This document shows, one piece after another, positions 1 through 64,000 of a DNA stretch of 64,000 nt. The translations under genes were made by a program, and so were the position numbers. The notes under the pieces were generated by a model. The model was not told the DNA's origin and did no database searches. It saw nothing but the letters and a program-made list of their open reading frames with translations. Each line of letters begins with the position of its first letter. Position 1 is the first letter of the stretch. This stretch comes from Muribaculaceae bacterium (GTDB lineage: Bacteria > Bacteroidota > Bacteroidia > Bacteroidales > Muribaculaceae), in NCBI GenBank assembly GCA_017619935.1, contig JAFZRJ010000037.1:1-64000 (forward strand), written 5' to 3'.

Positions 1-3000
1 GGTCGCAACCGCAGTCTAGAGTGCGGCTTCGGCAAGTGCGGCGCCTGCGAAATGCGTGTCGACGGCCAGGTGCGACGCATCTGCATCACCAGCATCGACG
101 GTGTGAAAGAGGTGCGCGAGATTCCCAAGGACTCTATGCCCGAGGGCAAAGCCCGTGCAGCCCATGAAACGAAGATTTACAAAACTACGGTCGCCATCAT
201 CGGCGGCGGTCCTGCCGGACTGGCATGCCGCGAGCAACTCACCGCGCTGGGCATCCCCAACATTGTGGTGGACAACAACGCTACCGAGGGGGGCCAGTTC
301 AATATGCAAACCCATCAGTTCTTCTTCTTTGAGAAGGAGCAGAAGTTCGGTGGTATGCGTGGTTTTGACATCGCCAAAACACTTGCCGGCGACAATCACG
401 ACGGCATCTTGCTCAACAACACCGTGTGGGACTTGCTCGAAGGTCGCCGCATCGCCCTGAAAAACATAGTCACCCAAGAGGTGGGCTACATCGATGCCGA
501 CCATCTGGTGGTGGCGACTGGCGCCGTGCCGTTCATGCCCGTGTTTGAGAACGACGATGTGCCGGGCGTTTACACCGCCGCCGTGTTCCAAAAGATGATG
601 AACCAGGAACACACCCTGCTGGGCAAGCGCGTGCTCACCGTGGGAGCCGGCAACATCGGTTACCTCACCAGTTATCAGGCCATGCAGGCCGGTGCAACCA
701 TCAAGGCCATCATCGAGGGCATGGACCACGAGGGTGGTTTCCCTGTGCAAGCCAACCGCGTGCGCCGTCTGGGCATACCCATCATGACGTCGCACGTGCT
801 CATCCGTGCCATTCCCAACGAGGACTACACTGGCGTTACTGGTGCCGTGATTGCCGAATGTCGCAATTTCCAACCTATTCCGGGCACCGAGCGCGTGATT
901 GACGACATCGACATCATCAACATCTGTACGGGTCTTATCCCCGACAACCAGTTGCTCGTGAAAGGCCGCTCGGTCTTCGGCCGCAACGTGTATGGCGCCG
1001 GCGACGCCGTTCGCATCGGCGAGGGCACCAGTGCCGTGCTCCGTGGCCGACAGGTGGCCTACGAGGTGGCTCAGGAATTGGGTCTCCGCTTCCCCTACGA
1101 AGATTATCTGGAGGTTTCCCGTCAGTATATCGACTCCCAGCAGCGTCCCGTACGCCTGCTTGATCAGCCACGCATCCCCGATGATGACCGCATGGCTCTC
1201 AAACCCTATGTGCAGATTAACTGCCTCTATGGGTTCGCTTGCAACCCCTGCACCTTCGCTTGTCCGCAAGGTGCCATCACCAAGCCCACCACCTCGTCGG
1301 TGCCTATTGTTGATTACGACAAGTGCATCGGCTGTATGCAGTGTGTGAACCACTGCCCGGGTCTCGCCATCTTCGGCTACGACAAGCGCAAGAATGTGGT
1401 GTTCCTCCCAGTAGAATACGAGGTGGAAGAAGGCAAAGAAGCGTTCCTCGTTGACGACAACGGCGCCAAAGTGGGCCAAGGTGTCATCGAGAAAGTGCTC
1501 AAGAAAAGCAACAAGACCAACGTGGCCCGTGTCCAAGCCACTCAGGTCGATGACCTGAATCAGGTGCATGGGCTCATCCTCAAAGAGCGCTATCCCGAAC
1601 CTTTGAATCTGCGACCCCTCACCGATTCCGAAGAAGGCAAAGCCTTCGTCTGCCACTGCGAGGATGTGGATGTGAAGACCCTGCTTGCGCTGGTTGGCGA
1701 CCGCAAATACATCTCGGTGGACGAACTCAAGCACACCACCCGTATGGGCATGGGACCCTGCCGTGGCAAGCGCTGCGTGTCGCGCGCCAAACAGATTCTG
1801 CGCGCTCACGGCGTGGAAGTGACCGGCGACAGCACACCACGCGCACCACTCGCCAACCAAGTCACTCTAGGCGACGTCTACAATGGCGAGGCTCAAGAAA
1901 CCTTCGTCTTTGAGCACGGCTCCGTCATTGAGAAAGCCGAGACCGAAGTCATCGTCGCTGGCGGTGGCATGGCTGGCAGTGCGGCATTCCGCTACTTTGC
2001 CGAAGCTGGCAAGCGCACCATTCTGGTCAACTACGACCGTGGTTCGACATGGCGCTGCATCGGCGGTGGCCGTCCCGCCTTCTCCAACCCCGACATCAGC
2101 GACATCGCCATGCACAATCTGGAAATCTTCCGCGACGACCAGCAACATTGCAACATCGACCTGAAGATGACCCGTTATGTCAACCTTGTGCACGACGACG
2201 CCACCTATCGTTCGCTCGACGCCTCACGCGCATGGAGCGAAGCCTATATGATCGACCGCAAGGACTTTGCCAAGGTCATCTCGCCATATTGGAATCCCAA
2301 CGACAACACCTATAGCCACGCTTTGATTTCGGCCAACTGCTGGCAGGCCACTCCAGGACGCACCATCGAATACGTTCGCACCGTGGGCAAGCAGCATGGC
2401 GGTCAGGTGCTGGAAGACTGCGAAGTGCTGCATGTGCAGCGAGCAGGCGACAAGTTCCGCGTGCTGGTGCGCCGGCACGACAAGCATTACGTGGAATTCA
2501 TCTGCGACCACTTTGTCAACGCCATGGGATGGGGCTCCGAGAAGTTTACCGACATGTTAGGCATCGACACCCAACTCTATCCTGTCAAGCACCAAGCATT
2601 CATCACCCGCCGATTGCCCAACATGGGCATCAACGGCGACTCGCTCGACATGATTATCGACCGCCGACACTACAAGGGTTTCAACGCCGTTTACGGACAG
2701 CAGTTCCTGCACACCGGGCAAATCATTGGCTGTGCCTCGCCCGACTGCGACGCCTACGAGGCTCGCCAAGACTTGAAGTATAACAGCCAGGCCTTCCTCA
2801 AGGTGGTGAGCGAAATGTTTGCCCAGTGGATTCCCAACCTAGCCTCTGTCGGCTTCCATGCTGTGTGGGCGGGCTACTACATCGAGCCGCGCTACATCAT
2901 CGACCCCGAAGTGGGTCTGCTCACCGGTCTGCGTGGTCATGGGTTTATGCTCGGCCAATACTTGGCCAAACTTTATGTGGACAAATATCTGGGCAAGCCT

Positions 3001-3066
3001 GTCCCGGCATATATGAAGGACCTCGCGCTCGGCGGCAAAGGCCTGAGCGAGAATGCCTTCCAGTAA
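1..3066 (+). CDS. Fused Fe-S/FAD oxidoreductase (opine oxidase / HcnABC-like), 5'-truncated
   Basis: The gene is open at the window edge; 1021 codons are visible and the start lies upstream. Domains in order: the end of a [2Fe-2S] ferredoxin domain (visible Cys 8, 13, 16, 28), an FAD/NAD pyridine-nucleotide oxidoreductase (GGGPAG near residue 68, GAGNIG near 216), two [4Fe-4S] motifs (CNPCTFACP near 414, CIGCMQCVNHCP near 442), a BFD-like [2Fe-2S] domain (CHC near 551, then GPCRGKRC), and a C-terminal DAO-type FAD domain (GGGMAG near 654). In hydrogen-cyanide synthase HcnABC, opine oxidase OoxAB and heteromeric sarcosine or hydroxyproline dehydrogenases these parts sit on separate subunits; here they form one chain. 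Expected role is cytoplasmic oxidation of an amino acid or N-alkyl amino acid, with electrons passed through the Fe-S clusters. The substrate cannot be read from sequence. A terminator follows 30 bp after the stop. Confidence 0.85.
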   Translation, partial: GRNRSLECGFGKCGACEMRVDGQVRRICITSIDGVKEVREIPKDSMPEGKARAAHETKIYKTTVAIIGGGPAGLACREQLTALGIPNIVVDNNATEGGQFNMQTHQFFFFEKEQKFGGMRGFDIAKTLAGDNHDGILLNNTVWDLLEGRRIALKNIVTQEVGYIDADHLVVATGAVPFMPVFENDDVPGVYTAAVFQKMMNQEHTLLGKRVLTVGAGNIGYLTSYQAMQAGATIKAIIEGMDHEGGFPVQANRVRRLGIPIMTSHVLIRAIPNEDYTGVTGAVIAECRNFQPIPGTERVIDDIDIINICTGLIPDNQLLVKGRSVFGRNVYGAGDAVRIGEGTSAVLRGRQVAYEVAQELGLRFPYEDYLEVSRQYIDSQQRPVRLLDQPRIPDDDRMALKPYVQINCLYGFACNPCTFACPQGAITKPTTSSVPIVDYDKCIGCMQCVNHCPGLAIFGYDKRKNVVFLPVEYEVEEGKEAFLVDDNGAKVGQGVIEKVLKKSNKTNVARVQATQVDDLNQVHGLILKERYPEPLNLRPLTDSEEGKAFVCHCEDVDVKTLLALVGDRKYISVDELKHTTRMGMGPCRGKRCVSRAKQILRAHGVEVTGDSTPRAPLANQVTLGDVYNGEAQETFVFEHGSVIEKAETEVIVAGGGMAGSAAFRYFAEAGKRTILVNYDRGSTWRCIGGGRPAFSNPDISDIAMHNLEIFRDDQQHCNIDLKMTRYVNLVHDDATYRSLDASRAWSEAYMIDRKDFAKVISPYWNPNDNTYSHALISANCWQATPGRTIEYVRTVGKQHGGQVLEDCEVLHVQRAGDKFRVLVRRHDKHYVEFICDHFVNAMGWGSEKFTDMLGIDTQLYPVKHQAFITRRLPNMGINGDSLDMIIDRRHYKGFNAVYGQQFLHTGQIIGCASPDCDAYEARQDLKYNSQAFLKVVSEMFAQWIPNLASVGFHAVWAGYYIEPRYIIDPEVGLLTGLRGHGFMLGQYLAKLYVDKYLGKPVPAYMKDLALGGKGLSENAFQ

Positions 3067-3091
3067 ACAAGCGGCCTGAAAACCTGAAAAA

Positions 3092-3132
3092 ATATCCCCC
3101 GATAGTGGTGAACACTGTCGGGGGTATTTGTT
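3092..3132 (+). terminator. Rho-independent terminator of the oxidoreductase gene
   Basis: Stem CCCCCGATAG (3096-3105) pairs with CTGTCGGGGG (3115-3124) with one G-T pair, followed by a T-rich run. It lies 30 bp past the stop codon. Confidence 0.8.
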
Positions 3133-3139
3133 TCTGGTA

Positions 3140-3458
3140 ATTACATTTTAACAGGAGGACAATTGTTTTGACGTGTTGCGTCGAAGACGCAGAATGCTTC
3201 GGAGAAGCTAATTGTCGGAAAGACCATGCAAGAGGGTCGAAGACTCTCGCAGCTTGGTCCTTGTGCTATCTAATGAAAAGGTGCCTCGGAGAGGAACTTC
3301 AACACGCAGCGCCAAAGACAACGCAGAAGTTCGTCTTCGACGCACCACCCAGGGGCGCAGCTATGAACCAAGCATAACAATGAGCAGCTTCGGCCGTTCA
3401 CTCTGATGGGGGCTCAGTTTCTTGGACGACGGAGGCACTGCCGTCGTTCTTTTTTTCT
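3140..3458 (+). ncRNA. Candidate structured RNA with its own terminator
   Basis: There is no convincing gene between the terminator at 3132 and the convergent stop at 3398, but the stretch is dense in short perfect stems. 3158-3164 pairs with 3210-3216 (GACAATT/AATTGTC) and encloses hairpins 3177-3191 (TGCGTC-GAA-GACGCA) and 3196-3208 (GCTTC-GGA-GAAGC). 3222-3226 pairs with 3255-3259 around hairpin 3233-3247, again with a GAA loop. A plus-strand terminator-like stem (3426-3432 with 3441-3447) followed by about seven T lies inside the end of the convergent DUF3667 gene and could end the transcript. I looked for hallmarks of RNase P, tmRNA, SRP RNA and the cobalamin riboswitch and saw none. No clear promoter was found, so this may be a degenerate remnant instead. 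Confidence 0.3.
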
Positions 3459-4354
3459 TGGTACCTGGCACACAACTTACTTATTCCCATAAACGACAAT
3501 GTAAGTACAAGTCCTAACGCCATCAGAATGAAGAAGCCCAACAAGTCGTGAACGCTTGAATAGCCTTCGCTGGACGAAAACAAGTCGAAAAGATAGATGG
3601 CCGAAAAGGCAAAGAACGCACCACTGACCATCACCGCCAGCGTGCGCCAGATGGAGCCCCAGAAGCCGTACCCGAACAACTGTCTGTTGACATAGGCATA
3701 GCATAGCGGAACCAGCACATAGAAAACGTCGGAGAAGATGTCGGCGATGTCATCGACAATGAGCACCTGCATGCTCAGAAACACCTGAATAAAAAAGCCT
3801 TGCGGCAACGTGTGACGTGGATTTTTCGGCGAATAGCGAAAAATGGCCCACGTGGGTATCAAGAAGTAGCCGGAAATCACCAGCCATCCCCATCCCGGCT
3901 CTGCCTCCACCCATGCCAAAAAGTTGTGCAGCGACTTCCATCGACCCACGACCATTGGCGTAATATCCTCAGCGAGGGCATCACTAATTACGAACAAGTG
4001 GTCAATGGCCACACTGACAATGCCAAGAATCAACAACATTTTCACCGGAGGGAACGACACTTGTCGTTTGCCGTTGATGTATTCGCTGATCAAGAGCCCG
4101 GGACGGAACATCAGTTGCAGCAGCGTGTAAGGCAGCGAACGGGTATTCATGCCCCACACTTCCAAGGCACCTTTGATAACGCTGCCCCATGTGATTTTCC
4201 CCAAGCCGGTCTTTTGCGAGCAATGAGGACAATAGTTGCCAGCGTAAGTATTCTCGCAGTTCACACAATAATGCAGTTCATGCTCATCAAAATCGTAATC
4301 AAACGGATGCGATTGCCAATATTTAAACCGCCGATATTGTTCTCTCAAGTTCAT
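3398..4354 (-). CDS. DUF3667-type zinc-ribbon membrane protein
   Basis: The protein is about 318 residues. An N-terminal zinc ribbon (CVNC then CPHC) is followed by a conserved block (RPGLLISEYINGKRQVSFPP) and several hydrophobic helices, with a polar tail. This arrangement matches the Bacteroidetes family DUF3667, of unknown function, located in the inner membrane. I chose the second of two adjacent ATGs near 4354 because a TATCTTTG promoter motif at 4415-4408 would overlap the upstream start at 4408. It stands alone and converges on the structured segment at 3140-3458; its last codons overlap the plus-strand terminator-like stem there. Confidence 0.7.
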   Translation of the reverse strand: MNLREQYRRFKYWQSHPFDYDFDEHELHYCVNCENTYAGNYCPHCSQKTGLGKITWGSVIKGALEVWGMNTRSLPYTLLQLMFRPGLLISEYINGKRQVSFPPVKMLLILGIVSVAIDHLFVISDALAEDITPMVVGRWKSLHNFLAWVEAEPGWGWLVISGYFLIPTWAIFRYSPKNPRHTLPQGFFIQVFLSMQVLIVDDIADIFSDVFYVLVPLCYAYVNRQLFGYGFWGSIWRTLAVMVSGAFFAFSAIYLFDLFSSSEGYSSVHDLLGFFILMALGLVLTLSFMGISKLCARYQEKKNDGSASVVQETEPPSE

Positions 4355-4407
4355 CATTATCAATTTATTGGTCAGGCCAGTGATGATGATTCCGACAAGG
4401 CCGTGCA

Positions 4408-4415
4408 CAAAGATA
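4408..4415 (-). promoter_or_regulatory. Promoter -7 box for the DUF3667 gene
   Basis: The minus strand reads TATCTTTG, matching TAnnTTTG, about 55 bp before the chosen ATG. No good -33 box is visible. Confidence 0.5.
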
Positions 4416-4613
4416 GCGCTTTTTTGCCTGACATGGGTGAAACGGGCTCAATAATTGAGAAAGTTTTCGGTGTTTTAACTTTTCAGCCAGCCACATGCGA
4501 CATTACTCACCATCGGCCGCTGCACAAAACAACCCTTTTGAAAATGGGCAGGGGGTAGACGTTAATATATCTAAAAATATTAGTGAAAAGTAGAAAATTA
4601 AGGTGGAAAATAC

Positions 4614-4702
4614 TACCTTTGCATTGATAAAAATAACGAAAGGCCTCATCGGTTGGGATAACAGGGTTCTGTCCTCGATGTGGGTCAAACATGTTTGAGG
4701 AC
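4614..4702 (+). promoter_or_regulatory. Promoter and leader hairpin of the secreted repeat protein
   Basis: TACCTTTG at 4614-4621 fits the -7 consensus; no clear -33 element is seen. Within the roughly 100-nt leader, GTCCTC (4671-4676) pairs with GAGGAC (4697-4702), with an inner ATGT/ACAT pair, giving a nested hairpin 25 nt before the ATG. The rest of the 4409-4726 gap shows nothing else I can name. Confidence 0.55.
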
Positions 4703-4726
4703 CCTACTCAAAACCACTTAATCCAA

Positions 4727-7378
4727 ATGAAAAAGTTTTACATGATTCTTGTGGCTTTGTTGGTGGCTTTCTCGGCCAGCAACGCCACAGCGCAGGCACT
4801 CCTTGGCAAACAGGCCAAGAAAGCCTCGATTGAGAATGCTAAGGCATTAGCTGGTTTGGTAACAGAGAAGAATGTGGCTCAGCCACTCAACTTCCCTGCC
4901 GTACCCCAGTTTGCAAGTGCAGTAAAGGAATCGGGAAAAGCCACAAAGAGCAACGCTCCTCGCAAGGCTACCCCGCTGATTGAAACCCATCCCGAAGGCA
5001 CCGTGAAGTACTACAACCGCACGGGTAGCGCTTATGCTGCTAGAAACTACGGCAACACACCGAAGGAACAAGATGGAATCATCACCTTCGTGTTCTGCGA
5101 CAACAACGAGGTGTATATCCAAAACCCCGTGAGCACGGCTTATCTATCCGGAACCTACGTCAAGGGCACCCTCGATGGCAACACTATCACCGTGCAACTG
5201 CCGCAGACTCTCTGGACCCCCAGCGGACAGAACTACAGCGCCGAGTTGGCATGGCTTGACATCACGGCCTACGTTGAAGGCACTGTTACATCTTATGCCT
5301 CCTACTCCTTGCAGGCCGACCGCACCAATACCACCGCCGTTTACACCATTGACGACGAAGGCGTGATTTCGTTGCAGGGCAGCTCCAGCACCTACGTGCT
5401 TGCCGCCGTGTGGGACGATGACAACACGTGGCATGGCGGCGCCGACTTTGAGAGCGTCTATACCCCGACCACACTGGAAGAGCCCATCACTCCTCCCGCA
5501 GGCATCGCTCCCGTCACCTATTACTACAAGGGTCAGTCTTACTACTCAAGCAAAGACCACAATTTCTTAACCCAGATAAGCGTAGTGAAGGACGGCAACG
5601 ATGTGTATATCCAGGGCCTCGCCACCGGCGATGACGACTACGAGATTCTCCCCGACGCTTGGGCAAAGGGCACGCTCGACGGCACCACCCTCACCATCCC
5701 CATGGGACAATATATGGGACTGTACAATGGCTCGCCCATCTATCTGGTAGGCTATAACGGCGACGCAGCAGCCGACATTACCTTCACCTACGATGCCAAC
5801 GCCAACACCTACACCCTCGACAACTACATGTTTGTCAACGGCAAGGTTGACGAAATTTACTACTACACCCGGACCAATGGCGGTGCCGTTATCAGTTTGA
5901 CTGAGCTAGAGCCCGAACCCGAACCCGAACTCGTGGTGGTTCCCGAGACCGCAACCATCGAGGACGGCTGGACTGTTGAAGCCAGTGGCTCCAAAGAGAT
6001 TGCCAGGGCTACTCAAGTCGCTTTCGACGGCAACGATATCTATTTCCAGGGTGTTACCTATTACTTCACCACCGCTTGGATCAAGGGTACCTTCGACGGC
6101 ACCACTGCATCCTTCCCCAGCGGACAGCTTGTGGGTAGCGACAGCTACGGTGATGAGTACGTCATCAGTTACTCCGGCAATGACCTTGTGTTCGATTACG
6201 ACGCAGAGAACCAGATCTTCACCCTCGCAGACGACTACGTCATGGAATATACCGAACCCACTTATTCTGGCAATGGAAGCTTGTGGGCATACTTCAGCGA
6301 GATGAAGGTGTACAAGGGCGAAATCGTAGAGCCCGAGGTGGTTGAGGTTCCCGATGGTCTGGAGACCGAGACTTATACCTGGACCGGCAGCACGCTCGAA
6401 TTCGATGACAATGATGATCCTGTCTACACCGATTTCACCAAGTTCATCAATGTGGGTTACGACGGCAATGACGTGTATGTGCAGGGTTTGTGCGAAGACC
6501 TGCCTGAGGCTTGGGTCAAGGGTACCATCAACGGCACCACTGCCACCTTCGCCACCGGACAATTCTTCGGTAAGGACGAGCGTTATGCAGCCTATGGCTA
6601 CACCTATCCCCACTACTTCGTGGGCTATGGCGAGGACGGCATCCAGGATGTCACCTTCACCTTCGATCCCGACGCCAAGTCGTTCGTCACCGATGACTAC
6701 ATCATCGACAACGAAAAAGCAGAAGAACTCAGCTACTATGTGATTTATACCGACAACGCTTGGAACGCATTTATTGAGAAAGCCGGCAAGCCCGCCGCTC
6801 CCAGCGTGACCAGTTGGGTTCTCGAAGACACCAGCTATCCTAAGGTCTATCTCGACATTCCTCTGGAAGACGTTGACGGTAACCAGATGAACCCCGCCAA
6901 GGTGTTCTATCGTGTCTTCATCGACATTGAACGCGATGTTCAGCAACTGGCATTCACTCCCGAAGAGTATAAGTATGTCACCGAGACCATGTATGAGATT
7001 CCTTACACCTTCGACGACGATTGGGACATCTACGAGGGCGGATCCCCTGTCTATCTGAACCAAGATCTTGACTATGCAGCCATCAACAAACTGGGTGTTC
7101 AGGTTGTCTATTACGGTGGAATGGACATGGGTTCGGGCGCTCCGCGCTTCGCACCGAGCGATGTGGCTGACAACGAGACTGAAATCGTTTGGGCCGAAGT
7201 GAAGCCTTATACAACCGATCCCGACACCGGCATCGCTGACATCAACAGCGACGACGTGAACAGCGTACGCTATTACAACGCAGCCGGTCTGTCGAGCAAC
7301 AAGCCCTTCGACGGCCTCAACATCGTGGTCAAGAAGATGAGCAACGGCTCGGTCAAGGTTGAAAAAGTGATTAAATAA
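4727..7378 (+). CDS. Secreted four-repeat beta-rich protein with C-terminal tail
   Basis: About 883 residues from the ATG at 4727, which begins a clear signal peptide (MKKFYMILVALLVAFSASNA, cut after a TAQA-like site). An in-frame start at 4691 would bury the signal peptide and fall in the leader hairpin. The body contains four related modules, each with a W/YxKGTxxGxT...GQ signature near residues 143, 311, 450 and 595, and each preceded by a VYxQG strand. Acidic PEPEPE-type linkers lie between modules. The tail (about the last 50 residues, VRYYNAAGL then GLNIVVKK) resembles C-terminal tails on many secreted Bacteroidetes proteins, possibly a sorting or anchoring signal. Binding target and function are unknown; cell-surface or extracellular location is inferred. 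Confidence 0.7.
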   Translation: MKKFYMILVALLVAFSASNATAQALLGKQAKKASIENAKALAGLVTEKNVAQPLNFPAVPQFASAVKESGKATKSNAPRKATPLIETHPEGTVKYYNRTGSAYAARNYGNTPKEQDGIITFVFCDNNEVYIQNPVSTAYLSGTYVKGTLDGNTITVQLPQTLWTPSGQNYSAELAWLDITAYVEGTVTSYASYSLQADRTNTTAVYTIDDEGVISLQGSSSTYVLAAVWDDDNTWHGGADFESVYTPTTLEEPITPPAGIAPVTYYYKGQSYYSSKDHNFLTQISVVKDGNDVYIQGLATGDDDYEILPDAWAKGTLDGTTLTIPMGQYMGLYNGSPIYLVGYNGDAAADITFTYDANANTYTLDNYMFVNGKVDEIYYYTRTNGGAVISLTELEPEPEPELVVVPETATIEDGWTVEASGSKEIARATQVAFDGNDIYFQGVTYYFTTAWIKGTFDGTTASFPSGQLVGSDSYGDEYVISYSGNDLVFDYDAENQIFTLADDYVMEYTEPTYSGNGSLWAYFSEMKVYKGEIVEPEVVEVPDGLETETYTWTGSTLEFDDNDDPVYTDFTKFINVGYDGNDVYVQGLCEDLPEAWVKGTINGTTATFATGQFFGKDERYAAYGYTYPHYFVGYGEDGIQDVTFTFDPDAKSFVTDDYIIDNEKAEELSYYVIYTDNAWNAFIEKAGKPAAPSVTSWVLEDTSYPKVYLDIPLEDVDGNQMNPAKVFYRVFIDIERDVQQLAFTPEEYKYVTETMYEIPYTFDDDWDIYEGGSPVYLNQDLDYAAINKLGVQVVYYGGMDMGSGAPRFAPSDVADNETEIVWAEVKPYTTDPDTGIADINSDDVNSVRYYNAAGLSSNKPFDGLNIVVKKMSNGSVKVEKVIK

Positions 7379-7409
7379 TCTAGCATCCGACGATTTTCAT
7401 CTTAACCAT

Positions 7410-7447
7410 AGAGGGTATGCCTAGACAGGCATACCCTCTTTTCTTTT
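7410..7447 (+). terminator. Rho-independent terminator
   Basis: AGAGGGTATGCCT pairs with AGGCATACCCTCT around a short loop, followed by TTTTCTTTT. It lies 30 bp after the repeat-protein stop. Confidence 0.9.
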
Positions 7448-7483
7448 AACCCCAATTTCAATCCTCATAAACTTTCCATGATT

Positions 7484-7524
7484 ATATAAAAATCCGCAAC
7501 ACCCGTGAAAACGGTATTGCGGAT
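7484..7524 (-). terminator. Terminator of the minus-strand glycan operon
   Basis: ATCCGCAA (7492-7499) pairs with TTGCGGAT (7517-7524). Read on the minus strand the stem is followed by TTTTTATATAAT. It lies just past the stop of the last operon gene. Confidence 0.8.
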
Positions 7525-7567
7525 AAACCATCTTTCCGTGGTGGCTTTCAACGGGCTGACTTTAGAA

Positions 7568-8665
7568 TCACTCTTTGTTATAGGTCTTGAACCAGTCAAT
7601 GAACATCCCAATCCCCTCATGCAACTGCACTTTGGGTTGATAACCGATTTCCTGTTGCAATTTTGATGTGTCGGCATTGGTCATATAGACATCCCCGGCT
7701 TGCATGGGTAAATAGTCTTTCGTAGCCTCACGGCCCAAATAATGCTCTATCTCGCCGATGAAATCCATCAATTTCACAGGATGCCCACACCCGATGTTGT
7801 AAACTGATGCAGCAACACCATTGTCATCCCCTACCGGTAGATGTTCCAAAGTCATAATGGTGCCGGTGACGATGTCGTCAATGAACGTAAAATCGCGCAT
7901 CAAATCGCCGTGGTTAAACACCTTAATGGGTTTGCCATGAGAGATAGCCTCAGCAAAAAGCATGGGGGCCATGTCAGGCCGCCCCCATGGGCCATAGACT
8001 GTGAAGTAACGCAACCCCGTGGATTTGATGCCGTAGAGTTTGCCATAAGCATAAGCCATTGCCTCATTGCTCTTTTTAGTGGTGGCATAAAGGCTCACCG
8101 GCTTGCCCACCTGGTCATCCTCGGAGAAAGGAGCCTTACTGTTCATTCCATACACCGAACTTGAAGACGCATAAACCAAATGTTTCACAGGGAAATGCCT
8201 ACAACATTCCAACACGCTCAAGAAACCAACGATGTTGCTGTCGATGTAGTCCCATGGATTCGTGATGGAGTATCTCACCCCCGCTTGCGCCGCCAAATTG
8301 ACAACGTAGTCAAACGCCTCCCTCTCAAACAATCGGGGAAGATTCTCACGGTCGGTGATGTCCATTCTGATGAATCTCAGCGAATCAAATATCTTACTTT
8401 TCACTTCAATCAAGGGAGCAAAAGTTTCGTAAACGACTGGCTCTAATGAATGTGCGGTTTCTGGGGAGATTAGTTCTTTGATGGTGGCAGTGCCTAACGA
8501 AATGCCATTGTGTTTAAGACGGGCAAGTTTCAGCCTTGGGTCATAGTAGTGGTTGATATTGTCTATACCCACAACATCATATCCCTTGACCGCCAATTGG
8601 GCGCTCACTGCTGCCCCAATAAAACCCGCGGCTCCTGTCACCAAAACTTTATCACCCATTTTCAT
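7568..8665 (-). CDS. UDP-glucuronate 4-epimerase-like SDR enzyme
   Basis: 365 residues (363 if the ATG two codons in is used). An extended short-chain dehydrogenase with an N-terminal NAD loop (TGAAGFIG), the family signature DNINHYYDPRLK, the catalytic YATTKK (YxxxK) and a preceding Ser-rich YASSSSVYG. It most resembles UDP-glucuronate 4-epimerases, which interconvert UDP-GlcA and UDP-GalA in the cytoplasm; a related UDP-sugar epimerase is possible. It is the last gene of the minus-strand glycan operon and would supply an activated uronic acid to the glycosyltransferases upstream. A terminator follows. Confidence 0.85.
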   Translation of the reverse strand: MKMGDKVLVTGAAGFIGAAVSAQLAVKGYDVVGIDNINHYYDPRLKLARLKHNGISLGTATIKELISPETAHSLEPVVYETFAPLIEVKSKIFDSLRFIRMDITDRENLPRLFEREAFDYVVNLAAQAGVRYSITNPWDYIDSNIVGFLSVLECCRHFPVKHLVYASSSSVYGMNSKAPFSEDDQVGKPVSLYATTKKSNEAMAYAYGKLYGIKSTGLRYFTVYGPWGRPDMAPMLFAEAISHGKPIKVFNHGDLMRDFTFIDDIVTGTIMTLEHLPVGDDNGVAASVYNIGCGHPVKLMDFIGEIEHYLGREATKDYLPMQAGDVYMTNADTSKLQQEIGYQPKVQLHEGIGMFIDWFKTYNKE

Positions 8666-8696
8666 CTACATCTTGTGAATTCAATGATTTCAGTTG

Positions 8697-9701
8697 TTAT
8701 TTCCTACGCATCAGGAATTTGTGTATTTTTTTCGCCAACGGCAACAAGAACGATAGATGAGCGATCAGGTAAAGCGCCGTTTTATTGAAAAACGACACGG
8801 TGTTGTTCGCCATCAGACGCTTCTCTGCGAGAACTTGGTAATGTTTGAATTCAGCTTCTTTCTCCTTGTCACCTGCACGGCGGGCTTTATCTATGCCCAA
8901 AACGGTCCTACGCATCAACGTGTTCAGCACATATCCCTGCTCACGTTCGGTGAGCTCGTCAAAATAGTCTAAATAGTTCCAATTGGCCAAAAACGTCTTG
9001 TGGGACAAGTGTAATGCTGCAATATCGTCATGGGCAGAAGTAAGTGAACCGTTACGGGCGCACCAATTATACAGCACATGGTTGACGAGCCCCAGACGTT
9101 GACATCGGAGTGACACCCGGAAGTTGAAGTCACTATCTTCGCCAGGTTGCAACCCTGGAACATAATTAATATCTCCGATAATCTCACGAGTGTATAGTTT
9201 GTTCCAAACCACATCCAACTGATGCTTCTGCGCAGGGGTCCCAAACCACAAATAGAAATATTGTTCACGGTCCACAACTAGGCATTCTATGGGCGGATTT
9301 GGCTCAAAAGGCGCGTCTTGCTGTGCTACTCGCTGAGGCAAACACGAAACCAAATCTGATTTTGTGGCAATGATTTGTTCGTGTAAAATGGCATACATGT
9401 CGGGATGAATATAATCGTCGCTGTCAACAAATCCGATGTATTTTCCTTGTGCTAGAGCCAAACCAGAGTTGCGAGCCTCCGACAATCCTTGGTTTGCCTG
9501 ATGGATGACTTGGAACTTATCATGGTTGGCCGCAAAACGGTCACATGCTTCTCCCGACCCGTCGGTGCTACCATCGTCCACAACGATGCATTCGTAATCG
9601 GTAAACGTCTGAGCGGCAATGCTCTCCAAACATAGTGTGACATACTTGGCCACATTATAAACAGGAACGATGATAGAGATTTCTGGTTTAACTTTGTTCA
9701 T
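8697..9701 (-). CDS. GT2 family glycosyltransferase
   Basis: About 335 residues from the ATG at 9701 (MNKVKPE), preferred because an earlier in-frame ATG overlaps the ACP gene. The GT-A fold signature begins at once (ISIIVPVYNV), with VVDDGSTDGS and the metal-binding DSDD in GFVDSDDY. The C-terminus ends with a hydrophobic stretch and basic residues (LIAHLSFLLPLAKKIHKFL), suggesting peripheral membrane contact. It probably adds one sugar to a lipid-linked glycan; donor and acceptor are unknown. It shares its domain plan and many phrases (AxGKYIGFVD, HPDMY) with the GT2 gene at 16899-17891, so the two look like paralogues. Confidence 0.9.
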   Translation of the reverse strand: MNKVKPEISIIVPVYNVAKYVTLCLESIAAQTFTDYECIVVDDGSTDGSGEACDRFAANHDKFQVIHQANQGLSEARNSGLALAQGKYIGFVDSDDYIHPDMYAILHEQIIATKSDLVSCLPQRVAQQDAPFEPNPPIECLVVDREQYFYLWFGTPAQKHQLDVVWNKLYTREIIGDINYVPGLQPGEDSDFNFRVSLRCQRLGLVNHVLYNWCARNGSLTSAHDDIAALHLSHKTFLANWNYLDYFDELTEREQGYVLNTLMRRTVLGIDKARRAGDKEKEAEFKHYQVLAEKRLMANNTVSFFNKTALYLIAHLSFLLPLAKKIHKFLMRRK

Positions 9702-9721
9702 TATTAGTAACTGAGTTAAAT

Positions 9722-9940
9722 TCACGATTTTGAACAAATGACATCTCTCACGGCGTTGAAATCGCGCATTTGGGCGATTTCTTCGGGCTCAAATTCCACA
9801 TCAAATTCGTCCTCAAGATCGCTAATGAGGGTCAAGTGGTGCAGCGAGTCCCACTTTTCGCAATTGGACTGGCTGCACGATGTGTCTACAGTGGCATCGT
9901 CAAAGACCTCGCGCATAATTTCTAAAATTCTGTCTTCCAT
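9722..9940 (-). CDS. Acyl carrier protein (partner of the FkbH-like enzyme)
   Basis: 72 residues from the ATG at 9940, two bases after the FkbH stop; the codon at 9946 is TTG and overlaps that stop, so I reject it. The phosphopantetheine site is the Ser in KWDSLHHL, in the DSL context usual for ACPs, followed by an acidic helix (DLEDEFDVEF). It would carry an acyl or glyceryl thioester for the enzymes encoded just upstream. FkbH-like proteins commonly sit next to a dedicated ACP. Confidence 0.85.
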   Translation of the reverse strand: MEDRILEIMREVFDDATVDTSCSQSNCEKWDSLHHLTLISDLEDEFDVEFEPEEIAQMRDFNAVRDVICSKS

Positions 9941-9942
9941 TT

Positions 9943-11532
9943 TCAATCAATTTTAATTAAATAATAGTCTTTATTTTCCCTGTAATCCGCCAACTGTAGC
10001 TGATAATGCTTGATGTCATCCACCACACCGGTGACAGTGAAACCCATTCGGTCGTAAAAATCCTCGACTTGAGCATTTTTGGCGGTTTTTATGTAAGAAG
10101 CCTTGACGGTTTTAACGCCATCATCAGCCAGCAGATTCAAAATCGTATTGATAAAGGCCGTTTCTATTCCCTTGCCCAGGATGCGACAACTCAGTAACAA
10201 CGAGTCAATCTCAATGGTTGTGGCATCCATCGGGCGCAGAATGATTTCACCAGTAATGCCATTATCGCCGAAACGGTCGCTCACACTTACGCAATAGATT
10301 CTGCAACCATCGGCAAGCATCTGACGGAGGTCACTTTCGACATAACGCTTTGTCGTGAGATTGAACTGGTTGGTCTTTTGAGTCATCTGTGCCAATCGCG
10401 ACAGATTGAACTTGTCGACCGACATGATGTGCAGGCTCATTTCCAGTGAACGCAGATAGTCATCCATATCGGTAAATGAAGCTTGCGCCGCACGACGCTG
10501 CGCATTCTGCTTATATTGTTCCGTCTTCTTCATGTCTTCGCTCGTGACCGAATACACTTGGAAATAATGCTCAACCAAAGACTTAAAGAACGACATTAAT
10601 TCATAGGGACGTTGAGGGAACTCTGGCACTTCAACCATAGGTAAAAGTTGCCTTACCAATTCCCGTTCAGTAGGGTTGTCATCAACGAACACCATGCTAT
10701 CAAGACCGATATTCAGTTCGCTCGCCAGTTCCTGTATGTTGGTGGCCTTGTCTTGCCAATTGATTCGGAAAGCCGCAAAATGTTCTTTCTTAAGCACCAT
10801 ATACGGATTTCGCTGCCATGCGTCAAAGACATCTGCTTCATTGTTCTTACTGCATACAGCCAAAATGACACCATTTTTGCCGAGTTCCAACAGAGCGGCC
10901 TGCCAATAAGTAAAGGCCTTGCCAGGATAGTCGCCACCAAGTTGGATGCCCGCAGGTCCGTCCTCGCCCAGGATGCCCCCCCATAAGGTATTATCCAGGT
11001 CCAGCACAAGGCATTTTTTGCGCTTGAGCGCCAACTCGCGCTCAATATGCTCCCACCAGATTTTAAAATCTTTGGCGAGTTTGGGATTAAGCACAGTTTG
11101 GGAGATGAAATAGAATTTCCAGTTGAAGAGTTGATCGGCGCTGTATTGCAAAGTGAACTCGCTCAAATCCACCACCTTGACGTTGGGCCGCACTTTCGAC
11201 AGCTCAATGGCCTTTCGGTTGAAACCATCAATGGAAATCCGCACCTGAAGGCTGTCGCCAGTGAGGCGCAAAGTGAACAGCGACTCAAGCGTAAAGACAA
11301 TGAAAGGTTTGGCCGGATTGATGGAGGTGGCAACCAGTTCCAGTTTCTCGGCAAAGCTATTGATCTCCCGCGACAACAAACGACTGTCGCTATTTACCGG
11401 CATTTGATAAAACCAAATGTAGTTCTCAGCTTCGGCGGGAACTAGTGTGATGTCGTCATAGCCTGAATAGGCGCAGTTTTTATCTCCAAAAAACTGTTCT
11501 ATAGTCTGATTTCTGAAAATGAAGTATTTCAT
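9943..11532 (-). CDS. FkbH-like HAD-IIIC protein with C-terminal GNAT domain
   Basis: 529 residues from the ATG at 11532 (MKYFIFRNQ), which overlaps the upstream VOC stop as ATGA. The N-terminal third is typical of long FkbH-like proteins. The HAD core carries VLDLDNTLWGG (DxDxT) and a later VDDNPTER; the last 150 residues look like a GNAT acyltransferase (ILGKGIETAFINTILNLL). Characterised FkbH proteins take a glyceryl unit from 1,3-bisphosphoglycerate, dephosphorylate it and load it on an ACP; others in sugar clusters are uncharacterised. With an ACP two bases downstream and KAS III genes upstream, loading of a small hydroxyacyl group is the likely job, but the substrate is inference. Confidence 0.85.
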   Translation of the reverse strand: MKYFIFRNQTIEQFFGDKNCAYSGYDDITLVPAEAENYIWFYQMPVNSDSRLLSREINSFAEKLELVATSINPAKPFIVFTLESLFTLRLTGDSLQVRISIDGFNRKAIELSKVRPNVKVVDLSEFTLQYSADQLFNWKFYFISQTVLNPKLAKDFKIWWEHIERELALKRKKCLVLDLDNTLWGGILGEDGPAGIQLGGDYPGKAFTYWQAALLELGKNGVILAVCSKNNEADVFDAWQRNPYMVLKKEHFAAFRINWQDKATNIQELASELNIGLDSMVFVDDNPTERELVRQLLPMVEVPEFPQRPYELMSFFKSLVEHYFQVYSVTSEDMKKTEQYKQNAQRRAAQASFTDMDDYLRSLEMSLHIMSVDKFNLSRLAQMTQKTNQFNLTTKRYVESDLRQMLADGCRIYCVSVSDRFGDNGITGEIILRPMDATTIEIDSLLLSCRILGKGIETAFINTILNLLADDGVKTVKASYIKTAKNAQVEDFYDRMGFTVTGVVDDIKHYQLQLADYRENKDYYLIKID

Positions 11533-11933
11533 TTCTCTACTAATTCGATTAATCCCACCTCTTTCTTGAAAAGGAAACACACAAGCCTACTGCCGATGGC
11601 GCAAGCGGGCTGCGGCTTGCTCAGTGCCATGAAATGCTGCTCTCGCAATTCCTCGATTGTGGAGGCAATGTCATCAACCTCATAACAAAAATGATAAGGA
11701 GTAACACCCGACACCTCCAACGTACGATGGATAGGACTTGACTCATCCACTGGTGCCAACAACTCAATTTGCGGCATGCAAGACTTGTTAAGAAAGCAAA
11801 TCTTGACATTCTGTATGGGGTCAATGACAGTTTCAGTAGCCTCATACCCCAATGCAAGGTAGAAAGGTTTAGTCAATTCAATATCATGACACGCCACACC
11901 CACGTGATGAAAGCTCAATTTGTTATCCATCAT
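11529..11933 (-). CDS. VOC-superfamily protein (glyoxalase / methylmalonyl-CoA epimerase-like)
   Basis: 134 residues from the ATG at 11933, which shares bases with the upstream KAS III stop (TGATG); a second ATG follows at 11930. It has the paired beta-alpha-beta-beta-beta modules of the VOC fold: FHHVGVACHDIELT opens the first and PYHFCYEVDDI the second, with candidate metal ligands His (HHVG), Glu (QIELL), His (YHFCY) and Glu (GLIELVE). It most resembles methylmalonyl-CoA epimerase-type proteins. Here it is embedded in an acyl-assembly cluster, so an acyl-ACP or acyl-CoA epimerase or lyase role is plausible. Confidence 0.75.
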   Translation of the reverse strand: MMDNKLSFHHVGVACHDIELTKPFYLALGYEATETVIDPIQNVKICFLNKSCMPQIELLAPVDESSPIHRTLEVSGVTPYHFCYEVDDIASTIEELREQHFMALSKPQPACAIGSRLVCFLFKKEVGLIELVEK

Positions 11934-12982
11934 CAATATTCAATAACCGGTGAAATTTTACAATTCTTGAATTCCACTAGCGCAGTGCCCCAACTGAGGC
12001 CAGCACCGAAACCACACATCACCACTTTTGTCACATCTTGCAACTTGTCGTGCAGTTCACTGACAATAGTCAGTGGCACCGAAGCTGAACTGGTATTTCC
12101 ATACTTTTGAATGCAGTATGGCACCTGTTCAAGAGGATATTTTAGTTTGCTGACAAAGAAATCGGTCATGAACTTGTTACTTTGGTGAAACACCAGATAG
12201 TTGATGTCGTCCAAAGTCAAGTTCGACACCTTAAGGATTTCTTTCACCCCTCGTGGAACACGGCTTATCGCGAAATTAAATACATCCATGCCATCCATAT
12301 ATACCTCAAGTTCATTACGGATGTTACCTTCTTCTTGTTCTTTTTCAACAAGCGAATCAATAGTAATAGGATTTCTCATACCGGCATGAATCTTTACGGC
12401 ATCTTCGCCGCTGCCGTCGGTGTTAAGGATAAAAGTTGATGTTCCGAAATCTCCTCTCTCAACGAGGGTGGCGGTGGCAGCATCGCCATAGAGCGGCCAA
12501 TCTACCTTGTCACGCCGATTCACAATTTTAGAAAACGTTTCTCCGTCTAGCAACAAAACACGATTCACTCCCTCCATCGAAGCGTAGGCCATCGCTGTAC
12601 TTAAAGCAAAGACATAACCTGAGCATCCCAAAGTCAAATCTATGCAAGCTGTAGTTTTAGCCAATCCCAATCGATGTTGTAAAATGCACGATGTGGCGGG
12701 TATGCGGTAATCACTTGTCTGGCTCATGAACAACAGCACATCGATAGACTCGGGGTCAATCTGATTGTCATCCAACAATTTACGTGCCGCTTTGTATGCC
12801 AAGTCGCTTGCTGTGACACCATCATCGGCGATGCGCCGCTCCTCAATACCAATGCTTTGAATGGTCTTCTCGATTTCCTCGTCAGGGATCAGATAACCCA
12901 AGTCGCGGTTATATGCCACTTTCGACGGCACACAAGCCGACATTGCTGTAATACCCACACCATGGAACTTTATTGTAGCCAT
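11933..12982 (-). CDS. 3-oxoacyl-ACP synthase III (KAS III), copy 1
   Basis: 349 residues, FabH-type thiolase fold. The catalytic Cys is in GCSGYVFAL, the His in VFHQSNKFM and the Asn in YGNTSSASVPL, so the Cys-His-Asn triad is intact. KAS III enzymes condense an acyl-CoA or acyl-ACP starter with malonyl-ACP or another nucleophile. Its stop overlaps the VOC start. A second KAS III lies two genes upstream with the same triad but a diverged active-site neighbourhood. A housekeeping FabH would normally sit in a lipid-synthesis locus, so this copy probably serves the glycan cluster. Confidence 0.9.
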   Translation of the reverse strand: MATIKFHGVGITAMSACVPSKVAYNRDLGYLIPDEEIEKTIQSIGIEERRIADDGVTASDLAYKAARKLLDDNQIDPESIDVLLFMSQTSDYRIPATSCILQHRLGLAKTTACIDLTLGCSGYVFALSTAMAYASMEGVNRVLLLDGETFSKIVNRRDKVDWPLYGDAATATLVERGDFGTSTFILNTDGSGEDAVKIHAGMRNPITIDSLVEKEQEEGNIRNELEVYMDGMDVFNFAISRVPRGVKEILKVSNLTLDDINYLVFHQSNKFMTDFFVSKLKYPLEQVPYCIQKYGNTSSASVPLTIVSELHDKLQDVTKVVMCGFGAGLSWGTALVEFKNCKISPVIEY

Positions 12983-13002
12983 AGATTCAAAACAATTGTT
13001 TA

Positions 13003-13770
13003 TCAGTGTATAACCGACATACCACCATCAATAATAAGAGATGCGCCAGTAATGAAAGAGGATGCGTCTGAAAGTAGAAAGGCCAACGGCCGAGCCACCT
13101 CTTCAGGTTCTCCATAACGCTTTAGCAGGTAATGAGTGTCAATGTCCCGCTGAAAATCCGTTTCATCCAGTGCACCATCGGGCGTTGTCATGGGAGTATG
13201 TATCATTCCCGGACAGACGGCATTGACACGGATTTTTCGACTTGCGAAATCCACTGCACACGACTTTGCAAAAGCGTTGATTGCGACCTTTGACATATCG
13301 TAAATGGAATTACCTGTGACATGGGTAGTTACACCGCCGATTGAAGATGTGAATACGTAAGATGCCCCTTTATTCAGTTTCTTTTTCTTGAAAAGATTCT
13401 TCGCTAACATCACATGGGAGTAAAGATTGACATTCATTGTCTCTGCCAAATCATGCTCATTAATAAATTTGATGGGAGTGAACTTCGATAAAATGCCGGC
13501 ATTACTTACTACACCATCAAGCGAATCGACTTGTTCTACCAGTTTTTGTATTTCCTCATTAATTGAAATATCTGCTATAATCATTTGATGAATTTGGCCT
13601 TGAGATGTATCAAGCTCATTCAAGACTTCATTTAAACGGATTTCATTGCGTGCTGAGATAATCACATTTGCACCAAGAAGCGCACATTCAATGGCTGTCG
13701 CACGCCCGATGCCCGACGAAGCGCCAGTAACGAGAACCGTCTTATCTTTCAGTGAAAAGGGATTATACAT
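13003..13770 (-). CDS. SDR-family oxidoreductase (FabG-like ketoreductase)
   Basis: 255 residues. Classical SDR: NAD(P) loop TGASSGIG at residues 15-22, SNAG motif, a Ser in TSSIGG, catalytic YDMSK, and a C-terminal ITGASLIIDGGMS. It sits between two KAS III genes, so reduction of a 3-oxoacyl-ACP to the 3-hydroxyacyl form is the likely reaction. Spacing to neighbours is 20 bp downstream and 6 bp upstream, consistent with one transcript. Confidence 0.85.
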   Translation of the reverse strand: MYNPFSLKDKTVLVTGASSGIGRATAIECALLGANVIISARNEIRLNEVLNELDTSQGQIHQMIIADISINEEIQKLVEQVDSLDGVVSNAGILSKFTPIKFINEHDLAETMNVNLYSHVMLAKNLFKKKKLNKGASYVFTSSIGGVTTHVTGNSIYDMSKVAINAFAKSCAVDFASRKIRVNAVCPGMIHTPMTTPDGALDETDFQRDIDTHYLLKRYGEPEEVARPLAFLLSDASSFITGASLIIDGGMSVIH

Positions 13771-13776
13771 AACGTT

Positions 13777-14835
13777 TTATATCATTTGGATTTCAGGAAT
13801 AATTAAATTTTCGGTCTCTATATAAGCAGCCGCCCACGCTAGCCCCGTACCGTAACCACACACGAGATTTTTTAATCGTTTGTTGCGGTAAAGTTCAGCA
13901 GCGAAAGTAGCCATTGTCAGCGGAATGCTTACACTGGTTGTGTTACCGTAATCTTTCAGACTGTAGGGAACTTTCTCTGCGGGGATTTTCAACCGTTTGG
14001 CAATATTGTCAACAATCATCTTGTTGGCTTGGTGAAGCACAAGCAAATCTACATCTTCAATAGAGATTTCAAAAGTTGAACAAAGCCGTTTTAATGCCTT
14101 AGGAACTTTTGAGATAGCAAACGAAAACACATCCATTGAATCCATTTTATAAGTTTCATCGCCTTGAGAAACACCTGCAAGCCAATCCAATTCAGCCTTC
14201 AATGATTCTAGCGTATAAGGATGCTTGTAACCGCCTTGAAGCCTCGCTATTGCTTTTCCTCCTTCGCTTTGTGTGCCGATGTTGAAAAACATCGATGGGG
14301 CGCCCTTGCAAAATTCCATCGCGGTAGCAGTCGCTCCGTCGCCAAACAAAGGTCGTTCTTCACGACTGGCAGCGCCCTTATCTTTTGAAACCGTATCGCC
14401 GTCGAGCAGCAAAGCCCGTTTGATGCTTCCGTTTGATATCATCGCAGCGACACTGCTCAATGTGGTCACCCATCCAGGACATCCATGATAGTAGTCAAGG
14501 CACATGGTACTTTCTGGAAGCCCCATGCGCTCATGCACAACAAAAGAAGTGGGATGATTTAGATAATCCGGATTTTGTGTAACCAGTGCCAGTAAATCGA
14601 CGCTCTCCTTTTCCCAACCCAAAGCGGTGAGCAACTGCTCTGCAGCATTGCAGCACAAATCGCTCACTACAATATCGACTGGTGCCACATGACGACGCTC
14701 TATGCCGATAGCTTCTATCACTTGTTGAGCTTCGCCAGGCGCGTAGAATGGAAGTGATGCATTTTCCTCCACATTTTGTGGCACACAAGCCGCTATGCCC
14801 CGTATTGAGACATTGTTAAACGACAGATAGGCCAT
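13777..14835 (-). CDS. 3-oxoacyl-ACP synthase III (KAS III), copy 2
   Basis: 352 residues. FabH-type with Cys in HGCPGWVTTL, His in VLHQANKMI and Asn in YGNTTSVSIPL. The start codon shares a base with the ACP stop (TAATG), which implies translational coupling. The proline after the catalytic Cys, in place of the usual small residue, and the preceding YYHG suggest a substrate different from copy 1. Together the two enzymes could perform successive condensations or use different starters. Confidence 0.9.
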   Translation of the reverse strand: MAYLSFNNVSIRGIAACVPQNVEENASLPFYAPGEAQQVIEAIGIERRHVAPVDIVVSDLCCNAAEQLLTALGWEKESVDLLALVTQNPDYLNHPTSFVVHERMGLPESTMCLDYYHGCPGWVTTLSSVAAMISNGSIKRALLLDGDTVSKDKGAASREERPLFGDGATATAMEFCKGAPSMFFNIGTQSEGGKAIARLQGGYKHPYTLESLKAELDWLAGVSQGDETYKMDSMDVFSFAISKVPKALKRLCSTFEISIEDVDLLVLHQANKMIVDNIAKRLKIPAEKVPYSLKDYGNTTSVSIPLTMATFAAELYRNKRLKNLVCGYGTGLAWAAAYIETENLIIPEIQMI

Positions 14836-15065
14836 TACATTTTTTCAGTGACGATGTTGAACAGATCCTGTATGGTATTGGATTTGCGGATATCATCGCC
14901 CTTAAGCGTGACATCATACTCCTCATCGACCATCGCAATTAATGACAAAGCTATCAGTGAGCCCCATTCATCCAGAGTCTTGAACTCGGTGTCGGGAGAA
15001 AAAACACTTGCTTCAGTTTCTTCAAACTGGTCGGCAAAATTGGCAATAAAATCTTCAATAGTCAT
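14835..15065 (-). CDS. Acyl carrier protein (partner of KAS III copy 2)
   Basis: 76 residues, acidic four-helix ACP. The likely phosphopantetheine Ser is in EWGSLIALSLI, a GSL rather than DSL context. It is translationally coupled to the KAS III gene. The 90 bp between it and the acyltransferase holds a small inverted repeat (CTCGTT at 15130-15135 with AACGAG at 15141-15146) and nothing else. Confidence 0.85.
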   Translation of the reverse strand: MTIEDFIANFADQFEETEASVFSPDTEFKTLDEWGSLIALSLIAMVDEEYDVTLKGDDIRKSNTIQDLFNIVTEKM

Positions 15066-15155
15066 AATTTTATATTTTTTACAGAGTATTTATTTGTTTG
15101 TCAACTACTTAACCTTGTAGGGTAAAAGGCTCGTTCGGCCAACGAGAGTTGATGT

Positions 15156-15806
15156 TTAGTACTTAAACAATTTGGCCGGATTGCCCATATAAACACACCC
15201 GTCTTTAGGCTTGGTGAGCAACATGCTTCCTGGGCTAAGCCTTACAAGGTTGCCAATCTTCAGCCCCTGGATTACAAACGAGCAGGCACCGAATAGGTTC
15301 TCATTTTCGATAGTTACACAACCCGAGATGCGGGTATTGGGCATGAAGACATTATAATCTTGAGCAACAGCATCGTGACCGAAAACCACATCCCCATTAA
15401 GCACATTGAAATCACCAATTGTTACATCACAAGAGAGAAAACAATTTTTTTGAATGATGTTTCCGCGCCCAATTCGGAATGTTTGTTCATCAGCAATGAC
15501 AAATGTAGGATCTATCACATTTGGAAATTCTATATTTGGATTATTTATTGACACTGCAATCTGCTTAAGAGTTTGCGGATGTCCAATGGCGATGGTTACG
15601 TTGAGCGGCTTGGGCCAAGCGTTCAATTCTCTCATTCCACCCAGCACAGGCCCGTAGTGTGAAATGGGTGTGCCAGTAAGTTTGCTGTCATCAAAAAAGC
15701 CAATCAGCCGCCATCGTGGCTCGGACTGGGATTTGTTGATGCGGTCAATGAGGCAAGCCACCTCTTTGCCGAAACCTCCGGCACCATATATTGCAATATC
15801 TTTCAT
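15156..15806 (-). CDS. PglD/NeuD-like sugar acyltransferase
   Basis: 216 residues. An N-terminal Rossmann-like substrate domain (IAIYGAGGFGKEV) is followed by a left-handed beta-helix of hexapeptide repeats (for example GRGNIIQ, DVTIGDFNVLNGDV) and ends GNPAKLFKY. PglD/NeuD enzymes move an acetyl group from acetyl-CoA to an amino or hydroxyl group of a nucleotide sugar. Sitting directly upstream of an ACP/KAS III/SDR set, it may transfer the acyl group made by that set rather than acetate; this is inference. Its start overlaps the GT2 stop as ATGA. Confidence 0.85.
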   Translation of the reverse strand: MKDIAIYGAGGFGKEVACLIDRINKSQSEPRWRLIGFFDDSKLTGTPISHYGPVLGGMRELNAWPKPLNVTIAIGHPQTLKQIAVSINNPNIEFPNVIDPTFVIADEQTFRIGRGNIIQKNCFLSCDVTIGDFNVLNGDVVFGHDAVAQDYNVFMPNTRISGCVTIENENLFGACSFVIQGLKIGNLVRLSPGSMLLTKPKDGCVYMGNPAKLFKY

Positions 15807-16780
15807 GTGAAAAAGGCTTTGATTCTACTAATGAAAGTCTTATGTCTGGGAAAGTGTGCCACCCACCAAAAGGCTGCTTTCTCGCGCAAGGGGGCATCAC
15901 TCCTGATGTAGTCGTTCCATGTGAGTTTGTAAAACTCGTTCAACTTCTCGTACCATACCTTTTTGTTTTTGTCGTTGCTGAGATTGTCGAAACCTGAAGT
16001 CGCCATCACGTAGGCCCTGTAAAGGAAACTGGCATAATGTTCGGGATGCTTGCCGCCAATATATCTGTTCCAGTCCATAAAAAGAGTGTCAAATTTTTGT
16101 ATGGTCAATTCAGAACGGTTGGTGCGGGATTGAGACAATTCGCGCTGAATCCAATAATAGGTGGTGTCATTGAGATGAATGAATTTTGAAGCGTTAAGCC
16201 ATATCTGCAACGTTAGGTGCAGGTCGTTGATTTTTGTCACATCCCAATCAATCGTTTCCAACAACTCGCGGCGGAGAAGTTTGTTCCATAAGGTGAAATT
16301 TCCACTCCTTAGCATTTTCTCCATGGAGGCGCGTTGGTCGGCCAACTCATAATTAGGTTGGTCTATGGGGATGAAGTTGATTTCCTCATCTTGATAAATG
16401 GCAACCAAAACGCCCATCACCACTTGGCAGTCGGGATGTTCGCTGAGCAGTGCGTGTTGAATCTCAATGGCCTGCGGGTGGAGCAAGTCATCGGGGTCGG
16501 CATTAAATACCAATTGGCCAGTGCAGTGGCGAAAACCTGTCTCACGAGCCTTGTTGATGGTTTTGTTTGTGTCGTGACGCACCACATGGAAGCGATTGTC
16601 CATTTGCGCCCATTTATCGCAAATGGCGGCTGAATTGTCGGTGCTCCCATCATCCACAAGAATCACCTCAATGTTGGTATATGTTTGTTTCCTGATGCTC
16701 TCCAAGAATTGCTCTAAAGCACCAGGATAACGCGATTCTATATTATAAACGCCTGCAAATATAGAAACTAAATCGTTCAT
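15803..16780 (-). CDS. GT2 family glycosyltransferase
   Basis: About 325 residues from the ATG at 16780 (MNDLVSIFAGVYN); an upstream in-frame ATG at 16804 is less likely because the GT-A strand would not start near the N-terminus. Motifs: LVDDGSTDNS, and NADPDD as the metal-binding DxD region. It overlaps the acyltransferase by four bases. The insertion GALEQF before SIRKQTY sets it apart from the two other GT2 genes in this operon. The role is probably transfer of one sugar during repeat-unit assembly. Confidence 0.88.
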   Translation of the reverse strand: MNDLVSIFAGVYNIESRYPGALEQFLESIRKQTYTNIEVILVDDGSTDNSAAICDKWAQMDNRFHVVRHDTNKTINKARETGFRHCTGQLVFNADPDDLLHPQAIEIQHALLSEHPDCQVVMGVLVAIYQDEEINFIPIDQPNYELADQRASMEKMLRSGNFTLWNKLLRRELLETIDWDVTKINDLHLTLQIWLNASKFIHLNDTTYYWIQRELSQSRTNRSELTIQKFDTLFMDWNRYIGGKHPEHYASFLYRAYVMATSGFDNLSNDKNKKVWYEKLNEFYKLTWNDYIRSDAPLREKAAFWWVAHFPRHKTFISRIKAFFT

Positions 16781-16898
16781 AAATATATTGTTAATTATTC
16801 TCATTAAATGCTTTCATCGTGGCTTCACCATCTTGAAAAACGTCGGTTCGATTGATAATCTTTTCAATGATTACAATATAATAACGATTCCTGTCTAT

Positions 16899-17891
16899 TT
16901 AGCGTCTTATTCGTTGTAACAACAAGTACAATTTGTAAACAACCGGAAAACGCAACAAGAGTAATAGCTGACACTTATCTCTTGTTGGAATGGTGCGGTT
17001 TGAGCGAAACAATGGTTCGGCAACCGACCTAATATGCTTCAGTGACTCCAGCGTGCTCGTGTCGTGGGCTTTGGTTGCGACTTCGCGACAGGAAATCACG
17101 TTTTGAATGATTTTTGTGTACAGATAACCCTTCTCTTTCTCGGTCATAGAGTTAAATTCGGTATAATCTAGAAAGGCAAAAATCCTGAGAAGATTGGTAT
17201 GCTTTTCAACAACCGCATCCGGTCGACCATTCTTGCGAGTAACCGATCCGTCACGAAGAATCCAGTGGTATAACACCTGGTTCAGTACGGCGCATTTACG
17301 GATTCGGAGACAATATTTAAAATTGAAATCCTGATCTTGCCCGGGGACAAAATTTGCCACCCGCAAGTCGCCTATGAGTTCACGAGAGTAAAGTTTATTC
17401 CAAAACATCCACATGACGGCAGACCGCGACTTGACATACCAGTACTCAAAAGTCTGCTCCCGGTTTAACTCTCGACATTCCATTGGAGGTTGTTCGGGAA
17501 AAACAGTGTCCTGATTGTAGTCGCAGACATATTGTGACACGACCCAATCGGACTGTGTTTTTTTAATCCATTCGACCATAACGAGATACATGTCGGGGTG
17601 GATACAATCGTCGGCATCAACAAAACCGATGTACTTCCCCCTTGCCACATCAAGAGCCACGTTGCGTGCGGTGGGATGACCCATGTTTTCCTGATGAATC
17701 ACCCGAAAACGCCCATCTTCGGCCGCATAAGCATCACATACTTCACCCGACTTATCACTGGAACCGTCATCAACGAGTATACACTCAAAGTCGGTAAACG
17801 TCTGCCGACGGATACTGTCCAATGCTCGTTTTAATATAGTTTCCGCATTATAGACAGGCACTATAATAGTAATCTCAGGTGTCATTTCCAT
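16899..17891 (-). CDS. GT2 family glycosyltransferase, first gene of the operon
   Basis: 330 residues (328 from the ATG two codons in). GT-A motifs: ITIIVPVYNA, LVDDGSSDKS, and VDADD. It is closely similar in plan and wording to the GT2 at 8697-9701 (RKYIGFVD-type stretch, HPDMYL, then a YWY/LWF block before NKLYSRELIGD), pointing to duplication within the cluster. The 118 bp to the next gene contains no feature I can name. It starts the minus-strand operon that runs to 7568. Confidence 0.9.
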   Translation of the reverse strand: MEMTPEITIIVPVYNAETILKRALDSIRRQTFTDFECILVDDGSSDKSGEVCDAYAAEDGRFRVIHQENMGHPTARNVALDVARGKYIGFVDADDCIHPDMYLVMVEWIKKTQSDWVVSQYVCDYNQDTVFPEQPPMECRELNREQTFEYWYVKSRSAVMWMFWNKLYSRELIGDLRVANFVPGQDQDFNFKYCLRIRKCAVLNQVLYHWILRDGSVTRKNGRPDAVVEKHTNLLRIFAFLDYTEFNSMTEKEKGYLYTKIIQNVISCREVATKAHDTSTLESLKHIRSVAEPLFRSNRTIPTRDKCQLLLLLRFPVVYKLYLLLQRIRR

Positions 17892-18238
17892 GTCTCAAAC
17901 CACCCATCAAGGGCAACTTCAATAAATATATCTTACTGAATGTCAGAACGGTAGCAATTGTTTTGAGGCAGTTTTGGGGGAAATGAAACCAACCAGCAAA
18001 ACAACGCTCTATTTCCAAACTACAAAATTACTGAAAATTTTCGTTATGTGCGATAACTACAGCATAGTTTTTGAGCACGCATTGAAGTCGAACTGAAGTT
18101 CTGCTGTACATTTTGCGGATAAGCGTAATTATAACGGATAAAAGCGTTGCATATTGCGAAATTTGTACTACCTTTGCTGTATGCAAGAACAAGCCAATCT
18201 TAATTCACTCATTTACTAACCCTTAGAATCATCAAGAT
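17892..18238. promoter_or_regulatory. Divergent promoter region
   Basis: This 347-bp gap separates the glycan operon from the SUMF1-like gene. On the plus strand TTG (18147-18149), 19 bp, then TACCTTTG (18169-18176) is a full consensus promoter about 60 bp before the ATG at 18239. On the minus strand TAATTTTG (18030-18023) is a -7 match about 130 bp before the GT2 start, without a clear -33 box. No RNA gene or small ORF stands out. Confidence 0.65.
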
Positions 18239-19153
18239 ATGAAAAAAACAATGTCATTAATTGTCGCTGTGTTTGCGGGCCTCACGGCATTGGGCCAGCA
18301 ACCGATAGTAAAGCAAATCACCGTCAATGGCGTATCATTCAACATGGTACAAGTAGAGGGTGGACGTTTCAACATGGGTGGAACATGCGAGCAATTCACC
18401 AATAATCTCAGTCCTGAGGATGATGAGTACCCTATCCATGTCGTGGCGCTGGACGACTATTATATCGGAGAGACCGAAGTGACGCAGCGGCTGTGGGAAG
18501 CTGTCATGGGCAACAACCCCAGCGGATTTACCGGCGATTTGGATTTGCCTGTCGAGAGAGTCATGTGGATTGAATGTCAGACGTTTGTCAGCGAACTAAG
18601 CGAGCTCACGGGCATCAGTTTCCGTCTGCCCACCGAAGCCGAGTGGGAATATGCCGCACGTGGCGGAAGATACAGCCAAAATTATCTTTTCAGCGGCAGC
18701 AATGATCTGGACGAGGTGGCGTGGCACAGTGGTGACGTCACCCACACGGTGGGGCAACTTAAGCCCAACGAACTGGGGCTGTACGACATGAGCGGCAACG
18801 TGTTCGAGTGGTGCCAGGACTGGAAGGCCGACTATGATATGTTCCCCGCCGAAAACCCGACTGGACCCGAGGATGGAGAGAACCGTATCCGTCGCGGCGG
18901 ATCATGGGGAGGCTCCCCAAATGGGCAGCGAGTATCGTATCGCAACTATGAGCTCCCGAATATCCGTTGGAACTATATTGGCATGCGCCTTGCCGCCAGC
19001 AGCATTGATGACCCAAACACCAGCATCGCCCCTATTGAGATTTCAACACCAGAGCCCGAAAGCAACATTCGTTATAATGTGATTGGACAACCCATAGGCA
19101 AAGACTACAAAGGCATCATCATCGAAGACGGCAAAAAAGTAGTTGTGAAATAA
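18239..19153 (+). CDS. Secreted SUMF1/FGE-fold protein
   Basis: 304 residues with a signal peptide (MKKTMSLIVAVFAGLTALGQ). The formylglycine-generating-enzyme fold is clear: VEGGRFNMGG, LPTEAEWEYAARGG, DMSGNVFEWCQDW, RRGGSW and GMRLA. True sulfatase-activating FGE enzymes carry a redox Cys pair near the end of the domain; here the final motif is GMRLAAS with no Cys, so sulfatase maturation is unlikely. Many Bacteroidetes carry such domains on surface proteins of unknown role. The last 30 residues (IRYNVIGQPIG then GKKVVVK) look like the short C-terminal tail of secreted Bacteroidetes proteins, similar to that of the 4727-7378 product. Confidence 0.8.
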   Translation: MKKTMSLIVAVFAGLTALGQQPIVKQITVNGVSFNMVQVEGGRFNMGGTCEQFTNNLSPEDDEYPIHVVALDDYYIGETEVTQRLWEAVMGNNPSGFTGDLDLPVERVMWIECQTFVSELSELTGISFRLPTEAEWEYAARGGRYSQNYLFSGSNDLDEVAWHSGDVTHTVGQLKPNELGLYDMSGNVFEWCQDWKADYDMFPAENPTGPEDGENRIRRGGSWGGSPNGQRVSYRNYELPNIRWNYIGMRLAASSIDDPNTSIAPIEISTPEPESNIRYNVIGQPIGKDYKGIIIEDGKKVVVK

Positions 19154-19431
19154 ACCCCCACGTTCCCGCCCGACCACACCTCCCGACATATCAAACGCCA
19201 GTTATCCCAAAGGCTACCGTCCTTGATGTCATCCACATCAAGGCCGTGACCTGCATTGCAAACACATAGCAAAAGCCCCCAACACAAATCATCGCTCTCC
19301 TATAGTGGAAACTTTCGACCCACATTTTTGCAAAATAAATGCAACAACATTCGGCTGGTTCATGAAAAATACCTATCTTTGCAATTAGGACACCATAGAA
19401 AACCATTAATCAATGTTTGCATTTTTAAAAC
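19154..19431 (+). promoter_or_regulatory. Intergenic region with promoter and inverted repeat
   Basis: A perfect inverted repeat CCTTGATGT-CATCC-ACATCAAGG spans 19221-19243; it lacks a T-run, so it may be an operator rather than a terminator. TATCTTTG at 19374-19381 is a good -7 box for the WYL gene. Base composition turns AT-rich from about here. Confidence 0.5.
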
Positions 19432-20376
19432 ATGCCCACATTGAATGGATTTCTAATAAAAAATGCGCTCATGAAAAATAATATTTTCACATATGAGGGA
19501 CCCAGAGGAGAATTAGTTGAAACTTTTTACCAACTTCTAATTTCTGGCAAAATCGTTTCATATGAAATGATTCTTACTAAATATGATGGAGGCAAGTTAT
19601 CAACTTCTAAGGTATCTGCTCATACATTTTACAAAACCTTAAAACATGTTGTTCCCGAATTAGTAGACACATTTAGAAAAAATGGCCTTTCTGTAATTAC
19701 CATACCTAGTGGCAGGACAACAAATTATCAATACGTGGGATCGGATAAGGACCCATTAAAAAACATTCGTTTTAAAGCGTTGCTTAAAGAGAGATACGAC
19801 ACAATTTCAGACTGCATCAATATGCGAACTGCCATTCGATTAACCTATTGGCCATTCAACAGGAAAAAAATGGAGATAACTTTTCATCCTCATCTATTAT
19901 ATATATTTAATGGGAGATTCTTTGCTTTTGGAGTTTCCGAAATGGAAGGGAAAGAACCATTTCGAAAATTTAGCATTGCACTTGATCGTATCAATGGAGA
20001 TATCCGAGGTTCTGGAGCAAAATACATACCCGCAGAGGTTGACGAGTATAATTTTCTTGCCCATCTCGTTGGTGTCAGAATGGAAGAAACAGCCAAGTTG
20101 GAGACCATAAGATTGCGAGCTCACGACCAGTACACTTTTGGTCGCCTAATCACCAAGCCTCTCCACGACTCACAAAAAATTGTTCAAAAGCCAAATTGGA
20201 AAGAAGGCAAAGAAACCGGAGACGTTGAAATACAAGTTTATCCGAATGTGGAACTTGTTGGTCAAATCCTCAGCTATGGCAGCACATTAGAAGTCATTTC
20301 GCCTCAAGAATTCAGGGAAAGAATAAGGAAAGAATTGGAATTCAGTTTGAACAGATATAATAGTTCAGAACAATAA
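19432..20376 (+). CDS. WYL-domain transcriptional regulator
   Basis: 314 residues (301 if the ATG at 19471, MKNNIFTYEG, is used). The N-terminal half is helical and could hold the DNA-binding wHTH. The WYL core follows: IRLTYWPFNRKKMEITFHPH, then FNGRFFAFGVSE in place of the canonical GRWYL, then FSIALDRI. The C-terminal extension (VELVGQILSYGSTLEVISPQ, then FRERIRKEL) matches the WCX region of WYL regulators. WYL proteins often sit at the head of anti-phage operons and repress them until a nucleic-acid ligand appears (BrxR, CapW). This one is 114 bp upstream of the operon at 20491 on the same strand, so control of that operon is the simplest reading. Confidence 0.8.
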   Translation: MPTLNGFLIKNALMKNNIFTYEGPRGELVETFYQLLISGKIVSYEMILTKYDGGKLSTSKVSAHTFYKTLKHVVPELVDTFRKNGLSVITIPSGRTTNYQYVGSDKDPLKNIRFKALLKERYDTISDCINMRTAIRLTYWPFNRKKMEITFHPHLLYIFNGRFFAFGVSEMEGKEPFRKFSIALDRINGDIRGSGAKYIPAEVDEYNFLAHLVGVRMEETAKLETIRLRAHDQYTFGRLITKPLHDSQKIVQKPNWKEGKETGDVEIQVYPNVELVGQILSYGSTLEVISPQEFRERIRKELEFSLNRYNSSEQ

Positions 20377-20399
20377 GAACCAATTTTCACCTCTCTTCA

Positions 20400-20432
20400 T
20401 TTGTGATAAATAGATTTTAGTTAATACCTTTG
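20400..20432 (+). promoter_or_regulatory. Promoter of the glycine-zipper / kinase / receiver operon
   Basis: TTTG (20400-20403), 21 bp, then TACCTTTG (20425-20432). The predicted transcript starts near 20439, about 50 nt before the ATG at 20491. It is separate from the WYL promoter, so the operon can be regulated independently of its neighbour. Confidence 0.65.
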
Positions 20433-20490
20433 CAAACTTAATTCAGATTTTTCATCAAAGTATTGTTTATTGGATTTAACGTTGTTTTAT

Positions 20491-21321
20491 ATGTTTAATT
20501 CAACCCAAAAAGAGGAAGCACTCCAAAAGTTGGAAGAGGCTAAAAGAAAATATGAGTTAGCGGGGACACTAACTAATGCTGCGGTTCAGTCTCTTTATGA
20601 TACAAAGAAAGAGGCTGTAGAAGCCATTGAGGCTGCAGAGAAAATACTAATTAAGCAACCTGATTTTGGAACAAATAACATCAGAAAGATTGCTGATGCC
20701 AAAAAAAGCATACGCTTATTTCAAGAGGCTGTTCAAAATGAACTAGAATCTATTGAAAAAACGAGCAAGTCAATCCAAGATTCCACGGGCAAATATACCG
20801 GGACGGCAGTGGCCGGAGCAGCTGCCGGAGCAGCAGTTGCAACTTTTGGACCAACAGCCGCCATGGCATTTGCCACAACATTTGGCACTGCAGCCACAGG
20901 CACAGCCATTTCCGCTTTATCTGGTGCAGCAGCTACCAATGCTGCTTTGGCTTGGTTAGGCGGCGGGGCATTAGCCGTTGGTGGTGGTGGCATGGCAGCG
21001 GGATCTACAATCCTAGCTATGGCTGGACCTATTGGGTGGGCTATTGGAGGAATAACTGTTGGCGCTGTTGGTTTTTTTAAAGCAAATAAAAATAAAAAAA
21101 TAGCCGAGCAAGCTAATGAAGCAACAGACAAGATTGATAAAATTCTTAAAGAATTATGTGATTTAAGAAGTGAGATACATGACTCTAGAGCTAAAATATT
21201 GGATGACACTGCCGCCTTGAATTCGCTGATGAATGATGGTCATATCAAAGACAATTACCCTGAAATTGTAGAAATTATCAGGTCTTTATGTTTTAACATT
21301 AGTAAGAAGTTTTCAATATGA
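20491..21321 (+). CDS. Coiled-coil / glycine-zipper membrane protein (candidate effector)
   Basis: 276 residues from the ATG at 20491; the in-frame TTG at 20470 is a weaker choice. Residues 1-105 are charged and helical, likely coiled coil. Residues about 105-195 form a long Gly/Ala-rich hydrophobic stretch (GTAVAGAAAGAAVATFGPTA, then SALSGAAATNAALAWLGGG, GGGGMAAGS, AMAGPIGWAIGG) with GxxxG-type zippers. A second charged helical region follows. This is the layout of membrane-inserting or pore-forming proteins. The central motif recurs in uncharacterised bacterial proteins I recall, but I know no assigned function. Its stop overlaps the start of the kinase-like gene (ATGA), so the two are translated together. 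Confidence 0.7.
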   Translation: MFNSTQKEEALQKLEEAKRKYELAGTLTNAAVQSLYDTKKEAVEAIEAAEKILIKQPDFGTNNIRKIADAKKSIRLFQEAVQNELESIEKTSKSIQDSTGKYTGTAVAGAAAGAAVATFGPTAAMAFATTFGTAATGTAISALSGAAATNAALAWLGGGALAVGGGGMAAGSTILAMAGPIGWAIGGITVGAVGFFKANKNKKIAEQANEATDKIDKILKELCDLRSEIHDSRAKILDDTAALNSLMNDGHIKDNYPEIVEIIRSLCFNISKKFSI

Positions 21322-23597
21322 CGGACTTTGATAATTCTTGGGATTTTTTACGCGATTTTTATCAATCAGATCCATCCGTTGTCAGTCTGATTAATAAAGC
21401 CATTAGCCTTCAATCAGGCAAATCGTTAAGAGACGATAGTTTCGAGTCTTTTATGGAAGATCTCCTTTCTTTATTACCCAAGATGGATAAAGCCGATTCT
21501 TATCCTGATTTCTTAAATCATATTAGGTCTTTGGCTAAATATGATAAGGTGGACACAGAAAACATTAACATCACTTATTATGAAAATCTATTTTTAAATG
21601 ATGATTGGCTCCCAAATTTCATATATCATATTTTTGGCAAACTTGCCGGTCAATATTTAAATTTCATTTTTAAAAAGAGAGAATCCCGCAAAAAGCCACG
21701 TGCTTTGGCTTCTTTCTTTTATTTTATCGGCAGTTTTTTTATCGTTAAACAATCTAATATTTTTCAAACGAATAATTCAACAACAGATATTCTTTATAAA
21801 CCTTATCTTATACTTTATGCATTAGGTTTAGATGAGGACTGGTTCCTTTATGGTCCTAATTCCATCAATTTCTTTGGTAATGAAAGAACACAAACATTTT
21901 GTCGCTTTCTGAGACAACAACTCAAAATAGGGCACGGGAAAAGAAAAATAACCGACAAAACACTGTCGATGGACCAGCTCCACCCAGTCATGACTTTGCT
22001 GATTGTGTTGAGACGCGAATGGGAATACTCTATGACGGGGGCATATATCAGTTACAAGAGTAATTCATTAAAACAAACCGACAAATTGAATGATGCACTT
22101 ATCTATGGCTTGTATCAGAAGTTTGATCATGCTGATACTGCAATTATTCAAGAATTTGCTACCAAAGTGCCTCCTATTGAGTTTCATCGTTTGGTTGCAA
22201 TGCATCTCATTGAGTATGGTTTTTATAAGGATCTATTCATTAATAAATATATGGAGAATAGCGGTGAAATGACCGTACCCAAACGTGAACTTTACGAATC
22301 CGCCGAAGAAAAACTGAATCTTGATAATTTTAAGGGCACTCGCCTGCTTTTGGATTATCTATTCCCATTTACCGAAGTGAGAGACAATGATGTATTTCTT
22401 CCAACAGACATTATTAATCGCATCTATATTTCGCTAATTAAAGGAAAAGATTATAAGCGATATTGGAGAAAACCTGAAGACAGAGAGCGTTTTGATATAG
22501 TCCAAATTGAGCAGCCAATCAAGAAGGACGAATACAATCATAGTCAAGTTATTGGATATCAAGGCCACCTCAAACCTGGCGGTAAGTTTTTTGTGGTGAA
22601 ATCTAAAAAAGATTATGAGTTGGAAGATAAGCTTCAAGAGATATTCTCCAATTTTCGACATGACTTATTAAAGACCTTGCTGTCGCCGGCAATAATCGAG
22701 AACCTACAGAATAACCTGGATTTATTTGATAAGACCCATAAAAAAATCACCTCGTTACTGAACGAGATTGAATCTTTTACCAATCTAAACGATAACAACG
22801 ACCATCTGGCATCGTTAAGACGAATACTTTCCGACTTGGATAATGATGATGATTTAAAGAAAATTTCATCCCCGAAAATCGCCAAACTCTCTGACATCAT
22901 CGTCAAGATACGTTACGACGTAGAAAAATCATGCGATTCCAACCTTCAAGAATTCGATGCATCAATATCAAATAACACCTCACAACTAAAGCAGCTATGG
23001 GCCGAAATCTGCATTGAGATTTTCTTGAAGCAAAAAGATCGGATTGACAGAATCATAGAAAGGCATAAAATCCTATCCAATTATATAGAAATGGCGGGAA
23101 TTGAAAAACCCGAACTGAAGAATAAAAAGTCAATTAAAATTGTTGAGTTCTTAGAAAACTATAAACGATTAATTGGGTTAAATACTGGCAATATTTATGT
23201 GAGTATAGATGTCACCAATATTGAGAAAGATTATACCATCTTTTTCAACGAGGCAATCCTTCACATCATACTTGACTCAATAGTTGACAATGCTATAACG
23301 CATGGATTTACTGGCTATAATTGTGTTCCGCGGCCGACTATCAAATTTGCCCTTGTTGATAAAGGCGACTCTTTATTGCTGAAGATTTGCAATAATGGCC
23401 GACCAATTGATATAACCATTGAAGATTACAAAGCAAGGGGTGTTCATGCGGGACCTACCGGGCACACAGGGCTTGGAGGTTACCAAATCAATAGGTATGC
23501 CGAATCACAAGGTGGCTCTATAGAGTTGCATTCGACGAATCAATGGAATACTGAAATACATTTAAAATTACCAAAAAATAATATCTATGGAGAATAA
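21318..23597 (+). CDS. Histidine-kinase-like GHKL ATPase with novel N-terminal region
   Basis: 759 residues, no signal peptide or transmembrane segment, so probably cytosolic. Residues 1-440 match nothing I recognise; they look helical and may be the sensor. A candidate H-box follows (NFRHDLLKTLLSP, His448), then a long helical linker. The C-terminal HATPase_c domain shows N-box DSIVDNAITHGF (near 653), G1 NNGRPI and G2 GHTGLGGYQ (near 715). It overlaps both neighbours (4 bp and 11 bp), and a receiver protein comes next, so phosphotransfer from His448 to that receiver is likely. The arrangement recalls Detocs, a phage-defence system built from two-component parts, but the N-terminus and partner differ. 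Confidence 0.75.
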   Translation: MTDFDNSWDFLRDFYQSDPSVVSLINKAISLQSGKSLRDDSFESFMEDLLSLLPKMDKADSYPDFLNHIRSLAKYDKVDTENINITYYENLFLNDDWLPNFIYHIFGKLAGQYLNFIFKKRESRKKPRALASFFYFIGSFFIVKQSNIFQTNNSTTDILYKPYLILYALGLDEDWFLYGPNSINFFGNERTQTFCRFLRQQLKIGHGKRKITDKTLSMDQLHPVMTLLIVLRREWEYSMTGAYISYKSNSLKQTDKLNDALIYGLYQKFDHADTAIIQEFATKVPPIEFHRLVAMHLIEYGFYKDLFINKYMENSGEMTVPKRELYESAEEKLNLDNFKGTRLLLDYLFPFTEVRDNDVFLPTDIINRIYISLIKGKDYKRYWRKPEDRERFDIVQIEQPIKKDEYNHSQVIGYQGHLKPGGKFFVVKSKKDYELEDKLQEIFSNFRHDLLKTLLSPAIIENLQNNLDLFDKTHKKITSLLNEIESFTNLNDNNDHLASLRRILSDLDNDDDLKKISSPKIAKLSDIIVKIRYDVEKSCDSNLQEFDASISNNTSQLKQLWAEICIEIFLKQKDRIDRIIERHKILSNYIEMAGIEKPELKNKKSIKIVEFLENYKRLIGLNTGNIYVSIDVTNIEKDYTIFFNEAILHIILDSIVDNAITHGFTGYNCVPRPTIKFALVDKGDSLLLKICNNGRPIDITIEDYKARGVHAGPTGHTGLGGYQINRYAESQGGSIELHSTNQWNTEIHLKLPKNNIYGE

Positions 23598-24726
23598 GCG
23601 AATTAATGTCGTTTGGTGTGATGATGCTATTGATCGACTGTACGATGAAGACATCGAGGAATTGTTTCTTACTCACAATTGTATCTTGTTTCGTAAAGCA
23701 AGAACTTCAGAAGAGTTAAAAATAATCTTGAAGGATTACCGGAATCAGATTGATGCCGTCATTGTCGACTTAAATATGGGGAGAACGGAACTTACACCGA
23801 GTGAAGAAGAAGCCACCGGTTTTAGTTGGGTTCATGAGCATTTTAAGGAGTATGACCCTATTCCTTTCTATTTGTATACTGGACGTAATCAAGAATTCAT
23901 TGAGAAAATATATAAAGATTTTCAATACGATCCCGATGGCGATTATTTTTTTAGTAACCGCATTTTTCTGGGTGATGTGAAAGGCCTCTTAGAGATGATT
24001 AAAAATGAGGTGGCCGCTATCGGTACACCAACTTATCGAATCAGGCAAGAATACCACGAGGCTTTTGCCGCTCTCAACAACTTTGGGCTTGATGGTAATG
24101 AGTTCATCAGCATTTTATTATTAGATGAGAAGATTGATCGCTTTGAACTGACAAAAAAGCCCAATTCCATGAGGAAGATAATTGAGGAAATATTTACAAT
24201 TCTTGTTAAGGCCTATATGATTCCAATAGACAAAACAGGACAATTAAATGAACTGCCCAACGTCTTATCGGAAGAATACCAAATGCCCGAAGCCTTGCGT
24301 TCTGCTTTTAAATTCTTTTTGCAATATATTCAAGATGGATCTCATCGTAGAGACAATCTCAAAATTGAATTTGATAACTACCTATATAATGACAAAGATA
24401 TTTATCTCTTAAAATCACTTGCAATAATTGGTCTAGATTTAATTAAATGGGTTTGGAAGAAATATGATGAATACAAGTTGAAACCGCGGTTTAAATTTGA
24501 GCCTTTTGAAGGAGAGGTTTATGATCTCCAAACTGACAATAAAAGGAAAGAACACGCTCTTGTCAAAGATTCTGAAGGCTCTATATATGCCATTAATCTA
24601 ACTCGGCTAACTCCGCAAGAACGTAATCAATTTAAAATAGGCACAAAGGTTAAAATAGAAGAAATAACGCCGTTTAATGGGCCTCTTAAGAGTAATTTTT
24701 ATGTGAAGAAACACTCTTTAATCTAA
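23587..24726 (+). CDS. Receiver-domain protein with uncharacterised C-terminal half
   Basis: 379 residues. Residues 1-135 are receiver-like: acidic pair Asp12-Asp13 (VVWCDD), phosphoacceptor Asp61 (AVIVDLNMG) and Thr98 (YLYTGR). The conserved Lys position appears replaced, the nearest candidate being Arg in FFSNRIF. Residues 140-300 are helical and unrecognised; no standard DNA-binding output domain is visible. The last 75 residues (FEGEVYDLQ, then KIGTKVKIEEI) could be a small OB-like beta barrel. It starts inside the kinase-like gene and ends 5 bp before a terminator. Probably it relays the kinase signal to the glycine-zipper protein or directly inhibits it. Confidence 0.7.
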   Translation: MENKRINVVWCDDAIDRLYDEDIEELFLTHNCILFRKARTSEELKIILKDYRNQIDAVIVDLNMGRTELTPSEEEATGFSWVHEHFKEYDPIPFYLYTGRNQEFIEKIYKDFQYDPDGDYFFSNRIFLGDVKGLLEMIKNEVAAIGTPTYRIRQEYHEAFAALNNFGLDGNEFISILLLDEKIDRFELTKKPNSMRKIIEEIFTILVKAYMIPIDKTGQLNELPNVLSEEYQMPEALRSAFKFFLQYIQDGSHRRDNLKIEFDNYLYNDKDIYLLKSLAIIGLDLIKWVWKKYDEYKLKPRFKFEPFEGEVYDLQTDNKRKEHALVKDSEGSIYAINLTRLTPQERNQFKIGTKVKIEEITPFNGPLKSNFYVKKHSLI

Positions 24727-24730
24727 TACG

Positions 24731-24762
24731 GAATGGTTCTCGGAAACGGGAACCATTCTTAT
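24731..24762 (+). terminator. Terminator of the kinase/receiver operon
   Basis: GAATGGTTC (24731-24739) pairs with GAACCATTC (24750-24758), followed by TTAT. The T-run is weak. Confidence 0.7.
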
Positions 24763-24773
24763 GATAAAATCTC

Positions 24774-24804
24774 TTGGTCAGGTCATGAATCAGCGCTAAC
24801 TTTG
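24774..24804 (+). promoter_or_regulatory. Promoter of the 24964 gene
   Basis: TTG (24774-24776), 20 bp, then TAACTTTG (24797-24804). This leaves a leader of roughly 150 nt before the ATG at 24964, in which I see no ORF or strong structure. Confidence 0.65.
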
Positions 24805-24963
24805 CAGCGCAATCCGATCAAGAACTACTCTGATTGCAACACCTAACGCTCATTTATACAATTAAAAAAAGAAACGAGAACAACAAGTCAGAGACTTCTG
24901 TACTTGCTCGACGAATCTCAAAATGGGATTTGGAAACAGAAGTCAAATTTAATTTTTTTTCTT

Positions 24964-26085
24964 ATGAGAAGAAATTATAACGCGAGCGTTAACGGTGTTG
25001 CTTCGGTAGCCAGCACCAAGTGTGCAAACGATCAGCAGTGGACGAAGTACCACTCCCGTCAGGGGCATGGATTTGCCGCTGAGGATGCGAATGCCCTGCA
25101 TGACAAGCTACATGGCAAGTCTGTTGACAAGGTTGGTATGGACAATGCCCTCAACGGTGCAGACCGTGTGGTCAACGGCGTCATGATTCAGACGAAGTAC
25201 TGTGCTGATGCTTCCAAGTCTGTTGGCGCCGCGTTTGAAAATGGGTCATACCGCTATGGCAGCATGAAACTCGAGGTTCCTCGCGACCAGTATGAAGAGG
25301 CCGTTCGTATTATGCGTGGCCGAATCGCGAATGGTGAGGTCCCGGGAGTATCTGACCCCAATATGGCGAACCAGGTTGTCATCAAAGGGCACTACACCTA
25401 CGATGAGGCTGTTCGCATTGCCAAAGCCGGGAATCTGGATTCCATTAGGTTTGATGTGAAGACCCAATCGGTTGCCTGCACCTTTGCTTGCGGACTTTCG
25501 TTTGCGGTCACCTATTTCACGGCCAAGTCCAAGGGTATGTCACATACCGACGCACTGAAATTTGCCGCTAAACAGGCGGCCAAGTCAGGTGTGTCCACGA
25601 TGCTTTCTGGAGTAGCTGCTCAGCAACTGCTCAGAACCCAGGTTGGCCGTAACTTCGCCGCTGCTGCAACCACGGCAGTAAAACCTGTTGTTGAAGCTGC
25701 GATGAAGACCGAGGTTGGAAAGCAGGTTGTTGCCAAGACAGCTACTGCCATTGCTGGGAAACAGGTGGCGGGAGCTGCGGCAACCAATGTTGTCACCAAG
25801 GCATTACGCACTAATGCTGTGGTGAGTGGTGTCGTTTTTGTCGGGACGACAATTCCTGATGCCATAAACTTGTGCCGTGGTAAGATTTCTGGTCGTCAAT
25901 TCGCTGAAAACACTACGGCCAATGCCGCTGGTGTCGGTGGAGGTTGGGCCGGAGCAAGTGCCGGAGCTGCAATAGGTTCTGCCATTTGCCCTGGAATCGG
26001 AACCGTGATTGGTGGAATCATTGGTGGTTTGGGTGGCGGTATGGGCGCATCTTTGGGCGTCAAGAAGATCTTTAGCTGGTTCTAA
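24964..26085 (+). CDS. Uncharacterised protein: conserved N-terminal domain plus glycine-zipper membrane tail
   Basis: 373 residues from the ATG at 24964; an earlier in-frame TTG at 24904 is not needed. The N-terminal 150 residues carry a motif set I recall from a widespread uncharacterised family: GHGFAAEDAN, then NALNGADRVVNGVMIQTKY, then MKLEVPRDQYEEAV, then HYTYDEAVRIAKAG. The GADRx6IQTK spacing is reminiscent of the D...QxK core of PD-(D/E)xK nucleases, but this is only a resemblance. The C-terminal half is hydrophobic and Ala/Gly-rich and ends in a strong glycine zipper (AGASAGAAIGS, then GTVIGGIIGGLGGG). It has its own promoter and a terminator, so it is a separate unit in the island. 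Confidence 0.6.
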   Translation: MRRNYNASVNGVASVASTKCANDQQWTKYHSRQGHGFAAEDANALHDKLHGKSVDKVGMDNALNGADRVVNGVMIQTKYCADASKSVGAAFENGSYRYGSMKLEVPRDQYEEAVRIMRGRIANGEVPGVSDPNMANQVVIKGHYTYDEAVRIAKAGNLDSIRFDVKTQSVACTFACGLSFAVTYFTAKSKGMSHTDALKFAAKQAAKSGVSTMLSGVAAQQLLRTQVGRNFAAAATTAVKPVVEAAMKTEVGKQVVAKTATAIAGKQVAGAAATNVVTKALRTNAVVSGVVFVGTTIPDAINLCRGKISGRQFAENTTANAAGVGGGWAGASAGAAIGSAICPGIGTVIGGIIGGLGGGMGASLGVKKIFSWF

Positions 26086-26098
26086 GCTATGCTGATGT

Positions 26099-26135
26099 CA
26101 TAGTTCCCCGAACATTGCTGGTTCGGGGAACTATG
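26099..26135 (+). terminator. Perfect 15-bp stem-loop after the 24964 gene
   Basis: CATAGTTCCCCGAAC (26099-26113) pairs perfectly with GTTCGGGGAACTATG (26121-26135) around a 7-nt loop. It lies 13 bp past the stop; a T-run is missing, so it may act as a terminator or as a 3' stabiliser. Confidence 0.65.
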
Positions 26136-26329
26136 AACTTAATCCAATAAAATCACTTTAACCCGTTTTGATATCCATCAAAAAGATTCATTCGAAATAT
26201 GGCTGATGGGGATAGAAAATAAATGATTGATGGTTGGTAATGGCCGAAATCACCATCACATTTAGGCAGCGAAATCTGTCTGAATGCAATTAAAGAGGTC
26301 GTTTTGTTGTTTTTTATTTTTCTGTTTTT

Positions 26330-26572
26330 ATGGTTGATTCTTTTTTTCAGAGTGTGTCTAATTCCAAGTGTGGTAATTTTGGCAGGATTCCATTCATTTT
26401 TGTTGATCCGTGCCCTCTGCCTACGCCCTTTATCGATAAGCACTTGCTTATCGGAACTGCCGCCGGTTTACTTGTGGCTGCTACTCCTATCGGGGGAATG
26501 GTTAGTCGAGTAATAGGTGGTGTGATTGTCGGAGGGGCAGTATCGTCGGCAGTCAAGAAGTTCTTGAAATAG
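26330..26572 (+). CDS. Small glycine-zipper protein
   Basis: 80 residues. The first half is polar with two Cys and several Pro; the second half is a hydrophobic glycine zipper (IGTAAGLLVAATPIGG, then VIGGVIVGGAVSSAVKKFLK) with a basic end, as in tail-anchored or membrane-active peptides. The zipper resembles the C-terminus of the product at 24964-26085. A strong terminator 35 bp downstream supports a real transcript. No promoter match is clear in the 245 bp upstream, which is AT-rich. Bacteriocin-like, toxin or small regulator are all possible. Confidence 0.5.
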   Translation: MVDSFFQSVSNSKCGNFGRIPFIFVDPCPLPTPFIDKHLLIGTAAGLLVAATPIGGMVSRVIGGVIVGGAVSSAVKKFLK

Positions 26573-26606
26573 AACTTCGGCTCACCTTGTCCGTGAAGAC
26601 GGAAGC

Positions 26607-26643
26607 AAAGAGGATGACCAAATGATTGGTGCATCCTCTTTTT
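26607..26643 (+). terminator. Rho-independent terminator after the small glycine-zipper gene
   Basis: AAAGAGGATG pairs with CATCCTCTTT, with a further CCAA/TTGG pair inside the loop, followed by a T-run. Between here and 26785 I see nothing else. Confidence 0.8.
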
Positions 26644-26785
26644 CACTTTGATTTTACGGCACCCTTTCAAACATTTTAAATGCTTAGAAAAGTTGAAAAC
26701 TTTGCCATTATCGTCTGCAACGCTATAGAAGAAATGAGACCGTTTTCCTTGGAGAGTTCAAGTAAAGCATACATCATAATGCAAG

Positions 26786-26818
26786 AAGGCGTTGTATCCA
26801 CTTGAGACACAACGCCTT
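26786..26818 (-). terminator. Stem-loop downstream of tRNA-Leu
   Basis: AAGGCGTTGT (26786-26795) pairs with ACAACGCCTT (26809-26818). It sits 10 bp past the 3' end of the tRNA; the minus-strand T-run is weak. Confidence 0.6.
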
Positions 26819-26827
26819 GCTATTGCC

Positions 26828-26914
26828 TGGTACCCAGAGCCGGGGTCGAACCGGCACGGGTGTTACCCCATTGGTGTTTGAGACCAACGCGTCTACCGAT
26901 TCCGCCATCTGGGC
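26828..26914 (-). tRNA. tRNA-Leu (anticodon CAA)
   Basis: The minus strand gives an 87-nt class II tRNA beginning GCCCAGA and ending TCTGGGT-A-CCA, so CCA is encoded. The anticodon stem GTTGGT/ACCAAT closes a CTCAAAC loop with anticodon CAA (Leu, codon UUG). The D-arm, a long variable arm (GGGGTAACACCC) and the T-arm (CCGGTTCGACCCCGG) are all present. Its 3' end faces the AT-rich island. Confidence 0.95.
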
Positions 26915-27014
26915 TCATAGCGGCTGCAAAGGTATATATTTCTTGATAATTGACAATTGTTTGGTGCTGATAAAAAGCTATTAATTAACATTTAATAAGA
27001 CTTCAGGGCTTCTA

Positions 27015-28043
27015 TCAACTGTGGGAAGTGCATACAGGGTGTTCCAGAAGTGACGCCACGTCTCGCGCAAGGGCTCCAATGGAATGATGGCCAGCAAAGC
27101 GTTCCCTTGAAGCGACGGAGAGCCGATGATACAGGTCGGTGTCTTGATTGAGCCGCTCCATTGCCTGAAGCAAAGCCGGCGGTGTCTTGTCGATTACCAA
27201 CGCATGAACTCCGTCCTGCACATAATCGGCCAAAGCCTGTGACCGTGTGACAATGAGAGGCTTGCCTAGCGCCATGGCTTGCAATGCCACCAACTGACCG
27301 CTGCTCACATGCTCGTCATGCAACGTAATAATTACTCCATGCGAACGGCCCATGAGTTGTAACATCTGTTCTCCGAAAGCGTGATGATGCACCTGAATAT
27401 TGCTGGCTGCGGGCTGTGGCAATTCATCACAAGCAATCACCAGTCGATGCTCGGTGCCGGCCACTGCGTTAATGAGGAATTCATAATCTCTATTGCTCTT
27501 TCCCGTACTGAACCAATAACCATCGTCGGCAATGTCCTCAACATCCTCCATTTCAATAGCGAGAGGGGCGAAGTGAAAGAGCCGCGCATCAACACCCAAC
27601 AAACGCGCGTAATAATCCACCTCATGGTGGCTGAATACCAGCACGCGCTCGATGTAACCACTGGTCAGCGTGCGCCGTACCCACCACCGATAGAGCCGAC
27701 CAATCCACCCACTCTTGGGGCGATAAATAAACGTCATCACAATGACATGGGTACGCTTGCCGACCCGAAAAAGTTGGCATAAAGAAGCAAAGACCAGTCC
27801 AAAAAATTGCTGCCAACTCACCAACACCTCCATCTGTCGGTGATGGAGAAAAAGCCGCCAAGCCATCACCACATAAATCATGATACGTCGCCATCGCGGC
27901 ACATGCGCCCGACCGTCGGCGCTTACCACCCGAAAACTAACGTTGAGTCGGCTGCCCAAGTAACGGGCAAACGACCAATCCTCGCTTACAGGCATATCGG
28001 CTGCTATGACATAGTTCCAGTGATTAGATTCGGCTGAAGGCAT
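27015..28043 (-). CDS. GT4-like (GT-B fold) glycosyltransferase
   Basis: 342 residues. The C-terminal half has the donor-site region of GT-B enzymes: SSGQLVALQAMALGKPLIVT is the equivalent of the usual ExxGxxxxEAMA motif, with Gln/Leu in place of one acidic residue. The N-terminal half has basic, hydrophobic patches (MIYVVMAWRLFLHHR) suited to membrane contact. It is the last gene of the exopolysaccharide operon, 18 bp after the second GT4 gene. The product is probably a cytosolic-face enzyme adding a sugar to a lipid-linked repeat unit. Confidence 0.75.
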   Translation of the reverse strand: MPSAESNHWNYVIAADMPVSEDWSFARYLGSRLNVSFRVVSADGRAHVPRWRRIMIYVVMAWRLFLHHRQMEVLVSWQQFFGLVFASLCQLFRVGKRTHVIVMTFIYRPKSGWIGRLYRWWVRRTLTSGYIERVLVFSHHEVDYYARLLGVDARLFHFAPLAIEMEDVEDIADDGYWFSTGKSNRDYEFLINAVAGTEHRLVIACDELPQPAASNIQVHHHAFGEQMLQLMGRSHGVIITLHDEHVSSGQLVALQAMALGKPLIVTRSQALADYVQDGVHALVIDKTPPALLQAMERLNQDTDLYHRLSVASRERFAGHHSIGALARDVASLLEHPVCTSHS

Positions 28044-28061
28044 AACTGAATGAGAGTGTGA

Positions 28062-29246
28062 CTAAGGGTGATAAATGGACATCAGCGCCTGGTAATGCAC
28101 TTGTGGGTCATAACGCGTGTTGGCCTTGCGTGCTATGGAGGCATAATCCCATCGGGCATCCCATGCACGCCGCATGGCTGAAGCCAGCGCATCACAATCA
28201 CCAGCCGGCACAACGATACCGCACTGGTCATCAATGAGTTCTGGCAAACCGCCCATATCGGTCACCACCGCCGGAGTTCCGGCACACAGCGACTCAATCA
28301 CGCTTAATGGGTTATTGTCCCAGCACTGGCTCGGCATCACACTGAACCTCGCCAGACGCAACAGTTTTGCTACCGAATTACTATCCAATTTGCCCATCAA
28401 CTCAATGTTAGGACAACGGCCATATTGTTCGCGGAAAGTTTCGAGCAAGGGCCCATCGCCGGCCACCTTGAGGGTATAGGGCAAACGCGATGCCGTTTCT
28501 AGCAAGATGCCCACCCCCTTTTCGGGCGACAAGCGGCCCACATAGCAACAGTAATCGTTGCGCCCCCATGCCACAGGTGAGGTGTCGCGATGCTCATCGG
28601 GCAGGAAATTGGGCAGCACCGTCAATTGTTCACTCGGGAAATTGGCTTGCGACATCTTGTCGGCCATGAACTGGCTGGGGCATATAAACGTATCCACGTT
28701 ACGCGACAGCACGGTAGAGTTCCATCGGGTGGCTTCAAGGAGTGCGGCAACGCTCGCGACAAACGAGCCTTTCATGCAGCGATGCACCACCACGTCCATC
28801 GGATGCTTGATGCATGCATCGCAAGGTTTCCCTTTACGCAAACAGGTATAGCATGAGCACAACAACTTGTAGTCGTGCATGGTCCACACCACACGGCATC
28901 CATAATCGTGCGCCAGTTGTGCAATGAGGGGCGACAAGTAGGAATGTATGTTGTGCAAGTGCACCACTTGGGGTTGAAAATCCCGTAGCACTTGAGTGAA
29001 AAGAGAACTTACCGCTTTATCGCCTGTTGCACGCTGCAAGGCTTGGCATTTCTTGCGAAGGCTTCCGTCAAACCTCACTTGCGGAACAAAATGTTGGTCG
29101 CCGCCAAAGCTTTCATTCTCGGGGTGCTGCATGGAAAAAATGGCCACGTCATGCCCCATGCGCCGAAGCAGTTGTGCCGTGCCCATGGCCACCATACAAT
29201 CGCCACCACGAGGATACCAAAACTTATTGACAACAAGAATCCGCAT
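28062..29246 (-). CDS. GT4 family glycosyltransferase
   Basis: 394 residues. Starts MRILVVNKFWYPRGGD, with the N-terminal acceptor domain containing the Cys-rich stretch CSCYTCLRKGKPCDAC that is common in GT4 enzymes of exopolysaccharide loci. The donor domain has GRLSPEKG and SVIESLCAGTPAVVTD, followed by GGLPELI. It would transfer a nucleotide-activated sugar to the growing repeat unit. Spacing is 31 bp from the Wzz-like gene and 18 bp to the next GT4. Confidence 0.88.
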   Translation of the reverse strand: MRILVVNKFWYPRGGDCMVAMGTAQLLRRMGHDVAIFSMQHPENESFGGDQHFVPQVRFDGSLRKKCQALQRATGDKAVSSLFTQVLRDFQPQVVHLHNIHSYLSPLIAQLAHDYGCRVVWTMHDYKLLCSCYTCLRKGKPCDACIKHPMDVVVHRCMKGSFVASVAALLEATRWNSTVLSRNVDTFICPSQFMADKMSQANFPSEQLTVLPNFLPDEHRDTSPVAWGRNDYCCYVGRLSPEKGVGILLETASRLPYTLKVAGDGPLLETFREQYGRCPNIELMGKLDSNSVAKLLRLARFSVMPSQCWDNNPLSVIESLCAGTPAVVTDMGGLPELIDDQCGIVVPAGDCDALASAMRRAWDARWDYASIARKANTRYDPQVHYQALMSIYHP

Positions 29247-29277
29247 AAGCTTAACAAGTGATGAGGGGGTGAATTAT

Positions 29278-31293
29278 TTACTCATTGGCGAGTAACCGGT
29301 CCAAGAAAACAATCATACATCGTTCTGAATCAAGCCGCTTCAGTTCGTTGTTCACCAACTTGCGAGTAGCATCATTGGGACGTATCAGCGCCATTACGGG
29401 CGCATCGTCGGACGCAAGTTGGAGATAGGCCTGGGTGTGCTCGGCATCTGGCAGCACGAGCCACCGTTGTTTATCGGTGGCCTCGGCGATGGCCTGCACA
29501 TAGTCGTTCAGGCAGCTTGTAAACTGCACTTTAGGGGTCAATCCTTGTGCGGTCACGGCAGCGACAAGGCTGGAGACTGCAGATGAATCGTGCGAGAAGT
29601 TCACCACATGCACCGTGGCACCTTGTGGGAGTTGCATGAGTTGCGCGGTCAGCGCGGTGACATCGTCGGCGGTGGCACTCAGCGCCCGTTGTTCCAACTC
29701 GGGTGTGAGGTCGCACGGTTCCATCACACGGTCGCGTCGGCCCATACGCCACAACAAGAACAGCGTGGGGAGTAGCAAAGCCAACAAAAGGGCAATGACA
29801 TAGACAATGATTGCCTTTGTGTGGTCGGGTTTGGCGAGGCTATACGCCTTGTCAAGAACGAATGCCGGCGTAGAATTGTCGTTCAGCATGAGCAGCGCAT
29901 TCTCTTTCTTTTCCAGCAAGAACACATAGAGATCATTCTTCAGTTCACGGTCGCGGAGCAAGTCGTAGTATTGTTGCTCGGCTCCCGGCATCTGGTTGTA
30001 CTTGCCTTGTGCCTGTCCCACATGCGAGTAAATGACGTTGAGCTTGATTTTAGCAGCCTCAATGTTCTTCTCTGCCCGCTTGATGATGCTCTCACGCAAC
30101 GGCTTGATTTGTTGCTCAACGGTTTCCAGTGCCGCATTACCTGGAGTGGCCGACTGCATCAACGTGTTGCGCTTGATAATCAATTCATTATACTGAGTCA
30201 CGCTGGGGTCTTTTACACCCTCTAAGGCAGGTAGCATGGCATAACCATCGGAATTTCGCAAAGTGTTCAAAATCATCTCATAGACCGACAACTCACTTTG
30301 GGCTTCAGCAGCTTCGGCCTGAGCCTGTGACGACTGACGGAGCCATGCCTGCGCTTCCAATGCGGGATTATTCACATGATTGGCTTGCTTGAATTGCGTA
30401 ACACGGTTTTCGGTCTCTGAGAGTTCGCCCTGCAATTCAGTCAAACGATTATTGACCTGATCAACAAGGGTCTGTGCACGCTCATTTCGGTGGTCCAACC
30501 GTTTTTCTTTGTAAGCCGCAATCAAGGCATTAATGATATCGATGCCCCGCTCTCGGTTATCCTTAATCGAGAGTTTAATGGCGTCAGTCTTCTTGTCAGG
30601 TACCGACACGTTGGTCTTGCGGAACAGTTCTACGGCCATCGTCTGATTACTGTTAACAACGACAAACATGTCCATGTTTTTCGACGCGTCGTAGTATGCG
30701 GTCTTCAGGACTTGCATAGGTCCGAAAGGTGTGGAGATTTCGCACGGCAATGTGGCGCCTTTGGTTGACCAGTAAATGGGCGAGAAGCGCCCCTTCGCCA
30801 CCTTGATGTCGGCCTTGCCTCCGTGGAAACTCACGTCAACCCTTAGACCATGAGGCATGGTTTCGAATAACGTGTCGGGCGCCTCAATGCGGATGGGACT
30901 GTTACGATAAAGCAATTCCTTGGTGAGCAGACCCGTTTTCTTGACGTAAATGCGGTTCAGTCCCAAGGTTTTCACTGCCCGCAGTCTCACGTCATTGGAA
31001 TTCAATACCGCACATTCATTGTCGGCACTAGACGAGAACCCGCCCAGCGAGAAAGAACGCATCATCTGCGTCATGCCTCCCATAGCACGAAGCCCGGCAG
31101 TGCTCTCTTTTTCATCTTCGATGAGCACCTGACCCACCACCTTGTACTGCTCCTGCTTGTTGCAGGCATAGTAGGTGGCGAGGCCGAGCATGAGCAACAA
31201 AGACACCAAGTAGATAGGCCATCCACGCTTGAGAGTGCGTATATAACGCCGCAAGTCAAGGGTTGCAGGAGTATTGTTTTCGGTATGATTCAT
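29278..31293 (-). CDS. Wzz/GumC-like polysaccharide co-polymerase with degenerate kinase domain
   Basis: 671 residues. A first transmembrane helix near residues 30-48 (WPIYLVSLLLMLGLATYYA), a large periplasmic part with a long coiled coil (about 250-440), and a second helix near 500-520 (AIIVYVIALLLALLLPTLFL). It belongs to the chain-length regulator family for exported polysaccharides. Many Bacteroidetes versions continue into an active BY-kinase; here the 150-residue cytoplasmic tail keeps the length and alternation of such a domain but has no Walker A motif and no Tyr-rich end. It is probably inactive as a kinase. The start overlaps the polymerase stop by ATGA. Confidence 0.82.
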   Translation of the reverse strand: MNHTENNTPATLDLRRYIRTLKRGWPIYLVSLLLMLGLATYYACNKQEQYKVVGQVLIEDEKESTAGLRAMGGMTQMMRSFSLGGFSSSADNECAVLNSNDVRLRAVKTLGLNRIYVKKTGLLTKELLYRNSPIRIEAPDTLFETMPHGLRVDVSFHGGKADIKVAKGRFSPIYWSTKGATLPCEISTPFGPMQVLKTAYYDASKNMDMFVVVNSNQTMAVELFRKTNVSVPDKKTDAIKLSIKDNRERGIDIINALIAAYKEKRLDHRNERAQTLVDQVNNRLTELQGELSETENRVTQFKQANHVNNPALEAQAWLRQSSQAQAEAAEAQSELSVYEMILNTLRNSDGYAMLPALEGVKDPSVTQYNELIIKRNTLMQSATPGNAALETVEQQIKPLRESIIKRAEKNIEAAKIKLNVIYSHVGQAQGKYNQMPGAEQQYYDLLRDRELKNDLYVFLLEKKENALLMLNDNSTPAFVLDKAYSLAKPDHTKAIIVYVIALLLALLLPTLFLLWRMGRRDRVMEPCDLTPELEQRALSATADDVTALTAQLMQLPQGATVHVVNFSHDSSAVSSLVAAVTAQGLTPKVQFTSCLNDYVQAIAEATDKQRWLVLPDAEHTQAYLQLASDDAPVMALIRPNDATRKLVNNELKRLDSERCMIVFLDRLLANE

Positions 31294-32561
31294 ATCTTTT
31301 CTGATAATTGATGAGATGATTCTATTGAAATTGAAGTCGGCGCGTCACCGACAGTTCGAGCACACGATTCTTGGGCAGCCACCAACCCTAGGACAGACAT
31401 CGCCAGCAGTCCCCACGTCTGCATAGGAATGGTGCTGGCAATGCTTTCCACCAAGAGGAAGCACATCACCAGTGAGGCTATCACATAGTGATAACGGTAT
31501 CGTTCCGGAGCCAAACGCAGCAATCGCTTTGCTGGTTTGAAAGCCCACACCAGAAAAACCACAAACAAGATGATGCCCACTATTCCGAATTGTGCCAACG
31601 ACGGATAGAAGGCGTCACAAATGAAATCGGGGTTTGACTCCGACAAACCGTGAATGTTGTTGATGCCGTATTCGTAATAAAGCGAGGAATAATTAGCCGA
31701 AGAGGCATAACTGGCAAACGATGCCAGCCCAGAGCCAAACGGAATATGGTCCACCAAAATGAGTCCACTGGTGGCATAAAGCACTGGTCGGGCAAAGGAA
31801 TCGGCAACAGTGGGGTCATACGCATTGCCTTCGCCAGTGAGGAAATAGTAGGAAAATTTGTGCCATCCCACAGCCACAACAGCTACTACAACGAGCGCCG
31901 CCAGCAACCAGTAGCCTGGTTTTACGCCCTTGAACATTCCCGGACGGTATATCAGAATGAAGAACACCGCCAGCACAGCTTCGGCATAATACTTGGCACG
32001 AGTACAGCCCAACCCCACCACGAGCAGCAGGAGAATCACCGCCATATCGGCTGGCGAAACTTTGCCCTCTTCGTCAATCGAACAAAACAAGTACACCAAC
32101 ATGCTGATGAAACACGATGCACCTAGAAACATGATGTGGAGTTGAATGGTATATTCCCTGAACACGGGCATGAAGTACAATGCCACCACCGTGACCATAT
32201 TGACAATGGCTATAGCCTTGAAAACCTTCCGTTCGAGAAGGCCTAACTGAGGGCGTATCGCCAGCAGCACCATAAAAGGCACAAAAGGCTTCAACTCGAT
32301 AATGGCATCCATGAAGATGTAAGGCAACGTGTTAAACCCTTTGAAGGTGGAATATATCACATATCCCGCCATGATGGCCAAGACCAAAATCAGTGGAAAA
32401 TACACACGCCAGCGATGATTGAAAACGCAATCCAACAAACCCACTGCCAGCATAACGTAACACGCCAATTCGTCAATGGGCTTGACCAGTGAACCGCTCC
32501 AAATCATACCCGCAAAGCAGATGATGAGCATCCAGACGCATATTTTGTCGAGCCTAATCAT
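31290..32561 (-). CDS. Wzy/O-antigen-ligase-like polysaccharide polymerase
   Basis: 423 residues with about ten to twelve hydrophobic helices and a large extracytoplasmic loop around residues 230-310, containing NNIHGLSESNPDFICDAFYP; Wzy and ligase proteins carry such a loop with His/Arg residues. It would polymerise undecaprenyl-linked repeat units in the periplasm. It is coupled to the Wzz-like gene by overlap and lies 9 bp after the Wza-like gene, an order typical of Wzy-dependent export loci. Confidence 0.8.
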   Translation of the reverse strand: MIRLDKICVWMLIICFAGMIWSGSLVKPIDELACYVMLAVGLLDCVFNHRWRVYFPLILVLAIMAGYVIYSTFKGFNTLPYIFMDAIIELKPFVPFMVLLAIRPQLGLLERKVFKAIAIVNMVTVVALYFMPVFREYTIQLHIMFLGASCFISMLVYLFCSIDEEGKVSPADMAVILLLLVVGLGCTRAKYYAEAVLAVFFILIYRPGMFKGVKPGYWLLAALVVVAVVAVGWHKFSYYFLTGEGNAYDPTVADSFARPVLYATSGLILVDHIPFGSGLASFASYASSANYSSLYYEYGINNIHGLSESNPDFICDAFYPSLAQFGIVGIILFVVFLVWAFKPAKRLLRLAPERYRYHYVIASLVMCFLLVESIASTIPMQTWGLLAMSVLGLVAAQESCARTVGDAPTSISIESSHQLSEKI

Positions 32562-32570
32562 GGCCCAATA

Positions 32571-33377
32571 TCATTTCACAGCCAGAGCTATAACCAATGA
32601 AGCAACAACGCTTACAGCACTTACTATGGTGGATATCACCGAGAGTTTGAAGGCGTTATTCTGGTTGTACTTAGAATTATCCACCTTGATTGTGTTTGGC
32701 TCTACGTACACCACGTCGTTCTGTTGCAGGTAGAAAGCCGGTGACGCCATAAGTTGGCTGTCGGCGAGGTTGAGGCGGTAGTAGGTGTTGACACCGTTTT
32801 GTTCACGAATGACCAGCACACTTCCGCGCTCACCCCACTCGGTGAGGTCGGCACACTCGGCCAATGCGTCAAGCACCGTGTATCGCTCACGAGTGACCGT
32901 AATGCGTTTGGGTTGTTTCACCTCACCCATCACATTCACATAGAATCCCAACAGATGCACTCGCACATAGGGATCTTTCACGTTTTGAGACACCTGGTCT
33001 AAAATCAGTTGTTCCACTTCGCCAGTGGTCAAACCTTCCACACGCAGTTTGCCGATGACCGGCATAGTGATGTAACCCTGCTCATTGACCACATGGGTGG
33101 CAATGCGAGGCGACGCAGTGGTGTTCACATCACCCACGGGAGCCATGTTGTCGAGTGGCGCATTGTAGATGGCCGTAGCTTCGGGTACCAGCGAAGACAC
33201 CGTGATGGACAACTCATCAAAGGGCTGAATGCGTATGCTGTTGTTGCCAATCGAAGGCAGTGTGCCTGTGGCTTGTTCAGGTATATTCTTGAAATAGGCC
33301 AATTTATTTTCCTTGACCGTGCTGCACGACATCATCAACAGGCACAGCGCCAACGTGAAGTATAGTTTTAATTTCAT
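32571..33377 (-). CDS. Wza-like polysaccharide export lipoprotein
   Basis: 268 residues. A lipoprotein signal ends in LLMMSCS, so Cys18 is the likely lipidated residue. A polysaccharide-export domain (IRIQPFDELSITVSS) is followed by SLBB-like repeats (VNVMGEVKQP, AECADLTEWG) and a C-terminal hydrophobic helix (VISTIVSAVSVVASLVIALA). It forms the outer-membrane channel of the Wzy-dependent pathway. First gene of the minus-strand exopolysaccharide operon. Confidence 0.88.
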   Translation of the reverse strand: MKLKLYFTLALCLLMMSCSTVKENKLAYFKNIPEQATGTLPSIGNNSIRIQPFDELSITVSSLVPEATAIYNAPLDNMAPVGDVNTTASPRIATHVVNEQGYITMPVIGKLRVEGLTTGEVEQLILDQVSQNVKDPYVRVHLLGFYVNVMGEVKQPKRITVTRERYTVLDALAECADLTEWGERGSVLVIREQNGVNTYYRLNLADSQLMASPAFYLQQNDVVYVEPNTIKVDNSKYNQNNAFKLSVISTIVSAVSVVASLVIALAVK

Positions 33378-33437
33378 CGTCTTATATTTAATAATATATA
33401 ATAACGATTTTATGTCGCTATTATTTTATATATAGCT

Positions 33438-33454
33438 CAAAAATACTACCTTTG
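33438..33454. promoter_or_regulatory. Back-to-back divergent -7 boxes
   Basis: The minus strand reads TATTTTTG at 33445-33438 toward the Wza-like gene; the plus strand reads TACCTTTG at 33447-33454 toward the DUF4886 gene. Only one base separates the two boxes, so polymerase binding in one direction should exclude the other. Good -33 partners are not visible on either side. Confidence 0.5.
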
Positions 33455-33480
33455 CCACTGAAAAACGAATAAACGGATTC

Positions 33481-35418
33481 ATGAATTCTAACCAGACAAA
33501 GAAAGGCAAGACAAAAAGGCTCATTCCTGTGTTTTTTCTGCTCGCCAGTTTCTTCTTGACTGGTTTTCCCATTTGGGGCACCATTCAAGGTGACATTAAT
33601 GGTGACAACAGCGTTGATGTAGGCGATGTGAACTATGTCATCAATATGATTTTAGGTCGCACACCTGCAGACTCTTTGGCCGATTTGAATGGTGATAGCA
33701 CGATTGATGTGAGCGATGTGAATCGCATCATCAACATCATTCTGCATAACGATTCTACATCAACTGGCAACGACTCCATACCTAACGGCAACGACTCCAT
33801 ACCTAACGGTAATGACTCCATACCTAACGGCAACGACTCCATACCTAACGGCAACGACTCCATACCTAACGGTAATGACTCCATACCTAACGGCAACGAC
33901 TCTATACCCAACGGTAATGACTCCATACCTAACGGCAACGACTCCATACCTAACGGTAATGACTCCATACCTAACGGTAACGATTCCATACCTAACGGTA
34001 ACGATTCTATCCCCGACTCTATTCCTAGTGGTTATGACTCCATTCCCGAACTCAAAGGGTGGATTCCGATGTTGCCTTCCGACACCATCAAAGGTGCCAT
34101 TATTTCCACCACAAGAGATTACTACAAGTTAGGGTCGGGACGTATGGCGGTATTTGCAGTGAATCCTGGCGACAGCGTTCGCATTACGATTGACCACGAT
34201 AATACAATTAACGTAAATATGAAGTCGTGGGCCATTTATGATTCCGAGAATCCCGATGACTGGCTCGCGTCTCACGCTTTGGCGAGTGGAATAAACGTGA
34301 AGTCGGTATCAGGCACAAGAGTATTAAAGGATATTGTGGTTCCTGACAGTGCCAAGGTGCTTGTTTGCAGTGGGTATTTTACCCAAAATGGGCGTATTGG
34401 CGACGGGGCCTCTGCCTCTAAATCGCCTTTCACGGCCTATCAAGTGGAACGATGGGACTCGTTGAGCAAAATGCCACAACGCCATTCACTAAAGGTTCTG
34501 GCGGTAGGCAACTCGTTCACCTGCGATGAACTGAGCTATGTCCCATACGTTATCAAATCGATAGCCCCCGATGTGGATGTGAGACTGCGACTTTTGACTC
34601 GCGGTAGTGGAAAAATCAAAGACTGGGCCTGTAATGTGGATTCTGACTCGGTGAGTGGTGCCACCAATAAATTTTATGAGTGGAAGCCGTTCCCCGGACG
34701 ATGGTCACTACCCGCCGCCAGCTCATTGCGCCAGAGTGTCATGGCCGACAACTGGGATGTAATCCTTTTTCAGCAAGTTTCCACTTTACCCTATTGGGAA
34801 ACAGTGGATTCTAGCCTAGTAGAGCTCACAGGATGGTTACGCAACGAGATGGGCTATGAGGGGAAAATCGGGTGGATGCTCACGCATGCTTATTCCGATT
34901 CCGATGTGGTATATAGCGGGTCTTTCCCCGAATTGACCTGCAGCGATGAAATGTGGCAACTCAACGTGGCACTGGCCGACTCGGTGATGCACAGCGGATG
35001 TGTCGATTTACTTATTCCGTCGGGCACCGCTGTACAGATTGCCCGCCACACGCGACTGGGTGATTTCACTTACGACCAGTTGTGCGCCGGCTGCTGGTAC
35101 AATGGGGCAAGAGACGTCAACACCCACCTGCAAGAGGGTGTCGGGCCGTTTACCGCCGCTTGCGCCGCTGCAGGGGCTTTGTTGAATCAATCACCTGTCG
35201 GCGCAAGAGTTCAGTTGAGCAGTTCTTGGATAATTCCTGGGGCGAATCCAACGTATTCAAACATCAATACAAACCCCACGCTGCAAGCGATTGACCAATA
35301 TCTAGGAGGATTAGGCATGGACGATGCATCACAGCAGTTGGCAACAGAATGCGCCGCCGCTGCCATCGAGCATCCTTACAGATTGGATTTCGAAACCGAG
35401 CCAGATACAGAAGAGTGA
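33481..35418 (+). CDS. Secreted dockerin / NDSIPNG-repeat / DUF4886 SGNH-like protein
   Basis: 645 residues. A signal-anchor region (LIPVFFLLASFFLTGFPIWG) leads directly into a dockerin-like pair of Ca-binding loops (DINGDNSVDVGDVNYVINMI and DLNGDSTIDVSDVNRIINII). Then come eleven exact NDSIPNG heptapeptides and partial copies, a beta-rich spacer, and from about residue 330 a DUF4886 domain with VLAVGNSFT, where the Ser would be the SGNH nucleophile. DUF4886 proteins resemble GDSL/SGNH esterases; deacylation of a glycan is a reasonable guess only. The 3' end overlaps the convergent flippase gene by 43 bp. Confidence 0.8.
   Translation: MNSNQTKKGKTKRLIPVFFLLASFFLTGFPIWGTIQGDINGDNSVDVGDVNYVINMILGRTPADSLADLNGDSTIDVSDVNRIINIILHNDSTSTGNDSIPNGNDSIPNGNDSIPNGNDSIPNGNDSIPNGNDSIPNGNDSIPNGNDSIPNGNDSIPNGNDSIPNGNDSIPNGNDSIPDSIPSGYDSIPELKGWIPMLPSDTIKGAIISTTRDYYKLGSGRMAVFAVNPGDSVRITIDHDNTINVNMKSWAIYDSENPDDWLASHALASGINVKSVSGTRVLKDIVVPDSAKVLVCSGYFTQNGRIGDGASASKSPFTAYQVERWDSLSKMPQRHSLKVLAVGNSFTCDELSYVPYVIKSIAPDVDVRLRLLTRGSGKIKDWACNVDSDSVSGATNKFYEWKPFPGRWSLPAASSLRQSVMADNWDVILFQQVSTLPYWETVDSSLVELTGWLRNEMGYEGKIGWMLTHAYSDSDVVYSGSFPELTCSDEMWQLNVALADSVMHSGCVDLLIPSGTAVQIARHTRLGDFTYDQLCAGCWYNGARDVNTHLQEGVGPFTAACAAAGALLNQSPVGARVQLSSSWIIPGANPTYSNINTNPTLQAIDQYLGGLGMDDASQQLATECAAAAIEHPYRLDFETEPDTEE
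33769..34011 (+). repeat. 21-bp coding tandem repeat (NDSIPNG x 11)
   Basis: Eleven full 21-bp units followed by a partial one, all in frame, differing only at synonymous positions (AAC/AAT, GGC/GGT, GAC/GAT). Because 21 is a multiple of three, gain or loss of units changes linker length without shifting frame. Confidence 0.95.
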
Positions 35419-36809
35419 GAGAATAAACGCCGCCATGACGTGGGCATCGACCACACCACCACAAGCAGGGCAACTGCCGATATAAGCAAATAAATCCACC
35501 ACGGCAGGGCCAGATAACTGCTGACACCAGCCACAGCCAACATGACTATGGGAATCACTGTGCGCCAGTCAGGTCGCAGCGAGAAATATCTGCGCGTGTC
35601 CAAATAGCGATAAATGGCGAAAAACGTGAACGTGAGCAACGAAGCCGCTATCACGCCCCATACACCCCACAACGGCGCCAGCAGCAGATTGAGCACGACA
35701 TTGAGGCAACCGGTTATGATGCTTGGGAGGGGGGCACGGTGAGTTTCAAGCGAACACTGATAGCCCATCTCCAGAAAGTTGACGATGGAAAAAATGCCTG
35801 CTGCCACAGCCATCGGGAAAAGGTACTGTTGGCTCATCGCATAGTGCGACTCCACAAGCCAGTGGTAGTTGAGTTTCAACACAGCGATATAGACAATGAC
35901 CACCGCACACAAGGCATAGATAAACACCGTGAAAATCTGTGAGAAAAACGCATCGCGGTCTTTACTGCGATACTGCAAGATGGCCGTTTCCTGCCATGCT
36001 TGTTGCAGAATGACGGTAAATGTGTAAATGGCGCCCGTGAATCGAGCGGCCACGGCATAGATACCATTCGCTTCGGCACCCGATGACCACAACACGAACC
36101 AACGGTCGCCAAACGAGAGCACCCACCAAATGAGAATCGTGGGAATCTGAGGTAACGTGTATCGCACCAACTGACGAGCCTGTTGCCGCCACGGAGCGGA
36201 GCGCAGATAATATTTCAATACCAGTCGCGACCGCAATTCCACAAAAACGATGGGTAGCAAGCGGGCCCCGATATTCGCCCAAAAGATACCCGCAATTCCC
36301 ATGTCCATCCAAGCGACCAGTACAATGCTGAGCAATGCGATGAGCAGTGCTGTCGCCAGTCCCATGCCCACAAACACCTTGGTGTGACCCAGTCCACGTA
36401 CCGTTTGCCCATAGACCTCTATCAAGGCAACACTCAACAAGAGCAGCAACGTGAGCCACTTATGGTCGATGGGCAGAAAACAGGCAACGGCAATCAAAAT
36501 GGCCAACGACAAAGCAAACGACCGCATCAACACCTGACTAGCCGCCTTTATCACACAGCTTTTTTCGGTACTGTCGGGTGCGTTGAGCAAAAAGCGAAAC
36601 AAGCCATCGCGCATGTCCAGCGTCAGCAGCGGTGCCAGCAGAAAGGCTGCGGTCAGACATATATCAAAGTAGCCGAAGGCGGCGGTGTCGGGAATGAAGT
36701 AGGTGTATAAGGGCACCATGAGAAAGGTGATGACCTTTGCCCCCACATTGCCCACGCCGTAAACGCCCACGTCGTGGAAAAACTTTTTCCACCTGTTGTT
36801 CTCGTTCAT
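35376..36809 (-). CDS. Wzx-like polysaccharide flippase (MATE/MOP family)
   Basis: About 477 residues from the ATG at 36809 (MNENNRWKKFFHDVG); a start at 36851 would add a non-conserved leader. Twelve or so hydrophobic helices, with a GVGNVGAKVITFLMVPLYT opening typical of Wzx flippases. It would translocate lipid-linked repeat units across the inner membrane, completing the set with the Wza, Wzy and Wzz genes at 29278-33377, although it is separated from them by the DUF4886 gene on the other strand. Its last 43 bp overlap that gene's 3' end. Confidence 0.85.
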   Translation of the reverse strand: MNENNRWKKFFHDVGVYGVGNVGAKVITFLMVPLYTYFIPDTAAFGYFDICLTAAFLLAPLLTLDMRDGLFRFLLNAPDSTEKSCVIKAASQVLMRSFALSLAILIAVACFLPIDHKWLTLLLLLSVALIEVYGQTVRGLGHTKVFVGMGLATALLIALLSIVLVAWMDMGIAGIFWANIGARLLPIVFVELRSRLVLKYYLRSAPWRQQARQLVRYTLPQIPTILIWWVLSFGDRWFVLWSSGAEANGIYAVAARFTGAIYTFTVILQQAWQETAILQYRSKDRDAFFSQIFTVFIYALCAVVIVYIAVLKLNYHWLVESHYAMSQQYLFPMAVAAGIFSIVNFLEMGYQCSLETHRAPLPSIITGCLNVVLNLLLAPLWGVWGVIAASLLTFTFFAIYRYLDTRRYFSLRPDWRTVIPIVMLAVAGVSSYLALPWWIYLLISAVALLVVVWSMPTSWRRLFSHSSVSGSVSKSNL

Positions 36810-36894
36810 CTGTCGCACTTGCCCGGCAAAATTAGCCATAAATCTTGTCACAACAAAAAAAGACTGGAAGAAACATCAGTTTCATCGTCGGTAA

Positions 36895-36936
36895 CGAAAA
36901 AAGAGGGGTGGGAGTTGTTGCACCCATCCCTCTCTT
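36895..36936 (-). terminator. Terminator of the BspA-like gene
   Basis: GAGGGGTGGG pairs with CCCATCCCTC, flanked by A/T runs. On the minus strand the stem is followed by CTTTTTTC. It lies 29 bp past the stop of the gene at 36965. Confidence 0.8.
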
Positions 36937-36964
36937 ACGGACTATTATTCTCTAAAAATTTGGA

Positions 36965-39655
36965 TTAGTTTTCCAAAATGATGTTGATGATCAAGTTCAC
37001 GTCGGACACATCAACCACACCTTCGCCAGTGAGGTCAGCGGTGCCGGGATAATCATCTGGAGTCTTGAGCTCAAGGATGATGTTGATGGCAGCGTTCACA
37101 TCGGCCACATCCACCTTGCCGTCGCCGTTCACGTCACCGGTAGGATAGTCGGTGCCACCAGTCTTCGTGATAAAGAGCTTCATGGCATCACGATCCACTG
37201 ACAACTGGTACGTTCCGGCAGGAGCCTTTAAGGCTTGACCATTATCAGCGGTGAGGCTGATTTCAGTGGTTTCATCGGTCACGAGGAAGTCGCCATTGCT
37301 CACGGCACCGAAGCGATAAGGAGCAATGAAGTCCCATCCAGCTTGGTCATTGGTCTCGGCCAGCTTGGTGGTGAAACTGAAGTAGTTGTAACCGTCGTTG
37401 CGGCCGTCAAGCGTGACTTCGGCGGTGTAATAATACTCCAAGTCACCGTTATTATCCATGAGCAGACCTACTGAAGGATCCCAAGTTTGATCATTCACTT
37501 CACCCAAGATATAGACATCAACCGGTTCGGGAGCGGGTTCGTTCCATTCACCGCTGATGACCAACTTCATGTTCTCGGGATCAACAGTGAGTGTCCAAGT
37601 GCCGGCCACAGGAATCTGGAAGTTGTTGCCAGCGTCAAGCAGAAGGCTCAACTCGGTGCCTTCCTCCACTTGCTCTTTCTGAACGATGAAGTTGCCATCA
37701 GCGTCGCCGCCTATCCATTCATCATTCTCGTTGATGAACTTGAACTCAGCATCAGCTTCCATTTCCTTGGTAATGGTGAACTTGCCGTCCTCGCCCAGGG
37801 TCATGGCCTCTTTGCCACTGGCCCAGTCGGTCATCGAGCCGGCCAGATACATTTTGGCGCCGGGCTCGTCGCCCGTGTCAATGCCCTCGATGTTCTGGAA
37901 ACCGCTCCATCCAGGAGCTGCACGATAAGCATCAACAGAGTTCATGGGCACATAAAGCGTAGCGTTTTGGTAAACGTCGGACTCAAAATTGGCTTCAAGC
38001 GAAGGAGGCGTGGTGGCGAGGCACTGCACCTTTGTGAGCGTCTTCACGCTGCTGAATGCGCTGCGGATTTCGCTCATAGTCTTGGGCAGATACAACTCGG
38101 TGAGCGCCACTTCGCGTGCAGCCTGATTGCAAATGGTGGTCACGCCCTCAGGAATGGTGAGCACCTTGTTGGGGATAGCTGCCGGCACACCCACAAGCGC
38201 TGTGGGAGTGGAGGAATCGGCGCCTTCACGACGTGGAGCGGCTGCTCCACCGGCCTCCTCGGGAAGAACCGTGCTGCCAGCGGTGGCATAAAGCACACCA
38301 TCGATGCTCACAAAGTAGGGACTGTCGGCAGCCACATTGTAGGCGGCGCAGTTAGTAGCACCCACGGCGGGGTTACCATTGATGCACTCCACGCTGGCGG
38401 GAATATTCATAGAGGTGAAGCCCGTGGCGCGGAAGTAAGCGTTCATCTCAAGCACTTTTAATCCATCGGGAATGTATGGAGTGCTGATTGCGTTGTCGCG
38501 AGTGAAGGCGGCACCGCAGATGCGCTCCAGTTGACCGGAATTGCCGGTGATGGTGGTGAGGTTGGTGCACTGGCTGAAGCACTGGCGACCCACCCACTTC
38601 ACGTTCTTCAGATCAATGCTGGTGAACGGGTTGTCCTGCAAAGCGCAAGTGTCGAGCTTGATCATGGTGCTGGGCAGGTTCACTGAGGTGAGCGCGCAAC
38701 TGCCAAAGCACATCATGCCCAGTTCCTCCATACCCTCAGGCAGAGTGATGCTCTTGAGGTTCTCGCAGTAGAAGAACACGTGGCGACCCAATTTCTTCAT
38801 GCCTTGGGGCAGAGTGACGCTAGACACTCTGGAGTGGCTGAAGCAAGAACTGCCGATTTCGCAATCAGGGTTGGGCACGTTGATGCTCGTGATTCTACTC
38901 TCATAGAAAGCGCCGTCACCTAAGCGAGTGATACCGTTATGCAGGGTCACGCGAGTCAACGTGGGATTGCCCATGAAAGCACAATCGCCGATTTCAGTGA
39001 TTTGTTCAGGAACGACGTAAGTCGTAACATAAGTGGTGGAGCCATTTTCGTTGAACGTCTTGGGTTTTGCACCGGGACATACAAGGAGCTTTGTTTTTTC
39101 CTTATTCGTGAGCACACTCATAGAGCGTTCCTCTTGTTCAGAAGAAAGATTGGCATACCAGGGGTTGTCAGCCTTGACAGAAATACCGGCGAGCCTGTTG
39201 CCATCAAAAGCATACTCGGCGATATATTGTAAAGTGTTACAGAGCTTGAGCGAGCCCATCTCAGTGTTGCAGAACGCCTCGTTATCAATGAAAATCATGC
39301 CCTCGGGCAACTCAATGATGGCTTGGCCGTTCAGGATACAGTTGACAAACGCACCAGCACCGATGCCCTTCACATAATAGGTCTCACCATTGTAGGTCAC
39401 AGTAGCCGGAATATCATTGCGACCGATCGCAACGCCAGTTCCATTAGGGCCTAAACCATAACCGGTGTCTTGGTAGTCATCGTCGTCAGGGGTGCCGATA
39501 GCCTCACGCTTGGGCGCAATCTGTACCCACTTTTGAGAGGCATCGATAATCTCGTACTTAAACCTCCCCACTGTGAATGAAGGAAGCGGCTCGTCCTGTG
39601 CATACACAATCAGTGCAATAAGCACAGTACAAAGTAATGTAAAGAATTTTTTCAT
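36965..39655 (-). CDS. Secreted BspA-like LRR protein with C-terminal dockerin
   Basis: About 896 residues from the ATG at 39655 (MKKFFTLLCTVLIALIVYA, a signal peptide). The start is supported by a promoter at 39757-39787. Residues about 50-570 contain BspA/LRR_5-type repeats (for example LTRVTLHNGITRLGDGAF, LKSITLPEGMEELGMMCF). Two SusE/F-like beta modules follow (MYLAGSMTDW, then VYILGEVNDQTW). The last 60 residues are a dockerin-like domain with two loops (DVNGDGKVDVADVNAAINII and DLTGEGVVDVSDVNLIINII), ending LEN. BspA-like repeats mediate binding to host or bacterial ligands; the modules may bind glycans. Surface location is inferred. Confidence 0.85.
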   Translation of the reverse strand: MKKFFTLLCTVLIALIVYAQDEPLPSFTVGRFKYEIIDASQKWVQIAPKREAIGTPDDDDYQDTGYGLGPNGTGVAIGRNDIPATVTYNGETYYVKGIGAGAFVNCILNGQAIIELPEGMIFIDNEAFCNTEMGSLKLCNTLQYIAEYAFDGNRLAGISVKADNPWYANLSSEQEERSMSVLTNKEKTKLLVCPGAKPKTFNENGSTTYVTTYVVPEQITEIGDCAFMGNPTLTRVTLHNGITRLGDGAFYESRITSINVPNPDCEIGSSCFSHSRVSSVTLPQGMKKLGRHVFFYCENLKSITLPEGMEELGMMCFGSCALTSVNLPSTMIKLDTCALQDNPFTSIDLKNVKWVGRQCFSQCTNLTTITGNSGQLERICGAAFTRDNAISTPYIPDGLKVLEMNAYFRATGFTSMNIPASVECINGNPAVGATNCAAYNVAADSPYFVSIDGVLYATAGSTVLPEEAGGAAAPRREGADSSTPTALVGVPAAIPNKVLTIPEGVTTICNQAAREVALTELYLPKTMSEIRSAFSSVKTLTKVQCLATTPPSLEANFESDVYQNATLYVPMNSVDAYRAAPGWSGFQNIEGIDTGDEPGAKMYLAGSMTDWASGKEAMTLGEDGKFTITKEMEADAEFKFINENDEWIGGDADGNFIVQKEQVEEGTELSLLLDAGNNFQIPVAGTWTLTVDPENMKLVISGEWNEPAPEPVDVYILGEVNDQTWDPSVGLLMDNNGDLEYYYTAEVTLDGRNDGYNYFSFTTKLAETNDQAGWDFIAPYRFGAVSNGDFLVTDETTEISLTADNGQALKAPAGTYQLSVDRDAMKLFITKTGGTDYPTGDVNGDGKVDVADVNAAINIILELKTPDDYPGTADLTGEGVVDVSDVNLIINIILEN

Positions 39656-39756
39656 AAATATTGTTTCTGGGTGTGCCGTCATTCTCTTGCGACACAAGTT
39701 AATGGACAGGAAGGCTGAGAATGAAAGAATAGCCTTCATTTTTACAAATTTCGCGC

Positions 39757-39787
39757 CAAAGTTACATAATTATATTAATATTTGCAA
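39757..39787 (-). promoter_or_regulatory. Promoter of the BspA-like gene
   Basis: Minus strand: TTG (39787-39785), 20 bp, then TAACTTTG (39764-39757). The leader is about 95 nt and fits the start at 39655. Confidence 0.7.
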
Positions 39788-39830
39788 CAAAAACGGCCGA
39801 TTTCCCGTCAAAAAATCACAAGTAGCAAAA

Positions 39831-39863
39831 GTGGCGCGACCCATATAACGAGAGTCGCGCCAC
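39831..39863 (-). terminator. Stem-loop terminator of the GHL10 gene
   Basis: GTGGCGCGAC (39831-39840) pairs perfectly with GTCGCGCCAC (39854-39863); on the minus strand CTTTTG follows. Two further small inverted repeats lie between it and the stop (one is GAGTGT/ACACTC). Confidence 0.75.
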
Positions 39864-39918
39864 CAGTTATAGTGATTTCCAGTTTTCTAGTTCACTAGAA
39901 ACTCTAGAGTGTCTACAC

Positions 39919-42546
39919 TCAATTTGTAAGAATGATATTGATGACCATATTCACATCCTCAACATCCACCTTGCCGTCGCCATTGAGGTCGGCATTGCCA
40001 GGATAATCTTCCTGGGACTTGAGGTCAAGGATGATGTTGATGATCGCGTTCACGTCTTCCACATCCACCTTGCCGTCGCCGTTCACGTCACCTGTGACGA
40101 ATGACGGATGTTCGGCCTTGTAAATGAAGGAAATGACCGGGCAATAGTCGGTGTAGGTGTTGACGTTGTTTTCGTTAAGATACGTCATGCGCATGCGGGC
40201 ATAGTAGGTCGTACCGTCCTCCACGAGTTTGCCACCCACTTTCATCTCACTAGCGATGGTCGAGCAATGGTCTCCCTCGTTGATGCTCTGCATGAAACGA
40301 GTACGCCCCCAACTGGTTGCGCTGGCCGAAACCTCCACAGTGTAGCTGACGGCCTCACTTTGGGTTTGCACTGTGATGTATTCATCTCCGTAAAGGACAC
40401 CGCCATCCACTGGCCGCACAAACGACGGCACTGCAAAGTTCGTGGTAAATGTTATGACAGGCGAAGTGATTGTTGCACCTTCGTAATCAAGTGCGACGGT
40501 GGCATAGAACCGTGAACCCGGTGCCAAAGTACCCTCTTCAATGGTAAGGGCACCGTCGGCCGATTGGCCGGTAAACACCACATTGCTCATCTCGTTATCT
40601 GTGGCAATGGTGAGTGTAGCTACAGTGGTTTCGTCGGGGACATTCCAGCGCATGGTGAAGGGTTGCTCAATCAACTTGGACCCATCGGCAGGATCAGTAA
40701 TCAGCAACAGTGTGGGCGTGAACGTACGGGTCTCGCTGATGCCATTGGTGTGTTCAGGACCGTTGGCTAACACGCGCCAATAATGTTTTGTGCCACTCTC
40801 TAGATTCACTTCAGTGGTCGACAACGACGTCTCGGAGGTGGTGACACGGGCCAGCACTTGGTCGAACGAGGCCTCTGTAGCCACTTCCACAATGTAGTTG
40901 CTGGCACCTTCCACTGCCTCCCAAGTCATTGTGAAGGGAGCAAACAACTCGGCGTTGTCGGCTGGATAGGTCAGCACCGGTGCGGGTAGGGGTTCCAGTT
41001 CTTCGCCATAAATCACCGGGTCGAACTCGTTGCCCACACGGTCGAGCACACACACGGCATAGTGATAACCCTCACGACGGTTTTCGGGCAAAGTGTAGTT
41101 CGTGTCGTAACTGATGCCGAGAAGGTATTCACCATCGCGGGCAAATGTGTCGTGCGCCATAGCCTCGGGGAAGGCATAGATAGTATATCGCACGCCTTCG
41201 TAACCCGTCCACGAGAGTTGCCCGTCGGCTAACGACAAGTCTTTCACCAGACCGGGGTTATAGGCTTCTTTCCAAGGCATTGCCGGTGGCAAAGCCGGAC
41301 GCACATAGGTCGTGCGTTTGAGATATTGACCCAGGCCCTCAGGGGCATTCATGCGATAGAGGTATTTGCAGGAATAGAAGATGGAACCCATGGCACCGTC
41401 CTCGTTTGTGGTGCGCATCAGTTCCACTTCGTTGGCAAACTCATCATAGATGAAATCACTCAGATAGGTCATGCCTGGCTCGGGATTCTCGCTACCTTTG
41501 CTATTGCTGTTCAACTCCGAGATGGAGTGCGACACGAACATGTGTCGGCCAAATTTCTTGGCGACCTTATTCCACCAGGGCACGATGAGACCGTAGTCGG
41601 CTCCCGTGCGTCCGATGTGCCAATAAACCTGCGGCGACATATAGTCGATGCTCTTGTCGGCATACCATGCCAGGGGGTCGCTGAAGATTCCGTTATACTG
41701 CCAGTCGCTGCCTGGACACGGATCCACACCGTATTTTGAAGCCACCGAACTGGACGAAGCCGCCACACCAGCCGGCGAGATACCGAAACGTACCTCGGGG
41801 CGGGTCTCCTGAATCATTTCATAGACGGCACGCACCATGCGATTCACATTGTCACGGCGCCAGTCACCCAAACTGAGTGTGGTACCCGAGTTCGCCCATT
41901 CCTGATAGTCGTCGGCACTGCTGTCGCTCGTGATGCCACTAGGGTAGAAATAGTCGTCATAGAGCACGCCATCCACATCGTAGTTGACAATGATTTCCCG
42001 ACACACATTCACGATGCGGTCAATGGTGCGTTGCTGGCCCGGGTCAAGAATCTTGGTGTCGCCCGAACGAATGAGCCAACCGTTGTTTTTGAGGTCCTGG
42101 TCTTGCGCCGTATTCCAGTCGGTGCTGGTGGTGAAACGATAAGGATTGACCCACGCGTGACACTCCATACCGCGCTTGTGGCACTCAGCGACCACAAACT
42201 CCAGCGGATCGTAGGTAGGCGCTTGTCCGCGAGTGCCGGTCAGGTAACTCGACCACGGCTCATAACTGGATTTATACATGGCGTCGCACATGGAACGCAC
42301 CTGGAAATTAACGGCGTTGAAGTTGTGGCTCTGCAAGGAGTCGAGCATACGGAGTAGCTGCTCCTGCTGCCGCTGAGCCGTGTAGGCGTCACCGCCTATG
42401 GTTTGTGGCCAGTCAAGAGCCCACACCGTGGCCACCCACGCCGAGCGGAATTCGCGCTTGGGAACTCCAAATTGCGCTGCCTGCGACAGCAACACCACTG
42501 TCAGCGCCACTGTCGAAATCATGTTACGTAAGGAAATAAGTTTCAT
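39919..42546 (-). CDS. Secreted GHL10-family glycoside hydrolase with FN3-like modules and dockerin
   Basis: About 875 residues from the ATG at 42546 (MKLISLRNMISTVALTVVLL, signal peptide). The catalytic domain (about residues 30-420) matches the glycosyl-hydrolase-like 10 family (DUF187/YngK): FRSAWVATVWALDWP, NAVNFQVRSMCDAMY, AWVNPYRF and VDGVLYDDYF. Members of this family are suggested to act on cell-wall or other polysaccharides. Two to three FN3-like modules follow (PAPVLTYPADNAELFAPFTM, then LLITDPADGSKLIEQPFTMR). The C-terminus is a dockerin-like pair (DVNGDGKVDVEDVNAIINII, DLNGDGKVDVEDVNMVINII) ending LTN. Confidence 0.87.
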   Translation of the reverse strand: MKLISLRNMISTVALTVVLLSQAAQFGVPKREFRSAWVATVWALDWPQTIGGDAYTAQRQQEQLLRMLDSLQSHNFNAVNFQVRSMCDAMYKSSYEPWSSYLTGTRGQAPTYDPLEFVVAECHKRGMECHAWVNPYRFTTSTDWNTAQDQDLKNNGWLIRSGDTKILDPGQQRTIDRIVNVCREIIVNYDVDGVLYDDYFYPSGITSDSSADDYQEWANSGTTLSLGDWRRDNVNRMVRAVYEMIQETRPEVRFGISPAGVAASSSSVASKYGVDPCPGSDWQYNGIFSDPLAWYADKSIDYMSPQVYWHIGRTGADYGLIVPWWNKVAKKFGRHMFVSHSISELNSNSKGSENPEPGMTYLSDFIYDEFANEVELMRTTNEDGAMGSIFYSCKYLYRMNAPEGLGQYLKRTTYVRPALPPAMPWKEAYNPGLVKDLSLADGQLSWTGYEGVRYTIYAFPEAMAHDTFARDGEYLLGISYDTNYTLPENRREGYHYAVCVLDRVGNEFDPVIYGEELEPLPAPVLTYPADNAELFAPFTMTWEAVEGASNYIVEVATEASFDQVLARVTTSETSLSTTEVNLESGTKHYWRVLANGPEHTNGISETRTFTPTLLLITDPADGSKLIEQPFTMRWNVPDETTVATLTIATDNEMSNVVFTGQSADGALTIEEGTLAPGSRFYATVALDYEGATITSPVITFTTNFAVPSFVRPVDGGVLYGDEYITVQTQSEAVSYTVEVSASATSWGRTRFMQSINEGDHCSTIASEMKVGGKLVEDGTTYYARMRMTYLNENNVNTYTDYCPVISFIYKAEHPSFVTGDVNGDGKVDVEDVNAIINIILDLKSQEDYPGNADLNGDGKVDVEDVNMVINIILTN

Positions 42547-42597
42547 AGTTATTGATGCTAAAGATTTGTTTCTAACGCTTAAAAAGATTAAACATCG

Positions 42598-42605
42598 CAA
42601 AGTTA
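42598..42605 (-). promoter_or_regulatory. Promoter -7 box of the GHL10 gene
   Basis: The minus strand reads TAACTTTG about 50 bp before the ATG at 42546. The spacing to possible TTG boxes is poor. On the plus strand TATTTTTG at 42693-42700 precedes the CotH gene by only 6 bp, which would give a nearly leaderless message, so I do not call it. Confidence 0.5.
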
Positions 42606-42706
42606 TATCAAAATCCCAAATCAAGCTTCCATCATGGTATTAAAAAAACTAAAAAAGCGGCGGGTTGTGGTGTCTCGCCCAACGGAAAGCATTATTTTTG
42701 TCACCA

Positions 42707-44302
42707 ATGAACTCCCGACGGTCGATGATACCATCACGAGTGGTGGCATTTCTGCTCATTTTCATGATGAGCGCAGCCCTCTCGACGACCACCGCTGCAA
42801 TTCGCATTCTTGAGGATGTGGACAGTGATGGTCGTGTCGATGTCTGCGATCTGAACGCCGTGATCAACGTCATCCTCAACTTGACCCAAGACCCCGTGAC
42901 CATTGCCCAAGCCAACGTCACCGGCGACCAGCAAGTGGATGTTGAGGACGTGAACGCCGTCATCAACTCCATTCTCACAGGTGATCACCATGAATTGCGT
43001 ACGGGGTATGATTATGTGTGGAACTACCAAACTTTGCCCGAGATTCACATAGACGTGACCGTCGATGAATGGGACAAACTGCTGGACTACTACGATGCCG
43101 ACCGGCTGACCAAAGAATACATCTCGGTAGATGTCACATATATTACCGGCAACGACACCACCATCATTACCGACGTTGGGCTGCGTATGCGTGGCAACAG
43201 TTCGCGGCGCAGACCCGAAGGAGTGACCGGCGAACACCACATGACCGGTTACACGGTTTGGCACCCCACCGGATTCGGACTCAATTTCAGAAAATACCAC
43301 AAAGACGAGCAGCACACTTTGCAAGGCATCAGAAAAATCAACTTGAGATATTTCTATCACGACCCGACGTATGTGCGAGAGCTGTTCTGCTACCGTCTCC
43401 TCAGCGACTTCGGAGTGTGGACAGCACCGCGCGACACCTATTGCCGGCTGTGGATTCACGTGCTAGGCGACACTTGGCCAGCCTATTACGGGGTTTATAC
43501 TATGGTGGAGCCCTTCGATGAAGAGTATCTAAAAGACCGCGAAGACCTTTTCGGGTCATCCGACGGATATTTGTGGAAATGCGGAAAAGGTGAAGCGAGC
43601 CTCACCAATGTGAGCGACCAAAATATCGGCATCGACAAAGATGAACTGCCTTACGTGCTGAAGACCCGCATCAACGAATTCACACGTGCCAAGGAACAAT
43701 TCATGGACCTCGTGAATCACATCAACACACCGTCTGATGAGGATTTTGCCGAATGGATATCCACGGTGTGCGACGTGCCATTTCTCTTGCGCTCCTACGC
43801 CGTGGTGGTGGCGGTGGGCAGTTGGGACGATTACTGGAACACCTCCAACAATTATTACCTCTACTTCACCACGACCAACCCCAGCCAATACAAATTCTTT
43901 TTCATTCCATACGATTTGGACAATACGTTGGGCTCTTCACGACACGCTTATGGCATTATCGACTCAGGCCGACAAGACCCGCTCCACTGGGGAAGAGATG
44001 AACACAACCCGCTCATCGCACGGATTCTCAAAATAGCCCCTTATCGCCAACTTTACATCGATTATCTCAAGCAACTGGTGAACGCCGACCATGGGTTAAT
44101 GCACTTCAATGCCAGCACACAACGCATCAAGGCCTGGCATGAGATCATAGCGCCTTATGTTCCCAGCGTGGTGGACCGAGACAACATCCTTGCCGACTTA
44201 CCGTCGAAACTTGGCAACATGCCGCTCTACCGCTTGCTGGAAGATGATGAGCAGTGGAATTTTTTCCGCGTACGGGCGGCAGTGATTGACTCCATCCCCT
44301 AA
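42707..44302 (+). CDS. Secreted CotH-kinase-family protein with N-terminal dockerin
   Basis: 531 residues from the ATG at 42707 (MNSRRSMIPSRVVAFLLIFM, signal peptide). A dockerin-like domain comes right after the signal (DVDSDGRVDVCDLNAVINVI, then QQVDVEDVNAVINSI). The rest is a CotH kinase-like domain: IHIDVTVDEWDKLL, LRMRGNSSR, and the FFIPYDLDNTLGSS active-site block. CotH proteins are atypical kinases that phosphorylate secreted proteins; Bacteroidetes homologues are untested as far as I know. Ser/Thr phosphorylation of a surface partner is possible. Mfd follows 38 bp downstream on the same strand. Confidence 0.85.
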   Translation: MNSRRSMIPSRVVAFLLIFMMSAALSTTTAAIRILEDVDSDGRVDVCDLNAVINVILNLTQDPVTIAQANVTGDQQVDVEDVNAVINSILTGDHHELRTGYDYVWNYQTLPEIHIDVTVDEWDKLLDYYDADRLTKEYISVDVTYITGNDTTIITDVGLRMRGNSSRRRPEGVTGEHHMTGYTVWHPTGFGLNFRKYHKDEQHTLQGIRKINLRYFYHDPTYVRELFCYRLLSDFGVWTAPRDTYCRLWIHVLGDTWPAYYGVYTMVEPFDEEYLKDREDLFGSSDGYLWKCGKGEASLTNVSDQNIGIDKDELPYVLKTRINEFTRAKEQFMDLVNHINTPSDEDFAEWISTVCDVPFLLRSYAVVVAVGSWDDYWNTSNNYYLYFTTTNPSQYKFFFIPYDLDNTLGSSRHAYGIIDSGRQDPLHWGRDEHNPLIARILKIAPYRQLYIDYLKQLVNADHGLMHFNASTQRIKAWHEIIAPYVPSVVDRDNILADLPSKLGNMPLYRLLEDDEQWNFFRVRAAVIDSIP

Positions 44303-44340
44303 TCGTGTGGACGGGATACTTGACATTAGAAATTGACTTC

Positions 44341-47300
44341 ATGGACATCAAGAAACTTTGCGACATATTTTGCAACACGACCCGCATGGCGGCCATCAAA
44401 AAGATGATTGGCGCCAAGCGCAACCGGGTGACGGTGATTGACGGACTCGCCGGATCGGCGTTGCCTATGCTGCTCTCACGACTACCCCGGCAAGGCAACC
44501 CTTACCTCATCATCGCCAACGACCTTGATGAAGCGGGATACATCTATAACGACCTGGTCCAACTCACCAGCGAACAGGAAACGCTCATTTTCCCTAGTGG
44601 CTACAAACGCGACATCAAGTATGGACAAATCGACGCCCCCAACGAAATCTTGCGCACCGAGGTGCTCAACTTGTGGCACTCCAGCAAGACGCTCCGATGG
44701 GTGGTGACTTATCCCGAAGCACTAGCCGAAAAAGTGGCCACTCGCGAAGTGGTGGAGCGCTCGTCGGTGCATCTGGCCGTGGGCGAAGAAATGGATATGT
44801 CGGCCACTACCGAGCGCTTGTTGGAATTGGGGTTCCACAAGGTGGACTATGTGTATGAACCGGGACAATTCTCGGTGCGTGGCTCCATCCTGGACGTGTT
44901 CTCCTATAGCCACGAACTGCCCTACCGCATCGACTTCTTCGGTGATGAAATAGAAAGTATCCGCACGTTCAACATCGAGACGCAACTCAGCGAGGAACGT
45001 GTGCAAGACGTGACCCTGATGGGCAGCAACGCCGGCGAGACCGAAGCCGGCGCGTCGATGCTCGACTTCGTGGGCGATGACACACTGCTCATTTGCCACG
45101 ACGTGGAATGGCTTAAGAGTCGGGTGAAAGCCATCGCCGACGAAGGTATGTCGGCTCGCGCAATCATTGCCAACGAAGGTGACCGAGAAGCCTACCGCAA
45201 AGTTGTTGACCCAGCACAACTGGCGGCCCGACTGACGGCAATGCGCCAAGTGCATTACTCGCAAGGCGAGAGTGCCGAGCGAGGCAATGCCCGTCTCACA
45301 TTGAAATGCACGCCACAAGGCATCTACCACAAGAATTTTGACCTAATCAGCGACTCTTTCAAGCGGTTTCTCGAAGACGGCTACAGCATTTACATCTTGA
45401 GCGACAGCGAGAAACAGATTCAGCGGTTGCGCGTGATTTTTGACGACCGCCACGACGATATCCAATTTGAGCCGGTATTGCACACCGTGCATGAGGGGTT
45501 TGTCGATGAGGAATTGAAACTGTGCGTGTTCACCGACCACCAGATTTTTGACCGATTCCACAAGTACAACCTGAAAAGTGACCGAGCGCGCAGCGGTAAA
45601 CTCGCCTTGTCGCTCAAGGAACTGAGTCAAATCGAAGTGGGCGACTACATCGTGCACGAAGACCATGGAATAGGCAAATTCGGCGGACTCCTGCGCACGG
45701 GTATCAACGGCAAAATGCAGGAGATGATCAAACTCACCTACCTGAACGGCGACATGATTTTCGTGTCCATCCACTCGCTGCACAAACTCTCAAAGTATCG
45801 CGGAAAAGAGGGTGTGGAGCCACGACTGCACAAACTGGGTTCCGGCGCATGGAACAAAATGAAAACCCGCACCAAGAGCCGGCTCAAGGACATCGCCCGC
45901 GACCTTATCAAACTCTACGCTGCACGCCGCGAGCAGGAAGGATTCGCCTTCTCGCCCGACGGCTACCTGCAACAAGAGTTGGAGGCTTCGTTCATCTACG
46001 AGGACACCCCCGACCAACTCAAGGCCACCCAAGCGGTCAAAGCCGACATGGAAAGCAACCGCCCCATGGACCGCCTCATCTGCGGCGATGTGGGATTCGG
46101 CAAAACCGAAGTGGCCATCCGTGCCGCGTTCAAGGCGGCGAACGACGGCAAACAGACGGCCATACTCGTGCCCACCACCGTGCTGGCGTTCCAGCACTTC
46201 CACACCTTCACCGAACGACTGAAAGATTACCCTGTCCGCGTCGATTACCTGAGCCGAGCACGCAAACCGAAAGAGGTGAAGCAGTTGCTGGCCGACTTGG
46301 CCGAGGGAAAAATAGACATCATCATCGGCACCCACAAACTCATCGGCAAAACGGTGAAGTTCAAAGACCTGGGGCTACTGGTGGTCGATGAGGAACAAAA
46401 ATTCGGTGTTGGAGTCAAGGAAAAACTCAAGCAACTCAGGGTGAACGTCGATACCCTCACCATGAGCGCCACGCCCATCCCGCGCACCTTGCAGTTCTCA
46501 CTCATGGGTGCCCGGGACCTGAGCACCATCAACACCCCACCAGCCAACCGCTACCCCATCCTCACGTCGCTGTCATCCATCAGCGACGAGGTGGTGAGCG
46601 AGGCCATCAATTTTGAACTTTCGCGCAACGGACAGGTATTTTTCATCAACCACCGCATTGAGCAACTATATAACTTGCAACACATGGTGAACCGACTCGT
46701 GCCCGACGCACGAGTGGTGGTGGCGCACGGACAGATGCCACCCGAGCAGTTGGAGCAAATCATCGTTGACTTCGGCAACCACGACTACGACGTGCTGCTC
46801 TCAACCACCATCATCGAGAATGGCGTGGACATGCCCAATGTGAACACCATCATCATCAACAACGCGCAAAACTTCGGGTTGAGCGAGTTACACCAGTTGC
46901 GCGGGCGAGTCGGACGCAGCAACCGCAAGGCGTTCTGCTACCTGCTGGTGCCATCGGGCAAGGTCATCACCGCCGATGCCCGCCGACGGCTACAAGCCAT
47001 CGAGAGTTTCAGCGACCTGGGCGCCGGCATCCACATCGCCATGCAAGACCTCGACATTCGAGGGGCCGGCAACCTGCTGGGAGCCGAACAAAGTGGATTC
47101 ATCGCCGATTTGGGCTATGAAACCTACCAAAAAATCCTGAAAGAAGCCGTTCTCGAACTTCGCACCGAGGAGTTTGCCGACACCTTGGCCGCACCTGAAC
47201 CCGCAGGCGACAACCAAGTGGAATTTGTGTCTGACTGCACCATTGACACCGACCTGGAACTCATGTTCCCGGCCTCCTACGTGCCGCAAGAGAATGAACG

Positions 47301-47691
47301 CATCTCGCTCTATCGCGAACTCGACGGGATGGAAACCGACGAGCAAATCCAAGCCTTTGAGAATCGGCTGCTCGACCGCTTTGGGCCAGTGCCCGACATG
47401 GGACGGGAACTCATACGCATCGTGCCGTTGCGTCGCACGGCGCGCACACTCGGCATTGAGAAAATTGCACTCAAGCAGGGCAATATGTACGTCTATTTCG
47501 TGGGTCAGGAGAATGTCGCCTACTACCAGTCGCCCGCTTTCGGACGCATCTTGCACTATGCACAAAACAACCCCCTCTCCTGTCAAATTCGCGAAAAAAA
47601 CGGCCGTCGCTCATTCCTGCTCACGGGCGTAGCCACCGTGACCGAGGCCCTCAACATTCTGCGCAGCATCACCACCCTCACCCCCGTCTAA
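44341..47691 (+). CDS. mfd: Transcription-repair coupling factor Mfd
   Basis: 1116 residues from the ATG at 44341; an in-frame GTG at 44305 is less likely. Length fits the family. Order: UvrB-like N-terminal region, CarD-like RNA-polymerase interaction domain (VGDYIVHEDHGIGKFGG, near 430), then a RecG-like translocase with Walker A GDVGFGKTE (near 582), DEEQ in VVDEEQKFGV (near 682), SATPIPRTLQFSLMG, and the RGRVGRS motif, ending in the TRCF C-terminal domain. It removes stalled RNA polymerase at lesions and recruits UvrA. A housekeeping gene between two surface-protein regions. Confidence 0.97.
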   Translation: MDIKKLCDIFCNTTRMAAIKKMIGAKRNRVTVIDGLAGSALPMLLSRLPRQGNPYLIIANDLDEAGYIYNDLVQLTSEQETLIFPSGYKRDIKYGQIDAPNEILRTEVLNLWHSSKTLRWVVTYPEALAEKVATREVVERSSVHLAVGEEMDMSATTERLLELGFHKVDYVYEPGQFSVRGSILDVFSYSHELPYRIDFFGDEIESIRTFNIETQLSEERVQDVTLMGSNAGETEAGASMLDFVGDDTLLICHDVEWLKSRVKAIADEGMSARAIIANEGDREAYRKVVDPAQLAARLTAMRQVHYSQGESAERGNARLTLKCTPQGIYHKNFDLISDSFKRFLEDGYSIYILSDSEKQIQRLRVIFDDRHDDIQFEPVLHTVHEGFVDEELKLCVFTDHQIFDRFHKYNLKSDRARSGKLALSLKELSQIEVGDYIVHEDHGIGKFGGLLRTGINGKMQEMIKLTYLNGDMIFVSIHSLHKLSKYRGKEGVEPRLHKLGSGAWNKMKTRTKSRLKDIARDLIKLYAARREQEGFAFSPDGYLQQELEASFIYEDTPDQLKATQAVKADMESNRPMDRLICGDVGFGKTEVAIRAAFKAANDGKQTAILVPTTVLAFQHFHTFTERLKDYPVRVDYLSRARKPKEVKQLLADLAEGKIDIIIGTHKLIGKTVKFKDLGLLVVDEEQKFGVGVKEKLKQLRVNVDTLTMSATPIPRTLQFSLMGARDLSTINTPPANRYPILTSLSSISDEVVSEAINFELSRNGQVFFINHRIEQLYNLQHMVNRLVPDARVVVAHGQMPPEQLEQIIVDFGNHDYDVLLSTTIIENGVDMPNVNTIIINNAQNFGLSELHQLRGRVGRSNRKAFCYLLVPSGKVITADARRRLQAIESFSDLGAGIHIAMQDLDIRGAGNLLGAEQSGFIADLGYETYQKILKEAVLELRTEEFADTLAAPEPAGDNQVEFVSDCTIDTDLELMFPASYVPQENERISLYRELDGMETDEQIQAFENRLLDRFGPVPDMGRELIRIVPLRRTARTLGIEKIALKQGNMYVYFVGQENVAYYQSPAFGRILHYAQNNPLSCQIREKNGRRSFLLTGVATVTEALNILRSITTLTPV

Positions 47692-47921
47692 CCACCACTC
47701 AAACATAAAAACAACGTTCATCTATCATCTGTAAAAAACACGCAATTCAGATGATGGCGCTATTACCACGACTATACACCTCCCCATGATTGCCATGGAA
47801 CTATTCATGGAATCACTTTGCTAGTGGCACGATTTCTCCAGTGTCCCTTTTTAACACCTTCTTTTTAAGATAGATTTTTTAATTGCCATATCTTTGCTTT
47901 ATCAATCTTAATCATCTTATT
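47692..47921 (+). promoter_or_regulatory. Intergenic region with recombinase promoter
   Basis: TATCTTTG at 47889-47896 gives a predicted start near 47903 and a short leader of about 19 nt before the ATG at 47922. A small stem (CCATG/CATGG) is present near 47790-47815. No inverted repeat like that at 52816 is found here. Confidence 0.5.
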
Positions 47922-48920
47922 ATGCTGACCTTAAAAATAGAATTGTCTTTCAACGAAACCAACAATCATGCTCTACCTGTTTCCATTCGTATTAATGGAG
48001 CCACTATCCCAATACCTTCACTTACAGAGCCAACTTTAGCGCAACCATCTTTCACTGCTTTTATGAATGGCATTATCTCCTCCATGAGGAATATTGGCCA
48101 AATCAGAACTAGCGAAACCTATCAATCCGCTCTCAACAGTTTCCTAAAATTTCATCAAAACGACATTGCCATCAATGAAATCACGCCAGAAATCATGAAA
48201 CATTATGAACGTTACTTGCTAGAGCATGGTTTGGCAATGAATACAATCTCTTTTTATATGCGCATACTAAGAGCATCTTACAATCGCGCAGTAGAACGTG
48301 AAATAATTATTGATAAACGACCATTCAAACATGTTTATACGGGCATTCCGCTCACGCGTAAGCGTTGTTTGGATATACAAGCCATCAAAGCCATCAAGAA
48401 TTATCAATGTAATGACTGGCGCATGAGACTATCTAGAGATTTATTCATGTTCAGTTTTTACACACATGGAATGTCATTCATCGATATGGCCTATCTCCAT
48501 TCCAACGCCGTTAAAGAGAATATGCTCAAATATCAAAGGCGCAAAACAGGGCAAGTTATCACCATTCGGTGGGAAGAATGTATGCAAGACATTGTCAGTC
48601 GTTACAAACCTAACTATCCTTATCTGTTGCCCATCATTCAGCATAAAAATGGGGAAGAACGAAATCAATACCGCACTTTCCAAAGGATGGTTAACGCATG
48701 TCTCAAAGACATTGGAAAAGACTTGAATCTTCACATTAACCTCACGATGTATGTTGCACGTCATTCTTGGGCGAACATAGCCTACGATATGGGCTCACCT
48801 ATTGAGGCAATTAGTCAAGGAATGGGACACAGCAATGAGAGAACCACTAAAATATACTTGAAGACGCTTGCTCAGAATCAAGTCGACGACATCAACAAAA
48901 GCATCATTAAAGCAGTATAG
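47922..48920 (+). CDS. Tyrosine recombinase (SAM-like, candidate promoter invertase) with Arg-I changed to His
   Basis: 332 residues from the ATG at 47922. N-terminal SAM-like core-binding domain (YQSALNSFLKFHQND), then a catalytic domain with Lys in RRKTGQ, Arg in VARHSWAN, His in MGHSNERTT and nucleophile Tyr in KIYLKTL. The first catalytic Arg, which sits in a TRGMSF-type motif in related Bacteroidales enzymes as I recall them, reads THGMSF (codon CAT). Related recombinases flip promoters of surface genes located nearby. The perfect 19-bp inverted repeats at 52816 and 53050 are about 4 kb away, beyond one large surface-protein gene. Whether this enzyme is active needs the His question settled. 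Confidence 0.85.
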   Translation: MLTLKIELSFNETNNHALPVSIRINGATIPIPSLTEPTLAQPSFTAFMNGIISSMRNIGQIRTSETYQSALNSFLKFHQNDIAINEITPEIMKHYERYLLEHGLAMNTISFYMRILRASYNRAVEREIIIDKRPFKHVYTGIPLTRKRCLDIQAIKAIKNYQCNDWRMRLSRDLFMFSFYTHGMSFIDMAYLHSNAVKENMLKYQRRKTGQVITIRWEECMQDIVSRYKPNYPYLLPIIQHKNGEERNQYRTFQRMVNACLKDIGKDLNLHINLTMYVARHSWANIAYDMGSPIEAISQGMGHSNERTTKIYLKTLAQNQVDDINKSIIKAV

Positions 48921-48943
48921 GCATACCACTGTTTTGAGAAAAT

Positions 48944-48980
48944 AAAAAACTAGGTTACTCTCGCAAGCAACCTAGTTTTT
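48944..48980. terminator. Bidirectional terminator between recombinase and surface protein
   Basis: AAAAACTAGGTT (48945-48956) pairs perfectly with AACCTAGTTTTT (48969-48980). The A/T ends serve both converging genes. Confidence 0.9.
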
Positions 48981-49008
48981 GTCAGAACAATTATTTTACC
49001 TGTCCTTA

Positions 49009-52000
49009 TTATCGTTGGGTGATAACACGTTTCACGCCATCAATGATGTAAACGCCAGCAGGCAAACTTTCAATTGAGTTTCTAATGCGACGACCATCAA
49101 TCGTATAAATGCCTTTGCGAACCACATCTTCAACTCGGATATCATGTACACCAGTGACGACATCTTGACCGTGAATGAGAGGCCTATCGGTCAAGTTTTC
49201 AACGTAATAACGGAATCCCAACATTTCAGTATCTTCATCAACACAATCCAATCTATTTTGTGAAATGTAAATATAGCTTCCAGCTGGAACTTTCTCGTTG
49301 ACGCTTCCTTCCAAATATACTTGCGAACCATGAACCTTAACCATGCCTTCATCGGTATCATTAATACCCGACGCACGTTTAGGAGCACCTTGAGAATTAC
49401 TTCTCAACAACAACTCCTTAACTTGCAGTGGTTGTTCACCAACGCTACGCAGATAAGTCACACCTGGAATAAAATAAACTGGACCATTTATGGTGTTTCC
49501 ATCAAGTGCAGCATATTGCTCTCCGGCTTCCATATCAGGCTCTTTATACGGCATGATGAGATAATACTCTCCCGCTTCAATGGCCACCTCATTATCCATG
49601 TCTCCACGTACTGGGTCATAAACCATCACAGTACTTACATCCTTGTAATTATAGATTTCCGAAGGTTTTGCCAGTTCCACTTTGTTACCAAAAGCATTAC
49701 GCAATTGCAACCAAGTGAGACTTACTGGTAATACGATATTATTCCACTGGCCTAATTCAAACGAGCGGTGAAGTGCCAAATTGCCGTCAGGATAGTCCTG
49801 TGGTTTTTGCAACACCGTAGCCTCCTCATCAAGTGTATATTCATCAACACAAGAGTCGTCATCGCGGCAATCGGGAATTCCGTCACGATCATAATCATCA
49901 CGAATAAATACACCGTAGTATTTTTGATCCACGTTCAGCACATTGGCGATACTAGCGATGGTGATACGAATCTCATCGTAGTTGGTTGTGGGGTTCATGA
50001 AGATGAAACTCTTGTCGCCATAGCCAATCGCATTGACGCCCAGCACGCTCCAGTCACTCTGGCTTTGCTGTTCCACACCATTGAGATAGGTCTTAATAGT
50101 CACCCAACTGCCGGCCTCTATTCCAGCCAAATAAGTCCTTTCATCCACAATAATTCCCACCTGTTGACTAGGTGTATAGACACGTCCTAAATCAATGGCT
50201 ATCACCACGCCATTACCCACTGAAACTGTGTTAGTAATGCTCACCCCAGTGTCAATGTCATCATCCACCAAATAGGTTAGATTATCAATAACATTTGCCA
50301 CATTGACAGCTCCGGCAAACTGAATTTCCGAACTATTGAGAGTTGCCCCTGTGCTGGGTGAAAGCAGTGTGCCGTCACATCCTAGAGGGTCAATACAGGT
50401 ATTCACTTCTTCACCATCGGCCACTACTTCGTCAAAAGCATAGTAAATGTTAAATCGGTCTATTGACAAATCCAACACACCACTCTTCCACAGAACAAAT
50501 TCATCAAATTCGACATCGGCAGGAACAGTAACAGCAAAACGCATTTTTTGCAATTTATTGTTGCCTATTAGTTTCAATTTCACCGCATTATTCTCACTGA
50601 TGAGCTGGCTACTTGTCTGCGTGCCATTTTTATAAGTACGGATATTGAACAAATCAATGGCATCCAAGCTTAAGCCCAGCGATTTGGTCTCAACCACAAA
50701 CCCAATGCGATGCGCTTTGACTCCGTCACTAATATTGCCAGTAGTCTTTTTCACGCCGACAATAGGCAAGTTTTCAACTACAGTACCATTGAGTGAATTA
50801 TTATAGGTGGCATAGTCTTCTAGCGAGACATTGAGAACATTCTCACTATCATTTAGGTTACCATTGATATTAATCAGGGCACCTCCATCACTTACTCGCT
50901 CACTGAGTACCCATGTAGGGTTATCAATGTCGGTGTTATTGATGGGATTGTCACAAGGTGAACTTTGAAGCAAACCATAAGTAACCCTAACAATATCGCT
51001 GCAGCCGTCTGCTGCTGTCGCTTGAACGATATAATCGCCCTCAACTGTCATACCCGTGAGCAGCCCATTGGCACTTACCGTAGCATTAGCACCAGCTGGC
51101 TGAGAGTAGATGCTCCATGTTACAGGTATTCCACCTTCTGCGACAAGTTGATATTCTTCCTCGTTTGTACACAGGTTAGCATTTGCGCTCAATTTGAGGT
51201 CGCAATGATGGTCTACATCGGCTGGGTCGCTGATGAAAGCATAAAAAGCTTTTGTTCCACCAACGTCAATTGTCAAACCAGTAGGGAACGTAATACGAGC
51301 ATGCGAGAAGTCTTCTTCAGCAGTAATGGTTGCTTGTTGTTTTCCACCACTAATTAAGTTCAGACTCAACACATTAGCACTCACCGTCTCACTCTGGACT
51401 TCTGTTTGTTGATATTCATAGTAAGTGCCCCATACTGCAGAAGATTTCTCTACCCATTCACCTTTATAGAGTTTAATGACCACACTCTTGCCGACAGGCA
51501 ACTTAAGCACAGAGCCATTACCATAAACAAAACCAACGGTTGACCCTTTTTTGAATGGCATACTTTGATCAGGATCCGAGCGATTGGGAGCAGCTCCCAC
51601 GCGACAATCTAGAGCAGAGCCTATAGCCAAGACACCCCAAGCCACGCCATCAGTCAAGTCATCGTTTATCAAATCATCACCGACCCAATAACCAAGTTCA
51701 GTTCCCTGCGTCATAAGCGAATTACCACCTTGCCTTTGTTTGCTTCCTTGATCTAGACTGAACTGCATACGACCATGCTCAGCTGCATAATTCTGCATAG
51801 AAGTATCAGTAATGGTGTTCATTACATAATCACCTACAAAAGCATATTTAATCTTCGTTGAAGTAATAGCCGAAAGGTCAACACCACCACTAGGGAAAAG
51901 AGAGATTTCATCAAATTCACATGGAGCAGTAGCGCTTAATTCAATATTGACATCGGATGAACCAGGAATAGTGATCAGCGACAAACCCACGCCACCAGCA

Positions 52001-52776
52001 TTTTGACCAGCTTGAACGGGGACAGTCTGCACTAATTGGCCCTCTAAATAAAATGCAATTGCAAAAGCATTGACAACATCCAAATCAAGCAAGCTGGCGC
52101 CCGAACCTGCCACCAATGTGAAACCAGCTGTTGTTCCAGTGGCATAGTGATTTTTCGTGTCACGCACACTGGTGATAGGCGCTACGCCCACCGTGGCATC
52201 AACGATTTTTGGGAAAGTGGCATAGTTATTCAGGTCTTCATCCACCAAATTGTTCAAATCAGAAATCCAACTACCAACGCCCACCACATTGATGAGTTTG
52301 TTCACCATACAGTGGCGACCGGTGAGGGCTTTTCGATTAGAAATATAGTTAGATGCATTAGCATTATTTTGTTGCCACACAGGTTTGCCATTTTCCGAAA
52401 CGATTGGTTCTGTCCAAGTCCCAGTCATGCCATTATTCCATCCCAACACTAAAGTACAACGTTCATGGTCCAAAGCATCATCGAACTGATACCTGTTCCA
52501 CTCCGCGTCCCAGGTTGGCAAGTTTTGGTAATTGGGATTCATTCGCACCAAAATGATATGGTTTTTTTCACCATTATCAAATTTAATTAGGGTCCCTTCT
52601 GGAACACCTTCCAACCACTCTCCGTCTTGTCCATCAGCCCATGCCCATGCATACCACGCTGGGTTGTCAGCATTGCAGGCTGTAGGATCAACGAAAAATG
52701 TTGCATTCACCTTTGATGTCATACTCACAGCCACAATAACAGCCATAAACACGACAAATCTGAAAATTTTCATCAT
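49009..52776 (-). CDS. Large secreted surface protein with C-terminal sorting-like tail
   Basis: 1255 residues (1254 from the second ATG). Signal peptide MKIFRFVVFMAVIVAVSMTS. The body repeats beta-rich modules, each built around a V-x-V-G...KTTG or YAFVG/YYAFDE phrase (for example near residues 200-330, 660-790 and 860-980), with an Ig-like segment (LSANANLCTNEEEYQLVAEG) and one Asp-rich DYDRDGIPDCRDDDSC loop. The last 45 residues (GIYTIDGRRI, then LPAGVYIIDG) match the type-A C-terminal signal of the type IX secretion system as I know it. It is probably an adhesin. No promoter is visible between its start and the inverted repeat at 52816, so in this orientation it is likely silent. Confidence 0.75.
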   Translation of the reverse strand: MMKIFRFVVFMAVIVAVSMTSKVNATFFVDPTACNADNPAWYAWAWADGQDGEWLEGVPEGTLIKFDNGEKNHIILVRMNPNYQNLPTWDAEWNRYQFDDALDHERCTLVLGWNNGMTGTWTEPIVSENGKPVWQQNNANASNYISNRKALTGRHCMVNKLINVVGVGSWISDLNNLVDEDLNNYATFPKIVDATVGVAPITSVRDTKNHYATGTTAGFTLVAGSGASLLDLDVVNAFAIAFYLEGQLVQTVPVQAGQNAGGVGLSLITIPGSSDVNIELSATAPCEFDEISLFPSGGVDLSAITSTKIKYAFVGDYVMNTITDTSMQNYAAEHGRMQFSLDQGSKQRQGGNSLMTQGTELGYWVGDDLINDDLTDGVAWGVLAIGSALDCRVGAAPNRSDPDQSMPFKKGSTVGFVYGNGSVLKLPVGKSVVIKLYKGEWVEKSSAVWGTYYEYQQTEVQSETVSANVLSLNLISGGKQQATITAEEDFSHARITFPTGLTIDVGGTKAFYAFISDPADVDHHCDLKLSANANLCTNEEEYQLVAEGGIPVTWSIYSQPAGANATVSANGLLTGMTVEGDYIVQATAADGCSDIVRVTYGLLQSSPCDNPINNTDIDNPTWVLSERVSDGGALININGNLNDSENVLNVSLEDYATYNNSLNGTVVENLPIVGVKKTTGNISDGVKAHRIGFVVETKSLGLSLDAIDLFNIRTYKNGTQTSSQLISENNAVKLKLIGNNKLQKMRFAVTVPADVEFDEFVLWKSGVLDLSIDRFNIYYAFDEVVADGEEVNTCIDPLGCDGTLLSPSTGATLNSSEIQFAGAVNVANVIDNLTYLVDDDIDTGVSITNTVSVGNGVVIAIDLGRVYTPSQQVGIIVDERTYLAGIEAGSWVTIKTYLNGVEQQSQSDWSVLGVNAIGYGDKSFIFMNPTTNYDEIRITIASIANVLNVDQKYYGVFIRDDYDRDGIPDCRDDDSCVDEYTLDEEATVLQKPQDYPDGNLALHRSFELGQWNNIVLPVSLTWLQLRNAFGNKVELAKPSEIYNYKDVSTVMVYDPVRGDMDNEVAIEAGEYYLIMPYKEPDMEAGEQYAALDGNTINGPVYFIPGVTYLRSVGEQPLQVKELLLRSNSQGAPKRASGINDTDEGMVKVHGSQVYLEGSVNEKVPAGSYIYISQNRLDCVDEDTEMLGFRYYVENLTDRPLIHGQDVVTGVHDIRVEDVVRKGIYTIDGRRIRNSIESLPAGVYIIDGVKRVITQR

Positions 52777-52815
52777 AACAATTTATTATTAGTTTTTAAG
52801 TTATTATTTCTTTCC

Positions 52816-53068
52816 ATCTCTTGGTAGGAGAGCGTGCGTTGTGATGCACTCAATCGTTTTTTGTAAACGTAAATCAAACAGGATTTAACTACTCTCTTTT
52901 TTATATTGTTAGTCCTAATCGAGTTATAATATTTTCATTATTATCATTGAGATTTACATATTTAACTTGTTAAAAAACACTAAATAACGAGTGGTTTGTT
53001 ATTGTTTCGCCTTGATTACATACGTTTTTTATAATTTTGCACGATAATTCGCTCTCCTACCAAGAGAT
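52816..53068. repeat. Invertible promoter segment with perfect 19-bp inverted repeats
   Basis: Left repeat ATCTCTTGGTAGGAGAGCG (52816-52834) and its exact reverse complement (53050-53068) bound 215 bp of AT-rich DNA without a gene. Near the right end TAATTTTG (53032-53039) is a -7 box pointing right, with TTG at 53012-53014 (17 bp spacing). The predicted start lies at the edge of the right repeat. No minus-strand TAnnTTTG is present inside. After inversion the same promoter would point left and start about 60 nt before the ATG at 52776. This is the standard plan of Bacteroidales phase-variable promoters. Confidence 0.85.
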
Positions 53069-53144
53069 ACGCACAAAAGCCTTTTTGGTTTCGGTTTTCC
53101 AGATCGCTCAGCCTATCTAGAACATTTAGAATTCTTTTATTTCG

Positions 53145-53176
53145 TTTGCATTTGTTGAAAATAATTTATAATTTTG
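53145..53176 (+). promoter_or_regulatory. Fixed promoter of the LRR surface gene
   Basis: TTTG (53145-53148), 20 bp, then TAATTTTG (53169-53176), outside the invertible segment. The 14-mer TTTATAATTTTGCA at 53165-53178 is identical to that at 53028-53041 inside the segment. Confidence 0.7.
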
Positions 53177-53216
53177 CATCGCTGCAAATACTTTCACTTC
53201 ATAAATGACACAAACG

Positions 53217-56207
53217 ATGAAAAAATTTCTACTCCTTCTCTTTGCACTGGCTCTGCTAGTACCTGTAGCGATGGCGAGCACGTTTTCCGTGACCAACTAC
53301 CTAAACACGTTCACCATCACCCGCTCGGACGCCTCCACTGCCGAGGTGGTCATGTACCGCACCGTGAACCGTTCGGCCATTGCGCGTACCCACTTCTCAC
53401 CTACTGCCGGCGTTCTGCAGTTTGACGTGGGCGAAACATCAAAGACGGTAACCGTCGAAGAATTGGACGTCAACACCATTCCGGCCTTCTGCTGCTTTCA
53501 AAGCGGATACGAGCGCAAATACCGATTTGAGGTCATCGACAGGGGGGGATTCCTCCTTGCTGCTCGTGACAGGGACATCTATTACGGCTCCGACTATCGT
53601 TGCCAGAACTACTATGTAAGCACTAGCATCAAAGACCTTGTTTTTCTTCGTCAAGTCGATGAGACCTATTACACGTGCCACATCATGTCGGGGATGCAAT
53701 CCACCGATTACACCGACGTGCTTGTGCCTGGCACATATTATCATCCTTTCACGGTTTATGACAGCGAAACCTATCAAACGCCCTTTACCGTTTCGACCGA
53801 CAACTTGTTTGTGGGCAGCACCAATCCCGAGGGCTTGAGAGAGTATTATACCCAAATCCGCAACACGATGTATGCCACTGTTTATTTCTTTCATGACGAA
53901 TTGGCCTACGGCGGATACCAATACATACAGATTCTCGCCGACAATGAAACAACCTACGACGGCAAGGATCCCGATGGAAAAGTCAATACGCCTTCGAATT
54001 CGGTTTACAAGGCTTGTTTCGAACTTCGGGATGAAGGGAATGGAACGGGAACTAAAGTAAAATATCAGTTCTTCCCGCACCGATACGACTACTATAACCA
54101 AGCCGAGGGCAATCAGTCGGAGATACACACCGAGTTCCCCATGTCTACCAGCAGGTTTTATGATCAGAAGTTCAAGAACTCCAGCTATCGGGCGGCCGAA
54201 GCAGGGGCAATCGTTCTCGACCCTTCGGTCAGAACGCTCACCATGCGGTTCGATGCCAACGGTAAAGGGGCCGACACTTGGGATTTCCAAAACATGTATG
54301 CACGACTCGCTTTGTGCGATGACAGGGCACCGATGATGCAAAACATACGGGTTTCTGAAGGTCCTTTCCTCAGGGGAACCCCATTCGCCGTAACTGTCAT
54401 CTTCAACGAGATTGTGGATGCACGTAATGTGGTACTGCGCACCAACTGGGGAAACCTCACTTGCACGCAGGACAACAACAACTGGACTAATGCCGTCACC
54501 TTCACAGGCAATGTTGCCGATAATGTTGCCAATAACTCCACGCTCTACATCAGCGGCTATGACGGCACCATCAAGGATCAGGCCGGAAACGAGTTTATAG
54601 AACGTATAAACAACACCTTCAGTTCTTACACCGTGGGACAGAGCTATAACTACAGCATCACCTACGACCTGGACGGTGGTACTCCCGCTGGATATTACCC
54701 GCCATACTACACTTATGATACGAACACCTTCACGCTCGCTAACCCCGTGCGAGAGGGCTACACCTTCCTGGGGTGGACCGGAAGCAACGGCGACACGCCA
54801 CAAACTAACGTCACCATCACACGTGGTTCGCACGGTGACCTGTATTTCATCGCTAACTGGGCTTTGAACCACACCATCACACTGCCCAGCGAGACCCCGC
54901 ACGGCACCGTCACCTGCGACAAGACAACTGCCTCCGTGAGCGAAACCGTGACACTTACCGCCATGGCTGACGCTGGCTATGCCCTAGGCACACTCTCCGT
55001 GACGAACGGAGACTCGCCAATCGCCACCTCTGCGGGCGAGAGCGGCACCTACACTTTCGAGATGCCCGATGACGATGTCACTGTCTCCGCAGAGTTCGGT
55101 TTGCCCATCGACTCCATCAACTTCCCCGATGCGAAATTCCGAAACTATCTGCTGTCGCAATCCTACGGCAGCGACGGCGTGCTCACCGACGGGGAAATTG
55201 CTGGCATCACTCAGATATATGTCGCATATAAGAGTATTGCCGACCTGACGGGTATTGAACATTTCACCGCCTTGAAGCGGCTTTATTGCAATCACAACCA
55301 GCTGACCATGCTTGACGTGAGCCACAATACCGCCTTGGAAAGGCTTGACTGCTACTATAACGAACTGACCTCGCTTGACGTGAGCCAGAACACCGCATTA
55401 ACAACGCTTGAGTGCTACGGCAACCAAATCACCTCGCTTGATGTGAGCCACAACACCGCATTGACAATGCTTCAGTGCTACAACAACCAGCTTGGCACAC
55501 TCAACTTGAGCAACAACTCCGCTTTGATTGCACTTGACTGCGGCGGCAACCAGCTCACCGCACTTGACGTGAGCCACAACACTGCCTTGGAAGAGCTTCA
55601 TTGTTACTACAACCAGCTGACAGTACTTGACGTGAGCCACAACACTGCCTTGGAAATGTTTCAATGTTGCTACAACCAGCTGACGGCACTTGACGTGAGC
55701 CAGAATACCGCATTGACATATCTTGACTGCGGCGGCAACCAGCTCACCGCCCTTGACGTGAGCCACAACACTGCCTTGAATACGCTTGGCTGCTACAACA
55801 ATCAAATCTATGGCGAGAACATGGCGGCGTTGGTAGGAAGTCTGCCTACTGTGGATGTTGAGAATAATTATGGTCAAAACGGAGGATTCTATGTCATCGA
55901 CCTGGATTCCGAAACCGAGCAGAACGTCATCACCACCACGCAGGTGACAACGGCGCGAGGCAAGAACTGGAAGGTGCTTGGCTATATTAATGGTTTGTGG
56001 GAGGAATACGACGGCAGCGAGCCGACCATCCCTGGCGACCTGAACGGTGACGGCACGGTGGATATAACCGACGTGAACATCTGCATCAACATCATTCTGG
56101 AACGAAACAATGATCCAGCAGTGAGAATACTAGCCGACCTGTCAGGCGACGGCACGGTGGATATCACTGACGTCAACGCCATCATCAACATCATCCTGAC
56201 CAATTAA
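53217..56207 (+). CDS. Large secreted LRR surface protein with InlB-type repeat and dockerin
   Basis: 996 residues from the ATG at 53217 (MKKFLLLLFALALLVPVAMA, signal peptide); an ATG at 53205 only adds MTQT. Residues about 20-480 are beta-rich and unrecognised. An InlB B-repeat-like module follows (REGYTFLGWTGSNGD), then a TLTA-type Ig-like segment. Eight 21-residue leucine-rich units built on LDVSHNTAL...NQLT lie at 55311-55814. The C-terminus is a dockerin-like pair (DLNGDGTVDITDVNICINII, DLSGDGTVDITDVNAIINII) ending LTN. Divergent from the 49009 gene across the invertible segment and probably an alternative adhesin. Confidence 0.85.
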   Translation: MKKFLLLLFALALLVPVAMASTFSVTNYLNTFTITRSDASTAEVVMYRTVNRSAIARTHFSPTAGVLQFDVGETSKTVTVEELDVNTIPAFCCFQSGYERKYRFEVIDRGGFLLAARDRDIYYGSDYRCQNYYVSTSIKDLVFLRQVDETYYTCHIMSGMQSTDYTDVLVPGTYYHPFTVYDSETYQTPFTVSTDNLFVGSTNPEGLREYYTQIRNTMYATVYFFHDELAYGGYQYIQILADNETTYDGKDPDGKVNTPSNSVYKACFELRDEGNGTGTKVKYQFFPHRYDYYNQAEGNQSEIHTEFPMSTSRFYDQKFKNSSYRAAEAGAIVLDPSVRTLTMRFDANGKGADTWDFQNMYARLALCDDRAPMMQNIRVSEGPFLRGTPFAVTVIFNEIVDARNVVLRTNWGNLTCTQDNNNWTNAVTFTGNVADNVANNSTLYISGYDGTIKDQAGNEFIERINNTFSSYTVGQSYNYSITYDLDGGTPAGYYPPYYTYDTNTFTLANPVREGYTFLGWTGSNGDTPQTNVTITRGSHGDLYFIANWALNHTITLPSETPHGTVTCDKTTASVSETVTLTAMADAGYALGTLSVTNGDSPIATSAGESGTYTFEMPDDDVTVSAEFGLPIDSINFPDAKFRNYLLSQSYGSDGVLTDGEIAGITQIYVAYKSIADLTGIEHFTALKRLYCNHNQLTMLDVSHNTALERLDCYYNELTSLDVSQNTALTTLECYGNQITSLDVSHNTALTMLQCYNNQLGTLNLSNNSALIALDCGGNQLTALDVSHNTALEELHCYYNQLTVLDVSHNTALEMFQCCYNQLTALDVSQNTALTYLDCGGNQLTALDVSHNTALNTLGCYNNQIYGENMAALVGSLPTVDVENNYGQNGGFYVIDLDSETEQNVITTTQVTTARGKNWKVLGYINGLWEEYDGSEPTIPGDLNGDGTVDITDVNICINIILERNNDPAVRILADLSGDGTVDITDVNAIINIILTN
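55311..55814 (+). repeat. 63-bp leucine-rich coding repeats, eight units
   Basis: Eight consecutive 21-residue units share LDVSxNTAL (one reads LNLSNNSAL) and a NQLT or NQIT turn. The DNA of several units is near identical (for example CTTGACGTGAGCCACAACAC), so recombination between units can change repeat number in frame. Confidence 0.9.
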
Positions 56208-56231
56208 TAATTGATTCAATAATTAACCCTC

Positions 56232-56267
56232 GCCGCAACATGCCTTCTAGCGTGTTGCGGCTTTTGT
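56232..56267 (+). terminator. Terminator of the LRR surface gene
   Basis: GCCGCAACA (56232-56240) pairs with TGTTGCGGC (56253-56261), followed by TTTTG. It lies 25 bp past the stop. Confidence 0.85.
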
Positions 56268-56412
56268 TATGCCCCCGCCGCACCGCGCCCATTCTTTATT
56301 CATAATTCTTAAAAATTTGCCATTTGAATAAGCAAATGTTGGTTTTTTTGGATGATTGGAGAGTTATGTCAATTTTTATTGCTAATTTAGCGATTCAAAA
56401 CAATCCATATAA

Positions 56413-58584
<2,172 letters not shown>

Positions 58585-58589
58585 TCCAC

Positions 58590-59480
58590 ATGCTGATGAA
58601 TCGTGAGAAAGAAATCTATAAAGTGACTCTCGTGGGCAGTGCCGGCAATGTGGCACTGCTCACTTTCAAGTTTATAGCTGGCATTGTGGGGCACAGCTCC
58701 GCCATGATAGCCGATGCTGTGCATTCGCTGTCCGATTTCTTGACCGACCTGGTGGTCATCGCCTTCGTGCGCGTGAGCGCCAAGCCACAAGATGAGTCGC
58801 ACGACTACGGGCACGGGAAATATGAAACCATTGCCTCGTTCCTTATCGGATTGGCATTGATTGCTGCCGCCGTGGGCATCATTGTCTCCGGCGGACTGAA
58901 ACTGGCGGCATGGGCAGGCGGTGAACAACTTGAAGCGCCACGCATGGTGGCGCTGTGGGCGGCTCTGCTTTCTATCGCGGTGAAAGAGGCGCTCTACCGC
59001 TACACCGCCATTAAGGGCAAGAAACTCAACTCCACAGCGGTCATCTCCAACGCATGGCATCACCGCAGCGACGCCCTGTCGTCGATAGGTGCCACACTGG
59101 GCATCGGTGGAGCCATCCTGCTGGGCGACCGGTGGACGGTGCTTGACCCATTGGCTTCCATCGTCGTGGGACTCATGCTGGTGAAGGTGGCTATAGGCTT
59201 GCTCAAAGCCAGCATTGGCGAACTCACCGACGCCTCCTTGTCGCAAGAAATGGAACAGGAAATTGAAGAAATCATCACTTCGCTGCCTCATGTGAGCCAC
59301 CCACACAACCTGCGCACCCGCCGCATCGGCAACCGTCTGGCCATTGAGGTGCATGTGCGCATGGACGGCACCATGTTGCTCACCGAGGCCCACAACCACG
59401 CTTCGCTCATCGAGCAACGCATCAAGCAGCGCTTCGGCAGCGACACCCTTGTTACCATCCACATGGAACCCGCCACTTGA
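58590..59480 (+). CDS. Cation diffusion facilitator (CDF) transporter
   Basis: 296 residues (294 from the ATG at 58596). Six hydrophobic helices; the metal site is built from HSLSD in helix 2 and HHRSD in helix 5, with an intracellular His motif (HDYGHGKYE), and the C-terminal cytosolic domain contains HVSHPHNLRTRRIG. CDF proteins export Zn2+, Fe2+ or Mn2+ in exchange for protons; HxxxD/HxxxD sites suit Zn2+. The gene lies 6 bp behind the GH97 gene and may be co-transcribed, without an obvious functional link. Confidence 0.93.
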   Translation: MLMNREKEIYKVTLVGSAGNVALLTFKFIAGIVGHSSAMIADAVHSLSDFLTDLVVIAFVRVSAKPQDESHDYGHGKYETIASFLIGLALIAAAVGIIVSGGLKLAAWAGGEQLEAPRMVALWAALLSIAVKEALYRYTAIKGKKLNSTAVISNAWHHRSDALSSIGATLGIGGAILLGDRWTVLDPLASIVVGLMLVKVAIGLLKASIGELTDASLSQEMEQEIEEIITSLPHVSHPHNLRTRRIGNRLAIEVHVRMDGTMLLTEAHNHASLIEQRIKQRFGSDTLVTIHMEPAT

Positions 59481-59562
59481 TTTTCACCCGCAGTTTTTCT
59501 TCCACCACGTCACATCCATCCAACAGATTTCACCAATAAAACAAATTGGTATTTTCCCTATT

Positions 59563-59636
59563 TTTTATGCAAATCTGCAGTTGAATTGCAGATTTGCATA
59601 AAAACGGACACCAACCAGCCACACTGATTGGTGTCC
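59563..59636. terminator. Pair of stem-loops between convergent genes
   Basis: The first is a perfect palindromic stem TTTTATGCAAATCTGCA (59563-59579) with its complement at 59587-59603, A/T-flanked for both directions. The second pairs GGACACCAA (59606-59614) with TTGGTGTCC (59628-59636). Confidence 0.85.
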
Positions 59637-59655
59637 TTGACTGTTCGGAAATCGG

Positions 59656-61044
59656 TTATCGCTGAACGATACGCATGTGGGCGTTGGGGTAACGCAGCAC
59701 GAGGCAACTGGCTTCGGTCAGCACCAGAGCGTCGGTGTTGCGCAGTCCGCTGGACTTCAAATTCAGACTCTCGGTGCTGAAAGGAATATGGCAATACTTC
59801 TGCAAGTATTCCGGATCGATGACCATGCCGCATTCTGGCATACCACACTCGTCAAAGATTTCACTCAACAGCAGGTAGAGCGTGCCGAACTTGCTACGCA
59901 CTTCGGTGAAGTCGATGCCCCACTTGCTCACCGTTTCATTGCTCGACACCACGCGCGTGTAGTCCAACTTGCTGAACATGCCGATGAGTTGGCTACCGCC
60001 GATGAGCACCTTGCGCTTACTGCCCTTGTTGCCCGTGAAGGCCTCGCGCATGAGGTCCACCACCTGGTCGTTGTCCATGCTCTCGGTGTAGCTGAAGGTC
60101 TTGCCGGCCTGATACCAAATGCCGCCCGTGAACAGTACGTTCTCTTTCTTGTCGGGATGCCACAATTTGCGCTTCACACCGAAGAGGAACGACTTCTCCA
60201 TACCGAGGCGCATATCGTAGATGGCGGCCTCCTCCTGGTCGCTCATGGTCCAGTTCACTTCCTTCTTGGCAAGACGCTGTAAAGTACTCTGTTCCACCTG
60301 CATTTTAAATATTTGGCAGAAATTTTGGTCTTTGGTGGGCAGCGCCTCGAACTGCGGCGACATCACGTCGAGTTCGCTGGCGGCACGCCCCATGCGAATG
60401 AGGGTGGTGTCGGCAGGAATCGACGGCACACAGTTCTCGACCTGACCTATCTTCTTGCCGTTGACGGCCATCACCGCCAAGCCGTTCTGCTCGTCACGCC
60501 CAACGACAAAGAGTACCAACTCGTTGCGGCTGCGTGTCACGCCATTCGGTTCATAACCCAGTACGCCTTGCACCAGAATGGTGTCGCTGGCATCGAAAAT
60601 CTCATCGTTTTCGGTGTGGATAAAGGCTTTGGGAGAACTCCCGGCGGCCATCGTTTCCGGTGCCTCATAGTCTTCGCTAAGAATGGTGTTGGTCGCCTTC
60701 GTGTCCACATTCATATAATCCACAATCATGGAACCCACATGCTTACTGCCGGCATAGCGCGACAGCTGGTCGATAGGCGTGGCCATAGGGCGGATTTTCA
60801 CAATCTGGCGGTCGATGTCGTTCAGCAACAGGCTGGGCGACGCCTCGCGAGTAAGATCGGTGGTGAGCGGTTCGTCGGTCACATGCTGTCCACCCGCCAC
60901 GCCCGGCACCACACCAGCGGCGAGCACGCTCATCTCTCCAGCATGATAAGCAACAATGGCGACCGCTATCACAATGATTGTCAGCAGGATGAATTCGGGG
61001 TTGCGGCGCATCCAGTTCACCGCGTTCTTGATTTTGTCTTTCAT
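59656..61044 (-). CDS. Orphan SU10/HK97-type phage capsid-like protein with N-terminal membrane anchor
   Basis: 462 residues. From about residue 75 on it matches the SU10 major-capsid family (PF17236/DUF5309) found in Bacteroidetes phages: VKIRPMATPIDQLSRYAGSK, GRAASELDVMSPQFEALPTK, NFCQIFKMQVEQSTLQRL, KEVNWTMSDQEEAAIYDMRL and GMEKSFLFGVKRKLW. Phage versions begin near the EMSVLAAG equivalent; here 38 residues precede it with a clear transmembrane helix (FILLTIIVIAVAIVAYHAG, residues 18-36). No terminase, portal, tail, lysis or integrase gene of phage type is nearby. This suggests a domesticated, membrane-tethered capsid protein. A prophage remnant is the alternative, but the frame is intact and the gene has a partner and a promoter. 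Confidence 0.75.
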   Translation of the reverse strand: MKDKIKNAVNWMRRNPEFILLTIIVIAVAIVAYHAGEMSVLAAGVVPGVAGGQHVTDEPLTTDLTREASPSLLLNDIDRQIVKIRPMATPIDQLSRYAGSKHVGSMIVDYMNVDTKATNTILSEDYEAPETMAAGSSPKAFIHTENDEIFDASDTILVQGVLGYEPNGVTRSRNELVLFVVGRDEQNGLAVMAVNGKKIGQVENCVPSIPADTTLIRMGRAASELDVMSPQFEALPTKDQNFCQIFKMQVEQSTLQRLAKKEVNWTMSDQEEAAIYDMRLGMEKSFLFGVKRKLWHPDKKENVLFTGGIWYQAGKTFSYTESMDNDQVVDLMREAFTGNKGSKRKVLIGGSQLIGMFSKLDYTRVVSSNETVSKWGIDFTEVRSKFGTLYLLLSEIFDECGMPECGMVIDPEYLQKYCHIPFSTESLNLKSSGLRNTDALVLTEASCLVLRYPNAHMRIVQR

Positions 61045-61127
61045 GGTTGATAAAGAATTTTGAAATAAAACATTTGATTAAGCCACTCTGGAGCGGCTCA
61101 TTTACTCATCGGCTGAAATCCGCCGAA

Positions 61128-61475
61128 TCATTCGTCCCACACACTGCGACGACAGTACGACGGGAACGCCACCGGCTGTGGCTCGTCATCGGGCATGACA
61201 TCGAAGTGCTGTGTCGCCTCAATCTTCTCGTTACGTCCTCGCAGGTAACCTTCGGTTTCGGCATTCAACAGGAGTTCCTGCACCTTGGCGGCGGTAGAGT
61301 CGTCCAGACCCAACTGCATCAGTGGGTCGGCGACATTGGTGGACGCTGCCACGTCGGTGGCTGTGGTTTCGGTTTTCACGGCAACATTTTCGGCAACCGC
61401 CTGTTCGTGGCTTACGTTTCTTGCCTCATCTCCCTTAAAGGGTGGAGGCGTCACGGGTGTATTTTCCATCTTCAT
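61128..61475 (-). CDS. Small acidic partner of the capsid-like protein
   Basis: 115 residues (113 from the second ATG). The N-terminal half is Pro, Ala and Thr-rich and likely disordered; a short helical stretch follows (DDSTAAKVQELLLNAETEGY), then LRGRNEKIEA, a motif I recall from a small gene that sits beside SU10-type capsid genes in Bacteroidetes phages. The end is FPSYCRRSVWDE. It lies 83 bp upstream of the capsid-like gene on the same strand and shares its promoter, so scaffold, cargo or regulator of the capsid protein are candidates. Confidence 0.6.
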   Translation of the reverse strand: MKMENTPVTPPPFKGDEARNVSHEQAVAENVAVKTETTATDVAASTNVADPLMQLGLDDSTAAKVQELLLNAETEGYLRGRNEKIEATQHFDVMPDDEPQPVAFPSYCRRSVWDE

Positions 61476-61516
61476 AATAAATTAAGGTAAAAAAGATTTT
61501 GTCTTCATCGACACCG

Positions 61517-61547
61517 CAAATTTACTGTCGCGCCATTTCAGCCCACA
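61517..61547 (-). promoter_or_regulatory. Promoter of the capsid-like two-gene operon
   Basis: Minus strand: TTG (61547-61545), 20 bp, then TAAATTTG (61524-61517), about 40 bp before the start of the small gene. Confidence 0.65.
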
Positions 61548-61738
61548 AGGTCAATCACAGGCAACACCCGTAACAGAGTAAAAATAACATTCTTTAATGT
61601 AATTTTTTGGTCTTCGTTTACGTCTAATAGGTGCAAAGTGGCTGAAACACGGCTACCGCCCGACTTGAGATGGTGCTGGCACACAGGTCCAAGGCGGGCA
61701 GTATTCGGCAATAAAACTGAATTTTTTTCTTTTTTCAT

Positions 61739-61769
61739 TTTGTATTGCACTCAACTTGCAGTAACTTTG
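61739..61769 (+). promoter_or_regulatory. Promoter of the M16 peptidase gene
   Basis: TTTG (61739-61742), 19 bp, then TAACTTTG (61762-61769), a full consensus match. The remaining part of the 61476-61826 gap holds only AT-rich DNA. Confidence 0.75.
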
Positions 61770-61826
61770 CACGATTCTTGGTAAAGACAAAAAATTTTTA
61801 TTTAATTCTTAATAAACTTTTTTTAT

Positions 61827-64000
61827 ATGAAACTTAGAAAACTTTTGGCTGCTGCCTTGCTGCTTGCATCGGTATCGGCCATGGCACAGATGCCACAAAT
61901 GCCGCCCATCCCTACTGATCCTGATGTGCGTACAGGCAAACTGGCCAACGGACTCACTTACTACGTGCGTCACAACGACTATCCCGAACATCGTGTCAAC
62001 TTCTACATCGCTCAGCGTGTAGGTTCCATTCAGGAAGAAGAGAGCCAGCGTGGTTTGGCCCACTTCCTGGAGCACATGGCCTTCAACGGCACCGAGAACT
62101 ACCATGGTGAGGGCAAAGGTGTGATTGACTACACTCGCACACTGGGTGTGGAATTTGGTGGCGACTTGAACGCTTACACCAGCACCGACGAGACTGTGTA
62201 CAACATCAACAACGTGCCCAGCACGCGTCAGAGCGCGCTCGACTCGTGTCTGCTCATTCTGCGCGACTGGTCGTGCGGACTGTTGCTCGAAGACGAGGAA
62301 ATCGACAAGGAGCGTGGTGTGATTCACGAGGAGTGGCGTCTGCGCAGCAGCGCCAGCCAGCGCATTTTTGAGCGCAACCTCGAGACGCTGTTCCCCAATT
62401 CGAAGTATGGCCATCGCATGCCCATCGGTCTGATGAGCGTGGTTGACGGCTTCAAGTACAACGAACTGCGTGACTACTACCACAAGTGGTATCGTCCCGA
62501 CAACCAGGCCATCATCGTGGTCGGTGATGTCGATGTCGACTATATGGAGAACAAAATCAAGGACTGGTTCTCTCCCATCGTGCTTGCTCCTAATGCTGCC
62601 CCAGTGGTGGCCGAAACAGTGCCCGACAACGAGGAGATGATTGTCGTGACCGACAAGGACAAGGAACAGCCCTACGGCATCGTCCAACTCTGGTTCAAGC
62701 ACGACCCCTCAACCCGCGAGGAGAAAGCTACTATGGGTTATATGATTGAGGACTACGCTATGGATATCCTGGCTAGCATGTTCAACTCGCGCTTGGCCGA
62801 AAAAGCTCAGGAACCCGATTGCCCGTTCCTCCAGGCTGGTGGCGGTAACAGTCCGTACATCGGTATGACCAACAACAAGGAAGGTTTTGTGTTCTACGCA
62901 CTTCCCAAGGAAGGTCAGACCGACCAGGCTGTGCAGGCGTTGATGACCGAGGTGCTACGTGCCCGCCAGCATGGTTTCACCGCCACCGAGTTCATCCGTG
63001 CCCGTGACGAGTACATGTCGCAACTTGAGCGTCAGTACAACGAGCGCAATAAAATCAGCAACGAGAGCTATGGCCGCAGTTATGCCGCCAACTACCTCAA
63101 TGGCGAACCCATTCCCAGCATTGAGCAGGAATACCAAATCATGCAGCAACTCACTCCGATGATTCCCGTTGAGGCAATCAACGAGCTCTTGACCGAAATC
63201 TTCCCCGAAGGTGACCACAACATGGTCATCTTGAACATGAACCAAGAGAAGGAAGGTCAAGTCTATCCCACCGTTGAGGGTCTGAAGAGCGCTATTGTTG
63301 CTGCCCGCAACACCCCTGTGGAAGCATACGTCGACAATGTGAAAAACGAGCCCCTCATTGCCAAATTGCCTAAGCCCGGCACTATCAAGAAGGAAACCAA
63401 GAACACTACCCTCGGCTTTGACGAACTCACCCTGAGCAACGGTGTGAAAGTCATCCTCAAGAAGACCGACTTCAAGGAGAACGAAATTCGTCTGTTTGCT
63501 GAATCAAAGGGCGGCAGCTCGCTCTACGGCAAGGAAGATTGGGCCAACTGCGAACTCTTCGACGCCGTGGTATCTGTGAGTGGTCGTGGCGAATTTGACA
63601 ATACCGAACTCGAGAAGGCTATGGCCGGCAAGCAAGCCAGTGCCAACCTCTCGCTCTCGACCAGCTACGAGCGCGTGAACGGTAACTCTACCGTTAAGGA
63701 TTTGGAAACAATGTTCCAACTCGTTTACCTCAACTTCACCGACATCCGCAAGGATGAAAAGGGCTATAACACCCTGATTGGCATGCTTGAGACTGTGCTC
63801 AAGGACAAGAACCTGCAGCCTGAAGCTGTTTACAGCGACTCTGTAACCGTGACACTTAACAACCACAACTGGCGTGAAATGCCCTTTGAGGCCGAGAACC
63901 TCAAGGACATCAACTACGACCGTGTGCTGCAAATCGCCAAGGAACGTACTGCCAACGCCGCAGACTACACCTTCTACATCGTGGGTGCCTTCGACGAGCA
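61827..64000 (+). CDS. M16-family zinc metallopeptidase (3'-truncated)
   Basis: 724 codons are visible from the ATG at 61827 and the frame is still open at the window end. Signal peptide MKLRKLLAAALLLASVSAMA. The pitrilysin/insulinase inverted zinc motif is HFLEH (in GLAHFLEHMAFNG, near residue 80), followed by the distal Glu region (ETVYNINNVP, then DKERGVIHEEW). A second M16 half begins near residue 530 (FDELTLSNGVKVILKKTDF), so the full protein should be about 930 residues. It probably degrades peptides in the periplasm. Confidence 0.9.
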   Translation, partial: MKLRKLLAAALLLASVSAMAQMPQMPPIPTDPDVRTGKLANGLTYYVRHNDYPEHRVNFYIAQRVGSIQEEESQRGLAHFLEHMAFNGTENYHGEGKGVIDYTRTLGVEFGGDLNAYTSTDETVYNINNVPSTRQSALDSCLLILRDWSCGLLLEDEEIDKERGVIHEEWRLRSSASQRIFERNLETLFPNSKYGHRMPIGLMSVVDGFKYNELRDYYHKWYRPDNQAIIVVGDVDVDYMENKIKDWFSPIVLAPNAAPVVAETVPDNEEMIVVTDKDKEQPYGIVQLWFKHDPSTREEKATMGYMIEDYAMDILASMFNSRLAEKAQEPDCPFLQAGGGNSPYIGMTNNKEGFVFYALPKEGQTDQAVQALMTEVLRARQHGFTATEFIRARDEYMSQLERQYNERNKISNESYGRSYAANYLNGEPIPSIEQEYQIMQQLTPMIPVEAINELLTEIFPEGDHNMVILNMNQEKEGQVYPTVEGLKSAIVAARNTPVEAYVDNVKNEPLIAKLPKPGTIKKETKNTTLGFDELTLSNGVKVILKKTDFKENEIRLFAESKGGSSLYGKEDWANCELFDAVVSVSGRGEFDNTELEKAMAGKQASANLSLSTSYERVNGNSTVKDLETMFQLVYLNFTDIRKDEKGYNTLIGMLETVLKDKNLQPEAVYSDSVTVTLNNHNWREMPFEAENLKDINYDRVLQIAKERTANAADYTFYIVGAFDE

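Follow-up and report, generated by a model that had tools for sequence, protein, structure and literature searches.

A likely promoter inverton upstream of a 1255-residue protein gene, and its candidate tyrosine recombinase, in a Muribaculaceae bacterium

In gut Bacteroidales, surface proteins, polysaccharides and restriction-modification systems are all known to be affected by DNA inversions (PMC12632263, PMC4747536). In the parts of those reports drawn on here, Mpi of Bacteroides fragilis is a serine recombinase that acts on 13 regions (PMC4747536) and controls the cell surface by promoter inversion (PMC4747536, PMC12632263). A tyrosine invertase of the same species, BF2766 (Tsr19), serves one local promoter, IVp-I, and one distant promoter, IVp-II, and the orientation of IVp-II does not affect the neighbouring groES/EL (PMC4747536). 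In B. thetaiotaomicron a single S-layer gene, BT1927, is ON or OFF under an invertible promoter (excerpts of PMC12548429). The PhaseFinderDC study of human gut strains linked groups of repeats to groups of nearby invertases, with nine significant pairs (excerpts of PMC11892184).

The DNA analysed here, referred to as the window, is a stretch of 64,000 nucleotides from a Muribaculaceae bacterium. It is likely to carry a promoter inverton of the tyrosine-recombinase type that acts as an ON/OFF switch for one gene. The features concerned are these.

47889-47896, plus strand: TATCTTTG, the likely fixed promoter motif of the recombinase gene
47923-48920, plus strand: tyrosine recombinase gene, a likely invertase, convergent with the switched gene (open reading frame listed from a TTG at 47883)
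48945-48980, no strand: short inverted repeat, a likely terminator between the two convergent genes
49009-52776, minus strand: putative switched gene, 1255 aa, with (by eye) a signal-peptide-like start and a sorting-tail-like end
52816-52834, plus strand: left inverted repeat, which contains the putative recombination site TCTCTTGGTAGGAGA (a single mismatch to the clade core TCTCTTNNNAAGAGA)
52835-53049, no strand: putatively invertible segment, 215 bp, 73% A+T
53032-53039, plus strand: -7 promoter motif TAATTTTG, pointing away from the 52776 gene, with 10 nt between it and the right arm
53050-53068, minus strand: right inverted repeat, the same site as the left in opposite orientation
53169-53176, plus strand: TAATTTTG outside the segment, the likely promoter motif of the LRR gene itself
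53205-56207, plus strand: neighbouring LRR gene, likely ATG at 53217, with InlB-type repeats, Calx-beta and a C-terminal type I dockerin

How does this locus compare with the described systems? The likeness to BF2766/Tsr19 is one of description: across the window and its clade there is a tyrosine recombinase with a putative promoter inversion, one target that is local and one that would be distant, and a neighbour expected to be unaffected. However, Tsr19 acts on an extracellular polysaccharide operon and a lipoprotein cluster, as far as the source was drawn on (PMC4747536), whereas the window has one switched gene without a known family. BT1927 is alike in layout, with one surface-protein gene and one promoter between invertible repeats, but it encodes an S-layer protein (PMC12548429, in part) and the protein switched here has no Pfam family. 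BT1927 and IVp-II are the closest functional parallels, the former being one S-layer gene under an invertible promoter and the latter leaving its other neighbour unaffected by orientation. The PhaseFinderDC groups resemble the clade described below in that a type of repeat goes with a type of nearby invertase (PMC11892184, in part). Mpi shares promoter inversion at the cell surface, but it is of the serine type and has 13 regions (PMC4747536, in part) against one site pair in the window. An Mpi-type inverton was set aside, as no serine recombinase gene (PF00239) was found in the window's own genome, which is 66% complete. The kind of switch is already well known and this example of it is new; no published account of it was found among the matches listed in open-licence full texts on inversion or invertons. 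It would extend the proven promoter switches of Bacteroides to an uncharacterised lineage.

The first-pass annotation had described the segment as perfect 19-bp repeats around 215 bp with one outward promoter motif directed toward the LRR gene. This description is accurate, coordinates included. The segment is intergenic, and the TAATTTTG at 53032-53039 is the sole TAnnTTTG inside it. It is clear that perfect 19-bp arms exceed chance. They are the longest perfect inverted repeat in the window when arms lie 60-1200 bp apart, and nothing above 16 bp arose either in 60 replicas from a first-order Markov model or in 20 A+T-rich ones. At up to 3 mismatches the arm occurs 2 times in the window versus 0 times in 100 shuffles. 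The genome (1.86 Mb, 38 contigs) holds elsewhere one further match within 3 mismatches of the arm, an unpaired site with all 3, and 5 further one-mismatch matches to TCTCTTNNNAGGAGA, each single on its contig. The only site pair in the genome is that of the window.

In the proposed mechanism, the product of 47923-48920 would recognise the two TCTCTTGGTAGGAGA sites and flip the 215-bp segment. As sequenced, the promoter at 53032-53039 is directed away from the 1255-aa gene, which would be OFF. After inversion, transcription would start about 60 nt before the ATG of that gene. This distance had been proposed before and it agrees with the layout, in which the leader would span 10 nt up to the arm, the 19-nt arm itself and the 39 nt that separate the left arm from the gene start.

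Is the gene silent at present? The first-pass annotation held that it should be until inversion, on the grounds that no TAnnTTTG lies on its strand before the left repeat or inside the segment. The absence itself is real, and no exact TAnnTTTG was found on the minus strand from 52776 to 55802. However, this is weak evidence of silence because 15 of 25 genes picked in the window also have no exact TAnnTTTG within 150 nt of their start, the other 10 having one. What stands in favour of silence is that the motif of the segment points away, and the present orientation is most likely, if not certainly, OFF for the 1255-aa gene. The protein encoded by this gene matched neither a Pfam nor an NCBIfam family, and for that reason a surface location can only be presumed. 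A PDB profile search with it gave one match (E 0.012), which was set aside.

One aspect of the earlier proposal lacks support, and this is the role given to the LRR gene. It was claimed that one flip exchanges two adhesins, with a single invertible promoter driving either the LRR gene or the 1255-aa gene. A milder version can be conceived, in which a basal promoter serves the LRR gene and the present orientation just raises its level. The segment promoter is indeed directed at the LRR gene. No terminator-like site was found between the two, so read-through is possible and the LRR gene may gain extra transcription from the segment promoter as it now lies. However, a second TAATTTTG at 53169-53176, missed in the first-pass annotation, starts 48 nt before the LRR ATG at 53217 and is preceded, 20 nt upstream, by a TTTG. 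Among the 9 fetched homologues of the N-terminal part of the LRR protein, 7 have a TAnnTTTG in the corresponding place, 45-79 nt before the ATG. A promoter of its own is therefore most likely for the LRR gene. In a two-gene exchange each flanking gene depends on the invertible promoter, and that is not what is seen here. Two further observations argue against exchange. A homologous switch in another genome (G035, see below) has a different neighbour, also with its own motif, and in B. fragilis the orientation of IVp-II is without influence on groES/EL in the part of the report concerned (PMC4747536). Exchange in either form is unlikely. The likely separate promoter of the LRR gene and the different neighbour in G035 instead make an ON/OFF switch for one gene the most likely function of the window's inverton. 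The LRR gene would then be expressed from a fixed promoter in both states, perhaps more strongly now by read-through. There is a caution here: even if a promoter faces another gene while it is in its OFF position, it is not necessarily the promoter of that gene. The type I dockerin at the C-terminus of the LRR protein (53205-56207) also occurs at the CotH-kinase gene of the window (42665-44302), and dockerin-bearing proteins are found elsewhere in the genome too.

The nearest homologue of the 52776 gene, with 81% identity, is in G035. Just before its start, a perfect 20-bp repeat encloses 181 bp, in which a TAATTTTG sits about 10 nt from the far arm and points away from the gene. This is the OFF layout of the window and appears to be a homologous switch. 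Its left site, TCTCTTCGTAAGAGT, has one mismatch to the core and its right site has 3. Beyond it is a GDSL-lipase-like gene with its own TAATTTTG. Since the neighbours differ, the feature common to the two loci is the switched gene. The integrase of G035 is the sister of the window's (100/98) and is on another contig beside unrelated genes, and no repeat was found beside it. Therefore, if it serves the G035 switch it would have to act in trans. The interiors of the two segments are not more similar than shuffles in either direction.

When 16 loci with a gene of this family were examined, that of the window included, the switch was seen in two only, the window and G035. In seven of the other 14, a sense TAnnTTTG lies no more than 150 nt from the start, a count that leaves out the L076 motif; L078, with less than 200 bp upstream, is too short to show an inverton. 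Repeats near the homologues in L079 and L080 were set aside as they have no TAnnTTTG inside, and so was one in L076, where the TAnnTTTG is about 140 nt from the arm. The interiors of the L076 and L079 repeats are not A+T-rich, which was counted against an inverton. A perfect 24-bp repeat further along the window's contig (L099:494-1018, about 90.5-91.0 kb) surrounds an IS200-like (Y1_Tnp) transposase gene; it was also rejected and is probably a REP-type element, not an inverton.

Because the window and G035 switches are both OFF, neither shows a flip. What if the segment is a frozen relic, with its repeats kept and inversion lost? The shared OFF state would fit, as would the finding of no inverted copy of the window segment in the genome and viral contigs scanned. 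The exact arm was not found there either, in a scan from which records of the same species were possibly left out. When the DNA of 52700-53240 was compared with 101 genomes of the genus, only short matches were obtained, in 6 others, and these sit at the start of the switched gene or in the LRR promoter region. However, the 19-bp arms are free of mismatches, the reading frame of the recombinase is uninterrupted and the enzyme retains the residues that its clade conserves. A relic is therefore a very improbable explanation, and a segment that still inverts is preferred.

Which enzyme would invert it? The tyrosine recombinase that had been placed just past the silent gene is present, in an open reading frame of 47883-48920 with a likely ATG at 47923. 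It has the domains PF13102 (Phage_int_SAM_5) and PF00589 (Phage_integrase). R185, K221, R293, H316 and Y325 are invariant across 12 aligned recombinase rows, and we take its catalytic residues to be among these. It is the likely cognate recombinase of the segment. The gene is one of four PF00589 genes in the genome, which at 66% completeness may lack a further recombinase gene. A true inverton flipped by a different recombinase would be in keeping with this incompleteness and with the three other PF00589 genes. It would also fit the position of the window's integrase, which is 4 kb away and convergent when many of its relatives are directly beside repeats. However, the window site agrees with the core of the sites that accompany relatives of this integrase, and the sister integrase is present in G035, the other genome with this switch. 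Two of the three other PF00589 frames are 305 and 314 aa, presumably the usual size of XerC and XerD. A different recombinase is accordingly improbable, and the product of 47923-48920 remains the candidate of choice.

The site core comes from the relatives of this integrase. A scan of genome contigs with alignment A1 gave 585 loci, the best 80 of which were considered, several being from the same-genus genomes already included. An inverted repeat of score at least 16 is present in 45 of these best 80, some of which are no invertons, against 0, 1 and 0 of 80 in three mononucleotide shuffles. In 39 of the best 80 the 700 bp that follow the integrase contain a repeat of score at least 13; among the 41 other loci, some end at a contig edge. 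The arms of these 39 match TCTCTTNNNAAGAGA exactly in 19 cases and with one mismatch in 14, so that 33 of 39 (24 of 30 distinct arms) are within one mismatch. The window arm also has one mismatch to this 15-bp core, and only 7 of 400,000 random 19-mers of local composition are as good or better. As in the window, an outward TAnnTTTG lies within 25 nt of the arm in 31 of the 39 repeats; 8 have none. These motifs point to the integrase side in 27 cases and the other way in 4, that is, mostly away from the downstream operon. The downstream genes are of several kinds. At six loci (L129, L131, L145, L152, L156 and L167), ten proteins encoded downstream of an integrase-linked inverton match anti-phage defence models. 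They include a type IIG-like methylase/nuclease, an HKD and Snf2 helicase with a type III restriction enzyme, DrmD, DndC with DndD/PbeC, and a cytosine methylase. FHA, TonB receptor and AraC-type HTH genes are downstream at other loci.

Comparison within the genus supports the view that segments of this type are inverted by recombinases of this clade. An integrase 40-53% identical to the window's is encoded in 12 other genomes among the 101 searched. Eight of the 12 fetched regions have a longer related repeat, TGTAACTCTTGCGGAGAGTTACA and variants, with 3 mismatches to TCTCTTNNNAAGAGA. Its arms enclose 562-838 bp in front of a gene for a lipoprotein-like product of 943-1035 aa; no such inverton was found in the other four (L086, L091, L096 and L097). 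The arm-proximal motif points toward the lipoprotein-like gene in L087, L088, L090 and L094 and away from it in L089, L092, L093 and L095, with L087 and L094 also carrying a motif on the other strand. All 28 pairwise scores between the interiors are higher in the orientation predicted by this grouping. The clearest pair is L088/L089 (76% identity flipped versus 55% not), and several of the other pairwise differences are small. Both orientations are thus seen among the eight related invertons, whereas the window segment is known in one orientation only. It is these opposite orientations that suggest inversion by recombinases of the clade, and by extension the window's own segment may flip. The gene order of inverton, surface gene and integrase, as in L088, is that of the window, where the integrase is convergent. 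The lipoproteins that adjoin these invertons carry DUF4988 in the two tested. Inside the segment there is a gene for a small secreted DUF1573 protein (L088:14370-14786 and L089:5587-6003, the two tested), and similar open reading frames are present in L087, L090, L092, L093 and L094. As this gene lies within the segment in L088 and L089, it would flip together with the promoter.

Perhaps these loci are variations of one theme. We tentatively entertain a portable and widespread Bacteroidales module, an integrase with a TCTCTTNNNAAGAGA-type inverton, placed before quite different genes, local in the window lineage, working in trans in G035 and giving an asymmetric two-state surface. Its targets would include a giant surface protein without a family, large lipoproteins elsewhere in the genus, where a DUF1573 gene is invertible too, and, in other families, operons for anti-phage defence. 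This joint reading is possible, if somewhat doubtful as a whole. If it is true, the window would alternate between a state with the 1255-aa gene OFF and the LRR gene raised and one with the 1255-aa gene ON and the LRR gene basal. The analysis names a likely enzyme, one target and a site core of 15 bp, each of which can be tested. Together with the recombinase clade, the core offers a way to locate such switches where a genome comes without read data. One further arrangement was seen in L097. Immediately upstream of a gene for a relative of the integrase, an imperfect 30-bp inverted repeat (13461-13620) encloses an A+T-rich stretch of 100 bp with a single TAnnTTTG. The motif points away from that integrase, which may itself be switched.
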